Source: Variovorax sp. ZS18.2.2 (lineage in GTDB: Bacteria > Pseudomonadota > Gammaproteobacteria > Burkholderiales > Burkholderiaceae_C). From it: a stretch of 64,000 bases of DNA. The DNA is taken from contig NZ_JANLNM010000006.1 of NCBI RefSeq assembly GCF_024701975.1, positions 1 to 64,000 on the forward strand, given 5' to 3'. Shown piece after piece: positions 1-64,000 of this stretch (the stretch's first letter is position 1; each line of letters opens with the position of its first letter). Below the pieces are notes generated by a model, which worked only from the letters and a program-made list of their open reading frames with translations, made no database searches and was not told the DNA's origin. A program made the position numbers and the translations under genes.

Positions 1-322
1 TGCACTGTTTTTTGCAATCCAGTCAACTTCGAAGAAGCTTTTTTCAGCCAACTCATCAGCAACCACCCCTTCCAGGGCAACCACCGAACAACACATCACT
101 GCGTTGTCAGCCGAGCCCACGAGTATACATCGCTTTTTCAGGTCGACGCCACTTTGAAGACGCTTTGTACTCATGCAATGCATGCAACTCGCCCGACCCA
201 TCCAAGCAAGACTGAGGCTTCAGATCGCTCGTCGTGATCTCCTTACAGCGCCGGATTCGCCCAAGCTCCCTTACTAACTAGTAGAGAGGCGATGTGCTCC
301 TCCGGGAGGGTCCCCAGGCAAG
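1..322. other. Left-edge stretch without a supportable gene
   Basis: No reading frame here looks coding: a 67-residue frame from position 12 is of skewed composition and has no ribosome site. On the minus strand a hexamer TTGACT at 21-26 could be a -35 element firing leftwards out of the window, but its -10 would lie at or beyond position 1. The 9-mer TGCATGCAA occurs at 179-187 and recurs near 6.2-6.4 kb. Nothing else is recognised. Confidence 0.5.
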
Positions 323-345
323 AAAAAAGCCGCCCGAAGGCGGCT
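323..345 (-). terminator. Intrinsic terminator of the 374-916 gene
   Basis: On the minus strand AGCCGCC and GGCGGCT form a perfect 7-bp stem around a TTCG tetraloop and are followed by six T residues. It begins about 30 bases after the stop of the membrane protein gene, so it should end that transcript. Confidence 0.85.
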
Positions 346-373
346 GTCTATCTCAGGCGAGTCTCAACTCAGC

Positions 374-916
374 TTAGTAGTAGCGCGAGCTGTTCATGCG
401 GCGCATCGCTTCATAGAGCGTCGGCATGCGCGCTTCCTGCGAACGGGTGCTCATGCGGGCCAGCGCGTCGACCTTGGCAACCGCAGCGGCGGGCACGGTG
501 CCTTCCGATTGCTGGCGCCACACGGCGGCTTGCAGTTCCTGCATCACGCGCGGGTCGTTCTTCGCGGTCTCCATGAAGCGTGCGTCGGCGCGGGCTGCAG
601 CACGGCGCTCGGCAGCTGCCTGCCAGAGACCGGCGATGCTGCTCTTGCGCACCGAGCTGGCAAACAGCGCAAACAGCGCGATCGCTGCGAGGCAGAAGAT
701 GGCCCATGCGGCGAGCAGTGCGCCTTCGTTCCAGTTGGAGACGAGCGTGTCTGCAACCACCAGCACCGCGGCCGCGATGGCAACGATGAACAAGGCGATC
801 AGCGGACGGGCGCCTTCGGTGCCGGCGCGTGCAGCCTGGATCTGCTCGAAAAGAACTTCGGCGCGACGGACACCGGGATGGACAGTAGGTTGGTCGACGT
901 GGACGAAGCTGGTCAT
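374..916 (-). CDS. Two-helix inner-membrane protein of unknown function
   Basis: A 180-residue protein. Two hydrophobic helices at about residues 38-58 and 65-87 are separated by a very short turn. They are followed by a long soluble, alanine- and arginine-rich C-terminal tail of about 90 residues. The start at 916 is chosen because GGAGG lies at good spacing upstream; an ATG 33 codons earlier would read through the regulatory palindrome at 966-981. It is divergent from the LysR gene at 1027 and followed by an intrinsic terminator, so it is a single-gene unit. I do not recognise a domain. The hairpin topology with a basic tail suggests membrane anchoring, but no function can be assigned. Confidence 0.8.
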   Translation of the reverse strand: MTSFVHVDQPTVHPGVRRAEVLFEQIQAARAGTEGARPLIALFIVAIAAAVLVVADTLVSNWNEGALLAAWAIFCLAAIALFALFASSVRKSSIAGLWQAAAERRAAARADARFMETAKNDPRVMQELQAAVWRQQSEGTVPAAAVAKVDALARMSTRSQEARMPTLYEAMRRMNSSRYY

Positions 917-965
917 GATGCGATCCCTCCGGGGATGAATGGCAACGAGTGCCGATGCCGTGATA

Positions 966-981
966 TTAGGGGTTACCCTAA
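966..981. promoter_or_regulatory. Palindrome TTAGGG-N4-CCCTAA, candidate operator
   Basis: A perfect 6-bp inverted repeat with spacer GTTA in the 110-bp gap between the divergent membrane protein (start 916) and LysR (start 1027). The core AGGG-N4-CCCT recurs at 2243-2260 upstream of the 57-aa gene. LysR regulators commonly bind dyads in the divergent gap next to their own gene, so autoregulation is a reasonable inference. Confidence 0.5.
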
Positions 982-1026
982 TGCTTTGCCACTTTATCTT
1001 TCTGATGTTTATCATTCACAACGCTG

Positions 1027-2007
1027 ATGGATGTCAACTTTCGCACGCTCGACCTCAACCTGCTTCGCGTCTTCGACGAGGTGATGGCGGAGCGCAACCT
1101 CACGCGCGCAGCCCGCAACCTCTCTATTACCCAGCCTGCGGTGAGCAATGCACTGCGGCGCCTGCGCGAGGTGATGGGTGACGAACTTGTGCGCCGCGCC
1201 GGCGCCGGCGTGGAGCCCACGCCACGGGCCCTGGCGCTCTGGCCAACGGTGCGCGATGCCCTGCGCCAGCTGCAGCACACCCTGGCCCCGGGCGAGTTCG
1301 ATGCGGCAACCGCCGACACCACGTTCCTGCTGGCCATGGCCGACGCCACTGCGGCGGAGCTGATTCCCGGCCTGGTGCAGATCGCCGAAAAGGAAGCCCC
1401 CGCCATTTCCCTGCGCGTGCTCCCGCTGACCACGCGCGATCCGCGCCGGATGCTGGAGAACGAAGAGGTGGACATGGCCATCGGCTATTTCCCGGCCGTG
1501 ATCGCCAGCCTGGCGGCGCGGGGGCAATCGGGGGTGGGGGTACCGTTCGAGACCCAGCGGCTCTACTTGGGCCAGTATGTATGTGTGATGCGCCGCGGTC
1601 ATCCGCTCGCGAACGCGCCGCTCACGCTGGACGACTACTGCGCCGCGCGGCACCTGCTGGTGAGTTTTTCGGGGCGGCCCTACGGCTTCATCGACCAGAC
1701 GCTGGGCGCCATGGGGCGCGAGCGGCGCATCGTGGTGACGGTGAACCAGTTCTTCACGGCGGGCCGGGTGGTCGCGAATTCAGACCTCTTGACCGTGCTG
1801 CCCCGTCACTTCGTGACCGTGACGGGCATCGACGACCAGTTGGTGCTGCGCGACCTGCCCTTCGACCAGCCGCCGGTGCACGTGGATGCCATCTGGCACC
1901 GGCGCGCCCAGCATGGGCATGCGCATGAGTGGCTGCGGACCGCGCTGTTGCGGTCGGCCGCGGCAGCCTTCGCGGGCTCGATCCTCGGGCAGAAGGTGCC
2001 CGACTGA
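1027..2007 (+). CDS. LysR-family transcriptional regulator
   Basis: A 326-residue LysR-type regulator. The N-terminus has the family's winged HTH: the stretch NLTRAARNLSITQPAVSNAL at about residues 24-43 is the recognition region. A periplasmic-binding-protein-like effector domain follows to the end. Length is normal for the family (about 300). The start is the ATG immediately after the divergent gap. A small divergently placed membrane protein gene is upstream, and a convergent 57-aa gene lies 13 bases past the stop. Both neighbours carry the same AGGG-N4-CCCT dyad upstream, which makes them the natural regulon candidates. The effector is unknown. Confidence 0.93.
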   Translation: MDVNFRTLDLNLLRVFDEVMAERNLTRAARNLSITQPAVSNALRRLREVMGDELVRRAGAGVEPTPRALALWPTVRDALRQLQHTLAPGEFDAATADTTFLLAMADATAAELIPGLVQIAEKEAPAISLRVLPLTTRDPRRMLENEEVDMAIGYFPAVIASLAARGQSGVGVPFETQRLYLGQYVCVMRRGHPLANAPLTLDDYCAARHLLVSFSGRPYGFIDQTLGAMGRERRIVVTVNQFFTAGRVVANSDLLTVLPRHFVTVTGIDDQLVLRDLPFDQPPVHVDAIWHRRAQHGHAHEWLRTALLRSAAAAFAGSILGQKVPD

Positions 2008-2020
2008 CCGGCGTTGACGC

Positions 2021-2194
2021 TCAGCGGACGACGCTGAGCCAGGCGGACGCGGCTGCGCGCAGTTCCTGCGCGTGGTGCGCACCGCGGCCGGCGCGAACGT
2101 CGGCGCTTTCCATCAGCGCGGCGGCGTGGCTGGCCGGTGCGCTGTCGCTGGAGGAACGGAAGAAACGGGCCACTTGGGCGAGGAGGCTGAACAT
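2021..2194 (-). CDS. Small 57-aa protein
   Basis: An ATG at 2194 opens a 57-codon frame ending in TGA at 2021. It has an amphipathic N-terminus (MFSLLAQVARFFRSS) and an alanine-rich helical remainder ending AWLSVVR. It is convergent with the LysR gene with only 13 bases between stops. A palindrome with core AGGG-N4-CCCT lies 49-66 bases upstream of its start, matching the site in front of the LysR and membrane-protein genes. The short hydrophobic and basic start suggests peripheral membrane contact, but no family is recognised. The upstream site and the compact placement are the evidence that it is real. Confidence 0.6.
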   Translation of the reverse strand: MFSLLAQVARFFRSSSDSAPASHAAALMESADVRAGRGAHHAQELRAAASAWLSVVR

Positions 2195-2242
2195 GGTGTT
2201 GCGCGGCTTATGGCCGTGCTCTGAGTGGTTGGTGCTCCAAGA

Positions 2243-2260
2243 TTAAGGGTTTTCCCTAGG
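2243..2260. promoter_or_regulatory. Second AGGG-N4-CCCT palindrome, candidate operator
   Basis: AAGGG-TTTT-CCCTA forms an inverted repeat upstream of the 57-aa gene (start 2194) and about 60-80 bases upstream of the plus-strand phosphoesterase (start 2321). It shares its core with the dyad at 966-981. With the LysR gene between the two copies, a shared local regulator is the simplest reading. Confidence 0.45.
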
Positions 2261-2320
2261 AAAACAAGCCTGACCTTATGCGCTTCATGCATGGGGCAAT
2301 TCACCTAGACTGGCCCGACG

Positions 2321-3127
2321 ATGAAGCTGCAACTGCTCTCCGACCTGCACCTGGAGTCCCACCCCCGCTTCCACGCCGAGCCGATTCCGGGCGCCGACCT
2401 GCTGGTCCTGGCGGGCGACATCGGCTCCTACCAGGAAGGCTCCCGGCTCGCGGACACCGATTTCGGCCTGGGCCGTTTCTCGCCCCGCAACGGCTGGCCG
2501 GTGCCGGTGGTCTATGTGCCGGGCAACCACGAATACGACAACGCCGACTTCGACGAAACCCACGACCGCCTGCGCGCGCTCTGCACCGAGCTCGACATCC
2601 AGTGGCTCGAGCGCGAAACGCTCGTCATCGACGGCATCCGCTTCATCGGCACCACGCTCTGGGCCGACTTCGACGCACTGGTCGAGCCCACCGACGGCCT
2701 GGCCGAGGCGCTCAAGAAGCGCGGCAAGGCGATGCGGGCCGCCGACTTCTATCTGGAAAAGATGGCCACCCGGCGCCATGGCGAACTCTTCCTGTCCGGC
2801 CCGCTGCGCGAGCAGGCGCTGGTCTGCCAAGACTGGCTGCGGCAGGCACTGGCCGAGCCTTTCGACGGCACCACGGTCGCCATCACGCATTTCGCGCCGA
2901 CGCTGGCGAGCGCCGATCCGCGCTACGGCCTGACGCCCGGCACCGCCGGCTTCTGCAACGCCCTCGACGAACTGCTGCCGTCCACCCAGCTCTGGCTGCA
3001 CGGCCATCTGCACTGCGCCTTCGACTATGTGAAGGACGGCTGCCGCGTGGTGGCCAACCCGTTGGGCTACAAGCGCAACGGCGAGCAGGAAGGCTATCGC
3101 CCCGACCTGCTGATCGAAGTGCGCTGA
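2321..3127 (+). CDS. Calcineurin-like metallophosphoesterase
   Basis: A 268-residue cytosolic phosphoesterase with all the metal-binding motifs of the calcineurin-like fold in order: DLH at residues 8-10, GD at 32-33, GNHE at 68-71 and GHLH at 228-231. These hold two divalent metals for hydrolysis of a phosphoester. There is no signal peptide, so it acts in the cytoplasm; the substrate (nucleotide, cyclic nucleotide or other) cannot be told. It stands alone between a divergent small gene and the amidase, 81 bases from the latter. No clear Shine-Dalgarno precedes the ATG, which is the first usable start before the DLH motif. Confidence 0.92.
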   Translation: MKLQLLSDLHLESHPRFHAEPIPGADLLVLAGDIGSYQEGSRLADTDFGLGRFSPRNGWPVPVVYVPGNHEYDNADFDETHDRLRALCTELDIQWLERETLVIDGIRFIGTTLWADFDALVEPTDGLAEALKKRGKAMRAADFYLEKMATRRHGELFLSGPLREQALVCQDWLRQALAEPFDGTTVAITHFAPTLASADPRYGLTPGTAGFCNALDELLPSTQLWLHGHLHCAFDYVKDGCRVVANPLGYKRNGEQEGYRPDLLIEVR

Positions 3128-3208
3128 CCCCGGCGCCGCCGTAACGGCCGGCTACCGCCGAGCCGCGCGCGCTGTGTAGACTGCCTCGGGTCCACCCTGG
3201 AGAGAGAC

Positions 3209-4702
3209 ATGGCACAGCCGCAACAACGTCGCACCTTCCTTCAACAATCGGCTGGTGCCGCGGCGGCAGTCGGCATGCTGTCGGTGCTGCCGAAAGCGCT
3301 GGCGCAGGCGCCCGACGCCGCGGGCAAGGCCATGGGCCGGCTCTCGATGGCCGAGATGTCGCGCCGCCTTGCAGCCGGGTCGCTAACCAGCAGCCAGCTG
3401 GTGGAAGAAGCGCTGGCCGCCATCCAGAACCCCGCGGGCGAAGGCGCACGCACCTTCATCCAGGTGCACGCCGCATCGGCGCGCAGCACCGCGGCGCAGC
3501 TCGATGCCGATCGCAAGGGCGGCCGCGCAGCCGCCTCCCCGATCGCCGGCATCCCGATCTCCCTGAAGGACCTGTTCGACGAAGCCGGCGTCACCACGCT
3601 CGGCGGCTCCACCGTGCTGGTCGGCCAGCCGCCGGCTCAGCGCGATGCGGTGGTGGTCGAGCGGCTGCGGCGCGCGGGCGCGATCGTCATCGGGCGCACC
3701 AACACGGTCGAATTCGCCTACACCGGCCTGGGCATCAACCCGAACTACGGCACGCCGAAGAACGTCTACGACCGCGCGACCGGCCGCATTCCCGGCGGCT
3801 CGACCTCGGGCGGTGCCATCTCGGTGACCGATGGCATGGCGGCCGGCGCCATCGGCACCGACACCGGCGGGTCGCTGCGCATTCCCGCGGCGCTCAACGG
3901 GCTGGTGGGTTTCAAGCCCACGCAGCGCCGCATTCCGCTCGATGGCGTGATGCCCCTATCGACCTCCTTCGACTCGGCCGGGCCGATGGCGTGGACGGTG
4001 GAAGACTGCGCCCTGCTCGACGCCGTGCTGGCCGGAGAGCTGTCGCGGGCGCCGAAGGTGGTATCGCTGCGCGGCCTGCGCTTTGCGGTGCCGAAGACCT
4101 TCTTTCAGGACGATCTCTCGCCGCCCGTGGCCGCAGCATTTGCATCCGCGCTTTCGAAGCTCTCGGCCGCCGGCGCCACGGTGATCGAACTGCCGATGAC
4201 CGAATTCGCCAAGGCGCCGACCATCAACCCGCGCGGCATGATCACCGCCTCGGAGGCCTACGCTTGGCACCGCGAATTCATCAAGACGGGCGCCGCCAAA
4301 TACGACCCGCGCGTACTGGCGCGCATCAAGACCGGCGAGACGATCACCGCGCCCGACTACCTGCAGTTGCAGGCGCTGCGCCGCCAGTTCATCCGCTCGG
4401 TCAACGCCGCGGCCGCGGGCTACGACGCGATGCTGATGCCCACCACGCCCGACATCGCCCCGCCGATCGCCGAGGTGATCAAGGACGACGAGACCTACTA
4501 CCGCATCAACGGCCGCATGCTGCGCAACCCCTCGGTGGTGAACCTGTTCGATGGCTGCGCGCTCTCGGTGCCCTGTCATGACGCGGGCACCGCGCCGGTC
4601 GGGCTGATGGTGGCCGGCATCGGCAACACCGATCACCGGCTGCTGGCGGTGGGCGCGGCGGTGGAAGCGGTAGTGACGCCGCGGCGCGGCGTCAACAGCT
4701 AG
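3209..4702 (+). CDS. Exported amidase (amidase signature family)
   Basis: A 497-residue amidase-signature enzyme. The catalytic Ser-cisSer-Lys triad is visible: Lys120 in ISLKDLFDE, cis-Ser198 in GGSTSGG and nucleophile Ser222 in GTDTGGSLR. The N-terminus QRRTFLQQSAG followed by a hydrophobic stretch and AQA resembles a twin-arginine signal with cleavage after about residue 32, implying a folded periplasmic enzyme. GGAGAG precedes the ATG. It hydrolyses carboxylic amides, substrate unknown. It is convergent with a TetR gene that ends 7 bases past its stop. Glutamyl-tRNA amidotransferase subunit A is the same fold, but the export signal argues against that role. Confidence 0.92.
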   Translation: MAQPQQRRTFLQQSAGAAAAVGMLSVLPKALAQAPDAAGKAMGRLSMAEMSRRLAAGSLTSSQLVEEALAAIQNPAGEGARTFIQVHAASARSTAAQLDADRKGGRAAASPIAGIPISLKDLFDEAGVTTLGGSTVLVGQPPAQRDAVVVERLRRAGAIVIGRTNTVEFAYTGLGINPNYGTPKNVYDRATGRIPGGSTSGGAISVTDGMAAGAIGTDTGGSLRIPAALNGLVGFKPTQRRIPLDGVMPLSTSFDSAGPMAWTVEDCALLDAVLAGELSRAPKVVSLRGLRFAVPKTFFQDDLSPPVAAAFASALSKLSAAGATVIELPMTEFAKAPTINPRGMITASEAYAWHREFIKTGAAKYDPRVLARIKTGETITAPDYLQLQALRRQFIRSVNAAAAGYDAMLMPTTPDIAPPIAEVIKDDETYYRINGRMLRNPSVVNLFDGCALSVPCHDAGTAPVGLMVAGIGNTDHRLLAVGAAVEAVVTPRRGVNS

Positions 4703-4709
4703 CGCCCGT

Positions 4710-5330
4710 TCACCGCGAAGCCAGGCCGTCGAAGCAGGTGCCGAGCACGAGCTCGACGATCTCCGCATCGCTCTGCAGGCCGCCGGCCTTGAGGAAACCG
4801 AGCACCGGATCGCAGGCGCGCGCGAACAGCGTGTAGAGCACGGCGATCGCGGGCAGCTTCGAATTCAGCGTGCCATCGGCCTGCGCGGCCTGGATCCAGC
4901 CGCCGAGCGTGTCGCTGATCGCGACCAGCCGGTCGAGATACCCGCGGTTGTTCATCAGCGCGGCGCGCAGGGTGGAGTTCTGGTGCGGCAGCGAGGGCAT
5001 CTCGCCGGCCAGTTGCGCTTCCATGGCCCAGCGCACCGCCGCGCGCAGCTTGTCGACGGGCTTCCGGTCGGTCGGCACCGACGCCAGCACATCCTGCGTG
5101 CGCTGCATGAGGCGCACCATCGCCGCGGCCGCGAGGTCTTCCTTGCTGGGAAAGTGCTTGTAGAGGCTGGCCTTGGCGATGCCGACGGAGGCGGCGACCT
5201 CGTCGACCGTCATCGATTCGAAGCCCTTTTCAGCGAGCAGGCGGTTCGCGGTCTGCACGATGGCCTCTTCGCGGGCCTGAAGCATCTGTGCCTTGAACGA
5301 GGGCTTGGCGGGGTCGGCAGCGGCGGTCAT
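4710..5330 (-). CDS. TetR-family transcriptional regulator
   Basis: A 206-residue TetR-type repressor. The helix-turn-helix is at about residues 40-65 (MTVDEVAASVGIAKASLYKHF), followed by a helical ligand-binding domain. It is convergent with the amidase and lies in tandem 88 bases downstream of the GntR gene. A near-palindromic CGGAAATACCG about 46 bases upstream of its start, plus a partial copy at the start codon, could be its own operator. Ligand and targets are unknown; the amidase and the GntR gene are the nearest candidates. Confidence 0.92.
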   Translation of the reverse strand: MTAAADPAKPSFKAQMLQAREEAIVQTANRLLAEKGFESMTVDEVAASVGIAKASLYKHFPSKEDLAAAAMVRLMQRTQDVLASVPTDRKPVDKLRAAVRWAMEAQLAGEMPSLPHQNSTLRAALMNNRGYLDRLVAISDTLGGWIQAAQADGTLNSKLPAIAVLYTLFARACDPVLGFLKAGGLQSDAEIVELVLGTCFDGLASR

Positions 5331-5375
5331 GCGGAAATTCTAGTCTTGGCCGTCGCCGGCCAGACGGTGCGCGTG

Positions 5376-5386
5376 CGGAAATACCG
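5376..5386. promoter_or_regulatory. Candidate TetR operator CGGAAATACCG
   Basis: An imperfect 11-bp dyad 46 bases upstream of the TetR start, with the left half CGGAAAT repeated at 5332-5338 immediately before the start codon. TetR proteins usually repress their own genes from such sites. Assignment is inference. Confidence 0.3.
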
Positions 5387-5418
5387 TTCAGTCTTCGTTG
5401 AAGACCGGCCAGTTCCAC

Positions 5419-6153
5419 TCAGGCGCTGCGCCCCTTGGAAACCAGCTTGATGCCCGGCATCAGCTCGGCCGCGAGTTCGGGCCGCTCCAGCGCGTAGTCG
5501 AGGTTCATGCGCGCGATCTCGACATGCTCCTCGCCCAGCGCCTGCGCGCGCGAGCCTTGCCCGCGCTCGATGGCCTGCACGATCGCGTGGTGCGTGCGGT
5601 GCGCCTGGCGCATCCATTGCTGGCCCTCTTCCATCGACGACTGCATCGGCAGCATCGCGCTGGGCGCGGCGAAGGGCTGGCCGCCGAGCATGTCCATCAC
5701 CCGCTTGAGCGCGAGGTTGCCGCAGCCCTCGACGATCAGCTTGTGGAAGCGGTCGTTCATCTCGACGTAGGCCGCGTAGTCGTCGATTTCCATGGTGGGC
5801 TTGTTCACCGCCCTGTCGCCGGCGTCCAGGCAGTCTTTCAGGTCGCGCAGCAGCTGGCGCGAGGCGCCGTCTTCGGCCAGCAAACGCGCCGCAAAGCCTT
5901 CGATCACGCCGCGCACGCGGATGGCGTCGGCCACCTCCTGCGAGGTGAAGCGGCGCATCTGGTAGCCGCCGCTGGGCGATTGTTCGATGAGGCCTTCGTG
6001 CTCGAGGCTCGCCAGCGCCAGACGCACCGGGGTGCGCGAGGCTTCGAGCTTCTCGGCGAGCGGGATCTCGGCCAGCCGCTCTCCGGGCACGAATCCACCC
6101 TTGAGGATCATGTCGCGCAGTTGCACGAGCACGCGGGATTGTTGAGAGTCCAT
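5419..6153 (-). CDS. GntR-family regulator, FCD subfamily
   Basis: A 244-residue regulator with an N-terminal GntR winged helix (PLAEKLEASRTPVRLALASL at about residues 30-50) and a C-terminal all-helical FCD ligand domain. The start at 6153 (MDSQQSR) is preferred over an ATG 22 codons earlier because the wHTH then begins at the usual distance. It is divergent from the Rieske oxygenase operon, across 286 bases containing two TTGCATGCA sites. FCD proteins typically sense organic acids and repress neighbouring catabolic genes, so it is the likely switch for the oxygenase operon. Confidence 0.92.
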   Translation of the reverse strand: MDSQQSRVLVQLRDMILKGGFVPGERLAEIPLAEKLEASRTPVRLALASLEHEGLIEQSPSGGYQMRRFTSQEVADAIRVRGVIEGFAARLLAEDGASRQLLRDLKDCLDAGDRAVNKPTMEIDDYAAYVEMNDRFHKLIVEGCGNLALKRVMDMLGGQPFAAPSAMLPMQSSMEEGQQWMRQAHRTHHAIVQAIERGQGSRAQALGEEHVEIARMNLDYALERPELAAELMPGIKLVSKGRSA

Positions 6154-6238
6154 CAGACGGGGCGCCGGGAGCGGGAATGAGCGGATTCTAGGAGACGAGA
6201 ACGCGATTGCACGCAGCATATTTGCCTTGGCTCAGTTG

Positions 6239-6395
6239 TTGCATGCACTTCTGCACAACATGTGTCAAAAACACACGTCACACTCAGAGTTAACCCTGAT
6301 CTCAGGCGCTTCAAGCCCCGTAACGGGGCAAAACCGCAGATGAAAGTTTGACCCGGATCGAGGATCACCAAGACAATGCATACAGTTGCATGCAA
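6239..6395. promoter_or_regulatory. Divergent control region with two TTGCATGCA sites
   Basis: TTGCATGCA occurs at 6239-6247, and as a perfect 10-bp palindrome TTGCATGCAA at 6386-6395, ending 44 bases before the oxygenase start. The left copy sits inside a wider dyad GTTGTTGCATGCA...TGCACAAC. Between a GntR/FCD regulator and the operon it faces, paired sites like these are the expected operators for repression by looping or occlusion. No confident -35/-10 pair was picked. Confidence 0.45.
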
Positions 6396-6439
6396 TGGCT
6401 TGCAGCCTCTTTCCGAAGACCCACGATGGAGCCCGCACG

Positions 6440-7771
6440 ATGATCAGCGCCGAGCAGAACGATTTCATCACCCGCGTCGGACGCGACGCCCCGGCCGGCA
6501 AGCTGCTGCGCCGCTACTGGCAGCCGGTGGCCCTGGCCGACGAACTGGCGGGCGCGCGCCCGGTCAAGCCCGTGAAGCTCATGGGCCAGGACTTCGTGCT
6601 GTTCCGCGACGAGAGCGGCCAGCTGGGCATGCTCGACCGCGACTGCCCGCACCGCGGCGCCGACCTTGCCTTCGGCCGGCTGGAGAACGGCGGCATCCGC
6701 TGCGCCTTCCACGGCTGGCTCTTCGACGCCAAGGGCAACTGCCTCGAAACCCCCGCCGAGCCCGCCACCAGCAAGCTGTGCAGCCGCATCAGGCAGTCGG
6801 CCTATCCGGTGGTCGAGAAGGCCGGCGTCGTCTTCGCGTACATCGGCGAGGGCGAGCCGCCGGCCTTCCCCGACTTCGACTGCTTCGTCGCCCCCGACAC
6901 CCACACCTTCGCGTTCAAGGGCCTCTTCGAGTGCAACTGGCTGCAGGCGCTCGAAGTGGGCATCGACCCCGCGCACGCCTCGTACCTGCACCGCTTCTTC
7001 GAGGACGAGGACACCTCCGAGAGCTACGGCAAGCAGTTCCGCGGCGCCTCGGCCGACTCCGACATGCCGATCACCAAGGTCCTGCGCGAGTACGACCGGC
7101 CCGAGATCAGCGTGGAGCCCACCGACTACGGCTTCCGCCTGAAGGCGCTGCGCAAGCTCTCCGAAGACACGACCCACGTGCGCGTGACCAACGTAGTATT
7201 CCCCCAGGCCTTCGTGATCCCGATGAGCGCGGAGATGACCATCTCGCAATGGCACGTGCCGGTGGACGACACGCACTGCTACTGGTACGCCATCTTCACC
7301 AGCTTCACCGGCCCGGTCGACAAGCAGCAGATGCGCGACCAGCGCCTGAAGCTCTACGAGTTGCCCGACTACACCTCGCGCAAGAACAAGCGCAACAACT
7401 ACGGCTACAGCGTCGACGAGCAGTTGACCGAAACCTACACCGGCATGGGCGACGACATCAACGTGCACGACCAGTGGGCGGTGGAATCGCAGGGCGCCAT
7501 CCAGGACCGTACGCGCGAGCACCTGGGCAGCACCGACAAGGGAATCATTGCCTACCGCCGCGTGCTGGTGAAGGCCATCGAGGCCACGCTGGCCGGCGAA
7601 ACCGCGCCGATGCTGATCGACGCCGCACAGGCAAGCACGATGACCGGTCCGCCTTCCATCGACGGCATCGGCCACGTCGTCGATGAAGCCGCCACCGAGA
7701 CCTACTGGCAGGAGGCCGACCGCGCGCGTCGCCTGAAGTCCGACTGGGCCTCCGCACGGCTGGCCGCCTGA
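6440..7771 (+). CDS. Rieske-type ring-hydroxylating oxygenase, large subunit
   Basis: A 443-residue oxygenase. The Rieske 2Fe-2S ligands are Cys69-x-His71 and Cys88-x2-His91. The mononuclear iron site has His179 and His184 in DPAHASYLH. The size and the shape of the C-terminal domain fit the phthalate 4,5-dioxygenase/LigX-type group, which works as a homo-oligomer without a beta subunit. The start at 6440 follows GGAG; an in-frame TTG at 6386 lies inside the operator. It heads a co-oriented operon with a GS-like ligase 11 bases on, then a ferredoxin and a Liv transporter. No reductase is encoded nearby, so electrons must reach the ferredoxin from elsewhere. Substrate unknown; likely an aromatic acid or N-containing compound. 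Confidence 0.92.
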   Translation: MISAEQNDFITRVGRDAPAGKLLRRYWQPVALADELAGARPVKPVKLMGQDFVLFRDESGQLGMLDRDCPHRGADLAFGRLENGGIRCAFHGWLFDAKGNCLETPAEPATSKLCSRIRQSAYPVVEKAGVVFAYIGEGEPPAFPDFDCFVAPDTHTFAFKGLFECNWLQALEVGIDPAHASYLHRFFEDEDTSESYGKQFRGASADSDMPITKVLREYDRPEISVEPTDYGFRLKALRKLSEDTTHVRVTNVVFPQAFVIPMSAEMTISQWHVPVDDTHCYWYAIFTSFTGPVDKQQMRDQRLKLYELPDYTSRKNKRNNYGYSVDEQLTETYTGMGDDINVHDQWAVESQGAIQDRTREHLGSTDKGIIAYRRVLVKAIEATLAGETAPMLIDAAQASTMTGPPSIDGIGHVVDEAATETYWQEADRARRLKSDWASARLAA

Positions 7772-7782
7772 GCACGCGCGCC

Positions 7783-9237
7783 ATGAGCAGCAGCAAAACC
7801 AACACCTTCGTCGACCGCTTCGGCCTCTGGTCCGACGACCAGCACGCACAGGCGCGCGAGTTGGTGCGCCGCATCGACAGCGGCGAGGTCGACCTTGTGC
7901 GCTTCGCCTGGCCCGACCAGCACGGCATCCTGCGCGGCAAGACGCTGGTCGCCACCGAGGCGCGCTCGGCGCTGTGGGAAGGCGTGAACCTCACCTCCAC
8001 GCTGCTGGCCAAGGACACCTCGCACAAGACCGTGTTCCCCGTCTTCACCACCAACGGCGGCTTCGCCATCGAGGGCCTGCAGGGCGGCGCGGACTTCACC
8101 ATCGTGGCCGACCCCGCCACCTTCAAGGTGCTGCCGTGGGCGCCGCGCACCGGCTGGATCCTGTGCGACGCCTACATGGCCGACGGCAAGCCCTGCCCCT
8201 TCGCCACGCGGCAGATCCTGCAGCGCGCGGTGCGCCAGCTCGACGAACTCGGGCTCGACTTCATCGCCGGCCTCGAGGTCGAGTTCCACGTCTTCAAGCT
8301 GGACGACGCGCGCATGGGCCTGGCCGATTCGGGCCAGCCCGGCGAGCCGCCGCGCGTGTCGCTGCTCTCGCACGGCCACCAGTACCTGACCGAGCTGCGC
8401 TACGACCGCGTCGACGGGCTGATGGAGCTGCTGCGCTCGAACCTCATCGCGCTGGGTCTCCCGCTGCGCTCGCTGGAAATCGAATTCGGCCCGAGCCAGT
8501 TCGAGCTGACCTTCGGCCCCACGGCCGGCGTGATGCCCGCGGACACCATGGTGCTGCTGCGCAGCGCGATCAAGCAGATCTGCCAGCGCGCCGGGCTGCA
8601 CGCCAGCTTCATGTGCCGGCCGAAGATTCCGAACGTGATGTCCAGCGGCTGGCACCTGCACCAGTCGCTGCGGCGCAAGAGCGACGGCGTGAATGCGTTC
8701 ATGCCCGAGGCCGCAGGCCAGGACCTGAGCGAGATCGGCATGCACTACCTCGGCGGCCTGAAGGCGCATGCCTGTGGCGCGGCCGCGCTCGCGAGCCCCA
8801 CGATCAACGGCTATCGGCGCTACCGCCCCTTCTCGCTCGCGCCCGACCGCGCGATCTGGGCGCGGGACAACCGCGGCGCGATGCTGCGCGTGCTCGGCGG
8901 CGTGGGGCAGAACGCATCGCGCATCGAGAACCGTGTGGGGGAGCCAACAGCGAATCCGTACCTGTACCTCGCATCGCAGCTGTTCTCGGGGCTCGACGGC
9001 ATTCGCCACAAGACCGACCCGGGTCCCTCGGCCGATGCGCCGTATGAAACGCCGGCCGAACACCTGCCGCGTTCGTTGAGCGATGCCCTCGCCTGCCTCC
9101 GCAAGGACGACATGCTCAACACCCAGATGGGCAAGGTCTTCATCGACTACCTCTGCCACATCAAGGAAGCGGAAATCGCCCGCTTCAACCTCGAAGTCTC
9201 CGAGTGGGAGCACCGCGAGTACTTCGACATGTTCTGA
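7783..9237 (+). CDS. Glutamine-synthetase-family ligase
   Basis: A 484-residue member of the glutamine synthetase superfamily. It retains the metal-binding Glu pair in GLEVEFHVF (residues 165 and 167), the SGWHLHQSL signature, the ATP/phosphate segment RAIWARDNR and the RIENRVGEPTANPYLY segment. The N-terminal part is divergent from housekeeping GlnA and it lacks the adenylylation-type C-terminus. In this operon it more likely makes a gamma-glutamyl amide of an amine substrate or another acyl-amide bond, as the GS-like enzymes of aniline and isopropylamine degradation do, than assimilates ammonia. It sits between the oxygenase (11-bp gap) and the ferredoxin (5-bp gap). Function is inference from family and context. 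Confidence 0.85.
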   Translation: MSSSKTNTFVDRFGLWSDDQHAQARELVRRIDSGEVDLVRFAWPDQHGILRGKTLVATEARSALWEGVNLTSTLLAKDTSHKTVFPVFTTNGGFAIEGLQGGADFTIVADPATFKVLPWAPRTGWILCDAYMADGKPCPFATRQILQRAVRQLDELGLDFIAGLEVEFHVFKLDDARMGLADSGQPGEPPRVSLLSHGHQYLTELRYDRVDGLMELLRSNLIALGLPLRSLEIEFGPSQFELTFGPTAGVMPADTMVLLRSAIKQICQRAGLHASFMCRPKIPNVMSSGWHLHQSLRRKSDGVNAFMPEAAGQDLSEIGMHYLGGLKAHACGAAALASPTINGYRRYRPFSLAPDRAIWARDNRGAMLRVLGGVGQNASRIENRVGEPTANPYLYLASQLFSGLDGIRHKTDPGPSADAPYETPAEHLPRSLSDALACLRKDDMLNTQMGKVFIDYLCHIKEAEIARFNLEVSEWEHREYFDMF

Positions 9238-9242
9238 ACCCC

Positions 9243-9566
9243 ATGCCCACAATCCACTACATCCTCAAGGACGGCACCACCCGCGCGGTCGACGCCAAGA
9301 TCGGCGTCAGCGTCATGGAAACCGCCATCCGCGGCAACGTGCGCGGCATCGATGCCGAGTGCGGCGGTTGCTGCTCCTGCGCCACCTGCCACGTCTACGT
9401 GGACGAAGCCTTCGCCGACCTGCTGCCATCGCCCGACGACATGGAGAGCGCGCTGCTCGAAGTCGTCGCTTCCGAGCGCCAACCCACCTCGCGCCTGAGC
9501 TGCCAACTCAACGTGACAGCAGCCCTCGACGGCCTGAGGGTGCGCGTTCCAGAGACACAGGTCTGA
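9243..9566 (+). CDS. 2Fe-2S ferredoxin, adrenodoxin/putidaredoxin type
   Basis: A 107-residue ferredoxin. Cluster ligands follow the C-x5-C-x2-C-x37-C spacing of the vertebrate-type group: Cys40, Cys46, Cys49 and Cys87, with two extra cysteines at 43 and 44. It starts 5 bases after the GS-like gene, so translation is probably coupled. It is the expected electron donor to the Rieske oxygenase. The absence of a ferredoxin reductase gene anywhere in the operon means a host flavoprotein must reduce it. Role as donor is inference. Confidence 0.93.
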   Translation: MPTIHYILKDGTTRAVDAKIGVSVMETAIRGNVRGIDAECGGCCSCATCHVYVDEAFADLLPSPDDMESALLEVVASERQPTSRLSCQLNVTAALDGLRVRVPETQV

Positions 9567-9614
9567 CGCACACTCGCCCGCTCCGCATCCATTCCACCTG
9601 AAAGGCGTTTTTCC

Positions 9615-10814
9615 ATGACGACGATGACGAAGAGAACCGTTCTCTCGACCCTCCTGCTCGCCGGCTTCGGCATGCTGGGCTCCGTGGCCGCGCACGCTGC
9701 CGACGAGCCGCTGCGCATCGGCCTCATTGCCACCTACTCCGGCCCGTACGCCGACTACGGCCGCCAGTTCGATGCCGGCATCGCGCTGTACCTGAAAGAG
9801 CACGGCGGCAAGGTGGGCGGGCGCACCGTCGAGATCATCAAGAAAGACACCGCCGGCCCCGCACCCGATGCCGCCAAGCGCATCGCGCAGGAGCTGGTCG
9901 TGCGCGACAAGGTGAGCATCCTCACCGGCCTGGACTTCAGCCCCAACGCGTACGCCGTCGGCGCCATCGCCACGCAGGCCAAGATCCCAACCATCGTGAT
10001 GAACGCGGCCTCCTCGGCCATCACCAGCAGTTCGCCCTACATCGCGCGGCTGTCGTTCACCGTGCAGCAGGTCACCGACCCGATGGCGCGCTTCATGCTC
10101 AGGGAAGGCATCAAGGACGCCTACACCGTGGTCGCCGACTATGCCTCGGGCGTCGATGCCGAAACCGCGTTCAAGAAAACCTTCACCACCGGCGGCGGCA
10201 AGGTCTCGGGCGAGGTGCGTACGCCGATGAACAACCCCGACTTCTCGGCCTACGTGCAGCGCATCAAGGACGCCAAGCCCCAGGCCGTGTTCTTCTTCTT
10301 TCCCTCGGGCGTGATGCCGCCGGCCTTCCTCAAGGTGTGGAAGGAGCGCGGCATGGAACAGGCCGGCATCAAGCTCTACGCCACCGGCGAAGCGACCGAC
10401 GACAGCTACCTCGACGCCACCGGCGACGTGGCGCTCGGCCTCGTCACCAGCCACCACTACTCGTTCGCGCACAACTCGCCGAAGAACCAGAAGTTCGTGA
10501 AGGACTTCGCCGCCGACAACGGCGCCAAGCTGCGCCCCAGCTACTTCGCCGTGACCGCCTACGACGCCATGGCCGCCATCGACCTCACGCTGCAAAAGAC
10601 CAAGGGCGACGCCAGCGGCGACAAGTTCATGGATGCGCTGCGCGGCCTGCGCTTCGAGAGCCCGCGCGGCCCGATCGAGGTCGACCCGCTCACCCGCGAC
10701 ATCGTGCAGACGGTCTACATCCGCAAGACCGAGCGCGTGAACGGCCAGCTGGTGAACGTGGAGTTCGACAAGTTCGACCGCGTGAAGGACCCGGCCAAGG
10801 AAAGCTCGAACTGA
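9615..10814 (+). CDS. Branched-chain-amino-acid-type ABC binding protein
   Basis: A 399-residue periplasmic binding protein of the LivJ/type I fold. Residues 1-31 form a Sec signal peptide ending AAHA. The mature start, EPLRIGLIATYSGPYADYG, is characteristic of the family. It lies 48 bases after the ferredoxin and precedes its own permease and ATPase genes. Between it and livH is a 203-bp gap with a large hairpin, which may raise binding-protein expression relative to the membrane components. In catabolic operons LivJ-like proteins often bind aromatic or organic acids, so the ligand is probably the substrate of the oxygenase or of the ligase. Confidence 0.93.
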   Translation: MTTMTKRTVLSTLLLAGFGMLGSVAAHAADEPLRIGLIATYSGPYADYGRQFDAGIALYLKEHGGKVGGRTVEIIKKDTAGPAPDAAKRIAQELVVRDKVSILTGLDFSPNAYAVGAIATQAKIPTIVMNAASSAITSSSPYIARLSFTVQQVTDPMARFMLREGIKDAYTVVADYASGVDAETAFKKTFTTGGGKVSGEVRTPMNNPDFSAYVQRIKDAKPQAVFFFFPSGVMPPAFLKVWKERGMEQAGIKLYATGEATDDSYLDATGDVALGLVTSHHYSFAHNSPKNQKFVKDFAADNGAKLRPSYFAVTAYDAMAAIDLTLQKTKGDASGDKFMDALRGLRFESPRGPIEVDPLTRDIVQTVYIRKTERVNGQLVNVEFDKFDRVKDPAKESSN

Positions 10815-10869
10815 GAAGGTGTGAACGAACCCGCCATGCCCGCTCATCCCACCCAGACACGCCTACTCG

Positions 10870-10918
10870 GCGTTGCAAATGCTCGCCATAGCCCGAGCTA
10901 TGGCTGCGCTTTGCGCCT
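10870..10918. repeat. Intercistronic palindromic hairpin (REP-like)
   Basis: A perfect inner stem CCATAGC/GCTATGG (10887-10893 and 10898-10904) closes a CCGA loop. Partly complementary outer arms, beginning GGCG at 10870 and ending GCGCC at 10918, extend it. It lies between the binding-protein and permease genes and has no T tract. Such hairpins usually protect the upstream message from 3' exonucleases or attenuate transcription. I recall similar intergenic elements repeated in Comamonadaceae genomes, but the window holds one copy. Confidence 0.6.
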
Positions 10919-11017
10919 TGATTGGGCGCGCCTGGGCGGGCTGCTCGGGCACGCCGAATTCATTCACACCTTCTGAGCACATCGGCACGCCGCAAGCAGC
11001 ACAGCAACAGGAGGCCC

Positions 11018-11878
11018 ATGGGCATCGTGATCTTCGACGGGGTGGCCTACGGCATGCTCCTGTTCCTCATCGGCGTGGGCCTGTCCATCACGATGGGGCT
11101 GATGAATTTCGTCAACCTCGCGCACGGCAGTTTCGCGATGGTGGGCGGCTATGCGGCGAGCCTGCTGATGAACCACTGGGGGCTCGGCTTCGGGCTCTCT
11201 CTCGCGGCCGCCTTCGTGTCCGCGGCGCTGGTAGGCGCGGTGCTGGAGTTCGTGTTCTACCGGCGGCTGTACCGCGCGCATCCGCTGGACCAGGTGCTGC
11301 TGTCGATCGGCGTGGTGTTCGTGTCGATCGCCGCGTTCACCTACTTCTTCGGGCCGACGATGCAGCCGTTCACGCTGCCGCCGGCGCTAGATGGGCAGGT
11401 GGCCATCGGCGGGCTCGAGGTGGGCCGCTACCGACTCTTCCTGATCGTCTGCGGCGTGGCCGTGCTGGCTGCCCTGCTGCTCGTGCTGGGCAAGACGCGC
11501 TACGGCGCGATGGTGCGCGCGGCGGTGGACAACCAGCGCGTGGCCGGCGGCACCGGCATTCATGTGCAGCGCCTTTTCTTCCTGACCTTCTCGCTGGGCT
11601 GCGGCCTCGCGGGCCTGGGTGGTGCGCTGAGCCTGGGCATGCTGGGGCTGGAGCCATCGTTCCCGCTCAAGTACCTCGTCTACTTCCTGATGGTGGTGTG
11701 CGTGGGCGGTGCGGGCACCGTCACCGGGCCGTTCATCGCGGCGCTGCTGGTCGGCATCGTCGACGTGGCGGGCAAGTACTACTGGCCTGAGGCGGGCGCC
11801 TTTCTCATCTATGTCTTCATGATCGTCATGCTGCTTGTGCGGCCCAACGGCATCGTCGCGAAGAAGGGGCTCGCATGA
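11018..11878 (+). CDS. livH: ABC transporter permease, LivH type
   Basis: A 286-residue integral membrane permease with about eight hydrophobic helices. It has the LivH signatures GLMNFVNLAHGSFAMVGGY near the N-terminus and FLMVVCVGGAGTVTGPF towards the C-terminus. The start at 11018 is set by AGGAGG just upstream; earlier in-frame starts lie in the hairpin gap. Its last four bases overlap the livM start. It forms the transmembrane channel with LivM. Confidence 0.93.
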   Translation: MGIVIFDGVAYGMLLFLIGVGLSITMGLMNFVNLAHGSFAMVGGYAASLLMNHWGLGFGLSLAAAFVSAALVGAVLEFVFYRRLYRAHPLDQVLLSIGVVFVSIAAFTYFFGPTMQPFTLPPALDGQVAIGGLEVGRYRLFLIVCGVAVLAALLLVLGKTRYGAMVRAAVDNQRVAGGTGIHVQRLFFLTFSLGCGLAGLGGALSLGMLGLEPSFPLKYLVYFLMVVCVGGAGTVTGPFIAALLVGIVDVAGKYYWPEAGAFLIYVFMIVMLLVRPNGIVAKKGLA

Positions 11879-12837
11879 AAGCCCTCACCGTTTCTCCCGC
11901 GCAGTTGCGCATCGCCGAGGTCGCCTTCTGGCTCGCGCTCGCGTCCAGCTTCTTCCTCTTGCCTGACAAGCTCACGCTGATGAGCCAGATCATGATCTTC
12001 GGGCTCTTCGCCGTGTCGCTGGACATGGCGCTCGGCTACGCGGGCATCCTCACCGTCGGCCATGCCGCCTTCTTCGGCGCGGGCGCCTACGCGGCCGGCC
12101 TGCTCGCCAAGTACGGCTGGAGCGAGCCCTTCACCGGCCTTGCGTTCGCGCTGGTCGTGAGCGGCCTGCTCGGCTATGTGCTCAGCTATCTCGTCGTGCG
12201 CGGCGCCGACCTCACGCGGCTGATGATCACCATCGGCGTGTGCGTGCTGCTGTACGAACTGGCCAACCGGCTATCGGGCATCACGGGCGGCACCGACGGG
12301 CTGCAGGGCGTGGTCATCGCGCCGGTGCTCGGCCTCTTCGACTTCGACCTCTACGGCAAGACCGCATTCGGCTACGCCTTCGGCGTGGTACTCGCGATGT
12401 TCCTCCTGGTGCGGCTGGTGCTGCGCTCGCCGTTCGGCCTGGCGCTGCGCGGCATCCACGACAGCCGCAAGCGCATGACCGCCATCGGCTCGCCGGTCGA
12501 GGCGCGCCTGCGCATGGCCTACGCCTTCTCGGCCGCGGTGGCCGGCGTGGCAGGCGCGCTGCTCGCGCAGACCACGCAGTTCGTCGGCATCGAATCGATC
12601 GGCTTCAACCGCTCGGCCGAAGTGCTGATCATCCTGGTGCTCGGCGGCACCGGGCGCCTGTACGGCGGGATGATCGGCGCCATCGTCTACATGCTGGTGC
12701 ACGACTGGTTCGCGGACATGAACCCGCAGTACTGGATGTTCTGGCTCGGCATCTTTTTGATCGCAGCGGTGATGCTGGGGCGCGGCGGGATCATGGGCGC
12801 GCTCTCGCGCTTCGTGCGGATGGGGAAGGCGCGATGA
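11875..12837 (+). CDS. livM: ABC transporter permease, LivM type
   Basis: A 320-residue permease with eight to ten membrane helices and the LivM segment GYAGILTVGHAAFFGAGAYA at about residues 52-71. The start overlaps the livH stop as ATGA and its own stop overlaps the livG start, so the four genes are translationally coupled. It completes the heterodimeric channel. Confidence 0.93.
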   Translation: MKALTVSPAQLRIAEVAFWLALASSFFLLPDKLTLMSQIMIFGLFAVSLDMALGYAGILTVGHAAFFGAGAYAAGLLAKYGWSEPFTGLAFALVVSGLLGYVLSYLVVRGADLTRLMITIGVCVLLYELANRLSGITGGTDGLQGVVIAPVLGLFDFDLYGKTAFGYAFGVVLAMFLLVRLVLRSPFGLALRGIHDSRKRMTAIGSPVEARLRMAYAFSAAVAGVAGALLAQTTQFVGIESIGFNRSAEVLIILVLGGTGRLYGGMIGAIVYMLVHDWFADMNPQYWMFWLGIFLIAAVMLGRGGIMGALSRFVRMGKAR

Positions 12838-13601
12838 GCTCCACGACGACGCACACCCTGCGCACCCGCGACCTCGGCATCCGCTTCGGCGCCTTCCAGG
12901 CCGTGAGCGAAGTGAACCTCTCGCTCGAACCCGGCGCGCGGCAGGCACTGATCGGCCCCAACGGCGCAGGCAAGACCACGCTCATCAACCTGCTCACCGG
13001 CGTGTTCAAGCCCACGAGCGGATCGATCCACATGGGCGATCGCGACATCACGCGCCTCTCGGGCGACAAGCGCGCCCGCATGGGCCTGGCGCGCACCTTC
13101 CAGATCAACACGCTGTTCCCGAGCCTCACGCCGCTGCTGTCGGTGGTGCTGGCGATCAGCGAGCGTGAAGGGCTGGGCGCGACCTGGTGGCGACCGCTCA
13201 AGGGCTGCACCGCGGTGTTCGACGAGGCACATGCGCTGCTCGGCACGCTGAAGCTCGACAGCCTTTCCGACGTGCCGGTCTCGGAGCTGGCCTACGGCAA
13301 GCAGCGGCTGCTGGAGATCGCACTCGCGCTCGCCGCCAAGCCCCGCATCCTTCTGCTCGATGAGCCGGCAGCCGGTGTGCCCGAAGGCGAAAGCGGCGAG
13401 CTCTTCGAGGCCATCGCGGCGCTGCCCGACGACATCAGCGTGCTCTTCATCGAGCACGACATGAAGCTCGTGTTCCGCTTCTCGCGCCGGATCTCGGTGC
13501 TGGTGGGCGGCCGCATCCTCACCGAAGGCACGCCCGCCGAGATCGGCGCCGACCCGCGCGTGCGCGAGGTCTACCTTGGAAGCTCCCACCGCCATGCCTG
13601 A
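12834..13601 (+). CDS. livG: ABC transporter ATP-binding protein, LivG type
   Basis: A 255-residue ATPase. The Walker A motif GPNGAGKTT is near residue 41, the signature region is degenerate (SELAYGKQ) as is usual for LivG, and Walker B is ILLLDEPAAG. The C-terminal extension IGADPRVREVYLG is diagnostic of LivG rather than LivF. The ATG at 12834 overlaps the livM stop by four bases. Confidence 0.93.
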   Translation: MSSTTTHTLRTRDLGIRFGAFQAVSEVNLSLEPGARQALIGPNGAGKTTLINLLTGVFKPTSGSIHMGDRDITRLSGDKRARMGLARTFQINTLFPSLTPLLSVVLAISEREGLGATWWRPLKGCTAVFDEAHALLGTLKLDSLSDVPVSELAYGKQRLLEIALALAAKPRILLLDEPAAGVPEGESGELFEAIAALPDDISVLFIEHDMKLVFRFSRRISVLVGGRILTEGTPAEIGADPRVREVYLGSSHRHA

Positions 13602-14316
13602 AGCGCTCGCCTTCGACCACGTCACCGCCGGCTACGGCAACGCCGTGGTGCTCGACCGCCTCGACTTTTCCCTGCAGCAGGGCGAAAGCCTCGCGATCCT
13701 CGGGCGCAACGGCGTGGGCAAGACCACGCTGCTCGAAACGCTGATGGGCAACACCCGCGTGATGCAGGGCGCGATCCGCTGGCAGGGCGCGGACATCACG
13801 CGCTGGCCCTCGCACCAGCGCGTGCGCGCGGGCCTGGGCTGGGTGCCGCAGGAGCGCGAGGTGTTCCCCTCGCTCACCGTCGAGGAAAACCTCACGGTCA
13901 TCGCGCGACTCGGTGGCTGGAACCTGAAGCGCGTCTACGATTTCTTCCCGCGCCTGCGCGAGCGCCGCGGCAACTACGGCAACCAGCTCTCGGGCGGCGA
14001 ACAGCAGATGCTGGCCATCGGTCGTGCGCTGATGACCAACCCGAAGCTGCTGCTGCTCGACGAGCCGATGGAAGGCCTCGCGCCGATCATCGTGGAGGAG
14101 CTGTCCGCAGCGATCCGGCGGCTCTGCGAATCGGAAGGGCTCGCGTCGATCGTGGTCGAGCAGCACCCGGTGCTCGCGCTGGAGATGACGCACCAGGCCA
14201 TCGTGCTGGAGCGCGGCACCGTGGTGCATGCCGGGCCGAGCGCGGGGCTCGCGGCCGACAAGGGACTGCTCGAAGGGCTGCTGGGCGTGGGGATTGCCGA
14301 GGACGTGGCGGGTTGA
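13594..14316 (+). CDS. livF: ABC transporter ATP-binding protein, LivF type
   Basis: A 240-residue ATPase with Walker A GRNGVGKTT, signature LSGGEQQ and Walker B LLLLDEPMEGL. The ATG at 13594 overlaps livG by eight bases; a TTG at 13576 would add six residues. It is the last gene of the operon and is convergent with a membrane protein 15 bases on. No intrinsic terminator is visible in that gap. Confidence 0.92.
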   Translation: MPEALAFDHVTAGYGNAVVLDRLDFSLQQGESLAILGRNGVGKTTLLETLMGNTRVMQGAIRWQGADITRWPSHQRVRAGLGWVPQEREVFPSLTVEENLTVIARLGGWNLKRVYDFFPRLRERRGNYGNQLSGGEQQMLAIGRALMTNPKLLLLDEPMEGLAPIIVEELSAAIRRLCESEGLASIVVEQHPVLALEMTHQAIVLERGTVVHAGPSAGLAADKGLLEGLLGVGIAEDVAG

Positions 14317-14331
14317 ACTGCGGGTCCGGCG

Positions 14332-14697
14332 TCAGGCCAGGGCTTCCTGCTCCAGGCGCTTCGCGCAGACCGTGAACCGCCATGCGGCCAGGCACGCCGC
14401 CACGAAGCTCAGGGCCCACGAGATGCACAGGTACGCGTACATGATGAAGGCCAGCCCGATCTGCAACACGGGCTTCCAGAACGAAGTGCTGTCGCCGACG
14501 AGGTAGAACTCCGCGAGGGCGTGCACGCCCCACCACACGGCCAGCGGCAGCGCCGCCACGCACAGTCCATAGACGAGGCTGGCAATCACCGGGCCCACGC
14601 GTCCTTGCGCGACGGCGCGGTAGCCGACTTGATAGAGAACGACGCTCAGCACCACAGGGGTTGCCAGGCCGAAGGAAATGCAGAAGTCGAGGACCAT
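14332..14697 (-). CDS. Four-helix membrane protein of unknown function
   Basis: A 121-residue protein made almost entirely of four hydrophobic helices (about residues 5-25, 36-60, 76-96 and 98-112) with short polar loops and a basic, cysteine-containing tail. It is downstream of, and in the same direction as, the orphan binding protein at 14796. Two tandem hairpins separate the two genes, so it may have its own promoter. I do not recognise the family. Confidence 0.75.
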   Translation of the reverse strand: MVLDFCISFGLATPVVLSVVLYQVGYRAVAQGRVGPVIASLVYGLCVAALPLAVWWGVHALAEFYLVGDSTSFWKPVLQIGLAFIMYAYLCISWALSFVAACLAAWRFTVCAKRLEQEALA

Positions 14698-14735
14698 GCG
14701 CGCACTGTAAGGTCGCGCCCCTTGGAAACAGGCTG

Positions 14736-14785
14736 GCGTCCACCGGAGTACCGATGGACGCTACCGCGAGCCGGAGCTCGCGGTA
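14736..14785. repeat. Two abutting GC-rich hairpins
   Basis: Hairpin one pairs GCGTCCA (14736-14742) with TGGACGC (14755-14761), continuing after one mismatch with CGG/CCG around an AGTA loop. Hairpin two is a perfect 10-bp stem, TACCGCGAGC (14762-14771) with GCTCGCGGTA (14776-14785), around a CGGA loop. They start 10 bases after the binding-protein stop on the minus strand. No T run follows, so they look like a 3'-end stabiliser or Rho-associated structure rather than a standard terminator. Confidence 0.6.
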
Positions 14786-14795
14786 CGAACCCGGA

Positions 14796-15953
14796 TCAGC
14801 TCAACATCTGCCCGCGGCTGCCGATCACGGCCACATCCACGAACTGGCCGCCTTCGCGGTTCGTGCGGCCATAGCTGAGCTTCATCCCGCCCAGGTCGAA
14901 GTTCTCGATGCTGGCCATGCCCGCCATCACCGAGGCGCGCGTGGGCGAGCCGCCCGAGCGGCGCAGGCCCTCGGCGAGCACGGCGGCGTTGATGTAGCCC
15001 TCCAGGCTCGTGAGCGAGAAATCCTTGGTGCCGTTGGCCACCATGTCGGCCTGGTAGCGGCGCACGATTTCGAACTTGGTCGAGTACGGCGAGGGCACCA
15101 CGATCACGAAGCCCAGGCCCCGTGCGAGGTCGCCCATCGCGGCCAGCGCGCTGGCGGTGATCGAGAGACCGTAGGCCGAGCTGTTGCCGCCGGCATCGCG
15201 CAGCGCCTTCATGAAGACCGGCGCCGTGCCGGCCAGGCCGATGATGATGACCTGCGGCTTGGCCTTGGCGATGGCTTCGGCCGCGGGGCCGACTTCCATG
15301 CTGGTGGTATTGGGCGTGGTCGCGATGACCGCCGGCTCCAGCTTCGCCTTCGCGAGCGCAGTCTTGAACGCCGCCAGCACCGACTGGCCCAGCGGGTCGT
15401 TCGAATGCACGAGGCCGATGCGGCTCTGGCCCAGCACGGCCGCCGTGGTCACCAGCTTTTCGACTTCCTGGTCGTAGTTCACGCGCACCCAGAAGGTGTT
15501 GGGCGCGGTCTTCTTGCGCAGCGCGACAGTGCCGGTGATCGGACCCACCACGGCCATGCCGGGCACGGCGTCCATCACTTCGGAAGTCTGGCGGGTGCCC
15601 AGCGGGTGCAGCAGCGCGAGCACCGAGCTGTCCTTCTCGAAGGCCAGCGCGTTGGCCTTGGCCACTTCGGGCTTGAAGGTGTCGTCGGCCATGACCAGCT
15701 CGACCTTGGTGCCGTTGAGGCCGCCCGACTTGTTCAGCGCATTGAAGAACGCGCTCGAACCCTGGAAGAGCCCCTGGCCGTTGGCCTTCTCGACGCTGCT
15801 GTTGTCGAAGGTGGTCCCGATGCGGATCGGCTTGCCCTGCGCGAAGGCCGGCATGCCCAGGCCCGCGGCGGCGGTTGCGGCCAGGCCGGTCAGCACACGG
15901 CGACGGCTGGCGGAGGGCGGCGCGAGGAACACGCGCGGCTCGGGAACGGTCAT
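14796..15953 (-). CDS. Orphan ABC substrate-binding protein (LivJ-like), Tat-type signal
   Basis: A 385-residue type I periplasmic binding protein. The start at 15953 follows GGGGAG at good spacing; an ATG 12 codons upstream has none. The N-terminus contains SRRRVLTGLAAT followed by an alanine-rich core and AFAQG, which fits a twin-arginine signal. The mature part begins GKPIRIGTTFDNSS. No permease or ATPase gene is attached, so it either shares a transporter, possibly the Liv system just upstream, or serves as a sensor. Ligand unknown. Confidence 0.9.
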   Translation of the reverse strand: MTVPEPRVFLAPPSASRRRVLTGLAATAAAGLGMPAFAQGKPIRIGTTFDNSSVEKANGQGLFQGSSAFFNALNKSGGLNGTKVELVMADDTFKPEVAKANALAFEKDSSVLALLHPLGTRQTSEVMDAVPGMAVVGPITGTVALRKKTAPNTFWVRVNYDQEVEKLVTTAAVLGQSRIGLVHSNDPLGQSVLAAFKTALAKAKLEPAVIATTPNTTSMEVGPAAEAIAKAKPQVIIIGLAGTAPVFMKALRDAGGNSSAYGLSITASALAAMGDLARGLGFVIVVPSPYSTKFEIVRRYQADMVANGTKDFSLTSLEGYINAAVLAEGLRRSGGSPTRASVMAGMASIENFDLGGMKLSYGRTNREGGQFVDVAVIGSRGQMLS

Positions 15954-16020
15954 GGTCGATATCTCCCCAATTCGGTGACAAAAGTACACATTTCACTCAG
16001 AAATGTAACGCACCGATCAC

Positions 16021-17382
16021 TCAGGGCGATGACGTTGGCGACTGCTTCACTGCCGGCTTCGGCATCGCCGCCACATAGCGCGCATCGGTCAGGGTGCCGA
16101 GGAAGGCGCTGATCTCGTCGATCTCCTCGTCGGTCAGCGCCGGCGTCGTGCCGGGGCGCCGGTTCATCGGCGTGGAGTTGACGTTGATGTTGCCGCGGTG
16201 GGCCGCCGGCACGTCGTCGAAGGTCGGCTTGCCGTGGTACCACTTCGCCGGATCGGTCGAACGCGTGGCGTAGAACGCGACCGCCTCACGCAGCGTGGAG
16301 AACACACCGTTGTGCATGAAGCTCTGGCGCACCGCGACATTGCGCAGCCCCGGCGTGCGGAAGTAGCCGCACCACTGCCCGGGCTCCGGCCAGCGCAGTT
16401 GCGCGGCGGTGCGGCACAGGCCGTTGTCGAAGCGGCGCGGGTTGCGGTTGGCGGGCAACAGCGGGTTGCGCGGCACGGCGATCGCGTCGTAGCCGAAGTC
16501 GGTGAACAGCGAACGCTCGGGCCGGCTCGCTGTGTCTGACAAGGTGTGGCACGACATGCAATTGCCCTTGTCCGGGTTCTTGAAGAGCGCGAGGCCCCGC
16601 GTCTCCTGCGGGCCGAGCGGCGTGCGGTGGCGCAGGTACTCGTCGAAGCGCGAGCTGAAAGGCGCCATCTCGTCGCTTTGCAGGTACGCCTGCAGCGCCA
16701 GGCCGATGCCCTTCACCGCCTGCGCCGGATCGCGCAGCACCCGCGGCCCGAAGGCCAGCGACATCGCCGGCGCGAGGTCGGTGCCGCGGAGCTTCCGCAA
16801 GAGGCTTTGCGGCGACGGGTTGTTCATCTCGTCGGCGTCGAACAGCGGACCGCGCACCTGCTCGGCCAGCGTGTCGGCGCGCCCATCGGCGAAGAGGCCG
16901 CCGAAGGGCGAGGCGAAAGGCGCGTCGTCGTCCTGGTAGAAGTGCCGCCGCGGCACGTAGCGCACGTACAGCAGCGACGGCGCGGTGCGCGCGCTGAAGC
17001 GGCCCGCGCGGCTGCCCTGCGGCGTGCGCGGCCCGGCCAGCGAAGGCGCGTTCAGCGTCGAGGTGAAGGCGCGCAGCGGATCGTGGCAACTGGCGCACGA
17101 GGTGCCCTGCGGCTGCGACAGGCGCGTGTCGAAGAAGATGCGCTTGCCCAGCGCGGCCAGCGCCGGATCGGGCCTGAACGTGGCGGCGGTGGGGTCGATG
17201 CGCGCGGCGATCTTCGGCGTGGCGCCGATGCGGTCGATCACCACGCTCGGCGGGCCGCCGGGGTTGATGTCGGCCGTGCCGGAGGCGGCGCCCGCGCTGC
17301 CGCCCAGCCACCCGAGGCAGGCGGCCGCCAGCATGAGACCGCCGCCGAAGAGGCCTCGCCGACGCGCGGCGCTGCGCGTCAC
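16021..17382 (-). CDS. Periplasmic di-heme cytochrome c peroxidase/MauG-family protein
   Basis: A 453-residue protein with a signal peptide (hydrophobic core at about residues 11-34) and two c-type heme attachment motifs, CASCH at 96-100 and CMSCH at 275-279. The layout of two cytochrome c domains is that of the bacterial CcpA/MauG family, which reduces peroxide or oxidises a protein or small-molecule partner. It starts with GTG at 17382, overlapping the stop of the upstream phosphoesterase as GTGA, so the two are translationally coupled. An internal 93-aa region between the hemes is proline- and arginine-rich. Partner and substrate are unknown. Confidence 0.9.
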   Translation of the reverse strand: MTRSAARRRGLFGGGLMLAAACLGWLGGSAGAASGTADINPGGPPSVVIDRIGATPKIAARIDPTAATFRPDPALAALGKRIFFDTRLSQPQGTSCASCHDPLRAFTSTLNAPSLAGPRTPQGSRAGRFSARTAPSLLYVRYVPRRHFYQDDDAPFASPFGGLFADGRADTLAEQVRGPLFDADEMNNPSPQSLLRKLRGTDLAPAMSLAFGPRVLRDPAQAVKGIGLALQAYLQSDEMAPFSSRFDEYLRHRTPLGPQETRGLALFKNPDKGNCMSCHTLSDTASRPERSLFTDFGYDAIAVPRNPLLPANRNPRRFDNGLCRTAAQLRWPEPGQWCGYFRTPGLRNVAVRQSFMHNGVFSTLREAVAFYATRSTDPAKWYHGKPTFDDVPAAHRGNINVNSTPMNRRPGTTPALTDEEIDEISAFLGTLTDARYVAAMPKPAVKQSPTSSP

Positions 17383-18929
17383 GGCGTGAGGAACCCCGTC
17401 TTGTCGCAAGCCAGCGTCCTGCCAGTCTGTGCGCAGGTGGCGAGCAGCTTGCCGGCCACCGTGTAGGCCTTGAAGGTCCAGCCCACGCCGGGCGCCGCCT
17501 TGCGTTCCATCAGCATGAAGCCGAAGCTGCTGTGGTGCGTGATGCGGTCGACCGTCACGCCCGGCGCGGGCGTGGTGCCGGGCGGCAGCGGATCGGGCAG
17601 CGCCACGTCGAGGTTGTCGCCGCCGTTGCCCGTCACCAGCGTGGCGGGGTGGTCGGTGGCGAAGTTCAGCGCCTGGAAGTCGTGCACGTGGCCATGCAGC
17701 GCGATGTGCACGCCGCTCGGGTAGTAGGCCTTGGCGTTCAGGCTGGTCATCACCGATTGCAGCGCCGGGTTGCCCGACGCGGGTGTCGAGCCCGCGATCG
17801 GCGCGAACGCCAGGATCGGATGGTGGTTGGTGAACATCGTGGTCGTGATGCCGGGCTTGGCGGCCAGCGTGGCGACAGTCTGGAACTGCTTCTGGTAAGC
17901 GATGAACTGCGGATCGTCCGTCTTCAGCGCCGCCTTGCCGGCCTTGGCCGAGTCGAACACGATGATCTGCGAGCCGGTGCCCAGCGCGACCGCATACGGC
18001 TCGGCGTAGTTGCCGCTGCTGTCGTTGGCCGGGTCGTTGCACGAGCGCTTGTCGGCATACGGGCGCGGATCGAGAAAGCGGGCCCAGCCCTGGCCGCCGC
18101 GCGCGCATTCCTCATGGTTGCCGCGCACCAGGATCCACGGTGCCTTGGCCAGCAGCGGCGCGGCGGGCTTGAAGAAATCGGCCTGCCAGGTGTCCCAGCC
18201 GTAGCCCCACGGGCTGTCCTTGCAGCCGGCGATGTCGGTGGGGCAGGCGTTCTCGCGGTAGTGGTAGTCGCCGATGTGCAGCACCAGGTCGGGGTCGAAG
18301 CCCGCGCCGGTCGCGGCGAGCGGCGCGAACGGCCACACGGTGGCGTCGTTGCACGGCTGGTAGGCGTTGTCTGCCTTCTTCATGCGGCAGCCGGTGTCGG
18401 CCAGCACCAGCACGCGCTTCGGTTCGGCCTTGGGCAGCGGCAGCGTGCGGCTGCCGATGGCGGCCTGCTTCGCGTCGGCGGGCAGCATGGTCTCGCAGGC
18501 CGAGACGGGAAAGTCGGAGGGTTTGGAATCCGCCGGGTCGCTGGCGGTGGTGCGCAGCGGCATCGTGCCGGCGCCGATGCGCAGGATCATGCGCACCGGA
18601 TGGCCGTCCACCGTGATCTGTGGGCACACGGCGTTGGCGTCGGCCGTCGTGGCGGATTCGGTGGCCTTGTAGCTGGTGATGGCGCGCGCGATCGCCTGGT
18701 TGCCGTCGCCGATCTCGACCCAGGTGGCCTGCAGGTTGGCATCGGCGGTGGCGGCATCGGCCTGCGGCGCCGGCGCGGATGCCGGCGGCGGGGGAAGAAT
18801 GATCGGCGCGCCGCCGCTGCTGCCGCCGTTGCAGCCCTGCTGCAGGGCGGCGGTACAAGCCAGTGCGACCAGCCACGGCAGGCCGGACAGGGCTCGCGAC
18901 AAAGGGGCCATCGGGGGCATCGCGTGCAT
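17379..18929 (-). CDS. Exported metallophosphoesterase
   Basis: A 516-residue calcineurin-like phosphohydrolase. The N-terminus is hydrophobic and ends QGC at residue 33, a weak lipobox, so it is exported and perhaps lipid-anchored. Metal motifs are GDYHYR, GNHEE, HHPI and GHVHDF. The roughly 170-residue N-terminal part before the catalytic domain is unassigned and may be an accessory domain as in purple-acid-phosphatase-like enzymes. GAGGGA precedes the ATG at 18929. It is coupled by a four-base overlap to the di-heme peroxidase gene, an unusual pairing. Substrate unknown. Confidence 0.88.
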   Translation of the reverse strand: MHAMPPMAPLSRALSGLPWLVALACTAALQQGCNGGSSGGAPIILPPPPASAPAPQADAATADANLQATWVEIGDGNQAIARAITSYKATESATTADANAVCPQITVDGHPVRMILRIGAGTMPLRTTASDPADSKPSDFPVSACETMLPADAKQAAIGSRTLPLPKAEPKRVLVLADTGCRMKKADNAYQPCNDATVWPFAPLAATGAGFDPDLVLHIGDYHYRENACPTDIAGCKDSPWGYGWDTWQADFFKPAAPLLAKAPWILVRGNHEECARGGQGWARFLDPRPYADKRSCNDPANDSSGNYAEPYAVALGTGSQIIVFDSAKAGKAALKTDDPQFIAYQKQFQTVATLAAKPGITTTMFTNHHPILAFAPIAGSTPASGNPALQSVMTSLNAKAYYPSGVHIALHGHVHDFQALNFATDHPATLVTGNGGDNLDVALPDPLPPGTTPAPGVTVDRITHHSSFGFMLMERKAAPGVGWTFKAYTVAGKLLATCAQTGRTLACDKTGFLTP

Positions 18930-18999
18930 CTGGAATCCCTCTCTGATTGTTGTGGCGTGGGACGCCGCAATCTAGAGGGGCAATGTGCAAGCCGTATGA

Positions 19000-19011
19000 C
19001 GCCATATGGCG
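19000..19011. promoter_or_regulatory. Perfect 12-bp palindrome CGCCATATGGCG
   Basis: It lies 71-82 bases upstream of the phosphoesterase start and 42 bases past the stop of the PLD gene on the same strand. Placement upstream of a two-gene operon suggests an operator, but nothing else identifies the regulator. Confidence 0.3.
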
Positions 19012-19052
19012 CGGCCGCGGGGCACGCACGCGAAGGAGCGCGCGAAAAACGG

Positions 19053-20630
19053 CTACAGCAGCTCTTCGCCCACGATGGGCAGCAGCAGCCAGTTCTTGAA
19101 GCGCAGCCAGAGGAATTCGCCGGGCTCGTCTTCATGGACGATGTCGCCGCCGGCATCGTCGTATTCGAGCCACTGCACGCGCCGGCCGTTCGGGCCGAGG
19201 CGCAGCCGGTAGCCGAGGTTCACGCGCTCGCCCGACATGAGCAGGTTGTAGTCGCGCACCAGCTCCGGGCTGTCGATGACGAGGCCGACCTCGGTGTTGA
19301 CCGCCGCCGAGCGGTGGTCGAGGTTCATCGAGCCGACGAAGAAGCGCTCGTTGTCGACGATCGCGAGCTTGGCGTGCAGCCGGCTGATCGACTTGCCGAA
19401 ATCGCCGAAGCGGCCCGAGCGCCCGGTGAGCGTGGGCGCAATCTCGAAAATGGTCACGCCGATCTTCAGCATGTCGGCGCGGTAGCGCTCGTAGCCCGCA
19501 TAGGCCAGCGGCTCGTCGGTCGCGCCCAGCGAGTTGGTCACGACCGTGATGCGTCCGCCCTTGGCGATGCAGGCGCGCATCTCCTCCATGCCCTTGGGCC
19601 CCGGAATGAAATACGGCGAGGCGATCGTGACTTCGCGGCGCGCCGCATTGATCACGCTCAGCGCGCCTTCGGTCACGCTGCCCAGGTAGGCATCGTCGGC
19701 CTTGCGCGTGATCTTCTCGGGGTCGTCGATGAACAGCGTGCCCAGCGCCCAGTAGCGGTCGATCTTGCCGGTGATGAGCTGCTCGCCGACGGGCGACTTG
19801 TCCAGCACGTCGCGCGGGCGGATCGGCACGTCGGGCACGGCCGTGCGCACGATCTCGTCGAAGCGGCGCTGCGCGGCCTCGGGCGTCGTGCGCAGCGGCG
19901 CGATGCGCTCGATCGGCCAGGCGTGCGAGCTGTTCCAGTAGCGGTCGAACCCCTCGGACATCTGCCGCACGACCGGGCCGCTGGAGATCACGTCCATGTC
20001 GATGAAGTTCGCGGCCGTGCTGCGCATGAAGTACTCGTTGCCGATGTTGCGTCCACCCGAGACCGCGAAGCTGTTGTCCGCGATCAGCATCTTGTTGTGC
20101 ATGCGGTGGTTGATGCGGCCGAAATCGGTGAGGGAAAACAGGAGCCGCGTGGTCAGCGAGTTCGCGCGCGACGGCAGCGGATTGAAGAGCCGCACCTCCA
20201 CGTTCGGAAAGGCCGAGAACGAACCGAACACCTCGTCCTCGCCGGCCGTGTAGAGGTCGTCCACAAGCAGGCGCACCCGCACGCCGCGCGCCGCGGCCTC
20301 GCGCAGCTCCTTCAGGAACAGAAGGCCCACGTCGTCCTTCTGGATCAGGTAGTACTGGACGTCGAGCGATTTCTCGGCGTGGCGCGCGAGCGAGATGCGC
20401 GCATCGAATGCGAACGCCGCCTCGGGCAGCAGCCGGAAGCCCGAGAGCGCGCTGGAGTCGCCCGGCACGTCCTTGGCCGCGAGCTGCCCGAGTTCGGTCT
20501 GCGCCACGTCGGTGAAGGCCATGACCGGCGCCCGCGGTTCCAGCGGCGGTAGGCTGACGCAACCGGTCAGCCAAGCGACCGCAAACACCCCCAGGAGGGC
20601 GGTGAAACTGCGGACGAGGGAGGCGCGCAT
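19053..20630 (-). CDS. Phospholipase D-family lipoprotein
   Basis: A 525-residue protein with a lipoprotein signal peptide ending LTGC (Cys24). It has two HKD active-site motifs, HNKMLIADNS in the first half and HAKLAIVDN followed by GSMNLDHRS in the second. This is the arrangement of cardiolipin synthase C-like and related PLD enzymes, acting on phospholipid at the membrane. The start at 20630 gives a normal lipoprotein signal; an in-frame start eight codons upstream does not improve it. It is divergent from the SpmA/SpmB fusion gene. It precedes the phosphoesterase by 123 bases but probably forms its own unit. Confidence 0.9.
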   Translation of the reverse strand: MRASLVRSFTALLGVFAVAWLTGCVSLPPLEPRAPVMAFTDVAQTELGQLAAKDVPGDSSALSGFRLLPEAAFAFDARISLARHAEKSLDVQYYLIQKDDVGLLFLKELREAAARGVRVRLLVDDLYTAGEDEVFGSFSAFPNVEVRLFNPLPSRANSLTTRLLFSLTDFGRINHRMHNKMLIADNSFAVSGGRNIGNEYFMRSTAANFIDMDVISSGPVVRQMSEGFDRYWNSSHAWPIERIAPLRTTPEAAQRRFDEIVRTAVPDVPIRPRDVLDKSPVGEQLITGKIDRYWALGTLFIDDPEKITRKADDAYLGSVTEGALSVINAARREVTIASPYFIPGPKGMEEMRACIAKGGRITVVTNSLGATDEPLAYAGYERYRADMLKIGVTIFEIAPTLTGRSGRFGDFGKSISRLHAKLAIVDNERFFVGSMNLDHRSAAVNTEVGLVIDSPELVRDYNLLMSGERVNLGYRLRLGPNGRRVQWLEYDDAGGDIVHEDEPGEFLWLRFKNWLLLPIVGEELL

Positions 20631-20699
20631 GGGCCGAACTGTAGCGCGGGGCACGCATGCGCGTGCGCCCTATGATCGCGCCGACAAAAGGAAAAAAGC

Positions 20700-21929
20700 G
20701 TGCTCAACGGCTTGTGGCTGGGTTTCTTCGGGATGGCGGCGCTCGCGGCGCTGGTGCGGTGGCTCGTCGGCGGCGATCCGACCGTGTTCGCGGCGCTGGT
20801 CGAGAGCCTGTTCGCGATGGCGCGGCTCGCGGTCGAGGTGATGGTGCTGCTGTTCGGCACGCTCACGCTGTGGCTCGGGTTCCTGCGCATCGCCGAGGCG
20901 GCGGGGCTGGTCGGCTGGCTCGCGCGGCTGCTCGGCCCGCTGTTCCGGCGGCTCATGCCGGGCGTGCCCGCGGGGCATCCGGCGCTCGGGCTGATCACGA
21001 TGAATTTCGCGGCCAATGCGCTGGGCCTCGACAACGCCGCCACGCCGATCGGCCTCAAGGCGATGCGCGAACTGCAGCGGCTGAACCCCGACCCGGTCAC
21101 CGCCACCAACGCGCAGATTCTTTTCCTTGTACTTAATGCCTCGTCGCTGACGCTGCTGCCGGTCACCATCTTCATGTACCGCGCGCAGCAGGGCGCGCCC
21201 GATCCGACGATGGTGTTCCTGCCGATCCTCCTGGCCACGAGCGCATCGACGCTGGTCGGACTGCTCACGGTGGCCATCGCGCAGCGCCTGCGGCTGTGGG
21301 ACCCGGTGGTGCTGGCCTACCTGATCCCGGGCGCGCTGGTGCTCGGCGGCTTCATGGCGTTGCTGGGCACGCTGTCGGCGGCGGCGATCGCCTCGCTCTC
21401 GTCGCTGATGGGCAACCTCGCGCTCTTCGGCGTGATCATCGTGTTCCTGGCGGCCGGCGCGATCCGGCGCATCAAGGTCTACGAATGCTTCATCGAAGGC
21501 GCGAAGGAAGGCTTCGACATCGCGAAGAACCTGCTGCCCTACCTCGTCGCCATGCTCTGCGCGGTCGGCGTGCTGCGGGCCTCGGGGGCGCTCGACTTCA
21601 TCCTCGGCGGCCTGCGCTGGCTGGTGACCGCGGGCGGCTGGGATTCGCGCTTCGTCGACGCCATGCCCACCGCGCTGGTCAAGCCCTTCTCGGGCAGCGC
21701 GGCGCGCGCGATGCTGATCGAGACCATGAAGAGCCAGGGCGTCGACAGCTTCCCCGCACTGGTGGCGGCCACCATCCAGGGCAGCACCGAGACCACCTTC
21801 TATGTGCTGGCCGTCTACTTCGGCGCGGTCGGCATCCAGCGCACGCGGCACACGGTGTCGTGCGCGCTGCTGGCCGAGCTGGCGGGCGTGGTCGCGGCGA
21901 TTGCGGTGTGCTACTGGTTCTTCGGCTAG
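20700..21929 (+). CDS. Fused SpmA/SpmB-type nucleoside-recognition membrane protein
   Basis: A 409-residue membrane protein with two related gate-domain halves. The N-terminal half (about 1-200) resembles spore maturation protein A, with MNFAANALGLDNAATPIGLK. The C-terminal half resembles SpmB, with KEGFDIAKNLLPYL and IQGSTETTFYVLAVYFG. It begins with GTG at 20700 after AAGGA. In sporulators these are two adjacent genes; the fused form is found in many non-sporulating Proteobacteria. Its transport or structural role there is not established. Confidence 0.88.
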   Translation: MLNGLWLGFFGMAALAALVRWLVGGDPTVFAALVESLFAMARLAVEVMVLLFGTLTLWLGFLRIAEAAGLVGWLARLLGPLFRRLMPGVPAGHPALGLITMNFAANALGLDNAATPIGLKAMRELQRLNPDPVTATNAQILFLVLNASSLTLLPVTIFMYRAQQGAPDPTMVFLPILLATSASTLVGLLTVAIAQRLRLWDPVVLAYLIPGALVLGGFMALLGTLSAAAIASLSSLMGNLALFGVIIVFLAAGAIRRIKVYECFIEGAKEGFDIAKNLLPYLVAMLCAVGVLRASGALDFILGGLRWLVTAGGWDSRFVDAMPTALVKPFSGSAARAMLIETMKSQGVDSFPALVAATIQGSTETTFYVLAVYFGAVGIQRTRHTVSCALLAELAGVVAAIAVCYWFFG

Positions 21930-21936
21930 GCCTGCT

Positions 21937-23919
21937 TCACTTCCGCGGTTCGACCACGGGGAACATCGGCTCGAAGGTATCGAGCATCGACATCAACTCC
22001 CCGAGCTTCGCGCGGTTGCCCTCGATCTTCACCTTGCCCGTCAGCACCGCCGCGGGAAAGCTCGTTTCCTTCAGCGTGATCGCATCGAGCGTGGCGCGGC
22101 TCAGCGTCACCGTGGCGTCGGCCCCGGGCTGCTGGCCGGCGATGTGGGTGAGCGCCGAGTTCTCCAGCGTCAGCACGAACTGCTGGTTCGAATCGGTGAA
22201 GTTCCAGTTGATGACCATCGTCTTGCCCTCGGCCTTGGCCGCGTCGAGCCGCACACCGAGGAAGTCGAAGAAGAGTTCGTTGCTCACCGCCTTGAGCGTG
22301 TCGGCGTTCGAACTGCTGCCGCCCGGGATCTTCGGCACGCCGCCCCGCAGTTCCATCGCCCCCACCAGGTAGGCGCTGCGCCAGGTGCCGGCCTCCGACT
22401 GGTAGCCGAGCTGCTCGAGCGCATCGGCGCCGAGTTCGCGCGCCGCGCGGTTCGTGGGATCGGCGTAGACGACCTGGCTCATCGCGCTCGCCACCCAGCG
22501 GTACTCGCCCTTCCGGAAATCGTCTCGCGCGCGTGCGACCACCGCGTCGGCGCCGCCCATGTACTGCACCGTCTTCTTCGCGTAGTCCACCGGCGGCAGC
22601 GGGTTCAGGTTGGCGGGGTTCGCGTCGTACCAGCCCAGGTACTTCTGGTAGACCGCCTTGGCGTTGTGCCGCAGCGTGCCGTAGTAGCCGCGCGTCGACC
22701 ATTCCTGCTCCAGGCTCGCGGGCATGCGCAGCGTCTCGGCGATGTCGGCCGCGGTGTAGCCCTGGTTCAGCAGCCGCAGCGACTGGTCGTTGATGAACTT
22801 GTACATGTCGCGCTGCTTCTTCAGCAGGTCGGCGATGCGCCCCTGCCCCGTAGTCGGCCAGTGGTGCTGGGCGATCAGCACGTCGGTCTTGCCGGCAAAG
22901 GCCACGCGCGCCTGGTCGATGTACTTCGCCCACAGATTGCCGTCGCGCACCTCGGCGCCACGGATCGTGTAGAGGTTGTGCATGGTGTGCGTCACGTCCT
23001 CGGCCATGTTGAGCACGCGGAACTGTGGCAGGTACATGAGCATTTCCGACGGTGCCTCGGAGCCCGGCACCAGCTGGAACACGAACTGCACGCCGTCGAT
23101 GGTGCGCTCCTCGGTCGCCTTGTCGACGGTCGAGGTCGGTGCGATCAGCGTGATGGTGCCGCGCGCGAGCGCCTTGCCCAGGCCGGTGTCGACCTGCCCG
23201 CGCGCGCCCGGCGGCAGCAGCGAGCCGAACTGGTACTGCGAGCGCCGGCTCATCGCGTTGCCCGCGAGGATGTTCTCGGCCACCGCGGTTTCCATGAAGC
23301 CCGACGGCGCGATCACTTGCACCTTGCCCGCGGCGACATCGGCTTCGTCGACCACGCCCTTCACGCCGCCGAAGTGGTCGGCATGGCCGTGCGTGTAGAT
23401 CACCGTGCCGACCGGCTTCTTCGGGCGGTGCAGGTAGTACAGCGCCAGTGCGGCGCGCGCCGTCTCGGCGGTGAGCAGCGGGTCGATGACGATCAGCGAG
23501 GTGTCGCCTTCGACGATGGTCATGTTCGCGATATCGAAGCCGCGCACCTGGTAGACGCGGTCGGTCACCTGGAAGAGGCCGTGGATCGCATTGAGCTGCG
23601 CCTGCCGCCACAGGCTCGGGTTGACGGTGTCGGCGGGCTCGTTCGCCTTCAGGAACTCGTAGGGCTTCATGCTCCAGACCGGGCGCGGGCCGGTGCCGGG
23701 CACCAGCGCATCGGGCACCGTGCCGATGAGGCCGCGCATCGCGTCCTCGAAGTCCTGCCGGTTGGCGAAGGGCAGCGTCTTCGCCATGTCGGCGTTGGCT
23801 TTGAGCGTGGCGACCTCGGGCGGCTTGGGCGCGATCTGCGCGAAGGCTTGTGCGCTGCCGAACGTGCAGGCCAATGCGACCAGGGCCACGGAGAAGGAGA
23901 GGGAGGAGGAAGAGGTCAT
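21937..23919 (-). CDS. Alkyl sulfatase, SdsA1/YjcS type
   Basis: A 660-residue secreted enzyme. A signal peptide spans about residues 1-28 (ending AFAQ). The catalytic metallo-beta-lactamase domain carries THGHADHFGG for zinc. It is followed by the helical dimerisation domain and a C-terminal SCP2-like lipid-binding domain, matching the full length of SdsA1 enzymes, which cleave primary alkyl sulfates such as dodecyl sulfate. The start at 23919 gives the clean signal peptide; an upstream ATG adds 11 charged residues. The divergent LysR gene at 24026 is the likely regulator. Confidence 0.93.
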   Translation of the reverse strand: MTSSSSLSFSVALVALACTFGSAQAFAQIAPKPPEVATLKANADMAKTLPFANRQDFEDAMRGLIGTVPDALVPGTGPRPVWSMKPYEFLKANEPADTVNPSLWRQAQLNAIHGLFQVTDRVYQVRGFDIANMTIVEGDTSLIVIDPLLTAETARAALALYYLHRPKKPVGTVIYTHGHADHFGGVKGVVDEADVAAGKVQVIAPSGFMETAVAENILAGNAMSRRSQYQFGSLLPPGARGQVDTGLGKALARGTITLIAPTSTVDKATEERTIDGVQFVFQLVPGSEAPSEMLMYLPQFRVLNMAEDVTHTMHNLYTIRGAEVRDGNLWAKYIDQARVAFAGKTDVLIAQHHWPTTGQGRIADLLKKQRDMYKFINDQSLRLLNQGYTAADIAETLRMPASLEQEWSTRGYYGTLRHNAKAVYQKYLGWYDANPANLNPLPPVDYAKKTVQYMGGADAVVARARDDFRKGEYRWVASAMSQVVYADPTNRAARELGADALEQLGYQSEAGTWRSAYLVGAMELRGGVPKIPGGSSSNADTLKAVSNELFFDFLGVRLDAAKAEGKTMVINWNFTDSNQQFVLTLENSALTHIAGQQPGADATVTLSRATLDAITLKETSFPAAVLTGKVKIEGNRAKLGELMSMLDTFEPMFPVVEPRK

Positions 23920-23977
23920 CGGTGTCTCTTTGTCTTTGGTGGGCAGGAACAACGCGCGATTTTCCGAACCACCCGAA

Positions 23978-23991
23978 GCATTGGCAAATGC
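23978..23991. promoter_or_regulatory. Inverted repeat GCATT-GGCA-AATGC, candidate LysR box
   Basis: A perfect 5-bp dyad in the 106-bp gap between the alkylsulfatase and the divergent LysR gene. The 8-mer GCAAAATG is also repeated at the LysR start. Position and geometry suit a LysR site controlling both genes. Confidence 0.4.
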
Positions 23992-24025
23992 AAAATGTGC
24001 TGGTCCTTTTTACGGGAAACGCAAA

Positions 24026-24946
24026 ATGCAGCTGCGCCAGCTCCAGCACCTCGTCGCACTCGCCGAGCAAGGCAGCTTCGGCCGCGCCGCACAGGCCGTG
24101 CACCTGTCGCAGCCCGCGTTCTCGCGCAGCATCGACACGCTCGAAGACAACCTGCAGGCCCGCCTGGTCGACCGGGCCTACGGCACCGTGCGCTTCACGC
24201 AGGCCGGCGAACTGGTGCTCGCCCGCGCCCGCGAGCTCATCGCGGATGCGCAGCAGATCCAGCGCGACGTGCTGCAGCTCGAGGGCCTGGCCATCGGCAG
24301 CCTTGCCGTGGGGCTCGGCCCCTTCGCTGCCAGCACGCTCGGGCGCATGGCGCTGTCGCTGATGGCGCAGCGCCACCCGCAGTTGCTCATGCGCATGGAG
24401 GTGGCCGATACCGTCACGCTCAGCGAGCGCCTGCACCGGCGGCAGCTGGACCTGTTCATCGCCGACACCCGCGACCTGAAGAAACAACCCGGCCTGAAGC
24501 TCGCGCGCCTGCCCGACCTGCCGGTGTCGTTCTTCGTGCAGCCGAAGCACCCGCTGCGCCGGCTGAAGCAGGTGACGCTGGAGAAGGCCATGGCCTATCC
24601 CCTGGCCGGCCCGAACCTGCCGGCCGAAGTGGCGGCGTATTTCGAGCGCCATGTCCAGCGCGATGGCCGCGACGACCGCGGCGTGTTCAACGTCACCTGC
24701 GACGACGCAGGCACCCTGCGCCACCTTGCCCTCACCGCCAACGCGGTGATCCTCGCCCCGCATGCACCCGCCCTGAACACCGACACCGACGCCCTCGTGC
24801 CCCTGCCGATCGCCGGCTTCGCGGGCATGCAGACGCACTACAGCCTGGTGACACTCGCGGGTCGCACGCCCTCGGCCGCCGCAGCCGTCTATACCCGCCT
24901 CGTGACAGAGTTGATGGCGCCGCTCAAGCGGCCTGCCGGTCGCTGA
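24026..24946 (+). CDS. LysR-family transcriptional regulator
   Basis: A 306-residue LysR protein. The HTH is at residues 15-45 (FGRAAQAVHLSQPAFSRSID), followed by the effector domain. The start at 24026 places the wHTH at the canonical position 1-65; the open frame extends far upstream but in unrelated sequence. It is divergent from the alkylsulfatase, as is common for sulfonate and sulfate-ester genes. A flavin reductase follows 41 bases downstream on the same strand. Confidence 0.93.
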   Translation: MQLRQLQHLVALAEQGSFGRAAQAVHLSQPAFSRSIDTLEDNLQARLVDRAYGTVRFTQAGELVLARARELIADAQQIQRDVLQLEGLAIGSLAVGLGPFAASTLGRMALSLMAQRHPQLLMRMEVADTVTLSERLHRRQLDLFIADTRDLKKQPGLKLARLPDLPVSFFVQPKHPLRRLKQVTLEKAMAYPLAGPNLPAEVAAYFERHVQRDGRDDRGVFNVTCDDAGTLRHLALTANAVILAPHAPALNTDTDALVPLPIAGFAGMQTHYSLVTLAGRTPSAAAAVYTRLVTELMAPLKRPAGR

Positions 24947-24987
24947 GCCAAAATGGTCGTCCTGCCGACCACCGCCCAGCCTCTTTC

Positions 24988-25497
24988 GTGACCACTCCCC
25001 GCCGGGCCCAGCCGCCCACCTTTTCGACCGACGAGTTCCGGGATGCGCTCGGCATGTTTGCCACGGGCGTGACCATCGTCACCGCATGCGCAGCCGATGG
25101 CACGCTGGTCGGCCTCACGGCCAATTCCTTCAATTCGGTGTCGCTCGCGCCGCCGCTGGTGCTGTGGAGCCTGGCCCGCGCGGCGGGCTCGATGCCCGCG
25201 CTGAGCACCGGCTCGCACTACGCCATCAACATCCTGGCCGCGAACCAGAAGCCGCTGGCCGAGCGCTTCGCCACCAAGAACATCGACCGCTGGGCCGACG
25301 TGGAATTCACCCGGGGCATCGGCGGCGCGCCGGTGCTGGTCGGCGCGGCAGCGAGCTTCGAGTGCTTCAACCGCAGCCGCTACGACGAGGGCGACCACGT
25401 GATCTTCGTCGGCGAGGTCGAGCGCTGCACCCACAACGCAGGCGCCTCGCCGCTCCTGTTCCACGGCGGGCGTTTCTACACGGAACATCCCTTGTGA
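24988..25497 (+). CDS. Flavin reductase-like, FMN-binding protein
   Basis: A 169-residue flavin reductase of the HpaC type. The conserved MFATGVTIVTA and ANSFNSVSLAPPLVLW segments bind FMN, and HYAINILA and FHGGRF are typical later blocks. Such proteins supply reduced flavin to two-component monooxygenases. None is next to it, so the partner is elsewhere. The start is GTG at 24988, chosen for normal length. Its stop overlaps the next start by one base (TGATG). Confidence 0.9.
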   Translation: MTTPRRAQPPTFSTDEFRDALGMFATGVTIVTACAADGTLVGLTANSFNSVSLAPPLVLWSLARAAGSMPALSTGSHYAINILAANQKPLAERFATKNIDRWADVEFTRGIGGAPVLVGAAASFECFNRSRYDEGDHVIFVGEVERCTHNAGASPLLFHGGRFYTEHPL

Positions 25498-26006
25498 TGC
25501 GCGCCGCTGCGCTCATGCCCGTCCTGCTGCTGGCCGCGCAGACCGCGATGGCGCAGCAGCAAACGCCGGACGCAGCGGGAGCGCTCAAGCAGAACTGGTT
25601 CGACGACCCGTTCTTCCAGGTGTCCACGGGCCTTGCAGCCTGCGCCACGCCCGAAGGCCCTTTCTATACCGCCGAAGAGCGGCGCATCCAGATCCACTCG
25701 CGCCTGGAGCGCGGCACCAGCTGCTGGCTCGCCGGCAAGTGCACCGACAGCAACGCCTACCGCTACGACAAGCCCCTCGCGCCCAAGGTGCGCGCCGCCC
25801 TGCTGGCCGTGCCGGGCGTGCGCAGCGGCAGCGTGTGGGTGACGGTCCAGCGTCGCTGGGTCTACCTGCAGGGCTGCGTGCCGACGCCCGCACTGGCCAA
25901 GCGGCTCGAACGCGCCGCGCGCGCGGTGCCCGATGTGGAGGCCGTGGTGCCCGACCTGATGATCGGCACGCGGGGCAAGCCGCCCTATCCGGTGGCCAGC
26001 CGATGA
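25497..26006 (+). CDS. Exported BON-domain protein
   Basis: A 169-residue protein with a Sec signal peptide (residues 1-19, ending AMAQ). It has a middle region with four cysteines (residues 43-84) and a C-terminal segment of about 70 residues (VRAALLAVPGVRSGSVWVTV...VEAVVPDLMI) resembling a BON domain, a fold often found at the cell envelope. Its start overlaps the flavin reductase stop, so they are co-transcribed. No enzymatic motif is present. Its four cysteines could form two disulfides. Confidence 0.78.
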   Translation: MRAAALMPVLLLAAQTAMAQQQTPDAAGALKQNWFDDPFFQVSTGLAACATPEGPFYTAEERRIQIHSRLERGTSCWLAGKCTDSNAYRYDKPLAPKVRAALLAVPGVRSGSVWVTVQRRWVYLQGCVPTPALAKRLERAARAVPDVEAVVPDLMIGTRGKPPYPVASR

Positions 26007-26055
26007 ACGAATGACGCGAACGACGCAAACAACGACAACAACGACAACGAGACGA

Positions 26056-26964
26056 ATGATCCAGCGCAAGACCCACCTCGACTCCCTCGCCATCGGCCTT
26101 CTCATCGCGTGCTGCGCGTTCTGGGGGCTGCAGCAGATCCTCATCAAGACCACCGTGGCCGAGGTGCCGCCGCTCTGGCAGGCCTCGATCCGCATGGTGG
26201 GCACCGTCGTGCTGCTGTGGCTGTGGTGCGTGTGGCGCCGCGTGCCGCTGTTCGACCGCGACGGCACGCTGTGGCCCGGCCTGCTCGCGGGCCTGCTGTT
26301 CGCGGGCGAGTTCGCCTGCATCTACCTCGGCCTGCAGCACACCAGCGCCTCGCGGCTCACGGTGTTCCTGTACACCGCGCCGTTCTGGGTTTCGCTGCTG
26401 CTGCCGCGCTGGGTGCCGGCGGAGCGCCTGCGCGGCTTTCAATGGTTGGGGCTCTTCATCGCGTTCTCGGGCGTGGTGCTCGCGTTCAGCGAAGGCTTCA
26501 GCCACATGAGCTCGTCGCAGCTGATCGGCGATGCGATGGGTCTCGCGGCCGGCATGCTCTGGGGCCTGACCACGCTGACGCTGCGCACCACCAAGCTCGC
26601 CACCGCGAGCGCCGAGAAGACGCTGTTCTATCAAGTGGCGGTGACCGCGACCGTGTCTCCCGTGCTGTCGCTCGCGCTCGGCGAGACCTGGAGTTTTTCG
26701 TACTCGACCTGGGCCTGGACCTCGATCGGGCTGCAGACGGTGATCGGCGCGTTCGCGAGCTACCTCACCTGGATGTGGCTGCTGCGGCATTACCCGGCGA
26801 CGCAGATGTCTTCCTTCACCTTTCTCACGCCGCTGTTCGCGCTGATCTTCGGCGTGGTGCTGCTGAGCGAGCCGCTGACGCTGCAGCTGATGGTGGCGCT
26901 CGTGGGCGTCGGCCTCGGCATCGTGCTGGTGAACCGGCGTCCCGCGGTGCAACGCACCGCATGA
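26056..26964 (+). CDS. EamA/DMT-family transporter
   Basis: A 302-residue permease with ten hydrophobic helices in two EamA repeats, from the drug/metabolite transporter superfamily. The ATG at 26056 is preferred. An ATG at 26011 would add a 15-residue leader of mainly threonine, encoded by a simple repeat of AACGAC units (26018-26050). It follows the BON gene by 49 bases and precedes the glutaminase by 18, so the group may be one operon. Such proteins mostly export amino acids or other metabolites. Confidence 0.9.
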   Translation: MIQRKTHLDSLAIGLLIACCAFWGLQQILIKTTVAEVPPLWQASIRMVGTVVLLWLWCVWRRVPLFDRDGTLWPGLLAGLLFAGEFACIYLGLQHTSASRLTVFLYTAPFWVSLLLPRWVPAERLRGFQWLGLFIAFSGVVLAFSEGFSHMSSSQLIGDAMGLAAGMLWGLTTLTLRTTKLATASAEKTLFYQVAVTATVSPVLSLALGETWSFSYSTWAWTSIGLQTVIGAFASYLTWMWLLRHYPATQMSSFTFLTPLFALIFGVVLLSEPLTLQLMVALVGVGLGIVLVNRRPAVQRTA

Positions 26965-26982
26965 GATGAAACGAGTGCGGCC

Positions 26983-27915
26983 ATGATGAACTTCCAGCAC
27001 GTCCTCGACGACATCGTTGCCACCCTGCGCCCGAAGCTCGGCCAGGAGGGCACCGTGGCCAGCTACATCCCCGCGCTCGCGCGCGTCGATGCGCGGCAGT
27101 TCGGCATTGCGCTGCGCACCTGCGATGGCGAAGAAGCCTTCGCGGGCGATGGCGAAGTGCCGTTCTCGATCCAGAGCGTCTCCAAGCTCTTCACGCTGAC
27201 GCTCGCGATGCAGCGCATGGGCGATACGCTCTGGGAGCGCATCGGGCGCGAGCCCTCGGGCAATCCGTTCAATTCGCTCGTGCAGCTGGAGAACGAACAA
27301 GGCAAGCCGCGCAACCCCTTCATCAATGCGGGCGCGATCGCGGTGGCCGACCGGCTGGTGAGCCAGGCGGCCGCCAATGGCGGCAGCGCAAAGGCCGACA
27401 TCCTCTCGCTGATGAGCGGTTTGTGCGGAGAGCCGATTGCGTTCGACGAGGAAGTGGCGAAGTCCGAGGCCGACACGGGCTTTCGCAACGTGGCGCTCGC
27501 GAACTTCATGAAGAGCTTCGGCAAGATCGACAACGACGTCGGCACGGTGCTCGACACCTACTTCCACCAGTGCTCGCTGCGCATGAGCTGCCGCCAGCTC
27601 GCCCGTGCCGCAGCGTTCCTCTGCCGCGATGGCGCGCATCCGATCGATGGCGAGCCCGAGATCACCGGCGAGCGGCAGACGCGGCGCATCAACGCGCTGA
27701 TGCTGACCTGCGGCACCTACGACGCGGCGGGCGACGTGGCATTCTCCATCGGGCTGCCGTGCAAGAGCGGCGTGGGCGGCGGCATCGTGGCGGTCGTTCC
27801 CGACAAGCTCACGCTCAGCGTCTGGTCGCCGGCGCTGGACGCCACGGGCAACTCGCTGCTGGGCATGAAGGCGCTGGAGCTGTTCGTGACGCGCACGGGG
27901 CTCTCGGTCTTTTGA
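26983..27915 (+). CDS. glsA: Glutaminase, GlsA/YbaS family
   Basis: A 310-residue serine-dependent glutaminase. The catalytic Ser65-x-x-Lys68 is in SIQSVSK, with the family blocks NPFNSLVQLE, NPFINAGAI and PCKSGVGGGI. It hydrolyses glutamine to glutamate and ammonia in the cytosol. Length is normal (about 308). It is 18 bases downstream of the EamA transporter. Its TGA stop abuts the TCA of the convergent NmrA-like gene, forming the palindrome TGATCA. Confidence 0.95.
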   Translation: MMNFQHVLDDIVATLRPKLGQEGTVASYIPALARVDARQFGIALRTCDGEEAFAGDGEVPFSIQSVSKLFTLTLAMQRMGDTLWERIGREPSGNPFNSLVQLENEQGKPRNPFINAGAIAVADRLVSQAAANGGSAKADILSLMSGLCGEPIAFDEEVAKSEADTGFRNVALANFMKSFGKIDNDVGTVLDTYFHQCSLRMSCRQLARAAAFLCRDGAHPIDGEPEITGERQTRRINALMLTCGTYDAAGDVAFSIGLPCKSGVGGGIVAVVPDKLTLSVWSPALDATGNSLLGMKALELFVTRTGLSVF

Positions 27916-28911
27916 TCAGGCGGCTGCGGGCGCCAACGCGGTGCCCAGGCAGCCCATGCCTTCCAACGACGCCTCGACCGCTTCTTCCAGCGGCGTGTGC
28001 GGCTCGTGCCCGAGGACGGCCACCAGCTTCGCGTTGTCCATCAGCACCGGCGTCTGCCACAGGTAGCGCATCTCGCGCATTTCGCGCAAGGTGGTGACGA
28101 AGGGTGAGGCCAGCGTCAGCAGCCACCACGGAAAGGCGGTCACGCGCGGTGTCGCGCCCGTGCGGCGCGCCACCACGTTGCGGATGGCATTGCTCATTTG
28201 CGTGCCGTCGCTGTCGCGATGTCCGGCCATGTGGAAGCGCGCAAAAGGTTCGAGCCTGTCGCGCCGCGCCAGCAACGCGACCATGGTGCGGGCGACGTCC
28301 GGCAGGTAGGACCACTGGTGCGCCGTGCGCGCACTGCCTGGATAGCTCACGGCCTTGACCGGCAGGCCCGCCTTCACCAGCCCCTGCGAGAACCAGTTGT
28401 TGCCGGCCTTCGGACCGAAGAAGTCGCCGGCACGCACGATCAGCACACGGGCGCCGTTGCGGCTGGCGGCTTCGAGACGCCGTTCCAGCTCGACCCGGAT
28501 GGCGCCCTTGCGAGTCACCGGGCGCTGCGGTGCGTCTTCGGCCATCGGTTGGGAGAAGGCGTCGGGACCGTAGTTGTAGACCGTGCCGGGCAGCACGATG
28601 GTCGCACCTTCGGCCTTTGCGGCAGCGATGGTGTTGTCCAGCATCGGCAGCACCAGCTGCGCCCAATTACGGTAGCCGGGCGGGTTGACCGCATGCACGA
28701 TGACCGAACAACCCTTCGCGGCTTCCATGACGGCCTGCCGGTCCATCGCGTCGCCGCGGAGCCAGGTGATGCCGTCTTCTCGCGTCATCGGCTGCGCCAT
28801 GCCGCGCTTGAGCGCCCGCACCGTCCACGCCGCCTGGCGCAGTTGTTTCGCCACCTCGCCGCCGACGCCGCCCGTCGCGCCGAGAACCAGAACCGTGTTG
28901 TCGTGTGCCAT
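27916..28911 (-). CDS. NmrA-like NAD(P)-binding Rossmann protein
   Basis: A 331-residue atypical SDR/epimerase-like protein. It has the nucleotide-binding motif VLGATGGVGGEVAKQL at residues 8-23 and no obvious YxxxK pair in the usual place, as in NmrA-type proteins that sense or reduce NAD(P)-linked substrates. It is divergent from the LysR gene at 29007 across a 95-bp gap with a TTCCA-T-TGGAA dyad, so it is a likely target of that regulator. Confidence 0.87.
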   Translation of the reverse strand: MAHDNTVLVLGATGGVGGEVAKQLRQAAWTVRALKRGMAQPMTREDGITWLRGDAMDRQAVMEAAKGCSVIVHAVNPPGYRNWAQLVLPMLDNTIAAAKAEGATIVLPGTVYNYGPDAFSQPMAEDAPQRPVTRKGAIRVELERRLEAASRNGARVLIVRAGDFFGPKAGNNWFSQGLVKAGLPVKAVSYPGSARTAHQWSYLPDVARTMVALLARRDRLEPFARFHMAGHRDSDGTQMSNAIRNVVARRTGATPRVTAFPWWLLTLASPFVTTLREMREMRYLWQTPVLMDNAKLVAVLGHEPHTPLEEAVEASLEGMGCLGTALAPAAA

Positions 28912-28960
28912 GAAATGCTCCAGAAACGTTGTCGATGGCTGAATTCTGGGTCGATGCCTG

Positions 28961-28971
28961 TTCCATTGGAA
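28961..28971. promoter_or_regulatory. Dyad TTCCATTGGAA, candidate LysR operator
   Basis: A perfect 5-bp inverted repeat around a single T. It is nested in a wider pair TGTTC...GAACA (28959-28981), between the divergent NmrA-like gene and the LysR gene. Position suits autoregulation and control of the neighbour. Confidence 0.4.
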
Positions 28972-29006
28972 TTGCCGAACATGAGCCAGCAGCTATACAT
29001 TTGCGT

Positions 29007-29963
29007 ATGACTTCGAACATCGGCTGGGAGCTGTATCGCTCGTTCCTCGGCGTCCTGCGGGAAGGCTCTCTCTCCGGCGCGGCGCGTGCGCTGGGCATCA
29101 CACAGCCGACGGTCGGCCGCCATGTCGCCACGCTCGAAACGGCACTCGGCGTGGTGCTGTTCACGCGCTCGCAGGTAGGGCTGATGCCCACCGAGGTGGC
29201 GCTCGCATTGCAGGGCCACGCCGAGGCGATGGAGAGCACCGCGGCCTCACTGGAGCGCGCGGCCACGAGCCAGGGCGAAGGCGAAGGAGGAAAGATCCGG
29301 GGCGTCGTGCGCATCTCCGCCAGCGAGGTGATCGGCGTCGAGGTGCTGCCGCCCATCGTCGCGCGGCTGCGCGAGGTGCACCCGGCCCTGAAGGTCGAGC
29401 TGGTGCTGACCAACCGCGTGCAGGACCTGCTGCGGCGCGAAGCCGACATCGCCGTGCGCATGGTGCGCCCGAAGCAGGAACAACTGGTCGCGCGCCGCGT
29501 CGGGCAGATCGAGCTGGGCTTTCACGCGCGCAAGGACTACCTGGCCCGCCACGGCACGCCGCGCAAGCTGGAAGACCTTGCGGCACACGCCGTCATCGGC
29601 TACGACCAGCCTTCGGCGTTCGTGCGCCACGCGGGCAAGGCGCTCCCGGGCTATGGCCGCGATGCTTTCTCGCTGCGCACCGACAGCGACCTCGCGCAAC
29701 TGGCGCTGATTCGCGCCGGCGCGGGCATCGGCATCTGTCAGGCCGGCCTCGCCCGGCGCGACACCGCGCTGGTGCGCCTGATGCCGCGCGCTTTCTCGAT
29801 GAAGCTGGAGACCTGGATCACGATGCATGAAGACTTGCGCAACAGCCCGCGCTGCCGCGTCGCCTTCGATGCGCTGGTCGATGGACTGCAGGCCTACATC
29901 GATCCGCCCGTACAAGGGACAAAGGGGAAAATAGGCCGCGCACGAACACAAGCCTCCGAATGA
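29007..29963 (+). CDS. LysR-family transcriptional regulator
   Basis: A 318-residue LysR protein with HTH sequence GSLSGAARALGITQPTVGRH at residues 18-37 and an effector domain of the AphB/CrgA-like group. Residues 80-95 contain a glutamate/glycine-rich linker. The start at 29007 places the wHTH correctly; an earlier in-frame ATG would add 26 residues. The stop overlaps the next gene start by four bases (ATGA), so a hypothetical protein is co-translated. The probable target is the divergent NmrA-like gene. Confidence 0.92.
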   Translation: MTSNIGWELYRSFLGVLREGSLSGAARALGITQPTVGRHVATLETALGVVLFTRSQVGLMPTEVALALQGHAEAMESTAASLERAATSQGEGEGGKIRGVVRISASEVIGVEVLPPIVARLREVHPALKVELVLTNRVQDLLRREADIAVRMVRPKQEQLVARRVGQIELGFHARKDYLARHGTPRKLEDLAAHAVIGYDQPSAFVRHAGKALPGYGRDAFSLRTDSDLAQLALIRAGAGIGICQAGLARRDTALVRLMPRAFSMKLETWITMHEDLRNSPRCRVAFDALVDGLQAYIDPPVQGTKGKIGRARTQASE

Positions 29964-30451
29964 CCGAACCGACCGACACAGACAACCTCCCCCTCCAGGA
30001 ACCTCGCCTCTGGCGTGACGACCTCTGGACCGCCCGCGTGATCAAGAACGAGGAAGACGACGGCTGGGCCGTCGAGATGACCCGCCACGGCGACCCCGAG
30101 CCCGCCCTGGTCGGCCCCTGGACCATGGGCCGCGACAAGAAGAACCCGAAACCGCTCGATGGCCCCGCCTTCTCCACGCTGGTGAAGACCGCCGCCGAAG
30201 TGATCCGCCGCCACGAGCAGCAGCTGCACGCCACGCTCAACAAGAGCGTGACCGTGACGGCGCGCGACGGGCGGCGCATTCGCGTGGCGCTGGCCATCGT
30301 GCCCGACGAGGACAACCCCTCGGCCACGCTGAGCGCACACGACGACGAAGACGACAGCGAGCTGGCGAGCGTGAATGTCTCGCCGGCCTTCAAGCTCACC
30401 TCGGGCAGCGCCACCAGCTGGATCGAAGCCGACTTCGCCCGCCCGCGCTGA
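29960..30451 (+). CDS. Conserved-looking hypothetical protein
   Basis: A 163-residue soluble, acidic protein. An opening basic/tryptophan segment ([24 protein letters not shown]) is followed by a helical centre ([23 protein letters not shown]) and a beta-rich C-terminus with an aspartate/glutamate cluster (HDDEDDSE). There is no signal peptide, membrane segment or catalytic motif. It is coupled to the LysR gene through ATGA. A terminator candidate stands 110 bases downstream. The codon use is normal for the window, so it is a real gene of unknown function. Confidence 0.8.
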
Positions 30452-30560
30452 GCGCCCGCCCGCCGCAGCCCGCAATCAGCGAAATGACGTATGGGCAGCC
30501 CGCGGTGAGTTGAGAACAATCGGCTCCGACGACGCGAAATCGTTGCCAGACAAGACAAGC

Positions 30561-30600
30561 AGGCCCGAACCGGTTGAACACCGGCCGGGCCTTTTTGTTT
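30561..30600 (+). terminator. Intrinsic terminator / possible amiE leader attenuator
   Basis: AGGCCCG (30561-30567) pairs with CGGGCCT (30586-30592), with an inner CCGG/CCGG stem, followed by TTTTTGTTTT. It is only about 36 bases upstream of the amiE start. A second hairpin, CGACGA/TCGTTG, lies at 30527-30545. Either it ends the 29960-30451 transcript, or, as in the Pseudomonas amidase leader, it attenuates amiE until an antiterminator acts. Confidence 0.75.
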
Positions 30601-30635
30601 TCTCAACCATCCATCAGGATTTCAGGAGCAGCGTC

Positions 30636-31673
30636 ATGCGACATGGTGATATTTCGAGCAGCAGCGATTGCGTGGGCGTCGCGGTCGTCAACTACAAGAT
30701 GCCCCGCCTTCACACCAAGGCCGAGGTGCTGGACAACGCCCGCAAGATCGGCGAGATGCTGGTCGGCATGAAGCGCGGCCTGCCGGGCATGGACCTGGTG
30801 ATCTTTCCCGAGTACTCCACGCACGGGATCATGTACGACGCCAAGGAGATGTACGACACCGCCGCCACGGTGCCCGGCGAGGAGACCGCGATCTTCGCGG
30901 ACGCCTGCCGCCGCGCCAACGTGTGGGGCGTGTTCTCGCTCACCGGCGAGCGCCACGAGCAGCACCCGGACAAGGCGCCCTACAACACGCTGATCCTCAT
31001 GAACAACGAGGGCGAGATCGTCCAGAAGTACCGCAAGATCATGCCGTGGGTGCCCATCGAGGGCTGGTATCCGGGCGACCGCACCTACGTGAGCGACGGC
31101 CCCAAGGGCATGAAGATCAGCCTGATCGTCTGCGACGACGGCAACTACCCCGAGATCTGGCGCGACTGCACGATGCGCGGCGCCGAACTCGTCATCCGCT
31201 GCCAGGGCTACATGTACCCGGCCAAGGAGCAGCAGATCCTGGTGTCCAAGGCGATGGCCTTCATGAACAACACCTACGTGGCGGTGGCCAATGCGGCGGG
31301 CTTCGACGGCGTGTACTCGTACTTCGGCCACTCCGCAATCATCGGCTTCGACGGACGCACGCTGGGCGAATGCGGCGAGGAGGAGATGGGCATCAACTAC
31401 GCCGAACTCTCGATGGGCCTGATCCGCGATGCGCGCAAGAATGGCCAGTCGCAGAACCACCTCTTCAAGCTCATGCACCGCGGCTACACCGGCGTCATCA
31501 ATTCGGGCGATGGCGACAAGGGCGTGGCGGCCTGCCCCTTCGACTTCTACACGCAGTGGATCAATGACCCCGAAGGCGCGCGCGAAAAAGTGGAGTCGTT
31601 CACGCGCCGCACGATCGGCACGGCCGAGTGTCCGATCGAGGGACTTCCGAATGAAGCTGGCAATCAGAGCTGA
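30636..31673 (+). CDS. amiE: Aliphatic amidase
   Basis: A 345-residue nitrilase-superfamily amidase. The catalytic triad falls at the same numbers as in the Pseudomonas aeruginosa enzyme: Glu59 in IFPEYS, Lys134 in YRKIMPW and Cys166 in [11 protein letters not shown]. It hydrolyses short-chain aliphatic amides such as acetamide to the acid and ammonia in the cytosol. AGGAG precedes the ATG. No amiB, amiC, amiR or amiS gene follows. Instead a convergent LysR gene overlaps its last 10 bases. The intrinsic terminator just upstream may make expression conditional. Confidence 0.96.
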
Positions 31674-32554
31674 CGGAACGTCGTCAGCACCTTCAGCACG
31701 CTCTGCGTCGCACCGTCGAGCACGCTTCGCTGGCGGTGCGCAATGCCCAGGCGGCGCGTGAGCTTCGGCGTGATCGGCAGCACCTGCATGCGCTCGTTGA
31801 GCGCCGCATCGGTGGTCTGCTGCAACGGCAGCAGTGCCGCGCCATAGCCGGCCGCCACGAGGCTGCGGATCGCGGCGTCGTAGTTGAGTTCGATGCGCGC
31901 ACGCGGCGCGAAGCCGGCCTCGGCGAACCACTCCATCGTGAGCCGGTACATGTGGGTGGTGGCGTCGTTGAAGATCAGCGGCTGCGCCGCGAGCCACGCC
32001 GGCGTCACACGCTTCGGGGCCTTCCAGCGCTGCGGCACGAAAGCCATCATGGCCTGGTCGCGCCACGGGGTGACGACCAGGTCGCGCAGCGGCGGCTGTG
32101 GCATCGCGACCAGCCCGATGTCCAGCGTGCCCGCGGTCAGCCGCGCCATCGCCTCGGACGAGCCGAGGATGCTCACTTCCACGTCGATGCCCCCATGCAT
32201 CGTGCCCAATGCTTCGAGCACCTGCGGCAACAGGTCGACCACCACGCCGGTGGAAGTGCCGAGCCGCACGCGGCCCGTGCGGCCCTCGGTCTGGCGCTTG
32301 ACGGCGTCGATGGCCTCGTCGGTATCGCGCAGCAGCTTGCGCCCGCGCTCCACCAGCGCCGCACCGGCGGCCGTGGGCGTGACGTTGCGGCTGCCGCGCA
32401 CCACCAGCTGCGCACCGAGGCGCGATTCGAGTTCGCTGATGTGCAGGCTCACCGTGGGCTGCGCCAGGTGCAGCGCCTTGGCGGCTGCGGAGAACGTGCC
32501 CAGGTCCGCGATGGCGATGAGCGTTCGCAGTTGGTCGAGGTTGAGCTGTCGCAT
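31664..32554 (-). CDS. LysR-family transcriptional regulator
   Basis: A 296-residue LysR regulator with [24 protein letters not shown] at about residues 18-38. Its 3' end overlaps amiE by 10 bases on the opposite strand. It is divergent from a DUF1127 gene across 90 bases that hold an ATTGTG/CACAAT dyad. Divergent LysR-DUF1127 pairs are common in Burkholderiales, so the small protein is the first candidate target; amiE is the second. Confidence 0.93.
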
Positions 32555-32565
32555 CAGGAATGCTG

Positions 32566-32598
32566 ATTGTGTGGTTCAGGAATCTCAACTTCCACAAT
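32566..32598. promoter_or_regulatory. Inverted repeat ATTGTG-N21-CACAAT
   Basis: Perfect 6-bp arms at 32566-32571 and 32593-32598, located between the divergent LysR and DUF1127 starts. The wide spacing fits two half-sites on the same DNA face for a LysR tetramer. Confidence 0.4.
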
Positions 32599-32644
32599 AG
32601 CACGCAGCGACTGAAGATGAGTGCTCCCCACCAAGGAGCCCACC

Positions 32645-32839
32645 GTGACAGCGCCGAAGCCCTCGACCTTTCATCAACGCCTGATGCATGCCCTGCACGA
32701 CTGGCGCCGCCGCGCCGCACAGCGCCGCCGCAGCCGTGCCGACTCGCACCACCTGGCCGGCATGAGCGACCACGAGCTGCGCGACCTGGGCATCGGCCGC
32801 AGCGAAGTGCCCGAGCTGATCGACCGCCACCGGTACTGA
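32645..32839 (+). CDS. DUF1127 small basic protein
   Basis: A 64-residue arginine-rich protein. Its C-terminus LAGMSDHELRDLGIGRSEVPELI is the diagnostic DUF1127 (YjiS-like) motif. GTG at 32645 is the start, set by AAGGAG six bases upstream; an earlier in-frame GTG at 32621 would put that Shine-Dalgarno inside the gene. Short arginine-rich DUF1127 proteins have been linked in alphaproteobacteria to RNA handling and phosphate or carbon metabolism. Here the divergent LysR gene suggests control by an external signal. Confidence 0.88.
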   Translation: MTAPKPSTFHQRLMHALHDWRRRAAQRRRSRADSHHLAGMSDHELRDLGIGRSEVPELIDRHRY

Positions 32840-32907
32840 GGAAAGAAGCGAAGGAAGCGGCGTTGGCCTTCAGCCTTCGCCCCGGAATTTGAGGTTCAAT
32901 CCGGGGC

Positions 32908-34599
32908 GTGCCCCAACTCAAGACACCCGCCCCGCTCTCCATCGAACTCACCTCGCCGCAGTCGGTCAACGGCAAGCGCGCGGCCTTCCAGTCGCTCTGG
33001 CTGCTGGTGCGCATGCAGCACGCGCACGATGCCGAAGGCGGCCTCGTGCGACTGGCCGACCTGCGCGGCGAAGTCTCCGATGCAAGCACGCTGCGCATGG
33101 TCGTGAGCCGCGCCTTCCGCGACTTCAAGGCGTGGAGCATCGAAGTCGGCTGGGGCGAAGACACGCGGCGCGAGCCGCGCTTCCTCAATGCCGAGCGGCG
33201 CAGCCAGGGGCCGTTCTGGCTGCCGGCCGCCGAAGCGAAGCGCATGCGCGTGCTGGTGGATGGCCGTGCGGCCACCGCTGCGGAGGTGGCCTCCTTTCTC
33301 GGCTTGCGCTCGCGCAAGCGCCGCGCGTCGGAACCCGGCTCGCCGCCGCCCGACGCGGTGCACCTGCAGGACGCCGCGTTCTGGAAACAGCTGGTCGCGT
33401 CGCAGCAGGCGGCGCGGCAGGGCCGGCTCATGACGCCGGTGGCACCCATGGCGGACAGCAGCGCGACCGGGTTGCCGGCCAGCGCGCTGGAGTCGATCCG
33501 CCTGGCCGGCACGCTGGCCGCCACCGATTTCCAGCGCGCGCTGGTCACGCTCAACGAGGCGATGCTGTGGCGCCGGCTCGGCGACAACGAGCAGGCGCGC
33601 CGGCGGCTGCAGGCGCTCAAGAAGCAGCGCCTGGCTCACCATGTGGCGGGCAACGACTACCTGGGCGCGATGGAGTGCATCGTCTCGGCGTGGTGCGCCT
33701 ACACCGCGCGCGACCTGCCGCTCGCGCAGTCGCTCTTGAGCGGCATGGCCGAGGACGCGGCGCGCGGGCTGGTGCTGCGGCATCACCCCGACGTGCGCTT
33801 CGAGTGGTGCAACCTCTGGGCGCTGGTGTGCCGCTCGCGCGCGCTCGGTCTCTCGGCCGACGACAAACCGACCGCCGCCGCGCTCGCCGAAGAGTCGCTG
33901 CAGCGCTTCGGCGAGGCGCTGGCCGCGGCCTTCGAATCGCATTCGTTCGACGCGGCGCAGCACGTGGCCGCCAACATGGGCATGGCCGCGTGGCTGTTCG
34001 ATCGCGTCGGGCTGTCCGACCTTCCGGCGCTCGCGCACGACGGCCAGGCCGACACCACGCGCCGCGCGGTGCAGTGGATCGCCTTCAGCGAATGGCTCTG
34101 CGGCCACGCGGACGGGCAAGGGCGCTCGGCCTGGAACGCGATCTACCTGATGCGCATCGCGCGCGGCCATTGCCGGCCCGAGCAGCAACCCACGCTCGCG
34201 CAGTTCCGCGCGCAGAAGCCGCTGGACCCGGCGGCGATCTCGAAGCTCGCAGGGCCGCTGGCCGATGCCTTCGACGTCACGCACTGGCCAGCGCGCTGGG
34301 TCGATGTGGCGCAGGCGCGGCTGGCTGATCACCAGGCCGGGCGGCGGCGCTACCCCGGTCTTCAGCACTGCAGCCTCCTGTTCGAGCACGCCTGGTATGC
34401 GGCGCATGCGGGCGAGCTGCAGGCGGCCGAGCAGTCGCTGGGCGTGCTGCGCGAGGCGCTGCCGCAACTGGTGCCGAGCGACCGTGCGTACTTCACCGAA
34501 TCGTGGAACGACACCTTGCCGGCCGAGCTGGTGCTCGAAGCGAAACCGCCGCGGCGGCCGGCGGCGGCACGCAAGAAGACCGTGCGCCGCGCCGGCTGA
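32908..34599 (+). CDS. 563-aa protein: possible winged helix plus helical-repeat domain
   Basis: A large soluble protein I cannot name. Residues 15-105 look like a winged-helix DNA-binding unit: helices, then LRGEVSDASTLRMVVSRAFR as a candidate recognition region, then a two-stranded wing near GPFWLP. Residues 150-540 are alanine-rich helical pairs resembling TPR-type repeats. The tail (about 543-563) is strongly basic (PPRRPAAARKK). That order recalls SARP-type or MalT-like regulators without an NTPase, but this is inference. GTG at 32908 has no Shine-Dalgarno and sits two bases after a CCCCGGA/TCCGGGG hairpin. It converges with the LacI gene at a TGATCA stop pair. Confidence 0.75.
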   Translation: MPQLKTPAPLSIELTSPQSVNGKRAAFQSLWLLVRMQHAHDAEGGLVRLADLRGEVSDASTLRMVVSRAFRDFKAWSIEVGWGEDTRREPRFLNAERRSQGPFWLPAAEAKRMRVLVDGRAATAAEVASFLGLRSRKRRASEPGSPPPDAVHLQDAAFWKQLVASQQAARQGRLMTPVAPMADSSATGLPASALESIRLAGTLAATDFQRALVTLNEAMLWRRLGDNEQARRRLQALKKQRLAHHVAGNDYLGAMECIVSAWCAYTARDLPLAQSLLSGMAEDAARGLVLRHHPDVRFEWCNLWALVCRSRALGLSADDKPTAAALAEESLQRFGEALAAAFESHSFDAAQHVAANMGMAAWLFDRVGLSDLPALAHDGQADTTRRAVQWIAFSEWLCGHADGQGRSAWNAIYLMRIARGHCRPEQQPTLAQFRAQKPLDPAAISKLAGPLADAFDVTHWPARWVDVAQARLADHQAGRRRYPGLQHCSLLFEHAWYAAHAGELQAAEQSLGVLREALPQLVPSDRAYFTESWNDTLPAELVLEAKPPRRPAAARKKTVRRAG

Positions 34600-35634
34600 T
34601 CAGCGCGCCGCGGGTGCGCCCGTCGACTTGCGCACGACAAGCTCCGGCCGCAGCACCACGGTCGAGGCCGACATCGCATGCCCGTCGATCTCCTCGAACA
34701 GCATCTCCGCCGCGCGCCAGCCCAGTTCACGGTGCGGCAGGCGGATGGTGGTGAGCGGCGGGTCGACCATGTCAACCAGCGGCATGTCGTTGTGGCCGGT
34801 GATGGAGATGTCCTTCGGCACGCGCAGGCCGGCCTGGCGCAGCGCGTCGTAGGCGCCGAGTGCCACGAGGTCGTTGCAGCACACCACCGCCTGCGGGGCT
34901 GCGCCGGCGTCGAGCAGTTGCTGCATCGCGATTGCTCCCGCCTCGCGGCTGTAGCTCGCGCACTCGACCACGCGCAACGGCTTCATGCGGTGGTCGCGCA
35001 GCGCCTGCTCCACACCGAGGCGCCGGCCCACGCCCGTGGGGATGTGCTGCGGCCCCGCGAGGTGCGCGATGCGCTTGTGGCCCAGGCCCACGAGGTGATC
35101 GACCGCGAGCTTCATCGCGAGCCGGTCGTCGCTCACCACGGCGGGCAGGCGTCCCGTTTCGTCGGCGCGGTTGACCAGCACTGCCGTCATGCCGGCCTTG
35201 GTGACGAAATCGACCAGCGGGTCGTCGCGCGTGGCGGTGGCGAGGATCACGCCGTCCACCCGTTGCGCCAGCATGCGTTCGAGCACGGGCCGCGCGAGCG
35301 CAGGGTCGACCACGTTGGTGACGAAGACGAAGTAGCCGCGCGCCGCCGCGCTGGCCTCGATGCCTTGCAGGATCGGCGGGAATACCGCGTTCGTGATGTC
35401 GGGCACCAGCACGCCGATGGTGTGGGTGCGCCCGGTGCGCAGCGCCGAGGCCGCGCGGTTGGGCCGGTAGCCCAGGCGCTGCGCCGCTTCTTCCACCACG
35501 CGCAGCACCTCGTCGCTGATCAATGAGCGCTTCTCGGGGCTGAGCGCGCGCGACACGGTCGACACATGCACGCCGGCGGCGCGGGCGACGTCGCGGATGG
35601 TCACAGGGGAAGAAGCAGTCGGGCTGGTGCTCAT
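34600..35634 (-). CDS. LacI-family transcriptional repressor
   Basis: A 344-residue LacI/GalR regulator. The HTH at about residues 12-32 (TIRDVARAAGVHVSTVSRAL) is followed by the hinge helix (NRAASALRTGRTHTIGVLVP) and a periplasmic-binding-like effector domain. ATG at 35634 is the start; a TTG four codons upstream falls within an operator copy. Two TGCAAACGATTG sites lie in the 144-bp gap before the divergent intradiol dioxygenase operon, one next to its own start. It therefore probably represses both itself and that operon. Confidence 0.94.
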   Translation of the reverse strand: MSTSPTASSPVTIRDVARAAGVHVSTVSRALSPEKRSLISDEVLRVVEEAAQRLGYRPNRAASALRTGRTHTIGVLVPDITNAVFPPILQGIEASAAARGYFVFVTNVVDPALARPVLERMLAQRVDGVILATATRDDPLVDFVTKAGMTAVLVNRADETGRLPAVVSDDRLAMKLAVDHLVGLGHKRIAHLAGPQHIPTGVGRRLGVEQALRDHRMKPLRVVECASYSREAGAIAMQQLLDAGAAPQAVVCCNDLVALGAYDALRQAGLRVPKDISITGHNDMPLVDMVDPPLTTIRLPHRELGWRAAEMLFEEIDGHAMSASTVVLRPELVVRKSTGAPAAR

Positions 35635-35641
35635 GGATTGA

Positions 35642-35655
35642 TGCAAACGATTGTC
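35642..35655. promoter_or_regulatory. LacI operator O2 (autoregulatory)
   Basis: TGCAAACGATTGTC matches the perfect operator at 35745 over its first 12 bases. It ends 8 bases upstream of the LacI ATG, so binding would block the repressor's own transcription or early elongation. Confidence 0.6.
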
Positions 35656-35714
35656 GCGCCGGTCAGGTGCTGCAGGCAGCTTTCTTCCATTCCCGGACTT
35701 CCGAAAGAGGTCAT

Positions 35715-35758
35715 TTTACTTTTTGATGGTTTGGACTAAGATCATGCAAACGATTGCA
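35715..35758 (+). promoter_or_regulatory. Promoter with LacI operator O1
   Basis: A candidate -35 TTTACT (35715-35720) and -10 TAAGAT (35737-35742) are 16 bases apart. The dyad TGCAAACGATTGCA (35745-35758), of the LacI-family type with a central CG, begins two bases after the -10 and covers the expected start site. That is the classic repression layout for the operon starting at 35779. Confidence 0.65.
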
Positions 35759-35778
35759 AAGACCTGCGAACACCCGCC

Positions 35779-36645
35779 ATGAACATCGCCACCTCTCCCG
35801 ACTCGGTGCTCGGCTTCGCGCTGGACGCCATGAAACACACGCCCGATGCGCGGCTGCGCACCGTGATGGATGCGCTCACGCGCCACCTGCATGCCTTCGT
35901 CCAGGAGGTGAAGCTGACCGAGGAGGAGTTCGAGCAGGCGCTCGAATTCATCGTCGCCATCGGCCACGCCACGGGCGAGACCAAGAACGAGGTGGTGCTG
36001 GCGGCCGACATCCTGGGCATCTCCTCCGTGGTGGCGCTGCAGAACAATCAGGACCCGCAGGGCGAATCGCCCGCCGCGCTGCTCGGCCCCTTCTGGCGCG
36101 CGAACTCGCCGGCCTGCGCGCCGGGCGACAACATCGCGCGCTCGGGCACGCCGGGCATTCCGCTGGCGGTGGCGGGCACGGTGCGCGACGCCCGCGGCCA
36201 GCCGGTGGCCGGGGCCACGGTCGACGTGTGGCAGGCCTCGCCCATCGGCCTCTACGAGAACCAGGACCCGACGCAGGAAGACATGAACCTGCGCGGCCGC
36301 TTCACCACCGACGCCGAGGGTCGCTTTCACCTTCGCAGCGTGCGGCCGGCCGGCTACCCGGTGCCGACCGACGGGCCCTGCGGCGTGCTGCTGCGCGCGC
36401 AGCAGCGCCACCCCAACCGGCCCGCGCACCTGCACTTCATGGTGAGCAAGCCGGGGCACAAGGTGCTGGTCACGCAGGTGTTCGCCGATGACGACGAGAA
36501 CCTGGAGAGCGACCCGACCTTCGGCGTGACACGCCGGCTGATCGGCCGCTTCGCGCTCGCGCCCGACGGCAAGACCACCAGCCTGCAGTACGACTTCCAG
36601 CTCGAACCCGGCGAGATGAAGTTCCCCCGTCCACCGATCCCCTGA
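35779..36645 (+). CDS. Intradiol ring-cleavage dioxygenase
   Basis: A 288-residue non-heme Fe(III) dioxygenase. The four iron ligands are visible: Tyr159 in GLYENQDP, Tyr193 in PAGYPVP, and His217 and His219 in RPAHLHF. An N-terminal helical dimerisation domain (residues 1-110) is present as in catechol and hydroxyquinol 1,2-dioxygenases. It opens a catechol-type ring between the hydroxyls to a muconate or maleylacetate. It is the first gene of the LacI-controlled operon. The spacing and size are closer to hydroxyquinol dioxygenases, but the substrate is not certain. Confidence 0.92.
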   Translation: MNIATSPDSVLGFALDAMKHTPDARLRTVMDALTRHLHAFVQEVKLTEEEFEQALEFIVAIGHATGETKNEVVLAADILGISSVVALQNNQDPQGESPAALLGPFWRANSPACAPGDNIARSGTPGIPLAVAGTVRDARGQPVAGATVDVWQASPIGLYENQDPTQEDMNLRGRFTTDAEGRFHLRSVRPAGYPVPTDGPCGVLLRAQQRHPNRPAHLHFMVSKPGHKVLVTQVFADDDENLESDPTFGVTRRLIGRFALAPDGKTTSLQYDFQLEPGEMKFPRPPIP

Positions 36646-36667
36646 ACCCACCACTCCTCTTCACGCC

Positions 36668-37432
36668 ATGAGCTTCGATCCTGTTTCCCGACTCGACGGC
36701 AAGGTCGCCGTCATCACCGGCGGCCTCGGCGCCATCGGCTATGCAACGGCCACGCGCCTGGCCGCGCTCGGCGCCACCTGCGTGCTGCTGCACCGCAAGG
36801 GTGACGATGCCGGTGCACGCGCGGCCGCCCTCCCCTCCGCCGACGGACAGCGCCACACGGCGATTCGCGCCGACATCGTCGACACGCCGAGCCTGCACGC
36901 CGCGGCCGCCGAGGTGAAAGCCACGCTGGGCCGCTGCGACATCCTCGTCAACAGCGCGGGGCATACGCAGCCCATTCCCGCCGGGGACCTCGACGCGCTG
37001 ACCGACGCGCTCATCGATGACCTGCTGCGCGCCAACTTCCGCGGCGTGTTCGCGACCATCCGCGCCTTCGCACCGATGCTCAGGGAAAGCGGCGATGGCC
37101 TCGTCGCCAACGTCTCGTCCATCGCGGGCTTCACCGGCGTGGGCAGCAACCTCGCGTACGTCGCGGCCAAGGCAGGCCTGGACGTGGTGGGCGATGCGCT
37201 GGCCAAGGCGCTAGCGCCCGCCGTGCGCGTGGTGTCGGTATCGCCGGGCGCGGTCGAGTCGGGCTTCGTGCCGGGGCGCGGTGCGGAGTTCGCGAACAAG
37301 ATGGCCAGCACCACGCCGCTCGGACGCATCGGCAGGCCCGACGACGTGGCCGCGACGATCGAAGCGCTCGCGACGACGCTGCGCTTCGTCACCGGCACGC
37401 GCATCGTGGTCGATGGAGGGCGTCACCTGTGA
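36668..37432 (+). CDS. Short-chain dehydrogenase/reductase
   Basis: A 254-residue classical SDR with cofactor motif TGGLGAIG (17-24), NSAG replacing the usual NNAG, catalytic Ser150/151 and Tyr164-x3-Lys168 in YVAAK. It probably oxidises or reduces a hydroxyl/keto group of a pathway intermediate. It lies 22 bases after the dioxygenase. Its stop overlaps the BKACE start as GTGA, so the two are coupled. Confidence 0.93.
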   Translation: MSFDPVSRLDGKVAVITGGLGAIGYATATRLAALGATCVLLHRKGDDAGARAAALPSADGQRHTAIRADIVDTPSLHAAAAEVKATLGRCDILVNSAGHTQPIPAGDLDALTDALIDDLLRANFRGVFATIRAFAPMLRESGDGLVANVSSIAGFTGVGSNLAYVAAKAGLDVVGDALAKALAPAVRVVSVSPGAVESGFVPGRGAEFANKMASTTPLGRIGRPDDVAATIEALATTLRFVTGTRIVVDGGRHL

Positions 37433-38319
37433 GCAGCGGCAAGACCCTCATCACCTGCGCCGTCACGGGCAACCTCGTGAAGCCCGAGCAGACGCCGCAC
37501 CTGCCGATCACGCCGGTGCAGATCGCCGACGAATGCCTCGCCGCCGCGGCGGCCGGCGCCGCACAGGTCCATATCCATGTGCGCCATCCCGAGACCGGCA
37601 AGCCCTCGATGGAAGTCGAGCTCTACCGCGAGGTGGTCGACCGCATCCGCCGCAGCAACCGCGAGTTGATCATCAACCTCACGACCGGCCCCGGCGGGCG
37701 CTACATCCCGAGCGAGGACGACCCGAAGATCGCCGCGCCCGGCACCACGCTGCTGCCGCCCGAAAAGCGCGTGGAACACATCGCGCTCATCAAACCCGAC
37801 GTGTGTTCGCTCGACCTCAACACCATGAACTCCGGCCCCGACGTGGTAATGAACACGCCGAAGAACGTGCGCCGCATGGCCAAGGTGATCCGCGAGGCGG
37901 GCGTGAAGCCCGAGCTGGAGATATTCGACTCGGGCGACATCCACCTCGCGCTCGACCTCATCGCCGACGGCACGCTAGACGGCCCCGCGATGTGGACCTT
38001 CGTGCTCGGCGTGAAGTATGGCTTCGCGCCCACGCCCGAGACGCTGCTCTATGCCCGCAACATGCTGCCGCGCGGTGCGTTCTGGAGCGCTTTCGGCATC
38101 GGGCGCATGGAGTTCCCGATCGTCGCGCAAGCCTGGTTGCTCGGTGGCCACGTGCGCGTCGGCATGGAAGACAACATCTACCTGGAGAAAGGCGTGCTCG
38201 CCGAGAGCAATGCGCAGCTCGTGGCGAAGGCGCGCGGCATTTTGCAGAGCCTGGGCGGCGAGATCGCCAACCCGCGCGAGGCGCGCGCCATGCTGGGCCT
38301 GCCCGATGCAAGGAGCTGA
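37429..38319 (+). CDS. BKACE-family beta-keto acid cleavage enzyme (DUF849)
   Basis: A 296-residue member of the BKACE/Kce family. Zinc ligands His48 and His50 are in VHIHVRHPETG, and the block LDLNTMNSG is characteristic. These enzymes condense a beta-keto acid with acetyl-CoA to give acetoacetate and a new acyl-CoA. The start is GTG at 37429 within the SDR stop. Following an intradiol dioxygenase, a beta-ketoadipate-like acid is a plausible substrate, with acetoacetate reclaimed by the acetoacetyl-CoA synthetase at 55264. That pathway is inference. Confidence 0.93.
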   Translation: MSSGKTLITCAVTGNLVKPEQTPHLPITPVQIADECLAAAAAGAAQVHIHVRHPETGKPSMEVELYREVVDRIRRSNRELIINLTTGPGGRYIPSEDDPKIAAPGTTLLPPEKRVEHIALIKPDVCSLDLNTMNSGPDVVMNTPKNVRRMAKVIREAGVKPELEIFDSGDIHLALDLIADGTLDGPAMWTFVLGVKYGFAPTPETLLYARNMLPRGAFWSAFGIGRMEFPIVAQAWLLGGHVRVGMEDNIYLEKGVLAESNAQLVAKARGILQSLGGEIANPREARAMLGLPDARS

Positions 38320-38322
38320 TCG

Positions 38323-39339
38323 ATGAACGTTGCAGCCATGCACACGGCCCATGCCTCGCACGCCTCCCGCGCACTGCGCGTGAACGAGAAGGCCGCGAAC
38401 CTCGACGCACTGCGGCTCGAGGCCGCGCCGCAGTCCGAACCCACGCCGCCGCCGGGGCACGCCGTGGTGCGCGTCGCCGCCGCCGCAGTCAACCCGAGCG
38501 ACGTGAAGGCGACGCTGGGCATCATGCCCCAGGCCGCGTGGCCGCGCACCCCGGGTCGCGACTTCGCGGGCACGGTGGTGAGCGGTCCGGCCGAATGGAT
38601 CGGCCGCGAGGTCTATGGCTCGGGCGGTGACATCGGCATCACCCGCGATGGTTCGCACGCGCGCTACCTCGTGCTGCCCGAAGGCGCGTTGCGCGCCAAG
38701 CCCCGGGGCATTTCGATGGACGAGGCCGGCGCGGTGGGCGTGCCCTTCGTCACCGCCTACGAGGGCTTTCGCCGCAGCGGCATGCCGCAAGCCGGGCAGA
38801 CGGTGCTGGTGCTCGGTGCGAACGGCAAGGTCGGCCAGGCGGCGGTGCAGCTCGCCTCGCAAGCCGGGGCGCGCGTGATCGCGGTGCAGCGCCGCGCCGG
38901 GCCTTTCGAGGGATTCGCCAACGGCCCGGTCGATGCGATCGACGCCCGCCACCACGCCGACGTGGGCGCGCAGGTGCGCGAGCTGACGGACGGGCGCGGC
39001 GCGCACATCGTCTACAACACCGTGGGCAGCGCCTACTTCGAGGCCGCCAACAAGGCGATGGCCAAGGGCGCGACGCAGATCTTCATCGCGACGCACGAAC
39101 GCGCGGTGCCCTTCGACATCTTCGCGTTCTACCGCGGCATGCACACCTTCGTGGGCATCGACTCGCTCGCCATGGACTGCGTGGCCTCGACCGCGCAGCT
39201 CGACGCGATGCGCGAGGGCTTCGAGCGCGGCACGCTGAAGCCCTTTCCCATCGCACGCAGCTTCACGCTCGACGAAGCCATGGACGCCTACCGGCTGGTG
39301 CTCTCCGGCAGCACCGACCGTGTCGTGCTGCACCCCTGA
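38323..39339 (+). CDS. Zinc-independent alcohol dehydrogenase/quinone oxidoreductase (MDR)
   Basis: A 338-residue medium-chain reductase. A GroES-like N-terminal half (NPSDVKATLG, PGRDFAGTV) is followed by a Rossmann half with VLVLGANGKVGQAAVQLAS for NADPH. The structural-zinc cysteines of classical alcohol dehydrogenases are absent, which fits the QOR/enoyl-reductase branch. In this operon it could reduce a maleylacetate- or enone-type intermediate. It starts 4 bases after the BKACE stop. Confidence 0.9.
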   Translation: MNVAAMHTAHASHASRALRVNEKAANLDALRLEAAPQSEPTPPPGHAVVRVAAAAVNPSDVKATLGIMPQAAWPRTPGRDFAGTVVSGPAEWIGREVYGSGGDIGITRDGSHARYLVLPEGALRAKPRGISMDEAGAVGVPFVTAYEGFRRSGMPQAGQTVLVLGANGKVGQAAVQLASQAGARVIAVQRRAGPFEGFANGPVDAIDARHHADVGAQVRELTDGRGAHIVYNTVGSAYFEAANKAMAKGATQIFIATHERAVPFDIFAFYRGMHTFVGIDSLAMDCVASTAQLDAMREGFERGTLKPFPIARSFTLDEAMDAYRLVLSGSTDRVVLHP

Positions 39340-39368
39340 ACCCCAAGGAACTCGCAAGGAATACCGCC

Positions 39369-39725
39369 ATGCACGTGACCCGTTTCAGCGAAGCGCCGCA
39401 CTACGAAGCGCCCAACCATTTCGACATGCGGTGCCTGCGCCTGCAGGGCAAGGAGGCCGGCCCCTCGGCACAGATGTGGATGGGCATGAGCCAGATTCTC
39501 CCTGGCGGCCACACCGGCCTGGACGGCTCGCCGATGGAGAAGCTGTACCTCGTGCTCGAAGGCCAGCTCCACGTGGTCGGCGAACTCGGCGGCGCGCACC
39601 AGGAAGACGTGCTCGAGCCGTACGACAGCTGCCGCTTCGCGCCCGGCGAGAAACGGCAACTCGAGAACCGCACCAACCGCCCCGTGCTGGTGGTGCTGGT
39701 GATGCCGAACGCGCCCCCCGGGTAG
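39369..39725 (+). CDS. Cupin-domain protein
   Basis: A 118-residue single-domain beta-barrel protein. The two cupin motifs are degenerate: GHTGLDGSPMEKLYLVLEG supplies one His and Glu, and the second motif is ENRTNRPVLVVLVMP. Small cupins in catabolic operons act as isomerases, lyases or ligand sensors. It follows the MDR gene by 29 bases. Metal dependence is uncertain because only part of the usual His set is seen. Confidence 0.85.
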   Translation: MHVTRFSEAPHYEAPNHFDMRCLRLQGKEAGPSAQMWMGMSQILPGGHTGLDGSPMEKLYLVLEGQLHVVGELGGAHQEDVLEPYDSCRFAPGEKRQLENRTNRPVLVVLVMPNAPPG

Positions 39726-39782
39726 CGCGCCCCCTTTCAGTCATTCATCGCTCGCACAAACAAATCAACGGAGACAAGACGC

Positions 39783-40784
39783 ATGAAGAAGACATTCCCC
39801 TGGAGCCGCCGACGGGCGCTCACGATGGCCGCGGCGTTCGCGGCATTGGCGGCCTGCACGCTGGGCAGCGGCGCGCTGGCGCAAGGCGCATGGCCGGGCA
39901 CGCAGCCGGTCAAGCTGGTCGTGCCTTTCACGGCGGGCAGCGGCACCGACATCGTCGCGCGGCTGGTGGCCGAGAAGCTGGGGCCCGTGCTCGGCACGAG
40001 CGTGATCGTCGACAACAGGCCCGGCGCGGGCGGCACGCTCGGCGCGGCCATCACGGCCAAGGCGCCGGCCGATGGCTACACGCTGCTCGTGCATTCGGCC
40101 GGGCACCTGGTGAACCCGTGGATCTACAAGGGCCTGTCGTACGACACGATCAAGGACTTCACCGGCATCACGCCGATGGCGAGCCTGCCCAACGTGCTGG
40201 TGACCGCGCCTTCGCATTTCGCGAACGTGCAGGATCTGGTCGCGAAGGTCAAGGCCAGGCCGGGCGGCTTCAACTACGGCTCCGCCGGCAACGGTTCGGC
40301 CACGCACATGAATGCCGAGGTGTTCCGCCTCGCGGCCGGGCTTGATGCGCAGCATGTCCCGTTCCGCGGCACGCCCGAGGCGATGACCGAGGTGATGGCC
40401 GGGCGCGTCGACTGGTTCTTTGCGCCGATGGTGTCGGCGCTGCCGCTCATCAAGAGCGGCAAGCTGCAGGCGCTGGCCGTGGGCACGGCGAAGCGCTCGT
40501 CGGCGCTGCCCGATGCGCCCACCACGGTGGAGGCTGGCGTGCCGGGTTCGGAGTACCTGTTCTGGGTCGGGCTCTTCGCGCCGGCAAAGACGCCGCAGCC
40601 AGTGGTCGACCGGCTGCAGGCCGAGGTCGCGAAGATCATGGCGTCGCCCGAGCTGAAGGAGCGGCTCGAAAAACTCGGCGCCGAGCCGTTCACGATGCCG
40701 TCGGCGCAGTTCAACAAGTTCATCGTCGATGAAACCGCCAAGGCGCAGCAGGTCGTCAAGGCGGCGAGCATCAAGGTCGATTGA
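39783..40784 (+). CDS. Bug-family (TctC-like) periplasmic binding protein
   Basis: A 333-residue extracytoplasmic solute receptor of the tripartite tricarboxylate family. A signal peptide with SRRRAL and a hydrophobic core ends ALAQ. The mature motif KLVVPFTAGSGTDIVARLVA and the GSAGNGSATHMNAEVF block are diagnostic. No TctA/TctB membrane genes are adjacent, which is normal for Burkholderiales Bug proteins. It presumably binds a carboxylate related to the operon's substrate. Confidence 0.94.
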   Translation: MKKTFPWSRRRALTMAAAFAALAACTLGSGALAQGAWPGTQPVKLVVPFTAGSGTDIVARLVAEKLGPVLGTSVIVDNRPGAGGTLGAAITAKAPADGYTLLVHSAGHLVNPWIYKGLSYDTIKDFTGITPMASLPNVLVTAPSHFANVQDLVAKVKARPGGFNYGSAGNGSATHMNAEVFRLAAGLDAQHVPFRGTPEAMTEVMAGRVDWFFAPMVSALPLIKSGKLQALAVGTAKRSSALPDAPTTVEAGVPGSEYLFWVGLFAPAKTPQPVVDRLQAEVAKIMASPELKERLEKLGAEPFTMPSAQFNKFIVDETAKAQQVVKAASIKVD

Positions 40785-40786
40785 AC

Positions 40787-42466
40787 ATGTTGCGCACACT
40801 CCTCACGGCGGCCGCAACCGCCGCCGCCTTGCTGCTGCCGCTCGCCGCACAGGCGCAGCCGGCCGACCTTGTGGTCACCAACGCGAAGATCGCCACGCTC
40901 GACGCGGCATCCACCACCGCACAGGCGCTCGCGGTGCGCGATGGCCGCATCGTGGCGATCGGCAATGCCGCGCAGATGCGCGCACTCTCGGGCCCGGCCA
41001 CGCGCACGGTGGATGCCGGCGGCCGCACGCTGATTCCGGGCCTCATCGACTCGCACATGCATGCGGTGCGCGCGGCGCTGAGCTACTCGAGCGAAGTCAA
41101 CTGGATCGGCGCCGGCACCATCGCCGAAGCCATGGCACGCATCCGCGCCGCCGCCATCCGCGCACGCCCCGGCGGATGGCTGATCGTGGCCGGTGGATGG
41201 ACCGAGCAGCAGTTCGCCGAACGCCGCCGCCCCACGATGGCCGAGCTGCAGGAGGCCGCACCGGACAACCCGGTGTACGTGCAGCTCTTCTACGAAGCGG
41301 TGGTGATGACGCCCAGGGCGCTCCAGGCGCTGGCCGTTCCGGCGGGCACGCTGCCGGCCGGCATGAAGCTCTCGCCCGACGGCGCACCGGGCTGGATGAC
41401 CGGCGACATCGTCGGCATCTCGGCCCTGTTCGACAAGCTGCCCAAGCCGACCTACGAAGACAACCTGGCCGGCACGCGCGCCTTCTTCACAGAGTTGAAT
41501 CGCCTGGGCATCACGGGCCTGGTGGACCCGGGCGGCTTCAGCATCGCGCCCTCGCAGTACGCGGCGCTGTTCGAGCTGTGGCGCGAGAAGGCGCTGACGC
41601 TGCGCGTGGCCTACAGCGTGTTTGCGCAGAAGCCCGGCGCCGAGCTGCAGGAGTTTCGCGATCTGACGCAGATGCTGCCGATGGGCTTCGGCGACGACAT
41701 GCTGAAGTTCAACGGCCTCGGCGAACGCGTGACGCTCGCGATGTACAACAACAATTTTCCCGACGCGGCGGCCAAGGAGAAGTTCTACGAGCTCATCCGA
41801 TGGGCCGCCACGCGCAAGCTCTCGGTCACCATCCATTGGCAGGAGAACGGCTCGGTCGATCACCTGCTCGGGCTGTACGAGCGGCTGAACGCCGAGGTGC
41901 CGATCCGCGAGCTGCGCTGGTCGATTGCGCACCTGGACGACGCCTCTCCCGAGACGCTCGCGCGCATGAAGTCGCTGGGCATCGGCTGGACGATGCAGGA
42001 CGCGATGTACTTCCAGGGCGACCGCGCGCTCGCCGTGCGCGGAGATGCGGCGCGCCGCATGCCGCCCATCGGCTCCGCGTTGCGCGCAGGCGTGAACGTG
42101 GGCGCCGGCACAGATGCGCACCGCGTGGCCTCGTACAACCCCTTCGTCGCGCTGCAATGGATGCTCGACGGCAAGACCGTGAGCGGCAAGGCGATGCGCG
42201 GCGCCGACGAAACACCGACGCGCGAACAGGCGCTGCGGCTCTACACGGCGGGCAGCGCGTGGTTCAGCTTCGACGAGGCGAAGCGCGGCACGCTCGAAGC
42301 CGGCAAGCTCGCGGACTTCGCGATCCTCGACCAGGACTTCTTCTCGGTGCCGGTGGAGCGCATCGGCAAGACGGTGTCGCTGATGACGGTGGTGGGCGGG
42401 CGTGTGGTCTACGCTGCGCGGCCTTTCGAATCGACAGGTACGCCGGTTGCCGCGGCGGCGCCTTGA
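40787..42466 (+). CDS. Exported amidohydrolase (YtcJ-like, amidohydrolase_3)
   Basis: A 559-residue metal-dependent hydrolase with a Sec signal peptide (residues 1-22, ending AAQAQ). Metal ligands are in GLIDSHMH near the N-terminus, with later blocks TIHWQEN, SIAHLDD and GAGTDAHR. The start at 40787 is 2 bases after the Bug stop; a TTG at 40781 is in the overlap. It hydrolyses an amide, imide or cyclic N-C bond, substrate unknown. It is the last gene of the LacI operon. Its final 58 bases are antisense to the RidA gene. Periplasmic location next to a Bug receptor suggests substrate processing before uptake. Confidence 0.9.
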   Translation: MLRTLLTAAATAAALLLPLAAQAQPADLVVTNAKIATLDAASTTAQALAVRDGRIVAIGNAAQMRALSGPATRTVDAGGRTLIPGLIDSHMHAVRAALSYSSEVNWIGAGTIAEAMARIRAAAIRARPGGWLIVAGGWTEQQFAERRRPTMAELQEAAPDNPVYVQLFYEAVVMTPRALQALAVPAGTLPAGMKLSPDGAPGWMTGDIVGISALFDKLPKPTYEDNLAGTRAFFTELNRLGITGLVDPGGFSIAPSQYAALFELWREKALTLRVAYSVFAQKPGAELQEFRDLTQMLPMGFGDDMLKFNGLGERVTLAMYNNNFPDAAAKEKFYELIRWAATRKLSVTIHWQENGSVDHLLGLYERLNAEVPIRELRWSIAHLDDASPETLARMKSLGIGWTMQDAMYFQGDRALAVRGDAARRMPPIGSALRAGVNVGAGTDAHRVASYNPFVALQWMLDGKTVSGKAMRGADETPTREQALRLYTAGSAWFSFDEAKRGTLEAGKLADFAILDQDFFSVPVERIGKTVSLMTVVGGRVVYAARPFESTGTPVAAAAP

Positions 42467-42858
42467 TCGCAGGCGGCGATGCAGTCGATCTCGATGTCGA
42501 ACGGCCCGAACCACGCGGGCACGCAGACGAAGATGCGCGCGGGCGGGTCGTTCGGAAAGTAGCGCGCATAGATCGCGTTGACCGCCGCGAACTTTTCGAC
42601 CGACGTGCAATACACGTTGCACTTGAGCACGTTGTCGAGCGAAGAGCCCGCGGTCTCCAGGCAAAGCTTCAACTGGTCGAGCACGATTTCAGTCTGCCGC
42701 TCGATCGGCGCGTCGACCGGCCGGCCGGTGGCGGGGTCGAGCGGCGGCAGGCCCGACACGTAGACCGTGTCGCCGTGCCGCGTGACGACCGAGGCGGGCG
42801 CCTTCAGGTATTCCAGGTAGGTCGACAGGGGTTCGACACGGATGACTTCCTTCTTCAT
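42409..42858 (-). CDS. RidA-family protein
   Basis: A 149-residue member of the YjgF/RidA family. The conserved core SGLPPLDPATG, QTEIVLDQLKLCLETAG and PARIFVCVP is present, including the Arg needed for imine hydrolysis. It is slightly longer than usual (about 130). RidA proteins deaminate reactive enamine/imine intermediates. Its C-terminal codons overlap the end of the convergent amidohydrolase by 58 bases. The start at 42858 gives the expected length. Confidence 0.88.
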   Translation of the reverse strand: MKKEVIRVEPLSTYLEYLKAPASVVTRHGDTVYVSGLPPLDPATGRPVDAPIERQTEIVLDQLKLCLETAGSSLDNVLKCNVYCTSVEKFAAVNAIYARYFPNDPPARIFVCVPAWFGPFDIEIDCIAACDQGAAAATGVPVDSKGRAA

Positions 42859-42920
42859 GAACGCGGCTTTCTGCAAAGGGATGCGTTCGATGATGCCGGC
42901 CACGGCATCGCCTCGCTTCG

Positions 42921-43508
42921 CTATGGAACGAAGGATGGCGTGAGCGCTTGCCGCACGCGCTCGCGCAGCACAGGAAGCACATCCCTTTCGAACCACGGGT
43001 GGTGCTTGAACCAGCCCGTGTTGCGCGGCGACGGATGCGGCAGCGGAATGAAGCGCGGCGCGTACTCCGCAAAGGCCTCGACGGTTTCGGTGACGCCGGC
43101 CTTGCGGGCCGCGCCGAGAAAGTGGCGCTGCGCGTACTGGCCGATCAGCAGCGTGAGCTCGACCCGCTTCATCTCTGCGAGCAGGCGCGCCTGCCAGAGC
43201 TCGGTGCACTCCCTGCGCGGCGGCAGGTCGCCGCTGGTGCCGCGGCCCGGGTAGCAGAAACCCATCGGCATGAGCGCGACGCGCGTGGCGTCGTAGAACA
43301 CCTCGCGGTCGATGCCGAGCCAGCGGCGCAGCTGCTCGCCGCTCTTGTCGTTCCATGGCACGCCGGTGGTGTGCACCGTCATGCTCGGCGCCTGGCCGAC
43401 GAGCAGCAGGCGCACCGTGGCGCTGGCCTGCACGACGGGACGCGGCCCGAGCGGCAAGTGCACGGCGCAGGCGCGGCAACTGCGGATTTCCGACAGCAGC
43501 GCGTCCAT
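42921..43508 (-). CDS. Uracil-DNA glycosylase superfamily protein
   Basis: A 195-residue protein of the UDG fold. Motif A is GQAPSMTVH and motif B is HPSPRNTGW, the positions that bind and excise uracil. An N-terminal CRAC (Cys11, Cys14) is reminiscent of the iron-sulfur families 4 and 5, but no matching second cysteine pair is obvious. Start at 43508 is preferred; an in-frame frame extends 59 codons upstream into the neighbouring gene. Whether it repairs DNA or acts otherwise is not certain. Confidence 0.85.
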   Translation of the reverse strand: MDALLSEIRSCRACAVHLPLGPRPVVQASATVRLLLVGQAPSMTVHTTGVPWNDKSGEQLRRWLGIDREVFYDATRVALMPMGFCYPGRGTSGDLPPRRECTELWQARLLAEMKRVELTLLIGQYAQRHFLGAARKAGVTETVEAFAEYAPRFIPLPHPSPRNTGWFKHHPWFERDVLPVLRERVRQALTPSFVP

Positions 43509-43524
43509 GGACGGCTCTTGCGGG

Positions 43525-44355
43525 CTACTCGGCAAACGAGCGGAAGAACGCGTTGAGTTCGCTGCCTGCTGCGGCGTCGGCGAACCCGTCGAAACGCCCT
43601 TGCTCCGCCAGCGTGCGCGCCGCGTGGGTGAACCCGCCCCATGCCGCACGCGCGAGCCCGCCGCCCACGCTGACGCGCCGCACACCGAGATCGGCGATGT
43701 CGTTCATCGTGAGCTCGCTCACCCCACCGACCAGCAGGTTGATGGGCTTCGGCGCCACGGCCGCGACCACCGCGGCGATCTGCTCGCGCGTCTTGATGCC
43801 CGGCGCATAGAGGCAGTCGGCTCCGGCCTCTGCATAGGCCCTGAGCCGCGCGATGGTGTCGTCGAGGTCCGGTCGGCCCGCGAAGAAATTCTCGGCGCGG
43901 CCCACGAGCAAGGTGTCGCCGCCCGCCGCATCGATGGCCTTCCGCGCGGCGCGCAGGCGCTCGACGGCAACGTCGATGGAAAAGAGCGGATTGGCCGCGT
44001 CGCCCGTCGAGTCCTCGATCGACAGGCCCGCCACGCCGGTCTCGACCGCAAGCCGCACGCTCTCGGCCACGCCTTGCGCGTCGGATGCGAAGCCGTTCTC
44101 GAAATCCGCGTTCACCGGCAGGTCGGTCGCCGCCACGATGTCGCGCAGGTGCGCAAGCACGACATCGCGCGATTGCGCCCCGTCGGCAAAGCCCTGCGAC
44201 CACGCATGGCCCGAGCTCGTGGTGGCCAGCGCCTTGAAGCCCAGGCCCTGCAGGTAGCGCGCGCTGCCTGTGTCCCAGGGGTTGGGGATGACGAAGCAGC
44301 CTTGTTCGTGGAGCGCGCGGAAGTCGGCGCGTTTCTGGGCGACGGTGCGGGTCAT
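43525..44355 (-). CDS. Isocitrate lyase/PEP mutase-family enzyme
   Basis: A 276-residue TIM-barrel protein of the ICL/PEPM superfamily. The signature NPWDTGSARYLQGLGF near the N-terminus, VNADFENGF, GLSIEDSTG and the C-terminal half with LLVGG are all present. The catalytic KKCGH of isocitrate lyases is missing, so it is probably a carboxyvinyl-phosphonate mutase-like or 2-methylisocitrate-like lyase of unknown substrate. It is 16 bases upstream of the UDG-like gene on the same strand and may be co-transcribed with it. Confidence 0.88.
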   Translation of the reverse strand: MTRTVAQKRADFRALHEQGCFVIPNPWDTGSARYLQGLGFKALATTSSGHAWSQGFADGAQSRDVVLAHLRDIVAATDLPVNADFENGFASDAQGVAESVRLAVETGVAGLSIEDSTGDAANPLFSIDVAVERLRAARKAIDAAGGDTLLVGRAENFFAGRPDLDDTIARLRAYAEAGADCLYAPGIKTREQIAAVVAAVAPKPINLLVGGVSELTMNDIADLGVRRVSVGGGLARAAWGGFTHAARTLAEQGRFDGFADAAAGSELNAFFRSFAE

Positions 44356-44453
44356 GGGGGCCTCATCTTTCTTGCTTGGTGCGGAGGGATGGGTTTTAAC
44401 GCAACGGCGCGGATGTTGCGCGCCTGCGCCCTTCGGTGTTCTGATCGGCCCCC

Positions 44454-44912
44454 ATGCCCTACGCCATCCTGCTTTTCCTTCACCTCATCGCTGCTGCCTT
44501 CTGGGTCGGCGGCATGGCCACGATGCATTTCGCGGTGCGCCCCGCCGCCGTCGCCACGCTGGAGCCTCCGCTGCGCCTGCGCACCATGGCCGCGGCGCTG
44601 CGGCGCTTCTTTGTCGGCGTGGACGTGTCCGTCACGCTGCTGTTCGTGAGCGGGATGTCGATGATCCTGCTGGCGGGTGGCTTTCGCGGCCTGCACTGGC
44701 GCATCGAGACGATGATGAGCATCGCCATCGTGATGACCGGCATCTATGTCTACATCCGCGCCTCGGTGTTCAAGGCGATGCGCCGCGCGGTCGAGGAAAG
44801 CGCGTGGCCGGTGGCGGCCGCGCGGCTGAACACGGTGCGCAAGCTGGTGAGCCTGAACCTCGCGCTCGGCGTGGTGGTGTTCGCCGTCGCGACCGTCGGG
44901 CGCGCCGGCTAG
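44454..44912 (+). CDS. CopD-like four-helix membrane protein
   Basis: A 152-residue integral membrane protein with four predicted helices. The pattern of the first (LLFLHLIAAAFWVGGMATMHF) is that of the CopD/copper-resistance D domain, with His and Trp at the helix. It lies between a divergent ICL-like gene and a convergent lipoprotein gene. Without a CopC partner, copper handling is only a family-based guess. Confidence 0.78.
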   Translation: MPYAILLFLHLIAAAFWVGGMATMHFAVRPAAVATLEPPLRLRTMAAALRRFFVGVDVSVTLLFVSGMSMILLAGGFRGLHWRIETMMSIAIVMTGIYVYIRASVFKAMRRAVEESAWPVAAARLNTVRKLVSLNLALGVVVFAVATVGRAG

Positions 44913-44920
44913 GGCCTCCG

Positions 44921-45514
44921 TCAGCGCTTGGCGGCGGTGCTCAGTTCGCCGAGCAAAGCGCCGTCGACCGGCTTCTGCAGCCACTTGGCGATGTCTTCGC
45001 CCAGCGCATAGGTCACCACGCCGACCATGCTGCAGGTGCTGCGCGGCATGCCGAAGTAGATGAACATCTGGCGCTCGGCGGTGAAGCGCGCGGGCGCCTC
45101 GCCCTTGCGTTCCAGCGTGCCGCGCAGCTGCACGATCTTCGGGCCGCCGTAGAGGCCGCCCGCATTGGCCAGCAGATCGGTGATCTCGACCTTGAGGACC
45201 GGCGCGCCCTCGGCGCTGGCGGTCGTCGGCGGCGCAAGAAGGTATTCGTAGGGCTCGAGCAACTGGTCCTGCACGGCCTGCCTGAGCGAAGCGGGTACAT
45301 CGCACGCGTCGTCTTCCTTTTTCAGCTGGATGCCCTTGGCGGTGGCGCCATAGGTGACGGCGGACATGACCACGCTGTTGCGCGCAGTGGCTTCAGGGGG
45401 TGGGGGCTCGGGGGGCGCCGGCTGGCGCGTGCCGCAGGCGGCGAGCAGTGCGGCGGTGCCCACTGCAAAGGAAAGCCGCGCGGCAATGCGCGCGGCGAAC
45501 GGGTGGTTGGTCAT
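44921..45514 (-). CDS. Lipoprotein of unknown function
   Basis: A 197-residue protein with a lipobox LLAAC near residue 27, followed by a proline-rich linker (PAPPEPPPPEA) and a mixed alpha/beta domain of about 140 residues with three cysteines. The start at 45514 follows GAGGGAG. It is separated from the upstream repeat-protein gene by a 13-bp perfect hairpin. I do not recognise the domain; an outer- or inner-membrane attached envelope role is likely. Confidence 0.8.
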   Translation of the reverse strand: MTNHPFAARIAARLSFAVGTAALLAACGTRQPAPPEPPPPEATARNSVVMSAVTYGATAKGIQLKKEDDACDVPASLRQAVQDQLLEPYEYLLAPPTTASAEGAPVLKVEITDLLANAGGLYGGPKIVQLRGTLERKGEAPARFTAERQMFIYFGMPRSTCSMVGVVTYALGEDIAKWLQKPVDGALLGELSTAAKR

Positions 45515-45530
45515 CGGTGATCTCCCTCGT

Positions 45531-45566
45531 GAATCGGACGCGCCTCTGGGGACGCGCGTCCGATTC
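45531..45566. repeat. Perfect 13-bp inverted repeat between two minus-strand genes
   Basis: GAATCGGACGCGC at 45531-45543 is the exact reverse complement of 45554-45566, around a 10-base loop. It sits 29 bases after the repeat-protein stop and 17 bases before the lipoprotein start on the minus strand. No T run follows on either strand, so it is a stabilising or Rho-linked hairpin, or a short repeated element, rather than a canonical terminator. Confidence 0.7.
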
Positions 45567-45595
45567 TGCACGGAGAGGCAACGATGCCATTCGAC

Positions 45596-45976
45596 TTACA
45601 GCCCGAGCGTGTCGATGCCGTGCGCCACGGCCACGGCCTGGGCGCGCACCGTGGCGCGGTCGAGCGTGCTCGACAGGCGCGGCACGGTGCCGGCCGATGC
45701 GGCTTCGGCGTACAGGTCGCCGGCACGGGCGGCGGCAACGGCTTGCGTGCGCACCGTGGCGCGATCGGTGGCGCTCGCGATGGCGACGGGCACGCCGCTC
45801 GATGCGCCTTCGGCGTACTGGTCAGCGCTGTGGGCTGCAACGACCGCATCGGCGCGCACCGCGGCACGGCTGGCGGTCGACTGGAACTGCAGCACGCCCT
45901 GGTATTCCTCGGCGCTGGCGCCAGCGGCGAAAGCGGAGAGAACAGCGGCGGCGAGGAGGAGCTTGGTGGTCTTCAT
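45596..45976 (-). CDS. Small exported alanine-rich repeat protein
   Basis: A 126-residue protein with a signal peptide (residues 1-22, ending ASA). Three copies of a roughly 30-residue unit follow, built around RAxVRAxAVxAAxxxDxYAE...SxG (for example RAAVRADAVVAAHSADQYAE). I associate this type with small alanine-rich proteins frequent in Variovorax. It is probably periplasmic and low in complexity; no function is known. The start at 45976 gives a standard signal peptide. A 9-bp inverted repeat lies 53-88 bases upstream. Confidence 0.82.
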   Translation of the reverse strand: MKTTKLLLAAAVLSAFAAGASAEEYQGVLQFQSTASRAAVRADAVVAAHSADQYAEGASSGVPVAIASATDRATVRTQAVAAARAGDLYAEAASAGTVPRLSSTLDRATVRAQAVAVAHGIDTLGL

Positions 45977-46028
45977 GGCGGTATCTTTCAAAAGAAGTGA
46001 GTTGAGTGAGTCAGTGATCTATCGGGAC

Positions 46029-46064
46029 ATTCATCGCTACGTCGGGTGCCGTGTGGCGATGAAT
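46029..46064. promoter_or_regulatory. 9-bp inverted repeat upstream of the repeat-protein gene
   Basis: ATTCATCGC (46029-46037) and GCGATGAAT (46056-46064) are perfect complements separated by 18 bases, 53-88 bases upstream of the 45976 start. Distance and symmetry suit a regulator binding site. The rest of the 241-bp gap 45977-46217 shows no gene. Confidence 0.35.
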
Positions 46065-46217
46065 GAATTACATCGGCAGGCTGTATCTGCGATGTGTCGA
46101 GATCCGGGCCGTTTTGCATGCGCGTGTGTGCGCTTCGCCGGCTGGACACAGTGGCGTACAAATCGGCCCCGCGGGCCGCGCTGCGCTTCGGAAAAGGAGT
46201 AGGCGAAGGGCCGGCGG

Positions 46218-46655
46218 TCAGGCGGCCGCGCCCTTGAGTTCGACGCCGTTGCCGTCGGGGTCGCTGATGTAGATCGACGGCCCGTTGCCCTCGGCACCGA
46301 AGTTGCTCTGCACGTCGCCATGCACCGGCACGCCGTGCCGTGCCATCAAGGCGCGAATCGCCGCTTCATCGAAAGGCTCGATGCGCAGGCACAGGTGGTC
46401 GACGTTGCGGCCTTCCTTGCCGGCCAATGCGCCGCCTTGTCTGCCCAACGGGCCGTCGGGCGTGACAAGGTCGATGAGATTGGTGCCGGCGCGCAGGTGC
46501 ACGAGCCCCAGGTCGTCGCGGCGCTTCTCGACCGTGCAGCCGAGCACGTCGCAGTAGAAGGCAATCGCGCGTTCGGCATCTTTCACGCGCAGCACGACAT
46601 GGTCGATGCGCAGGACCGAGAACGGAAGGCTGTTGTGCGTCGTGTTGTCGGTCAT
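46218..46655 (-). CDS. VOC-family (glyoxalase-like) protein
   Basis: A 145-residue vicinal-oxygen-chelate protein. IDHVVLRVKDAERAIAFY opens the first beta-alpha-beta-beta-beta unit, and VDHLCLRIEPFDE the second, with YISDPDGNGVELK supplying the usual Glu metal ligand. The start at 46655 is set by the domain; the frame extends upstream in unrelated sequence. It is downstream of the glutarate genes on the same strand (25-bp gap) but need not be functionally tied. Reaction unknown. Confidence 0.88.
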   Translation of the reverse strand: MTDNTTHNSLPFSVLRIDHVVLRVKDAERAIAFYCDVLGCTVEKRRDDLGLVHLRAGTNLIDLVTPDGPLGRQGGALAGKEGRNVDHLCLRIEPFDEAAIRALMARHGVPVHGDVQSNFGAEGNGPSIYISDPDGNGVELKGAAA

Positions 46656-46680
46656 TGCGCGGGTCCTTTCTACATGCGGT

Positions 46681-47916
46681 TCACACCACGCCCGCCGAGC
46701 GCAGTGCATCGAATCGTGCGCCGTCGATGCCGAACTCGGCCAGCACTTCGCGCGTGTGCTGCCCGAGCGCCGGCGGTGCATGGCGCAGCACGGGCGGCGT
46801 GGCCGACAAGCGCAGCGGGCTCGCCACGCCGGTGATGCTCGCGATGCCGTCGCCCGCATCGCGCGGCAGCGTGACCGCGAGACCACGCGCCTTGACCTGC
46901 GCATCGTCGAAGGCCTGCGCAATGTCGTTGATCGGGCCGCAGGGCACGGCCTTGTCTTCGAGCAGCGTGACCCAGTCGGCGGTGGTGCGGGTGCGCGTCA
47001 ACTCTTCCATCATCGGGATCAGCACGCCGCGGTGCTTCACGCGCAGCGTGTTGGTCGCAAAGCGCGCATCGGCCGCCCATTCCGCATGGCCGGCGGCCTC
47101 GCAGAAACGCGCGAACTGTCCGTTGTTGCCGATGGCCAGCAGCATCGAACCGTCCTGCGTCGGAAAGTCCTGATAAGGCGCCAGGCTCGGGTGCGTGTTG
47201 CCCTGCCGCTGCGGCGCCTTGCCGGTGTTGAGAAATGCGCTCGCCTGGTTGGCGAGGATGGCCATGCCCACATCGAGCAGCGCCATGTCGATGTGCTGGC
47301 CTTCGCCGGTGCGGTCGCGCACCTGCAGCGCCGCAAGAATGGCGGTGCTGGCGTAGACGCCGGTGAACAGGTCGGTGAGCGCCACGCCCACGCGCAGCGG
47401 GCCGCCGCCGGGCACGTCGTCGGGGCGGCCGGTGATGCTCATCATGCCGGTCATGGCCTGGATCATCAGGTCGTAGCCCGCGCGCTCGGCATACGGGCCG
47501 TCGTGGCCGAAGCCGGTCACGCTGCAGTAGATGAGGCGCGGGTTGGCCGCGCGCAGGCTTTCCTGGTCGAGGCCGTATTGCTTCAGGCCCCCGGTCTTGA
47601 AGTTCTCCACCACGATGTCGGCCTGTGCCGCCATCTGCTGCAGCAGCGCCTGCCCTTCAGCCGTGGCCATGTCGACCGTGACCGAGCGCTTGTTGCGGTT
47701 GCAGGCGGTGAAGTAGCTGGCCTGGTCGGTGTCGTTGCCGTCCGCGTCCTTGATGAACGGCGGGCCCCAAGTGCGCGTGTCGTCGCCCACGCCGGGACGC
47801 TCGATCTTGATGACGTCGGCACCCAGGTCCGCGAGGATCTGCGTGCACCACGGGCCCGCGAGCACGCGGGACAGATCGAGGACCTTGATGCCGTCGAGTG
47901 CTGCGGGCTTGGTCAT
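46681..47916 (-). CDS. Class III (CaiB/BaiF) CoA-transferase, probable glutarate
   Basis: A 411-residue family III CoA-transferase. The N-terminal SRVLAGPWCTQILADLGADV and the catalytic Asp149 in GYDLMIQAMTG are visible. It lies 6 bases downstream of glutaryl-CoA dehydrogenase on the same strand. This pairing, as in Pseudomonas gcdHG, makes succinyl-CoA:glutarate CoA-transfer the most likely reaction, feeding glutaryl-CoA to GcdH. Substrate assignment rests on context. Confidence 0.93.
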   Translation of the reverse strand: MTKPAALDGIKVLDLSRVLAGPWCTQILADLGADVIKIERPGVGDDTRTWGPPFIKDADGNDTDQASYFTACNRNKRSVTVDMATAEGQALLQQMAAQADIVVENFKTGGLKQYGLDQESLRAANPRLIYCSVTGFGHDGPYAERAGYDLMIQAMTGMMSITGRPDDVPGGGPLRVGVALTDLFTGVYASTAILAALQVRDRTGEGQHIDMALLDVGMAILANQASAFLNTGKAPQRQGNTHPSLAPYQDFPTQDGSMLLAIGNNGQFARFCEAAGHAEWAADARFATNTLRVKHRGVLIPMMEELTRTRTTADWVTLLEDKAVPCGPINDIAQAFDDAQVKARGLAVTLPRDAGDGIASITGVASPLRLSATPPVLRHAPPALGQHTREVLAEFGIDGARFDALRSAGVV

Positions 47917-47922
47917 TCGCTC

Positions 47923-49122
47923 TTAGTTCGCGAAAGCGGCAATGCCGGTGATGGCGCGACCAAGAATGAGCGCATGGATGTCGTGCGTGCCTTCGTAGGT
48001 GTTGACCACTTCCAGGTTCACCAGGTGGCGGGCCACGCCGAACTCGTCGCTGATGCCGTTGCCGCCCATCATGTCGCGCGCCAGGCGGGCGATGTCCAGG
48101 GCCTTGCCGCAGTTGTTGCGCTTCATGATCGAGGTGATCTCGACCGAGGCCGTGCCTTCGTCCTTCATGCGGCCCAGGCGCAGGCTCCCTTGCAGGCCCA
48201 GCGTGATCTCGGTCTGCATGTCGGCCAGCTTCTTCTGGATGAGCTGGTTGGCGGCGAGCGGGCGGCCGAACTGCTTGCGGTCCAGCGTGTACTGGCGGGC
48301 GCGGTGCCAGCAGTCTTCGGCGGCACCGATGGCGCCCCACGAGATGCCGTAGCGGGCGCTGTTCAGGCAGGTGAACGGACCCTTCAGGCCCTGCACTTCG
48401 GGGAAGGCGTTTTCTTCGGGGCAGAACACGCCGTCCATCACGATTTCGCCGGTGATGCTGGCGCGCAGGCCCACCTTGCCGTGGATCGCGGGGGCCGAGA
48501 GGCCCTTCATGCCCTTCTCGAGCACGAAGCCGCGGATCGGGCCGACCGTGCCGCTTTCGCTGACTTCCTTGGCCCACACGACGAACACGTCGGCGATGGG
48601 CGAATTGCTGATCCACATCTTGGCGCCGCTGAGCGAATAGCCGCCCGGCACCTTCTTGGCGCGGGTGACCATGCTGCCGGGGTCGGAGCCGTGGTCGGGC
48701 TCGGTCAGGCCGAAGCAGCCGATCCATTCGCCGGTGGCGAGCTTGGGCAGGAACTTCTGCTTCTGCGCTTCGGTGCCGAATTCGAAGATCGGCACCATCA
48801 CCAGCGAGCTCTGCACGCTTGCCATCGAGCGGTAGCCCGAATCGACGCGCTCGACTTCGCGGGCGATCAGGCCGTAGGCCACGTAGTTCAGGCCAGGGCC
48901 GCCGTACTGCTCGGGGATCGTGGGGCCGAGGAGGCCGAGCGCACCCATTTCGCGAAAGATGGCGGGGTCGGTTTCACCGCTGCGGAAGCCCTCGATGACG
49001 CGAGGCGCCAGGCGCTCCTGGCAGTAGGCATTGGCCGCGTCGCGGATCATGCGTTCTTCGTCGGTCAGTTGCTGGTCGAGAAGAAGGGGATCGTCCCAGT
49101 GGAATTGCGCTTTGGCGGCCAT
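47923..49122 (-). CDS. gcdH: Glutaryl-CoA dehydrogenase
   Basis: A 399-residue acyl-CoA dehydrogenase of the glutaryl-CoA group. [15 protein letters not shown] and [17 protein letters not shown] are flavin and substrate blocks, and the catalytic Glu377 is in [20 protein letters not shown]. It oxidatively decarboxylates glutaryl-CoA to crotonyl-CoA in lysine and glutarate catabolism. It heads a two-gene operon with the CoA-transferase; a LysR gene is divergent. The match in length and motifs is good. Confidence 0.95.
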
Positions 49123-49198
49123 GTGCTGTCTCCGGAAAGAGGGGAAAAAGAGAAAAGAGGGGGATGGCAGCGATCCTAGCCACGCGAGGGGACGGGCG

Positions 49199-49278
49199 CA
49201 AACGATGAATCATCACCCAGATATGCGTTTGTAGAATGTCTTGCAAGATGTTCGAGCGGCCTCGCCATTGGCAAGGCC
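49199..49278. promoter_or_regulatory. Divergent control region of gcdH and its LysR gene
   Basis: Three dyads lie here: CAAACG (49199-49204) with CGTTTG (49226-49231); the perfect palindrome TCTTGCAAGA (49239-49248), extended outward by GAA/TTC; and GGCCTcGCC-ATT-GGCaAGGCC (49258-49278). The first two suit a LysR operator pair. The last may be an operator or a leader hairpin of the LysR message. Confidence 0.45.
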
Positions 49279-49307
49279 CCGTCTCCATACATACACCCGA
49301 GGCATAC

Positions 49308-50210
49308 ATGCGCCGCAAGATCCCACCCCTGCAAACCCTCGTGTGCTTCGACGCCGCCGCGCGCCACGAGAGCTACACGCGCGCCGCGCAGGAACTCGCG
49401 CTCACGCAGAGCGCGGTGTCGCGGCAGATCGGCACGCTCGAGGCCTTCCTCGGCGTCGCGCTCTTTCGCCGCACGCGGCACGGCGTGGCGCTCACCGCGA
49501 GCGGCGCGGCTTATGCGCGGCAGATCACCAAGCGGCTCGAAGCGATGGAGCGCGACACGCTCGACGCCATGGCGCACCAGGGCGAAGGCGGCTCGCTGTC
49601 GCTGGCCGCAGTGCCCACCTTCGCCACGCGCTGGCTGATGCCGCGCCTGAAGGGCTTCGCCGCGCTGCAGCCCGACGTGGTGGTGCACATCGAGACGCGC
49701 ACCCGCCCCTTTCTTTTTGCCGACGCGGAGTTCGACGCGGCCCTCTACGCCGGCACGCCCGCACAGGTCGAAAACTGGGCCGGCACGCGCGCGCTGCTGC
49801 TGATGCATGAAGACGTGGTGCCGGTGTGCAGCCCTTCACTGCTTCCGCGCGGCAAGGCTGTGGCGCCGGGTGTGATCGCGAAGATGCCGCTGCTGCAGCA
49901 GAGCACGCGGCCCGACGGCTGGCGCCAGTGGTTCGATGCGCAGCAGATCGACGCGCCCAACGCGCGCGGCGGCCCGCGCTACGAGCTGTTCTCCATCCTC
50001 GCCGCGGCCGCATCGCACGGCCTGGGCGTCGCGTTGATGCCGACGATGCTGGTGGCCGACGAGCTGGCGCGCGGCGAATTGGTGGTGGCGTGCGCGCGGC
50101 CGCTCTCGGGCGAGCGCAACTACTACCTCGTGACGCCGGAGCGCGCCGACCAGCGGCCGCTGCTCAAGTTCTTCAGCGACTGGTTGCTGGAGCAGGCGCG
50201 CCAAGGTTGA
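49308..50210 (+). CDS. LysR-family regulator, likely of glutarate catabolism
   Basis: A 300-residue LysR protein of the GcvA-like group, with HTH ESYTRAAQELALTQSAVSRQI at about residues 21-41. ATG at 49308 gives the normal N-terminus. It is divergent from gcdH, the same arrangement as GcdR of Pseudomonas, whose family acts as an activator of the glutarate operon. Effector glutarate is inference. The next gene starts 3 bases after its stop. Confidence 0.93.
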   Translation: MRRKIPPLQTLVCFDAAARHESYTRAAQELALTQSAVSRQIGTLEAFLGVALFRRTRHGVALTASGAAYARQITKRLEAMERDTLDAMAHQGEGGSLSLAAVPTFATRWLMPRLKGFAALQPDVVVHIETRTRPFLFADAEFDAALYAGTPAQVENWAGTRALLLMHEDVVPVCSPSLLPRGKAVAPGVIAKMPLLQQSTRPDGWRQWFDAQQIDAPNARGGPRYELFSILAAAASHGLGVALMPTMLVADELARGELVVACARPLSGERNYYLVTPERADQRPLLKFFSDWLLEQARQG

Positions 50211-50212
50211 GA

Positions 50213-51157
50213 ATGCGCGCCATGACGACGCGCGACAGCCGCTCCGAATACGAATGGCGCATGCACAAGGTGCTCACGCACATCGACGACCACCTCGACG
50301 AGGCGCTCGAACTCGCGGCACTGGCCGACGTGGCGCACTTCTCGGCGTACCACTTCCATCGCCTCTTCGCGGCCTGGGCCGGCGAGACGCTGGGCGACTA
50401 CATCCGGCGCCGCCGCGTGGAGGTGGGCGCGCGGCGGCTGGCCACCCAGCCGCGCCTCTCAGTGCTCGAGGCGGCGGTGTCGGTGGGCTTCGGTTCGGGC
50501 GAGGCATTCACCCGTGCGTTCCGCGCGCATTTCGGCAGCGCGCCCAGCGCGTGGCGTGCATCGCACGACTGGTCGTTGCCGTGCGACGACCCCTCATCAC
50601 GCAATAGCAATCCTGATCAGATCGCCCTGCATGGCTTCACGAAGAATGGATCTCCAACGCGCAATCCTGCGCACGAGGAGCCACCTGTGAATGTCCAGCT
50701 GATCACCCGCCCACCCGTCACCATTGCGTACCTGCGCTACACCGGCCCGTTCGGCGCGCCGGTGGGCGATTTCTGGGCCACGAAGGCCGCGCCCTGGATC
50801 TGCGCGCACAACCTGTGGTCGCATGCGCGCTACGGCATCAGCCACGACGACCCGAGCATCACCGCGCCCGCGCATTCGCGCTACGACGCCTGCGTGGAAG
50901 TCCCCGGCGATTTCGTGCCCGACGGTGGTTTCCAGAAGACGGTGTTGCCAGGCGGGCGCTATGCCTCGCTCGGGTTCCAGGGCCTGCCCGGAGAGATCAA
51001 CGATGCATGGACGCGCCTGATGCGCGACTGGTTGCCCGCCAGCGGCTTCCAGTTCGACAGCCGGCCCGCGTTCGAGTACTACGGGCCCGGCATGGCCTTC
51101 GACGAGAAGACCGGCGCGTTCGAATGCGACATCTGCATTCCGATCGCGCCGCTCTGA
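50213..51157 (+). CDS. AraC-family regulator with GyrI-like domain
   Basis: A 314-residue protein. Two AraC helix-turn-helix motifs fill residues 10-115 (LELAALADVAHFSAYHFHRLF, then ...LSVLEAAVSVGFGSGEAFTRAF). A variable linker (about 120-155) follows, then a GyrI/Rob-like effector domain from PVTIAYLRYTGPFGAPVGDFW to the end. This is the Rob/SoxS-related drug-sensing layout. ATG at 50213 or 50222 are both possible, and the first follows AAGG. It abuts the LysR gene but probably regulates other genes. Confidence 0.92.
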   Translation: MRAMTTRDSRSEYEWRMHKVLTHIDDHLDEALELAALADVAHFSAYHFHRLFAAWAGETLGDYIRRRRVEVGARRLATQPRLSVLEAAVSVGFGSGEAFTRAFRAHFGSAPSAWRASHDWSLPCDDPSSRNSNPDQIALHGFTKNGSPTRNPAHEEPPVNVQLITRPPVTIAYLRYTGPFGAPVGDFWATKAAPWICAHNLWSHARYGISHDDPSITAPAHSRYDACVEVPGDFVPDGGFQKTVLPGGRYASLGFQGLPGEINDAWTRLMRDWLPASGFQFDSRPAFEYYGPGMAFDEKTGAFECDICIPIAPL

Positions 51158-51238
51158 ACGCGTTTGCGCAGTTCTTTGGAAGGCGCCCGCGTCCATGCGT
51201 CGGTAGCCGATGAATTTTGTTTGAATAGCTGCTTTAAA

Positions 51239-51286
51239 CGTATCTCAAATTAGACATTTTCATGAGTATGTCTACTATGAGATACG
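51239..51286. promoter_or_regulatory. 48-bp hyphenated dyad operator upstream of the XRE gene
   Basis: CGTATCTCA (51239-51247) and TGAGATACG (51278-51286) are perfect complements. TAGACAT (51251-51257) and ATGTCTA (51268-51274) form a second pair around the same centre. The dyad ends three bases before the XRE start codon and overlaps the expected -10 region (candidate -35 TTGAAT at 51221). This is the layout of an antitoxin-type autorepression operator. Confidence 0.65.
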
Positions 51287-51289
51287 CAT

Positions 51290-51781
51290 ATGCCTTCCAC
51301 CGCACCTCCAACCCCTCAGGGAGCCAGCCGACGCCTTGAAGCTTTCGGCCGGCGTATCCATGCCCAACGAAAGGCTCTCAAGATCAGCGCCACCACGACA
51401 GCCGAGGCCGCAGGCATGTCGCGCATGACGCTGCATCGCATCGAGCGCGGGGAACCCTCCGTCACGATGGGGGCGTACATGAACGCCCTGGCGGCGTTGG
51501 GACTGGATGTCGCGGTGATCGCACCGGCCAATGCCGCCAGAGAGGCTGCAACGCCGGTATCTCCGCGCGCACCGACAAAAACCATCAGGGTCGCCGACTA
51601 CGCGCAGTTGCGCCGCCTTGCCTGGCAACTGCCTGCAAACGCAGAACTCACGCCCGAAGAAGCATGGGGAACCTACGAACGCAACTGGCGCCACGCCGCT
51701 CCGTCCGCGCTCGAAGACAACGAACGCCAGCTGCTGACCGAGCTGGCCCACTTGCTGGGCCGGAAGCCACTGGATGTTTGA
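51290..51781 (+). CDS. XRE-family HTH regulator, former toxin-partner antitoxin
   Basis: A 163-residue protein. An XRE/Cro helix-turn-helix occupies residues 18-70 (TTTAEAAGMSRMTLHRIERG). A helical C-terminus ending in WGTYERNWRHAAPSALEDNERQLL follows. Its 3' end overlaps by eight bases a gene that begins like an AbiEii/nucleotidyl-transferase protein but is destroyed after about 33 codons. The gene is preceded by a strong 48-bp dyad, consistent with self-repression. It is probably the surviving regulator of a dead two-gene system. Confidence 0.9.
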   Translation: MPSTAPPTPQGASRRLEAFGRRIHAQRKALKISATTTAEAAGMSRMTLHRIERGEPSVTMGAYMNALAALGLDVAVIAPANAAREAATPVSPRAPTKTIRVADYAQLRRLAWQLPANAELTPEEAWGTYERNWRHAAPSALEDNERQLLTELAHLLGRKPLDV

Positions 51782-51872
51782 ACGCGCGCACCATCGCCGC
51801 GTGGCCGAGGTGCTCGCAGCGCTGAACGCAAAGCTGCTGGCGGACAGCCATTGCCTGTTCGGCGGAGGCACA
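51774..51872 (+). pseudogene. Truncated AbiEii/nucleotidyl-transferase-type gene
   Basis: The first 33 codons, MFERAHHRRVAEVLAALNAK through DSHCLFGGGT, match the usual start of AbiEii/AbiGii toxin-family nucleotidyltransferases, whose GG[GT] motif begins the active site. After FGGGT the reading frame loses family character (VPHLESPSGNGQ) and enters sequence of an unrelated gene. The metal-binding DxD region and everything after it are missing. It is a remnant, probably a deletion that fused its 5' end to the upstream region of the 2OG-Fe oxygenase. Confidence 0.72.
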
Positions 51873-51940
51873 GTGCCCCATCTGGAATCGCCGTCCGGAA
51901 ACGGCCAGCACTGCCGGCCCGGCGCCCGGACACTGGCCCG

Positions 51941-52663
51941 ATGCAAATCCCTGTCACCCTTGCCCGCACGATCGACGCCCTCGACTGGCCCCGCATCGAG
52001 ACCGATCTCGCCACCCGCGGCTGCGCCACCACCGGCCAGCTGTTCACTCCGAAGGAATGCGCCCAGCTCGCGGCGATGTACGACGAAGGCGGCCATCATT
52101 TCCGCAGCCGCGTGGTCATGCAGCGCCACGGCTTCGGCCAGGGCGAGTACCAGTACTTCGCGAACCCGCTGCCGCCGCTCGTTGCCGCGTGGCGCAGCGC
52201 GCTCTATGAACGCCTCGCGCCGCTCGCCAATGCCTGGGCGAGCGCGATGGGCCAGCCGGCCGACTACCCGGGCGATCACGCCGCCTACCTCGCGCGCTGC
52301 CATGCGGCGGGCCAGTTGCGCCCCACCCCGCTGCTGCTGCGCTACGACGAAGGTGACTACAACTGCCTGCACCAGGACCTGTACGGCGATCTGCAGTTTC
52401 CGCTGCAGCTCACGGTGCTGTTGAGCCGGCCGGGCGTGGACTTCACCGGCGGCGAGTTCGTGCTGACCGAGCAGCGGCCGCGCATGCAGTCACGCGCCGA
52501 GGTGGTGTCGCTCGCGCAGGGCGAGGCCGTGATCTTCGCGGTCAACCAGCGCCCGGTGGCGGGCACGCGCGGCACCTACCGCGTGACGATGCGCCACGGC
52601 GTGAGCCGCCTGCGCTCGGGGCGACGGCACACGGTGGGGCTCATCTTCCACGACGCGCGCTGA
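51941..52663 (+). CDS. 2-oxoglutarate/Fe(II)-dependent oxygenase
   Basis: A 240-residue cytosolic oxygenase of the double-stranded beta-helix fold. The Fe ligands are His and Asp in CLHQDLYGD and a distal His in the RHGVSRLRSG region, with Arg in RRHT to bind 2-oxoglutarate. GGEFVLTEQRP is a typical inner block. The protein resembles bacterial prolyl-hydroxylase- or AlkB-like dioxygenases with no assigned substrate. The promoter must lie within or before the deletion remnant that precedes it. Confidence 0.88.
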   Translation: MQIPVTLARTIDALDWPRIETDLATRGCATTGQLFTPKECAQLAAMYDEGGHHFRSRVVMQRHGFGQGEYQYFANPLPPLVAAWRSALYERLAPLANAWASAMGQPADYPGDHAAYLARCHAAGQLRPTPLLLRYDEGDYNCLHQDLYGDLQFPLQLTVLLSRPGVDFTGGEFVLTEQRPRMQSRAEVVSLAQGEAVIFAVNQRPVAGTRGTYRVTMRHGVSRLRSGRRHTVGLIFHDAR

Positions 52664-52848
52664 AAACTCCCGACTCCCGCACGACCGTGCACTAATCCAC
52701 GAGAAAGCCGAAGTCGCGCAAAATCCCTGTCGCGCCAGGCGCGCCCGCCAGAATTTCCGACACCCAACGATCGGAACGGCGGGCAACCCTGGTGCCGATC
52801 CGCGGCCGACCCGCAGCGGATGCGTTCGAGTGGTCGACAGGGAGCTGT

Positions 52849-54816
52849 ATGAACATGAACTCGTCCGGATTTCCGGATGTGGCGGGAAAGCCGCCGTTTG
52901 AATCCACCGCCGCGCGCACGCCGCCGGCGGCCGAGCCCGAGGCCCCACCTCGACGCTCACGCCATTTCAGGGTCGACGTGGGCACCATCGTCAGCGCGGT
53001 TGCCCTGGCCCAGTCGCTGCTGCTGGTGTCGCTCGGCTACTGGGGCTCGCAGCGGCTGGTGTCGAACATCGGCACCTCCGCGCACCGGGCCGCCCACGAC
53101 CGGACCGAGGACAAGGTGCTCGCCTTCCTGGCGAAGGCGGAGTCGGTGGTCGGCGCCATCGGCGGCGCGCCGAGCCTGAGCCCCGCGGGCGAACACGCCG
53201 ACCACACCGCGGAGCTGCTCTGGACACTGCTGCAGCAATCGCCCGAACTCGACAGCCTGTACGTGGCCGACGAAAGCGGCCAGATGCTGATGGCGCTGCG
53301 CTACCCGGTGCCTGCGATCCGGCACATCGCGCGCGGCGCGGAATTCACCACCGAGACCTGGCAGTACAAGCGGCCCCTCGGGGCGGAACTGGATGCGCAG
53401 CAGCGCTTTGCCACGCAGCGCGTCGAGTCCTTTCGCAGCAGCTACGACCCGACCCGGCGCAGCTGGTTCCAGCAGGCCAACAAGATGCAGGGGCCGATAT
53501 GGACGCAGCCCTATGTGTTCGCCGCGGCGCAGGAACTGGGCGTGACCTATGCCGAGCCGAGCGAGCGCCGTTCCACCGATGGCAGTCCCAGGTCGCTGGT
53601 GGTGGCGGGCGACGTTTCGCTCGGGCGCCTGTCGGAGTTCGTGCGGCTCTTCAGCAGCAACGGCTATGGCCACAGCGCCCTGCTGAGCGCCGACCACAAG
53701 GTGCTGGCACGCAGCGACCTGCCGGGCGTGCTGCACCGGCTGGAGCCGCCCGCCGGCGTCCTCGGCACGCTGCACGCGCAGATGCACGTACACATGACGA
53801 CCGACGGTACCCGGGGCGGCAACGGCGACTCGACCTTCTCTTTCGATTTCGACGGCAAGCGCTACCTCGTGCAGACCTCGCTGATCCCGTCCACGGGCTG
53901 GGAGCTGGTGAGCTGGGTGCCCGAGGACATGGTGCTCGGCGATCTGCGCCGCGCGGTGCTCTGGGGGCTGCTGCTGGCACTGGTGTTCCTGGCGCTGGCG
54001 CTGTTCATGTCGCTCAAGCTGTCGAAGCTGGTGACCTCGCCGGTGGAAAACCTCTCGCGCATCGCGCGCCGCATCGGCCTGCTGGAACTGGACAACCTGC
54101 CGCGCGAGCCCAGCCGCGTGCTGGAGATCCAGCACCTGGACCAGGCGCTTGACGACTCGGCGCGCAGCCTGAAGGCCTTCAGCAAGTTCGTGCCGGTGGA
54201 CGTGATCAACCAGCTCGTCGCCGAGGGGCATTCGCTCGCACCCAACGGTGCGGCGCGCCGGGTGACGGTGATGTTCACCGACGTGGAGGGCTTCACCTCG
54301 ATCTCGGAATCGCTGCCCATCGACGTGCTGGTCGGCATGCTGACCGAGTACTTCAACCTGGCGACCGGCGTGTTCGCGCGCTACGGCGGCGTGGTCGACA
54401 AGTTCATCGGCGACGGCATCATGGTGCTGTGGGGCGCGCCCGCGGACATGAAGGACGCGGAGTACCGCGCCTGCCTGGCCGCGCTGCAGCTGCATGTGCA
54501 GATGAGCGATCTCAACAGCAGATGGCGCGCCAAGGGCCTGCCCGAGTTCCGCACCCGCATCGGCATCCACACCGGCGTGGTGATCGCGGGGGTGCTGGGC
54601 TCGAACGACCGGCTGTCTTACACGGCGTTCGGCGACGTCATCAACGTGGCGAGCCGCATCGAGGGCATCAACAAGCAGCTGGGGACGCAGACGCTGGTGT
54701 CGGAAGACACCTTCGCGGGCCTGAAGGGGCGCCTCGGCACGCGCCGCATCGAGGAACTGGTGGAACTGCGCGGCCGCCAGACGCGCATGGTGCTCTACGA
54801 GCTGATGAAGCCTTGA
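52849..54816 (+). CDS. Receptor-type class III adenylate/guanylate cyclase
   Basis: A 655-residue membrane cyclase. One helix at about residues 43-64, a periplasmic sensor of roughly 300 residues resembling a dCache domain, a second helix at about 368-390 with a HAMP-like segment, and a C-terminal class III cyclase domain. Metal-binding Asp478 (VMFTDVEGFTSI) and Asp522 (GDGIMVLWG) are present. The start at 52849 follows AGGGAG; a GTG at 52792 is longer without a Shine-Dalgarno. It turns an external signal into cyclic nucleotide. Signal unknown. Confidence 0.92.
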   Translation: MNMNSSGFPDVAGKPPFESTAARTPPAAEPEAPPRRSRHFRVDVGTIVSAVALAQSLLLVSLGYWGSQRLVSNIGTSAHRAAHDRTEDKVLAFLAKAESVVGAIGGAPSLSPAGEHADHTAELLWTLLQQSPELDSLYVADESGQMLMALRYPVPAIRHIARGAEFTTETWQYKRPLGAELDAQQRFATQRVESFRSSYDPTRRSWFQQANKMQGPIWTQPYVFAAAQELGVTYAEPSERRSTDGSPRSLVVAGDVSLGRLSEFVRLFSSNGYGHSALLSADHKVLARSDLPGVLHRLEPPAGVLGTLHAQMHVHMTTDGTRGGNGDSTFSFDFDGKRYLVQTSLIPSTGWELVSWVPEDMVLGDLRRAVLWGLLLALVFLALALFMSLKLSKLVTSPVENLSRIARRIGLLELDNLPREPSRVLEIQHLDQALDDSARSLKAFSKFVPVDVINQLVAEGHSLAPNGAARRVTVMFTDVEGFTSISESLPIDVLVGMLTEYFNLATGVFARYGGVVDKFIGDGIMVLWGAPADMKDAEYRACLAALQLHVQMSDLNSRWRAKGLPEFRTRIGIHTGVVIAGVLGSNDRLSYTAFGDVINVASRIEGINKQLGTQTLVSEDTFAGLKGRLGTRRIEELVELRGRQTRMVLYELMKP

Positions 54817-54823
54817 GCGTCGT

Positions 54824-55255
54824 TCAGCGTGGCGACGGCGTGACGCGCACCAGCACCAGGTCGGCGGTGGCGCCGCTGCCCTGCGTGAGCACCGGGTACT
54901 GCGTGTCGTTGATGAAGAGCAGCTGCTCGCCGCGCAGGATGCGCGCCGACACCGCGTAGCGCATGCGCGGATCGATGCGCGCGGCATCGACCTGCAGGTC
55001 GTAGGCGAAGGGCGGCTGCTTGCCGTTGGCCTTGATGCGCTGCTCGGCCAGCGTGACCGAAGGCGCGTCCATGCGCGACACATCGAGCAGCTGGACCACG
55101 ACCTCGGCCGAGGGATCGAGCGCGATGCGCTCGCGGTAGGTCACAGTGCCGCTCACGCGCAGCGACGACGCAGCGGGCGAAGGCGATGCACAGGCGCTCA
55201 GCAACGAGGCGCCGGCCGTGGCGGAAAGCAGGAGAAGGCTGGTGCGTCTTTTCAT
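54824..55255 (-). CDS. YbaY-like lipoprotein
   Basis: A 143-residue lipoprotein with a clean lipobox LLSAC (Cys22). It has a beta-sandwich domain with the segment VSGTVTYRERIALDPSAEVVV and later VTLAEQRIKANGKQPPFAYDL, the pattern of YbaY/type III secretion pilotin-like proteins. It follows acetoacetyl-CoA synthetase: an ATG at 55264 overlaps that gene's stop as TAATG, while 55255 gives the better lipoprotein signal. It is convergent with the cyclase. Confidence 0.85.
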   Translation of the reverse strand: MKRRTSLLLLSATAGASLLSACASPSPAASSLRVSGTVTYRERIALDPSAEVVVQLLDVSRMDAPSVTLAEQRIKANGKQPPFAYDLQVDAARIDPRMRYAVSARILRGEQLLFINDTQYPVLTQGSGATADLVLVRVTPSPR

Positions 55256-55263
55256 CCGGCCCA

Positions 55264-57258
55264 TTATGCGGAGGCACGCTCGGCGGCAAAAGCCACATAC
55301 CAATCGAGGCTTCCCGGGTTGGCCATCGCCTCGCGGTTCACCACCTTCTCGATCGGCTGGCCCAGCAGCAGCTTCTTGATCGGCAGCTCCTGCTTCTTGC
55401 CCGAGAGCGTGCGCGGAATCTCGGCGACCTGGAAGATGTCGTTGGGCACGAAGCGCGGCGAGAGCGAGGTCTTGATGGCGTTGTTGAGGCGGGTGCGCAT
55501 CGCCTCGTCGAGCGCCACGCCCGGACGCAGCACCACGAAGAGCGGCATGTAGCTGTCGCGGCCCAGGTATTCGAGATCGACCACCATCGAGTCGAGCACT
55601 TCGGGCAGGCCCTCGACCGCGCTGTAGATCTCGCTGGTGCCCATGCGCAGGCCCTGGCGGTTGATCGTGGCGTCGCTGCGGCCGTAGATGATGCAGCCGC
55701 CGTCTTCGCCGATCCTGATCCAGTCGCCGTGGCGCCATACGCCGGGGTAGGTGTCGAAGTAGCTCGACACATAGCGCGCGTTGCCCTCGTCGCCCCAGAA
55801 GTAGAGCGGCATCGAAGGAATGGCTTTCGTGCAGACCAGTTCGCCGACCTCGCCGATGACCGGCTGGCCCTGCTCGTTCCACGCCTCGACCGCGTGGCCG
55901 AGTTCGCGGCACTGCATCTGGCCCGGCACCTCGGGCAGTTCGCGGTTGCCGCCGACGAAGGCGCCGCAGAAGTCGGTGCCGCCGGAGATGTTGCACCACC
56001 ACACCGCCTTCGAGCCCGCATCGAGGATCTGCTGCGAGCCCCAGCGCTGCACCTCGTCGGGCAGCGGCGAGCCGGTGCTGCCGAGCGCGCGCACGCGAGA
56101 AAGATCGCCGCATTCCTTTGCGACGATGCCGGCCTTCATGCAGTTGGTGAAGTAGGCCGCGCCCGCGCCGAAGAAGCTGACCTTGTGGCGCGCGACGAAG
56201 CGCCACAGCACGCCCCAGTCGGGCTTCTCCTTGCTGCCCGCCGGGTTGCCGTCGTAGATGCAGATGGTGGCGCCGAAGGCCATGCCCGAGAGCTGCGAGT
56301 TCCACATCACCCAGCCGGTGGAGCTGTACCAGTGGTAGCGCTCGCCGAAGTTGTTGGCGCTATAGCTCGCGCCCACGTCGTTGTGCAGGCCGCAAGCGTG
56401 CATGGTCAGCAGGATGCCGCCCTGCCCGTGCACGATGGGCTTGGGGAGGCCGGTGGTGCCGCTTGAATAGACGATCCAGATCGGGTGGTCGAAGGGCAGC
56501 CATTCGGGTTCGAAGGCAGCGACCTCGGCGTCGTTGCGTGCGGTGGCTTGCGTCCAATCGACGTCGTGTTCAACCGCGCTCGCTGCAAAAGGTGTCTTCA
56601 CGAGCAGCAGTTTCTGCACGCTCGGCAATTGGGCACGCAGCTCCTGCAAAACGGCGCTGCGGTCGAGCGGCTTGCCGCCGTAGTGAACGCCATCGACCGC
56701 GATCAGCACCTTGGGCTCGATCTGGCGGAAGCGGTCGGCCACGGCGGCCGTGCCCATGTCGGGCGCGCACACGCTCCAGATCGCGCCGATGCTGGAGCAC
56801 GCGAGGAACGCGACCATGGTCTCGGGCACGTTGGGCATGTAGGCGGCCACGCGGTCGCCGCGCTGCACGCCGAGCGACTTCAGCGTGAGCGCGACCGCGG
56901 CGACCTGCCGGCGCATCTCGGGCCACGACAGCTCGCGCACTTCGCCGAGTTCGTTGTCGCTCACGATGGCGGGCATGCCGGCGGCGTGCGCTGCATCGGC
57001 ATGGCGCAGCACCTCGCGCGTGTAGTTGACCTGTGCGCCCGGGAACCAGCGCGCGCCGGGCATGTGCGCCTCGGCGAGCACCGCGGTGTGCGGCGTGGGC
57101 GACTGCAGGCCGGCGTAGTCCCAGATGCTTTGCCAGAACGCATCGAGGTCTGTGACCGACCAGCGCCACAGCGCGTCGTAGGTGTCGAACGAAAGGCCGC
57201 GCTGCTCGCGCAGCCAGTTTTGATAGAGACGGATTTGAGGGATGTTGGGAACGGACAT
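55264..57258 (-). CDS. aacS: Acetoacetyl-CoA synthetase
   Basis: A 664-residue acyl-adenylate-forming enzyme. The N-terminal region is characteristic of AacS (residues 1-100 with LWRWSVTDLDAFWQSIWDY). The AMP-binding motif IVYSSGTTGLPKPI and the downstream RSDATINRQGLRMGTSEIYS with the C-terminal lid follow. It converts acetoacetate, CoA and ATP to acetoacetyl-CoA. It lies divergently to a TetR gene at 57358. Acetoacetate produced by the BKACE enzyme at 37429 would be a natural input. Confidence 0.95.
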   Translation of the reverse strand: MSVPNIPQIRLYQNWLREQRGLSFDTYDALWRWSVTDLDAFWQSIWDYAGLQSPTPHTAVLAEAHMPGARWFPGAQVNYTREVLRHADAAHAAGMPAIVSDNELGEVRELSWPEMRRQVAAVALTLKSLGVQRGDRVAAYMPNVPETMVAFLACSSIGAIWSVCAPDMGTAAVADRFRQIEPKVLIAVDGVHYGGKPLDRSAVLQELRAQLPSVQKLLLVKTPFAASAVEHDVDWTQATARNDAEVAAFEPEWLPFDHPIWIVYSSGTTGLPKPIVHGQGGILLTMHACGLHNDVGASYSANNFGERYHWYSSTGWVMWNSQLSGMAFGATICIYDGNPAGSKEKPDWGVLWRFVARHKVSFFGAGAAYFTNCMKAGIVAKECGDLSRVRALGSTGSPLPDEVQRWGSQQILDAGSKAVWWCNISGGTDFCGAFVGGNRELPEVPGQMQCRELGHAVEAWNEQGQPVIGEVGELVCTKAIPSMPLYFWGDEGNARYVSSYFDTYPGVWRHGDWIRIGEDGGCIIYGRSDATINRQGLRMGTSEIYSAVEGLPEVLDSMVVDLEYLGRDSYMPLFVVLRPGVALDEAMRTRLNNAIKTSLSPRFVPNDIFQVAEIPRTLSGKKQELPIKKLLLGQPIEKVVNREAMANPGSLDWYVAFAAERASA

Positions 57259-57311
57259 GAACCGAGCGTAGCGCTGCGAACGACCGTGCTCAATCGGGGT
57301 TGACCTCAGGG

Positions 57312-57351
57312 TTTGTACGTGTGTTCAACATTTTTGTACAGGCGTTCAATA
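57312..57351. promoter_or_regulatory. Direct repeat operator TTTGTAC...GTTCAAYA
   Basis: Two 19-base copies at 57312-57330 and 57333-57351 share TTTGTAC and GTTCAA, with period 21 (two helical turns). They are followed six bases later by the TetR ATG at 57358. The gap separates it from the divergent acetoacetyl-CoA synthetase. TetR proteins often bind repeated or inverted half-sites here; it probably controls its own gene and the downstream operon. Confidence 0.5.
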
Positions 57352-57357
57352 CGCACC

Positions 57358-58089
57358 ATGAGCACCCGCACCCCGACCGCCCGGCGCAGCCCTCCCCGGG
57401 CCGCGGCCATCACCGCCGAAGCCGGCCGGCCCGACCGCCGCCAGGCCATCCTGCTGGCCGCAGAGAAGCTGTTCGCCCAGCACGGCTATCACGCGGTGAC
57501 GATCCGGCAGATCGCGGAAGAAGCCGGCGTGCCGCTCGCGCTGGTGGGCTACTACTTCGGGCCGAAGCACGAGCTCTTCCACGCCATCTTCGAGCACTGG
57601 AGCCACACCATCGAGGAGCGGCTCGCGCGCCTGGCGGAGGTGGACAACGACCCCGACGACGCGCACACGCTGCCGCGCATCATCGAAGCCTTCACCGCGC
57701 CCGTGCTCGCATTGCGTGCGAGCGCCGAAGGCGAGTACTACGCGCTGCTGGTGGCACGCGAGCTCTATCACGCGACCGAGGAAGCCGACCGCGTGTTGCG
57801 CGGCTACTTCGACCCGCTGGCCGCCGCGTACATCGACGCGCTGCACCTCGCGCTGCCGCACGCCACGCGCGGCCAGGTCGCATGGGGCTACCAGTTCGCG
57901 CTGGGCGCGCTGCTGCACCACCTGAACGACAGCCGCATCGAACGGCTCTCGCGCGGCGAGAACAAGCGCGCCGACCCGGCCGTGGCGCCGATGCTCGTGA
58001 ACTTCATCGTCGGCGGCCTGCGCGCCGCGCTGCCGAAGCCCAAGACCCCGCGCCCACAAAAAACCCCCACCCGGAGACAGAAGACATGA
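57358..58089 (+). CDS. TetR-family regulator (with CecR-like C-terminal domain)
   Basis: A 243-residue TetR protein. After a basic, low-complexity N-terminus (1-25), the HTH is at about residues 44-64 (AVTIRQIAEEAGVPLALVGYY). An all-helical ligand domain follows. It is the first gene of a co-oriented group encoding an ABC transporter, a cyclase-family hydrolase and fumarylacetoacetase, and likely senses their substrate. Its stop overlaps the start of the binding protein by four bases (ATGA). Confidence 0.92.
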   Translation: MSTRTPTARRSPPRAAAITAEAGRPDRRQAILLAAEKLFAQHGYHAVTIRQIAEEAGVPLALVGYYFGPKHELFHAIFEHWSHTIEERLARLAEVDNDPDDAHTLPRIIEAFTAPVLALRASAEGEYYALLVARELYHATEEADRVLRGYFDPLAAAYIDALHLALPHATRGQVAWGYQFALGALLHHLNDSRIERLSRGENKRADPAVAPMLVNFIVGGLRAALPKPKTPRPQKTPTRRQKT

Positions 58090-59033
58090 TGAAACGACGC
58101 ACCCTGCTGTCGGCACTCGCTGCCGCATCGGCCGCCGCCGCGCTGCCTTCGCGCGCGCAGCAGCCTCATCCGAAGATCGTGTTCGGCTACACCGCCGTGA
58201 CCGACTTCGCCTCTGTCTTCGTGGCGGCCGAAGAGGGCTACTTCAAGAAGCGCGGGCTCGATGTCGAGCTCAAGTTCATTCCGCTTAACTCCACGATCCC
58301 CGCGGCGCTGCAGTCCGATTCGCTGCAGATCGGCGGCCCCACGCCCTCGGTGTTCCTGCAGGCGGTGGACGGCGGGCTCGACCTGGTGCTGGTGGCTGGC
58401 GGCGGCCTCACCTCGAAGACCATGACCGGCTTCGGCCTGGTGGCGCGCGCTGGCTCGGGCATCAAGAGCCCGCAGGACTGCGTGGGCAAGAAGATCGGCG
58501 TGCCGGGCCTGGGCGCCTTCCTGCACGTGACCTTCCGTGCGTGGCTGAAAGACAGCGGGGTGGACTACCGCAAGGTCAACTTCGTCGAGGCCTCGTTCCC
58601 GCAGCACGCCGACCTCTTGCGCGGCGGCTCGGTGGATGCGGTGGTGTCGGCCGATCCGTTCATGAGCCGCATCACCGAGAGCGGCGCGGGCTACGTCGCC
58701 TCCTACTACTCGACCTTCCTGCCCGAGAACAACCAGACCATCGTGCATGCGGCCAAGCGCGAATGGGTCGCGAAGAACCCCGCGACGGCGCGCGCGTTCC
58801 GCGAGGCGCTGGTCGAGTCGGGCGGCTTCATGCAGCAGGCGAAGAACGACGCGAAGGTGCGCGCGGCCATCGGCAAGTACATCAAGCTGCCGCCCGAGGT
58901 GCTGGCCAAGGTGCAGGTCTCGCCGCCCGGCCCGGTCGTCACCGACAAGCAGCTCGGCTACTGGACGGGGCTCATGAAGGAGCAGGACATGCTCAAGACG
59001 AACATCGACGTTGCGAAGCTGATCGCCAAGTGA
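58086..59033 (+). CDS. NitT/TauT-type ABC substrate-binding protein
   Basis: A 315-residue binding protein of the SsuA/TauA/ThiY-like type II fold. A signal peptide (residues 1-24, ending SRAQ) precedes IVFGYTAVTDFASVFVAAEEGYFKK. The segment KIGVPGLGAFLHV and RGGSVDAVVSADPF are typical. It overlaps the TetR stop by four bases; ATG at 58086 or 58089 is possible. In such systems ligands include sulfonates, aromatic carboxylates and pyrimidine precursors, so the substrate is open. Confidence 0.92.
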   Translation: MMKRRTLLSALAAASAAAALPSRAQQPHPKIVFGYTAVTDFASVFVAAEEGYFKKRGLDVELKFIPLNSTIPAALQSDSLQIGGPTPSVFLQAVDGGLDLVLVAGGGLTSKTMTGFGLVARAGSGIKSPQDCVGKKIGVPGLGAFLHVTFRAWLKDSGVDYRKVNFVEASFPQHADLLRGGSVDAVVSADPFMSRITESGAGYVASYYSTFLPENNQTIVHAAKREWVAKNPATARAFREALVESGGFMQQAKNDAKVRAAIGKYIKLPPEVLAKVQVSPPGPVVTDKQLGYWTGLMKEQDMLKTNIDVAKLIAK

Positions 59034-59107
59034 TTTCCTCACCCGCCCCGATCACCGCGCGCGCGGCGCTTTCCGTGAGCGCCGCGCGTTCGCCGACGAG
59101 CTCCACG

Positions 59108-59887
59108 ATGCACGCCACGCCCTTCCTGCGCTTCGACGGCGTCACCATCCGCCTCGGCGGCCGCGAGATTCTTTCGCCCACTTCGTTCGACGTGGCGCGC
59201 GGCGAGTTCGTCTGCATCGTGGGCCCGAGCGGCTGCGGCAAGACCACGCTGCTGCGCGCGGCCAGCGGCCTCGTCACCGCGAGTGCCGGCGAGGTGCGGC
59301 GCAACGGCGTGAAGATGACCGAGCCTTCGCGCGAAGTGGCGTTCGTGTTCCAGGACTACGGCCGCGCACTGCTGCCGTGGCGCACGGTGGAAGGCAACGT
59401 GAGCCTCGCGCTCGAAGCGGCCGGCGTGCCCGCCGCCGAACGCGCGCCGCGCATCGCCGATGTGCTCGGCAAGGTCGGCCTCGCCAAGCATGCGCAGAAG
59501 TTTCCGGTGCAGCTCTCGGGCGGCATGCAACAACGCGCGCAGATCGCGCGCTGCCTCGCGCAGAAGCCCGAACTGATGATGATGGACGAGCCCTTCGGCG
59601 CGCTCGATGCGCTCACGCGCCAGAGCCTGCAGGACGAGCTCGCGCGGCTGGTGCGCGACGACGGGCTCACGGTGCTGTTCGTCACGCACGACCTCGAAGA
59701 GGCCATCTATCTCGGCGACCGCGTGATCGCGCTGCAGGCCAACCCCGGCCCCGGACGGCCGAGCCTTGCGCGGATGATCGACGTGAAGATTCCACGCCCG
59801 CGCGACCAGCTCACGACCAAGGAGCATCCCGAATACCTGCAGTTGCGGCGTGAGCTGTTCGCTTTCATCGAGCAGGGCCATGACTGA
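59108..59887 (+). CDS. NitT/TauT-type ABC ATP-binding protein
   Basis: A 259-residue ATPase. Walker A is GPSGCGKTT, the signature is LSGGMQQRAQ and Walker B is LMMMDEPFGALDA, with the H-loop THDLEEA. ATG at 59108 begins the conserved domain. A GTG at 59030 overlaps the upstream stop as GTGA and would add 26 weakly conserved residues. The overlap with the next gene is eight bases. It powers the two downstream permeases. Confidence 0.9.
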   Translation: MHATPFLRFDGVTIRLGGREILSPTSFDVARGEFVCIVGPSGCGKTTLLRAASGLVTASAGEVRRNGVKMTEPSREVAFVFQDYGRALLPWRTVEGNVSLALEAAGVPAAERAPRIADVLGKVGLAKHAQKFPVQLSGGMQQRAQIARCLAQKPELMMMDEPFGALDALTRQSLQDELARLVRDDGLTVLFVTHDLEEAIYLGDRVIALQANPGPGRPSLARMIDVKIPRPRDQLTTKEHPEYLQLRRELFAFIEQGHD

Positions 59888-60650
59888 AGGCCGCCTCTTT
59901 CGCTGGCTCCGTCCGTGGGTGTTGCCCGCGGCGCTGATCGGTGCCTTCGAGTGGTACGCCCGGCGCGCAGCGGCACTGGGCAGCGATGCACTCGCTCCGC
60001 CCAGCGCAGCCGCCAGGGCCTTCGTCGGCGCGGCGCTCGACGGCTCGCTCTGGCAGGCCACGGGCTTCACGCTCGGCACCGCGGCCCTAGGCTTGCTAAT
60101 CGGCGCGGTGCTCGGCATCGCGCTGGGCCTGGTGCTCGGTCTCTCGCGCCGCGCGGCGCAACTGGGCTCGGTCTCCATCGAGGTGCTGCGGCCCGTGCCC
60201 TCGGTCGCGCTGATCCCGCTCGCGATGCTGGCCTTCGGCTTCGGCGTGCGCATGGAACTGGCCATCGTCGCCTTCGCCACCTTCTGGCCCTTGCTGGTGC
60301 TGGTGCAGTCGGCGGTGCAGCAGATCGAGCCGCGCCTGCTCGAGGTGAGCCGCGTGCTGGGTCTCTCGGCGCGCGAGCGTGCCTTCAAGATCGTGCTGCC
60401 GGCCATCGTGCCGCGCCTGTTCGTTGCGTTGCGCCTGGGCGTGGCGGTCGCGCTGGTGGTGGCCGTGACGGTGGAGATCGCCGCCAACCCCAACGGCATG
60501 GGCTACGCGATGATGATCGCGCAGCAGAGCTTCGATCCCGCGCTGATGCTCGCGTGGCTCGGCTGGATCGGCGTGGTGGGCTTTGCGGTCAATGCAGGCA
60601 TGGTGGCGCTGCAGTGCGTGGTCTCCCGGCGCATGGGGGTGATGCCATGA
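59880..60650 (+). CDS. ABC permease, first of two (NitT/TauT type)
   Basis: A 256-residue permease with about six membrane helices. The cytoplasmic coupling segment EVSRVLGLSARERAFKIVLPA is the EAA motif. It starts inside the ATPase stop codon region and its own stop overlaps the next permease by four bases. Two different permease genes in one operon imply a heterodimeric channel. Confidence 0.9.
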   Translation: MTEGRLFRWLRPWVLPAALIGAFEWYARRAAALGSDALAPPSAAARAFVGAALDGSLWQATGFTLGTAALGLLIGAVLGIALGLVLGLSRRAAQLGSVSIEVLRPVPSVALIPLAMLAFGFGVRMELAIVAFATFWPLLVLVQSAVQQIEPRLLEVSRVLGLSARERAFKIVLPAIVPRLFVALRLGVAVALVVAVTVEIAANPNGMGYAMMIAQQSFDPALMLAWLGWIGVVGFAVNAGMVALQCVVSRRMGVMP

Positions 60651-61441
60651 ACGGCAATGACCACGCACCCTCGGGCCTGAACTGGCTCGGCTCGTTCGCC
60701 GTGTTGTGCGCACTCGTCGCACTCTGGTGGATCGCGAGCAACGCGGGCTGGGTCAGCCGCGTGTTCCTGCCGACACCGCAAGCCACTTTCGCGAGCCTGC
60801 TCGAAGGGCTCAATCTCTCCGGCGATTCACCAGGCAATGGCGAACTGTTCGCCTTCACGCAAGCGACGGTCGGCCGCATGGTCGAGGGCTGGCTGCTCGC
60901 CTCGCTCTTCGGCGTGTTGTTGGGCGCAGCCATCGGCGTGTCGCCCGCGGTGCGCGCGTGGGTGCAGCCGACGCTCGAATTCATCCGCCCGCTGCCCGCA
61001 TCGGCACTGTTGCCGCTCGCCATTTCGATCTTCGGGCTGAACCCCGGCATGGTGCTCTTCGTGGTCGCGTTCGGCGCGATGTGGCCGGTGCTGCTGGCCA
61101 CGGTGCACGGCTTCGCGGCTGTGGAGCCGCGTCTGGCGGAAGTGGCGCGCTGCCTGCAGATGTCGCGTGCTGCGTACATCTGGAAGATGGGCCTGCCGAA
61201 TGCGATGCCCGACATCCTGGCCGGCATGCGCCTGGCGCTGACCATTGCGCTCATCGTCGCGGTGGTGGGCGAAATGATCGCCTCGCAAAGCGGCCTCGGC
61301 CAGGCCATCCTGCTGGCCGCGCGCGCCTTCCGCGCCAGCGATCTCTTCGCCGGCATCGTGCTGCTCGGGCTCATCGGCTTCGCGAGCAATGCGCTGCTGG
61401 CCTTTGCCGAGAAGCGCCTGCTGCGCTGGCAACAGCCCTGA
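60647..61441 (+). CDS. ABC permease, second of two (NitT/TauT type)
   Basis: A 264-residue permease with the EAA motif EVARCLQMSRAAYIWKMGLP. It resembles the first permease but is clearly a separate sequence. Its ATG overlaps the previous stop (ATGA). It forms the other half of the channel. A 62-base gap separates it from the cyclase-family gene. Confidence 0.9.
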   Translation: MNGNDHAPSGLNWLGSFAVLCALVALWWIASNAGWVSRVFLPTPQATFASLLEGLNLSGDSPGNGELFAFTQATVGRMVEGWLLASLFGVLLGAAIGVSPAVRAWVQPTLEFIRPLPASALLPLAISIFGLNPGMVLFVVAFGAMWPVLLATVHGFAAVEPRLAEVARCLQMSRAAYIWKMGLPNAMPDILAGMRLALTIALIVAVVGEMIASQSGLGQAILLAARAFRASDLFAGIVLLGLIGFASNALLAFAEKRLLRWQQP

Positions 61442-61503
61442 TCGATTGCTTCAGTCATTCATTCCTTCACGCCAACACCAACATCCCCACAAGGAGTCCC
61501 GCC

Positions 61504-62310
61504 ATGCCACGCAAATTCGTCGACCTTTCGATCTTTCTCGAGAACGATGTGCTCTCCGATCCGCCCGCCTTCGCGCCGAAGATCCAGTACTTCACGCACG
61601 AGCAGACCTACGAGCAGATCGAGCCCTTCTTCCCCGGCCTGAAGAAAGAGGACCTGCCCGATGGCGAGGGCTGGGCCGTGGAGCTGGTGCAGCTCTCCAC
61701 GCACAACGGCACACACCTCGACGCGCCCTATCATTTCCACTCGACCATGGACAACGCGCTGGGCGAAAAGAAGCCTTCGATCGCGATCCACGACGTGCCG
61801 CTCGAGTGGTGCTTCCAGCCCGGCGTGAAGCTCGACTTCCGCCACTTCGCCGACGGCTACGTGGTCACGGCCGACGACGTGGAGGCTGAGCTCCTGCGCA
61901 TCGGCCACACGCTGAGCCCGCTGGAGATCGTGGTGGTCAACACGCGCGCCGGCTCGCGCTACGGCAACAACGACTATGTGTCGGCCGGCGCGGGCATGGG
62001 CTACGAAGCGACGATGTACTTGCTGGAGCGCGGCGTGCGCCTCACCGGCACCGACGCGTGGAGCTGGGACGCGCCGTTCGTGCACACCGCGAAGAAGTAC
62101 GGCGAAACACAAGATGCCTCGCTGATCTGGGAAGGCCACAAGGCCGGCCGCGACATCGGCTACTGCCACATCGAGAAGCTGCACAACCTGGAAGTGCTGC
62201 CGCCGACGGGCTTCTTCATCAGTTGCTTCCCGCACAAGATCCGCGGCGCGTCGGCGGGCTGGACGCGTGCGGTGGCGATTTTCGACGACGCGCTGATGGC
62301 GTCGGTCTGA
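61504..62310 (+). CDS. Cyclase/kynurenine-formamidase-like hydrolase
   Basis: A 268-residue member of the cyclase family. The metal-binding HNGTHLDAPYHF motif is present, and VVVNTRAGSRYG is a typical later block. Homologues include kynurenine formamidase and other amidohydrolases acting on N-formyl or lactam/lactone bonds. With the fumarylacetoacetase behind it and a transporter before it, it probably processes the imported compound. Reaction unknown. Confidence 0.9.
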   Translation: MPRKFVDLSIFLENDVLSDPPAFAPKIQYFTHEQTYEQIEPFFPGLKKEDLPDGEGWAVELVQLSTHNGTHLDAPYHFHSTMDNALGEKKPSIAIHDVPLEWCFQPGVKLDFRHFADGYVVTADDVEAELLRIGHTLSPLEIVVVNTRAGSRYGNNDYVSAGAGMGYEATMYLLERGVRLTGTDAWSWDAPFVHTAKKYGETQDASLIWEGHKAGRDIGYCHIEKLHNLEVLPPTGFFISCFPHKIRGASAGWTRAVAIFDDALMASV

Positions 62311-62329
62311 ACGAAGGAGATCCACAACC

Positions 62330-63652
62330 ATGATCGAACTCAACCACACGCACGACGTCGACGCCCGCAGCTGGGTAGCCACCGCCAACGTCGCGGGCAG
62401 CGACTTCCCGATCCAGAACCTGCCGTATGCGGAGTTCCGCCGCATCGGCAGCCCCGAGCCGTTTCGCGGCGGCGTGGCCATCGGCGACCAGGTGCTCGAC
62501 CTCGCGGCATTGGCTGCCGGCCAGCATGTCGACGGGCTCGCGCTCGATGCGGCACGGGTGGCCGCGCTGCCCGCGTTGAACGACTTCTTTGCGCTCGGCC
62601 CCACCGCGTGGCAGGCGCTGCGCCATGCGGTTTTCGCGCTGCTGCGAAGCGATGCGCCGGCCTCGACCGTGGACGACGTGCGCCAATGCCTCGTGCCGCA
62701 GTCCGAGGTCGAATACACCGTGCCCGCGCGCATCGGCGACTACACCGACTTCTACACCTCGATCGACCATGCGCTGAACATCACGCGGCTGTTCAATCCC
62801 GAGGGCGATGTCACGCCGAACTTCCGCTGGATTCCCACGGCCTACCACGGGCGCGTCTCGACGATCGGCGTGAGCGGCCAGCGCTTTCACCGGCCGATGG
62901 GGCAGACGCTGGCACCGGGAGCGAAGGCGCCCACGTACCACGCCTGCGCGCGGCTCGACTACGAACTCGAACTCGGCGTGTGGATCGGCGAAGGCAACGC
63001 GGCCGGCGAGCCGATTCCGCTCGAACGCGCAGAGGAGCACATCTTCGGCATCTGCCTGCTCAACGACTGGTCGGCGCGCGACATCCAGTTCTGGGAGATG
63101 GCGCCGCTCGGACCCTTCCTCGCGAAGAACTTCGCGACCACCATCTCGCCGTGGATCGTGACCATGGAAGCGCTCGCGCCCTATCGCCAGGCCTGGACGC
63201 GGCCGGCCAGCGAGCCCCAGCCGCTCGACTACCTCGAAAGCAAGGCGAACCGCGAAAGTGGCGCGATCGATATCAGCCTCGAGGTCTGGCTCGAAAGCGA
63301 GAAAGCGCGCAAGGACAAGAGCGGCCCATCACGCCTGTCGCGCACAAGCTTCAAACACCAGTACTGGAGCGTGGCGCAGATGGTGGCGCACCACACGATG
63401 GGCGGCTGCAAGCTGAATGCGGGCGACCTGTTCGGCAGCGGCACGATTTCGGGCCCCGGGCCGGGCGAGGCCGGCGCGATCATCGAATTGGCGCGTGCGG
63501 GGCAGAGCCCCGTGGCGCTGGCCAACGGCGAACAGCGCGGGTTCCTGGAAGACGGCGACGCGGTGCTGCTGCGCGGCTGGTGCGAGAAGCCGGGGCATGC
63601 GCGCATCGGGTTCGGCGAAAGCCGCGGAACGGTGCTGCCGGCGAAGGGCTGA
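62330..63652 (+). CDS. fahA: Fumarylacetoacetase (FAH)
   Basis: A 440-residue full-length fumarylacetoacetate hydrolase. The N-terminal SH3-like part and the catalytic half are both present, with DYTDFYTSIDHALNITRLFN, IPTAYHGRVSTI and ELELGVWIGEGN; the last contains the metal-binding acidic residues. It normally splits fumarylacetoacetate to fumarate and acetoacetate in homogentisate breakdown. No homogentisate dioxygenase or isomerase is in the window. It lies 19 bases after the cyclase gene, so its physiological substrate here may be different. Confidence 0.93.
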   Translation: MIELNHTHDVDARSWVATANVAGSDFPIQNLPYAEFRRIGSPEPFRGGVAIGDQVLDLAALAAGQHVDGLALDAARVAALPALNDFFALGPTAWQALRHAVFALLRSDAPASTVDDVRQCLVPQSEVEYTVPARIGDYTDFYTSIDHALNITRLFNPEGDVTPNFRWIPTAYHGRVSTIGVSGQRFHRPMGQTLAPGAKAPTYHACARLDYELELGVWIGEGNAAGEPIPLERAEEHIFGICLLNDWSARDIQFWEMAPLGPFLAKNFATTISPWIVTMEALAPYRQAWTRPASEPQPLDYLESKANRESGAIDISLEVWLESEKARKDKSGPSRLSRTSFKHQYWSVAQMVAHHTMGGCKLNAGDLFGSGTISGPGPGEAGAIIELARAGQSPVALANGEQRGFLEDGDAVLLRGWCEKPGHARIGFGESRGTVLPAKG

Positions 63653-63668
63653 ACGAACGTTCCAAAAG

Positions 63669-63695
63669 AAAAGGCCACCGGTGAGGTGGCCTTTT
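63669..63695. terminator. Bidirectional intrinsic terminator
   Basis: GGCCACC (63673-63679) and GGTGGCC (63685-63691) form a perfect stem with a GGTGA loop. AAAA precedes it and TTTT follows, so it works on both strands. It lies between the fumarylacetoacetase stop and the tRNA gene's 3' end, ending both transcripts. Confidence 0.85.
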
Positions 63696-63705
63696 GCATG
63701 AAATG

Positions 63706-63781
63706 TGGAGCGGGAAAAGAGTCTCGAACTCTCGACCTCAACCTTGGCAAGGTTGCGCTCTACCAACTGAGCTATTCCCGC
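63706..63781 (-). tRNA. tRNA-Gly (anticodon GCC)
   Basis: A 76-base cloverleaf on the minus strand. The acceptor stem GCGGGAA pairs with TTCCCGC. The D arm has TAGCTCAGTTGGTAGAGC. The anticodon loop CTTGCCA gives GCC, and the T arm contains GTTCGAGA. CCA is encoded at 63706-63708. All four stems pair well. Confidence 0.95.
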
Positions 63782-63795
63782 ATTTCGAGCGTCGA

Positions 63796-63801
63796 ATTAT
63801 A
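63796..63801 (-). promoter_or_regulatory. Probable -10 element of the tRNA-Gly gene
   Basis: TATAAT on the minus strand lies 15 bases upstream of the tRNA 5' end, a normal place for its -10. No consensus -35 sits 16-18 bases further upstream. An 8-bp hairpin (63806-63829) in that place has no T tract in the correct order and is not a terminator. Confidence 0.6.
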
Positions 63802-63846
63802 GGGGGCTCGGAGCCCGATTTCTCCGAGCCCGAGAAAAAAGTGGGG

Positions 63847-64000
63847 TCAAGTGCCGAACACCATGGCGCGGTGCATCGATGTGCCGGCCATCACGCCATC
63901 GGCCGAGGCCAGCGTGGCGTTGTGCATCGGCATGGCTGCATCGCCCGCGGCGAACACGCCGGGCACGGTGGTCATCTTCATCGCGTCGGTGCGGATCACC
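63847..64000 (-). CDS. NAD(P)/FAD-dependent oxidoreductase, C-terminal fragment
   Basis: The last 50 residues of a minus-strand gene whose 5' part is beyond the window. The final segment TTVPGVFAAGDAAMPMHNAT is the FAD-binding ATG/GD motif of thioredoxin-reductase-like flavoproteins, followed by MAGTSMHRAMVFGT at the end. It stops with TGA at 63847. Reading is limited by the window edge. Confidence 0.8.
   Translation of the reverse strand, partial: VIRTDAMKMTTVPGVFAAGDAAMPMHNATLASADGVMAGTSMHRAMVFGT

Follow-up and report, generated by a model that had tools for sequence, protein, structure and literature searches.

The 64,000-nucleotide stretch of Variovorax sp. ZS18.2.2 DNA analysed here (the window) contains an operon of eight genes encoding a Rieske oxygenase, a glutamine synthetase (GS)-like ligase, a 2Fe-2S ferredoxin and a full LivJHMGF transporter (Table 1). 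All eight were found co-oriented on the plus strand, essentially at the coordinates reported in an earlier note on this DNA, and each is intact with an ATG start, a terminal stop and no internal stop. The tight gaps described in that note hold for the operon at large, with 11, 5 and 48 bp between the genes from the oxygenase to livJ, but not for livJ and livH, which are separated by 203 bp containing a palindromic repeat that is present in 16 copies genome-wide (at most 3 mismatches; a control pattern gave 0). The ferredoxin finds its best PDB match in putidaredoxin and has cysteines at positions 40, 43, 44, 46, 49 and 87. We additionally identified a divergent GntR/FCD regulator gene that had been overlooked; translation from position 6153 results in the N-terminus MDSQQSR.

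Table 1. Genes and sequence features of the operon region (positions refer to the window).
Feature	Position	Strand	Basis and remarks
GntR/FCD-family transcription regulator, divergent	5419..6153	-	FCD and GntR domains (scan ran from upstream start 6219)
Shared promoter/operator region with putative GntR sites	6240..6394	.	TGCATGCA at 6240-6247 and 6387-6394; TGCATACA at 6377-6384
Alpha-only sad-type Rieske oxygenase (Rieske + LigXa_C)	6440..7771	+	443 aa; domain profiles
GS-like gamma-glutamyl arylamine ligase (GoaS class), predicted	7783..9237	+	484 aa; Gln-synt_C; K77 in amine-tunnel loop
2Fe-2S ferredoxin, putidaredoxin type	9243..9566	+	107 aa; Fer2
LivJ-type solute-binding protein	9615..10814	+	Peripla_BP_6
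Palindromic repeat, dispersed type, between livJ and livH	10881..10909	.	genome copy count
LivH-type permease	11018..11878	+	BPD_transp_2
LivM-type permease	11875..12837	+	BPD_transp_2
LivG-type ATPase	12834..13601	+	ABC_tran, BCA_ABC_TP_C
LivF-type ATPase	13594..14316	+	ABC_tran; ATG at 13594, longer ORF from TTG at 13576

The sequence TGCATGCA occurs three times in the 64-kb window, two of these occurrences falling into the region between regulator and oxygenase, and 63 of 76 homologous intergenic regions contain it; TGCATACA occurs once, in the same region. Both are probable sites of the GntR regulator, which would bind them and, via the TGCATGCA sites, would control the operon. A comparison of 80 homologous loci, sorted by ligase identity to the window's ligase, revealed a GntR/FCD regulator gene within 4.5 kb of the ligase gene in 74 of them (19 + 15 + 27 + 13). 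No more than 300 bp separate the oxygenase gene from the ligase gene in 79 of the 80 loci, so that this pairing is not due to chance, and the ferredoxin gene is found within 400 bp in 70; the joint conservation of the three-gene core, which had been put forward as a check, is therefore not refuted. All 13 plasmid records with an oxygenase of at least 50% identity also encode the ligase. Oxygenase and ligase are tied to each other, and within Variovorax a ligase of at least 78% identity is present in 56 of 100 genomes, with 42 of the 100 having no ligase of this kind.

The nearest solved structure of the ligase is NpaA1 with 428 bits, the next chain reaching 189 bits, and its loop aligns without gaps with residues 68-81 of NpaA1, the motif-15 loop. 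NpaA1 is a demonstrated arylamine glutamylase in which loop 68-81 lines the amine tunnel, as described in the passages of PMC11335346 devoted to it. At the position of NpaA1 F75 a lysine (K77 here) is present in 31 of 31 sad-type ligases and in none of 11 others, which form one branch, making this a single clade-level difference and not a series of repeated switches. The eight ligases encoded beside alpha-beta oxygenases show six Phe, one Val and one His at this position, and the three ligases without an annotated oxygenase within 5 kb all show Phe. The Lys/Phe exchange is left unpolarised by the ligase trees, one having an outgroup branch flagged as far too long and the second being midpoint-rooted only. 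A lysine at this position is compatible with a sulfonate as well. The ligase is 57% identical to the copy of N. resinovorum SA1, 43-45% to four Hydrogenophaga-genus copies and 42-48% to three aniline-type ligases, and it fails the GS family cut-offs with 219.6 versus 429.15 and 223.1 versus 469.6 bits; the genome contains one other GS-family match, presumed to be GlnA. Sequence comparison supports the ligase belonging to the glutamyl-organic-amine ligases (GoaS) and not to the nitrogen-assimilating GS, and because of this grouping the suggestion of the earlier note that an imported amine is glutamylated and then oxygenated appears, by homology, as the best reading.

For the oxygenase, the nearest solved chains are those of phthalate dioxygenase (PDO-KF1, 7fjl/7v25; 219 bits) and isophthalate dioxygenase (IPDO-KF1, 9ina/9ioy; 217 bits), named as such in excerpts of PMC10511449 and PMC12445078, respectively. 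They share with it one carboxylate arginine, i.e. R244 of phthalate and R234 of isophthalate dioxygenase corresponding to R248 here, which is Arg in 30 of 30 sequences. In contrast, both act on free aromatic diacids with no ligase involved, and R207 of phthalate dioxygenase is not clearly kept, a stable counterpart being absent from the oxygenase alignment. The oxygenase is 66% identical to the pSA3 copy of the sulfanilate degrader SA1 and 57-61% to four Hydrogenophaga-genus copies, compared with 28% over 119 residues (Delftia) and 21% over 311 residues (NpaA3) for aniline-type enzymes. The nearest solved relatives of LivJ are 4ey3/4eyg/4eyk (362 bits) and 4f06 and 4evs (314-315 bits), and one neighbouring LivJ-like control protein did not match the 4ey3/4f06/4evs group. 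From their organism and ligands, we take this group to be binders of benzoate derivatives. One indirect passage in PMC11052242 lends support for the ligands of 4ey3 and its kin. LivJ is thus nearest to presumed aromatic-acid-binding proteins and is predicted to bind such an acid.

The trio matches the known sad operon (4-aminobenzenesulfonate 3,4-dioxygenase) of Hydrogenophaga intermedia PBC, in which oxygenase, GS-like protein and ferredoxin are sadA, sadB and sadC; the passages of this 2017 paper (PMC5632844) on the operon also name sadD, which could be a reductase, and convey the authors' suspicion of a natural analogue of sulfanilate. The likeness comprises the order of the genes, an alpha-only Rieske oxygenase gene immediately followed by the GS-like and the ferredoxin gene (6440-9566 in the window), and the homology of oxygenase (57-66%) and ligase (43-57%) to the Hydrogenophaga-genus copies, presumably representing the sad operon, and to the SA1 copy, probably of the same kind by its context. 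It differs in that ligase and oxygenase of the window form a separate clade, LivJHMGF follows directly downstream and the promoter carries TGCATGCA sites, which the compared Hydrogenophaga promoter regions do not have. No 4-sulfocatechol genes were recognised near the window's operon. Gene-by-gene inspection of three Hydrogenophaga copies showed an FAA-hydrolase gene and a TRAP binding protein gene after the trio; one of these copies, L139, carries a distantly related Liv set (32-43%) on its upstream side. The aniline, chloroaniline and 1-naphthylamine systems (AtdA1-5, TdnQTA1A2B, DcaQ..., NpaA1-5) follow the same logic of a GS-like ligase glutamylating the amine ahead of dioxygenation, but use alpha-beta oxygenases and have a GATase-like gene beside the ligase, whereas the window encodes an alpha-only oxygenase and no GATase; the mostly Phe tunnel residue of these systems as opposed to K77 is a distinguishing criterion proposed here, not an established one. 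Separate ferredoxin and FAD reductase are not sad-specific, as two actinobacterial alpha-beta systems share this arrangement. GS-like amine activation is also shared with the isopropylamine ligase (IpuC/IpuA), which acts on an aliphatic amine and is likened to the window's ligase only by its description in part of PMC11335346.

The earlier note correctly stated that reductase, GATase and beta subunit are lacking at the locus. Among the reductase homologues detected in the genome, the best shows 39% identity and is encoded on a different contig, and two GATase queries from relatives gave no match in the 64-kb window and only distant homologues in the rest of the genome (33% and 27%; 41% over partial length for the other query). 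No beta subunit is encoded in the operon, which need not mean a loss because the oxygenase groups with alpha-only enzymes (Rieske + LigXa_C). The conclusion drawn from these absences, a distinct and undescribed pathway, is not supported: the trio is that of the known sad operon, and reductase and GATase genes, far from being consistently missing, occur in many relatives, the operon of the window's clade having neither. In 44 of the 80 loci the ligase gene has a ferredoxin reductase gene at a distance of at most 1.5 kb, which led us to reject the absence of a reductase as the mark of a new pathway; in 31 of the 44 it is located between ferredoxin and livJ, and some relatives carry the GATase. 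In a survey of Variovorax, scoring up to 18 reductase candidates per genome and taking the best score for each genome, the reductase gene adjoins the ligase gene, judged from coordinates, in at least 19 of the 56 genomes with a ligase of at least 78% identity. In the window's clade, i.e. the 33 Variovorax genomes with a ligase of at least 92% identity, a linked reductase was found in none among the matches listed. Hydrogenophaga-genus copies are also without a reductase gene near the ferredoxin (0 of 6 loci; L136, L138-L142), so that reductase genes at other sites may be common.

Degradation of 4-nitrobenzoate by a nitroreductase and the 4-hydroxylaminobenzoate lyase PnbB is expected to yield protocatechuate. 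These enzymes differ from those of the cluster but are encoded near it in several Burkholderiaceae, in Methylobacterium nodulans and in one Xenophilus: among loci with a ligase below 70% identity, 10 of 15 have pnbB (PF16155) in the retrieved flank, compared with 1 of 65 closer loci, often together with a nitroreductase gene, although the genomes inspected, of 7-11 Mb, contain just 1-3 pnbB genes. No pnbB was seen near the cluster in loci L100 and L107-L109, Methylobacterium aquaticum, SA1, Novosphingobium RL4, Nitratireductor, Pseudooceanicola and Palleronia. Within the window's clade pnbB and nitroreductase were found near the cluster in none of 20 loci (ligase at least 91.5% identical), only 2 of which include at least 9 kb of upstream flank. 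The 4-nitrobenzoate genes are not beside the window's cluster; in its genome, a search for them yielded nothing beyond weak pnbB-like matches (34-36%), which lie in an apparent box (benzoyl-CoA) region of the same contig and which we rejected. In Palleronia, oxygenase, ligase and pcaGHBCD lie inside approximately 14 kb, and the SA1 oxygenase-ligase pair is 2 kb from a maleylacetate reductase gene. No ring-cleavage gene was recognised beside the window's operon; its genome has a pcaH match on contig C29, an adjacent pca operon being seen in Palleronia only.

We interpret the cluster as a sad-type arylamine dioxygenase operon, with 4-aminobenzoate, or else a para-amino aromatic acid closely resembling it, as the likely substrate (probability roughly 0.6). 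Four lines make 4-aminobenzoate the candidate substrate, namely the ligase pocket, the oxygenase arginine, the importer and the neighbours in relatives; this assignment is new, while the trio itself is known from the sad operon. From the observed gene content, conservation, family membership, K77, R248, absence of a linked reductase in the clade and pcaH match we infer substrate, reactions, reductase partner and operator. According to this model, LivJ and LivHMGF would import 4-aminobenzoate, which the GS-like ligase would convert with ATP and glutamate to its gamma-glutamyl anilide. Electrons would reach the alpha-only Rieske oxygenase through the ferredoxin from a reductase whose gene lies elsewhere; the oxygenase would hydroxylate the ring at C3/C4 and release the glutamyl-nitrogen part, and the resulting protocatechuate would enter the pca pathway.

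A different natural amino-aromatic acid, e.g. 4-aminosalicylate, 3-aminobenzoate, an aminophenyl-alkanoate or p-aminobenzoyl-glutamate after cleavage, is unlikely to be the substrate: the evidence does indicate only an anionic aromatic amine, and the extra amidase, CHMI-like protein and second binding protein encoded downstream in several relatives hint at more complex substrates, but the pnbB and pca neighbours point to protocatechuate as product, which 4-aminobenzoate fits best. Sulfanilate, converted to 4-sulfocatechol as in the sad operon, seems a still less probable physiological substrate. The match of the trio to sadA/sadB/sadC and the identity to the SA1 pair would agree with it, and K77 and R248 would suit a sulfonate equally; however, most of the Variovorax genomes encoding the ligase have presumably never met a dye intermediate, LivJ falls into the aromatic-acid group, the relatives' neighbours are of benzoate type and the sad authors themselves suppose a natural analogue as original substrate (PMC5632844, in part). 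We regard oxidation of a neutral arylamine, for instance aniline or a chloroaniline, in the manner of AtdA/TdnQ/DcaQ as very improbable, since despite equal logic and a ligase related to the aniline-type ligases, the oxygenase belongs to another branch, K77 replaces the tunnel Phe and a Liv importer would scarcely be required for aniline. That the ligase is an ordinary GS placed in the operon by chance is scarcely conceivable given scores of about half the curated GS cut-offs despite its Gln-synt_C domain, another GS-family gene in the genome and the near-constant pairing with the oxygenase.

Returning to 4-aminobenzoate, we tentatively propose, at slightly less than even odds for all parts jointly, that the cluster comprises the genes for aerobic conversion of 4-aminobenzoate to protocatechuate via gamma-glutamyl-4-aminobenzoate and represents the natural ancestor from which the sulfanilate-degrading sad systems derive, with K77 marking acid-accepting ligases and being replaced by a residue that is mostly hydrophobic in the aniline-type/alpha-beta branch. 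The system would be widespread in Variovorax with its own aromatic-acid importer, one clade having been streamlined by losing the linked reductase. A literature search returned no Rieske or GS genes assigned to 4-aminobenzoate degradation, a weak negative as subscription papers lay mostly outside the search; the accessible portions of PMC4539516 and PMC6167471 contain nothing on 4-aminobenzoate genes, and an excerpt of a metabolic-model paper gives a 4-aminobenzoate route in Ralstonia (PMC10470067). If true, the proposal would assign genes to the aerobic breakdown of the folate precursor 4-aminobenzoate in common soil bacteria, explain the origin of a dye-intermediate pathway and provide a sequence rule separating acid-type from aniline-type amine ligases.

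We also considered the upstream amidase (3209-4702) as a member of the pathway and rejected it, as it is only approximately 32% identical to the downstream amidase of some relatives and an opposite-strand TetR gene intervenes; it is kept in 17 of 20 close-clade loci.

The operon represents a widespread variant within the sad (sulfanilate, i.e. 4-aminobenzenesulfonate) family that lacks a linked reductase and has an importer of the aromatic-acid type. The eight genes named in the earlier note are all present and intact in the window, which forms the start (first 64 kb) of one contig of a 7.2 Mb genome, and the loci closest to its ligase in the contig scan are Variovorax by name.

Features of the operon and its surroundings in the window
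Feature	Position	Strand	Remark
amidase	3209-4702	+	just upstream of operon region
TetR regulator	4710-5330	-	next to upstream amidase
GntR/FCD regulator	5419-6153	-	divergent from oxygenase operon
TGCATGCA	6240 and 6387		regulator-oxygenase intergenic region
TGCATACA	6377		regulator-oxygenase intergenic region
oxygenase	6440-7771	+	intact
ligase	7783-9237	+	intact
ferredoxin	9243-9566	+	intact
livJ	9615-10814	+	intact
repeat GCTCGCCATAGC-NNNN-GCTATGGCTGCGC	10881-10909		palindromic; livJ-livH gap
livH	11018-11878	+	intact
livM	11875-12837	+	intact
livG	12834-13601	+	intact
livF	13594-14316	+	intact
second LivJ-like protein	14796-15989		

The ligase scan of genome contigs gave 203 relatives, the best 80 of which were kept and all inspected. 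Among these 80 loci, 79 have the oxygenase no more than 300 bp from the ligase (in the exception, L095, the ligase match is fragmented and the oxygenase stands just upstream), 70 have a ferredoxin within 400 bp and 59 have livJ within 3 kb. Six loci (L064, L066, L068, L069, L074 and L075; four from Pseudacidovorax, one from Eoetvoesiella and one MAG) show no ferredoxin homologue within 400 bp of the ligase, so for the ferredoxin, too, a gene located elsewhere may stand in. At E<=1e-80 the ligase occurs in 58 of 100 genus genomes, the window's genome counted, with at least 78% identity in 56 and 50% in two. The oxygenase matches 31 plasmid records at E<=1e-60; among the 30 matches listed, 13 are at least 50.7% identical and the others at most 38.1%, and all 13 carry the ligase, adjacent and in the same order in 10 and at a spacing of about 1.5-6.5 kb on the Nitratireductor, Pseudooceanicola and Palleronia plasmids.

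Relatives encode a reductase of the FAD type (410-420 aa) after the ferredoxin, for which AndAa and HcaD are the best NCBIfam models, scoring under their cut-offs. Within the best 80 of 203 loci it lies no more than 1.5 kb from the ligase in 44 and between ferredoxin and livJ in 31, where the window has a gap of 48 bp. Of the 56 Variovorax genomes with a ligase at >=78%, 19 have the reductase next to it; none of the 33 with a ligase at least 92% identical to the window's does. The best match found in the window's genome is on contig C24 (39% identity), and matches at 39-40% recur across many of the Variovorax genomes scanned, so the partner is probably a general reductase. Genes resembling glutamine amidotransferases (GATases) were found in the fetched flanks, many of them short, of 25 of the best 80 loci, 16 of the Polaromonas type and 9 of the Caballeronia PuuD type. 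The Polaromonas JS666 operon is fuller, comprising GntR, oxygenase, ligase, ferredoxin, reductase, livJHMGF and GATase, and the window's operon looks like a reduced version rather than a new design. The earlier note's likely chemistry, glutamylation and hydroxylation of an imported acid or amine, is the best reading, but its reason for regarding the pathway as new, the missing genes, does not hold, since relatives carry reductase and GATase and the trio is that of sad.

In Hydrogenophaga intermedia PBC, according to PMC5632844, sad is an oxygenase, GS and ferredoxin trio, identified by transposon mutagenesis and credited with the step from 4-aminobenzenesulfonate to 4-sulfocatechol; a figure legend additionally names sadD. 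In the genus of one Hydrogenophaga MAG, 39 of 50 genomes hold an oxygenase 59-65% identical to the window's, agreeing with the same paper's statement that sad is fairly conserved within Hydrogenophaga, and we infer that the 59-65% copy is sad; one of the 39 has a second copy at 81%. SA1, another sulfanilate degrader, has on its plasmid an oxygenase sharing 66% and a ligase sharing 57% identity with those of the window, and a gene for maleylacetate reductase is 2 kb away from this pair. Aniline-type oxygenases form a separate branch.

The substrate would be 4-aminobenzoate or a very close acid, with a probability of about 0.6. Among the best 80 of 203 loci, the 15 with a ligase below 70% identity include 10 whose fetched flank holds pnbB (PF16155; 4-hydroxylaminobenzoate lyase) and 8 with a nitroreductase homologue; of the 65 closer loci, one (L061, Xenophilus) has pnbB and two have the nitroreductase homologue. 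Both genes occur together in 7 loci. Longer flanks place pnbB about 12 kb from the ligase in Cupriavidus pinatubonensis and also near it in Caballeronia insecticola and Methylobacterium nodulans; it was not seen near the cluster in L100, L107-L109, Methylobacterium aquaticum, SA1, Novosphingobium RL4, Nitratireductor, Pseudooceanicola and Palleronia. With 1-3 copies per 7-11 Mb in 13 genomes (12 of the 15 plus Xenophilus, included because the neighbour is present), by our arithmetic pnbB would fall by chance into a 21-kb stretch in <1% of genomes, although the 10 loci with pnbB come from few related genera. In Palleronia, oxygenase, ligase and pcaGHBCD lie inside about 14 kb. Both contexts point to protocatechuate as product and thereby to 4-aminobenzoate as substrate; on contig C29 of the window's genome there is a match to pcaH.

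In the arylamine glutamylase NpaA1, as described in PMC11335346, the amine tunnel is lined by loop 68-81 of the adjoining subunit, and F75A abolishes most activity. The F75 position (K77 in the window) is Lys in 31 of 31 sad-type ligases versus 0 of 11 others, all hand-picked from named and unnamed loci to cover diversity and omitting a presumed GlnA row on which two alignments disagree; the 11 form one branch, implying a single historical change. Of these 11, the eight with a neighbouring alpha-beta oxygenase have Phe in six cases, Val in one and His in one; the other three, all Phe, have no oxygenase annotated within 5 kb. PMC12445078 and PMC10511449 assign carboxylate binding to phthalate dioxygenase R244 and isophthalate dioxygenase R234. 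The corresponding residue of the window's oxygenase is R248, and all 30 sad-type oxygenases compared have Arg there; R207 of phthalate dioxygenase lacks a stable counterpart, facing Lys in the pairwise alignment and a gap in the multiple one. LivJ is closest to 4ey3/4eyg/4eyk, 4f06 and 4evs, which we take to be R. palustris proteins binding 4-hydroxybenzoate, protocatechuate and vanillate; a single control, the second LivJ-like protein, has no match to the 4ey3/4f06/4evs group. According to PMC11052242, small aromatics are bound by the R. palustris homologues that Michalska et al. studied, which serve in the uptake of benzoate derivatives.

The window's own clade offers no catabolic neighbour naming the substrate, no good pnbB match was found in its genome, and K77 and R248 would suit a sulfonate no less than a carboxylate. 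Another amino-aromatic acid therefore keeps a small probability, and sulfanilate as true substrate a somewhat smaller one. The value of the finding is that the family's natural substrate becomes directly testable.

TGCATGCA occurs three times in the whole 64 kb, two of them in the regulator-oxygenase intergenic region, and TGCATACA once, there. TGCATGCA was found in 63 of 76 homologous intergenic regions, which are related and include a few from one genome entered twice and hence are not 76 independent cases, and not in four inspected Hydrogenophaga sad-like ones. The palindromic repeat looks like a REP-type element, with 16 genome copies (<=3 mismatches) versus 0 for a control pattern. Among 20 close loci, 17 keep the upstream amidase alongside the operon. 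Ten further Variovorax assemblies (G074, G096, G007, G017, G087, G061, G059, G009, G049, G032) have, like the window, a contig that starts 5.5-8.5 kb upstream of its ligase, which suggests that a long repeat common to them lies at that point.

Some relatives have longer operons in which, as in L137 (13255-17253), livF is followed by genes for a further LivJ-like protein, an amidase, a member of the CHMI family and a GATase. CHMI-like genes also occur in L077, L079, L081 and others, and directly after the ligase in SA1, Pseudooceanicola and Palleronia. For two aniline-type-branch ligases (L150, L143) the annotation shows no oxygenase within 5 kb; one of these ligases adjoins a CehA/McbA-type metallohydrolase (Sphingobium sp. 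CFD-2), the other is accompanied by a carbon-nitrogen hydrolase and GATase (Streptomyces tendae). Beyond the window, its contig continues downstream with a box-like (benzoyl-CoA epoxidation) region (L126, contig C27, about 68.4-78.3 kb), its gene names read off the sequence, in which weak PnbB-like matches lie. About 2.3 kb from its cluster, the Polaromonas JS666 plasmid carries a CBASS-like defence locus with an oligonucleotide cyclase by annotation (L112 4514-7327). On pSA3 of N. resinovorum SA1 some 8.5 kb separate the dihydropteroate synthase gene folP (L151 20768-21598) from the oxygenase and ligase genes; as sulfanilate resembles 4-aminobenzoate, this extra copy might, speculatively, protect folate synthesis.
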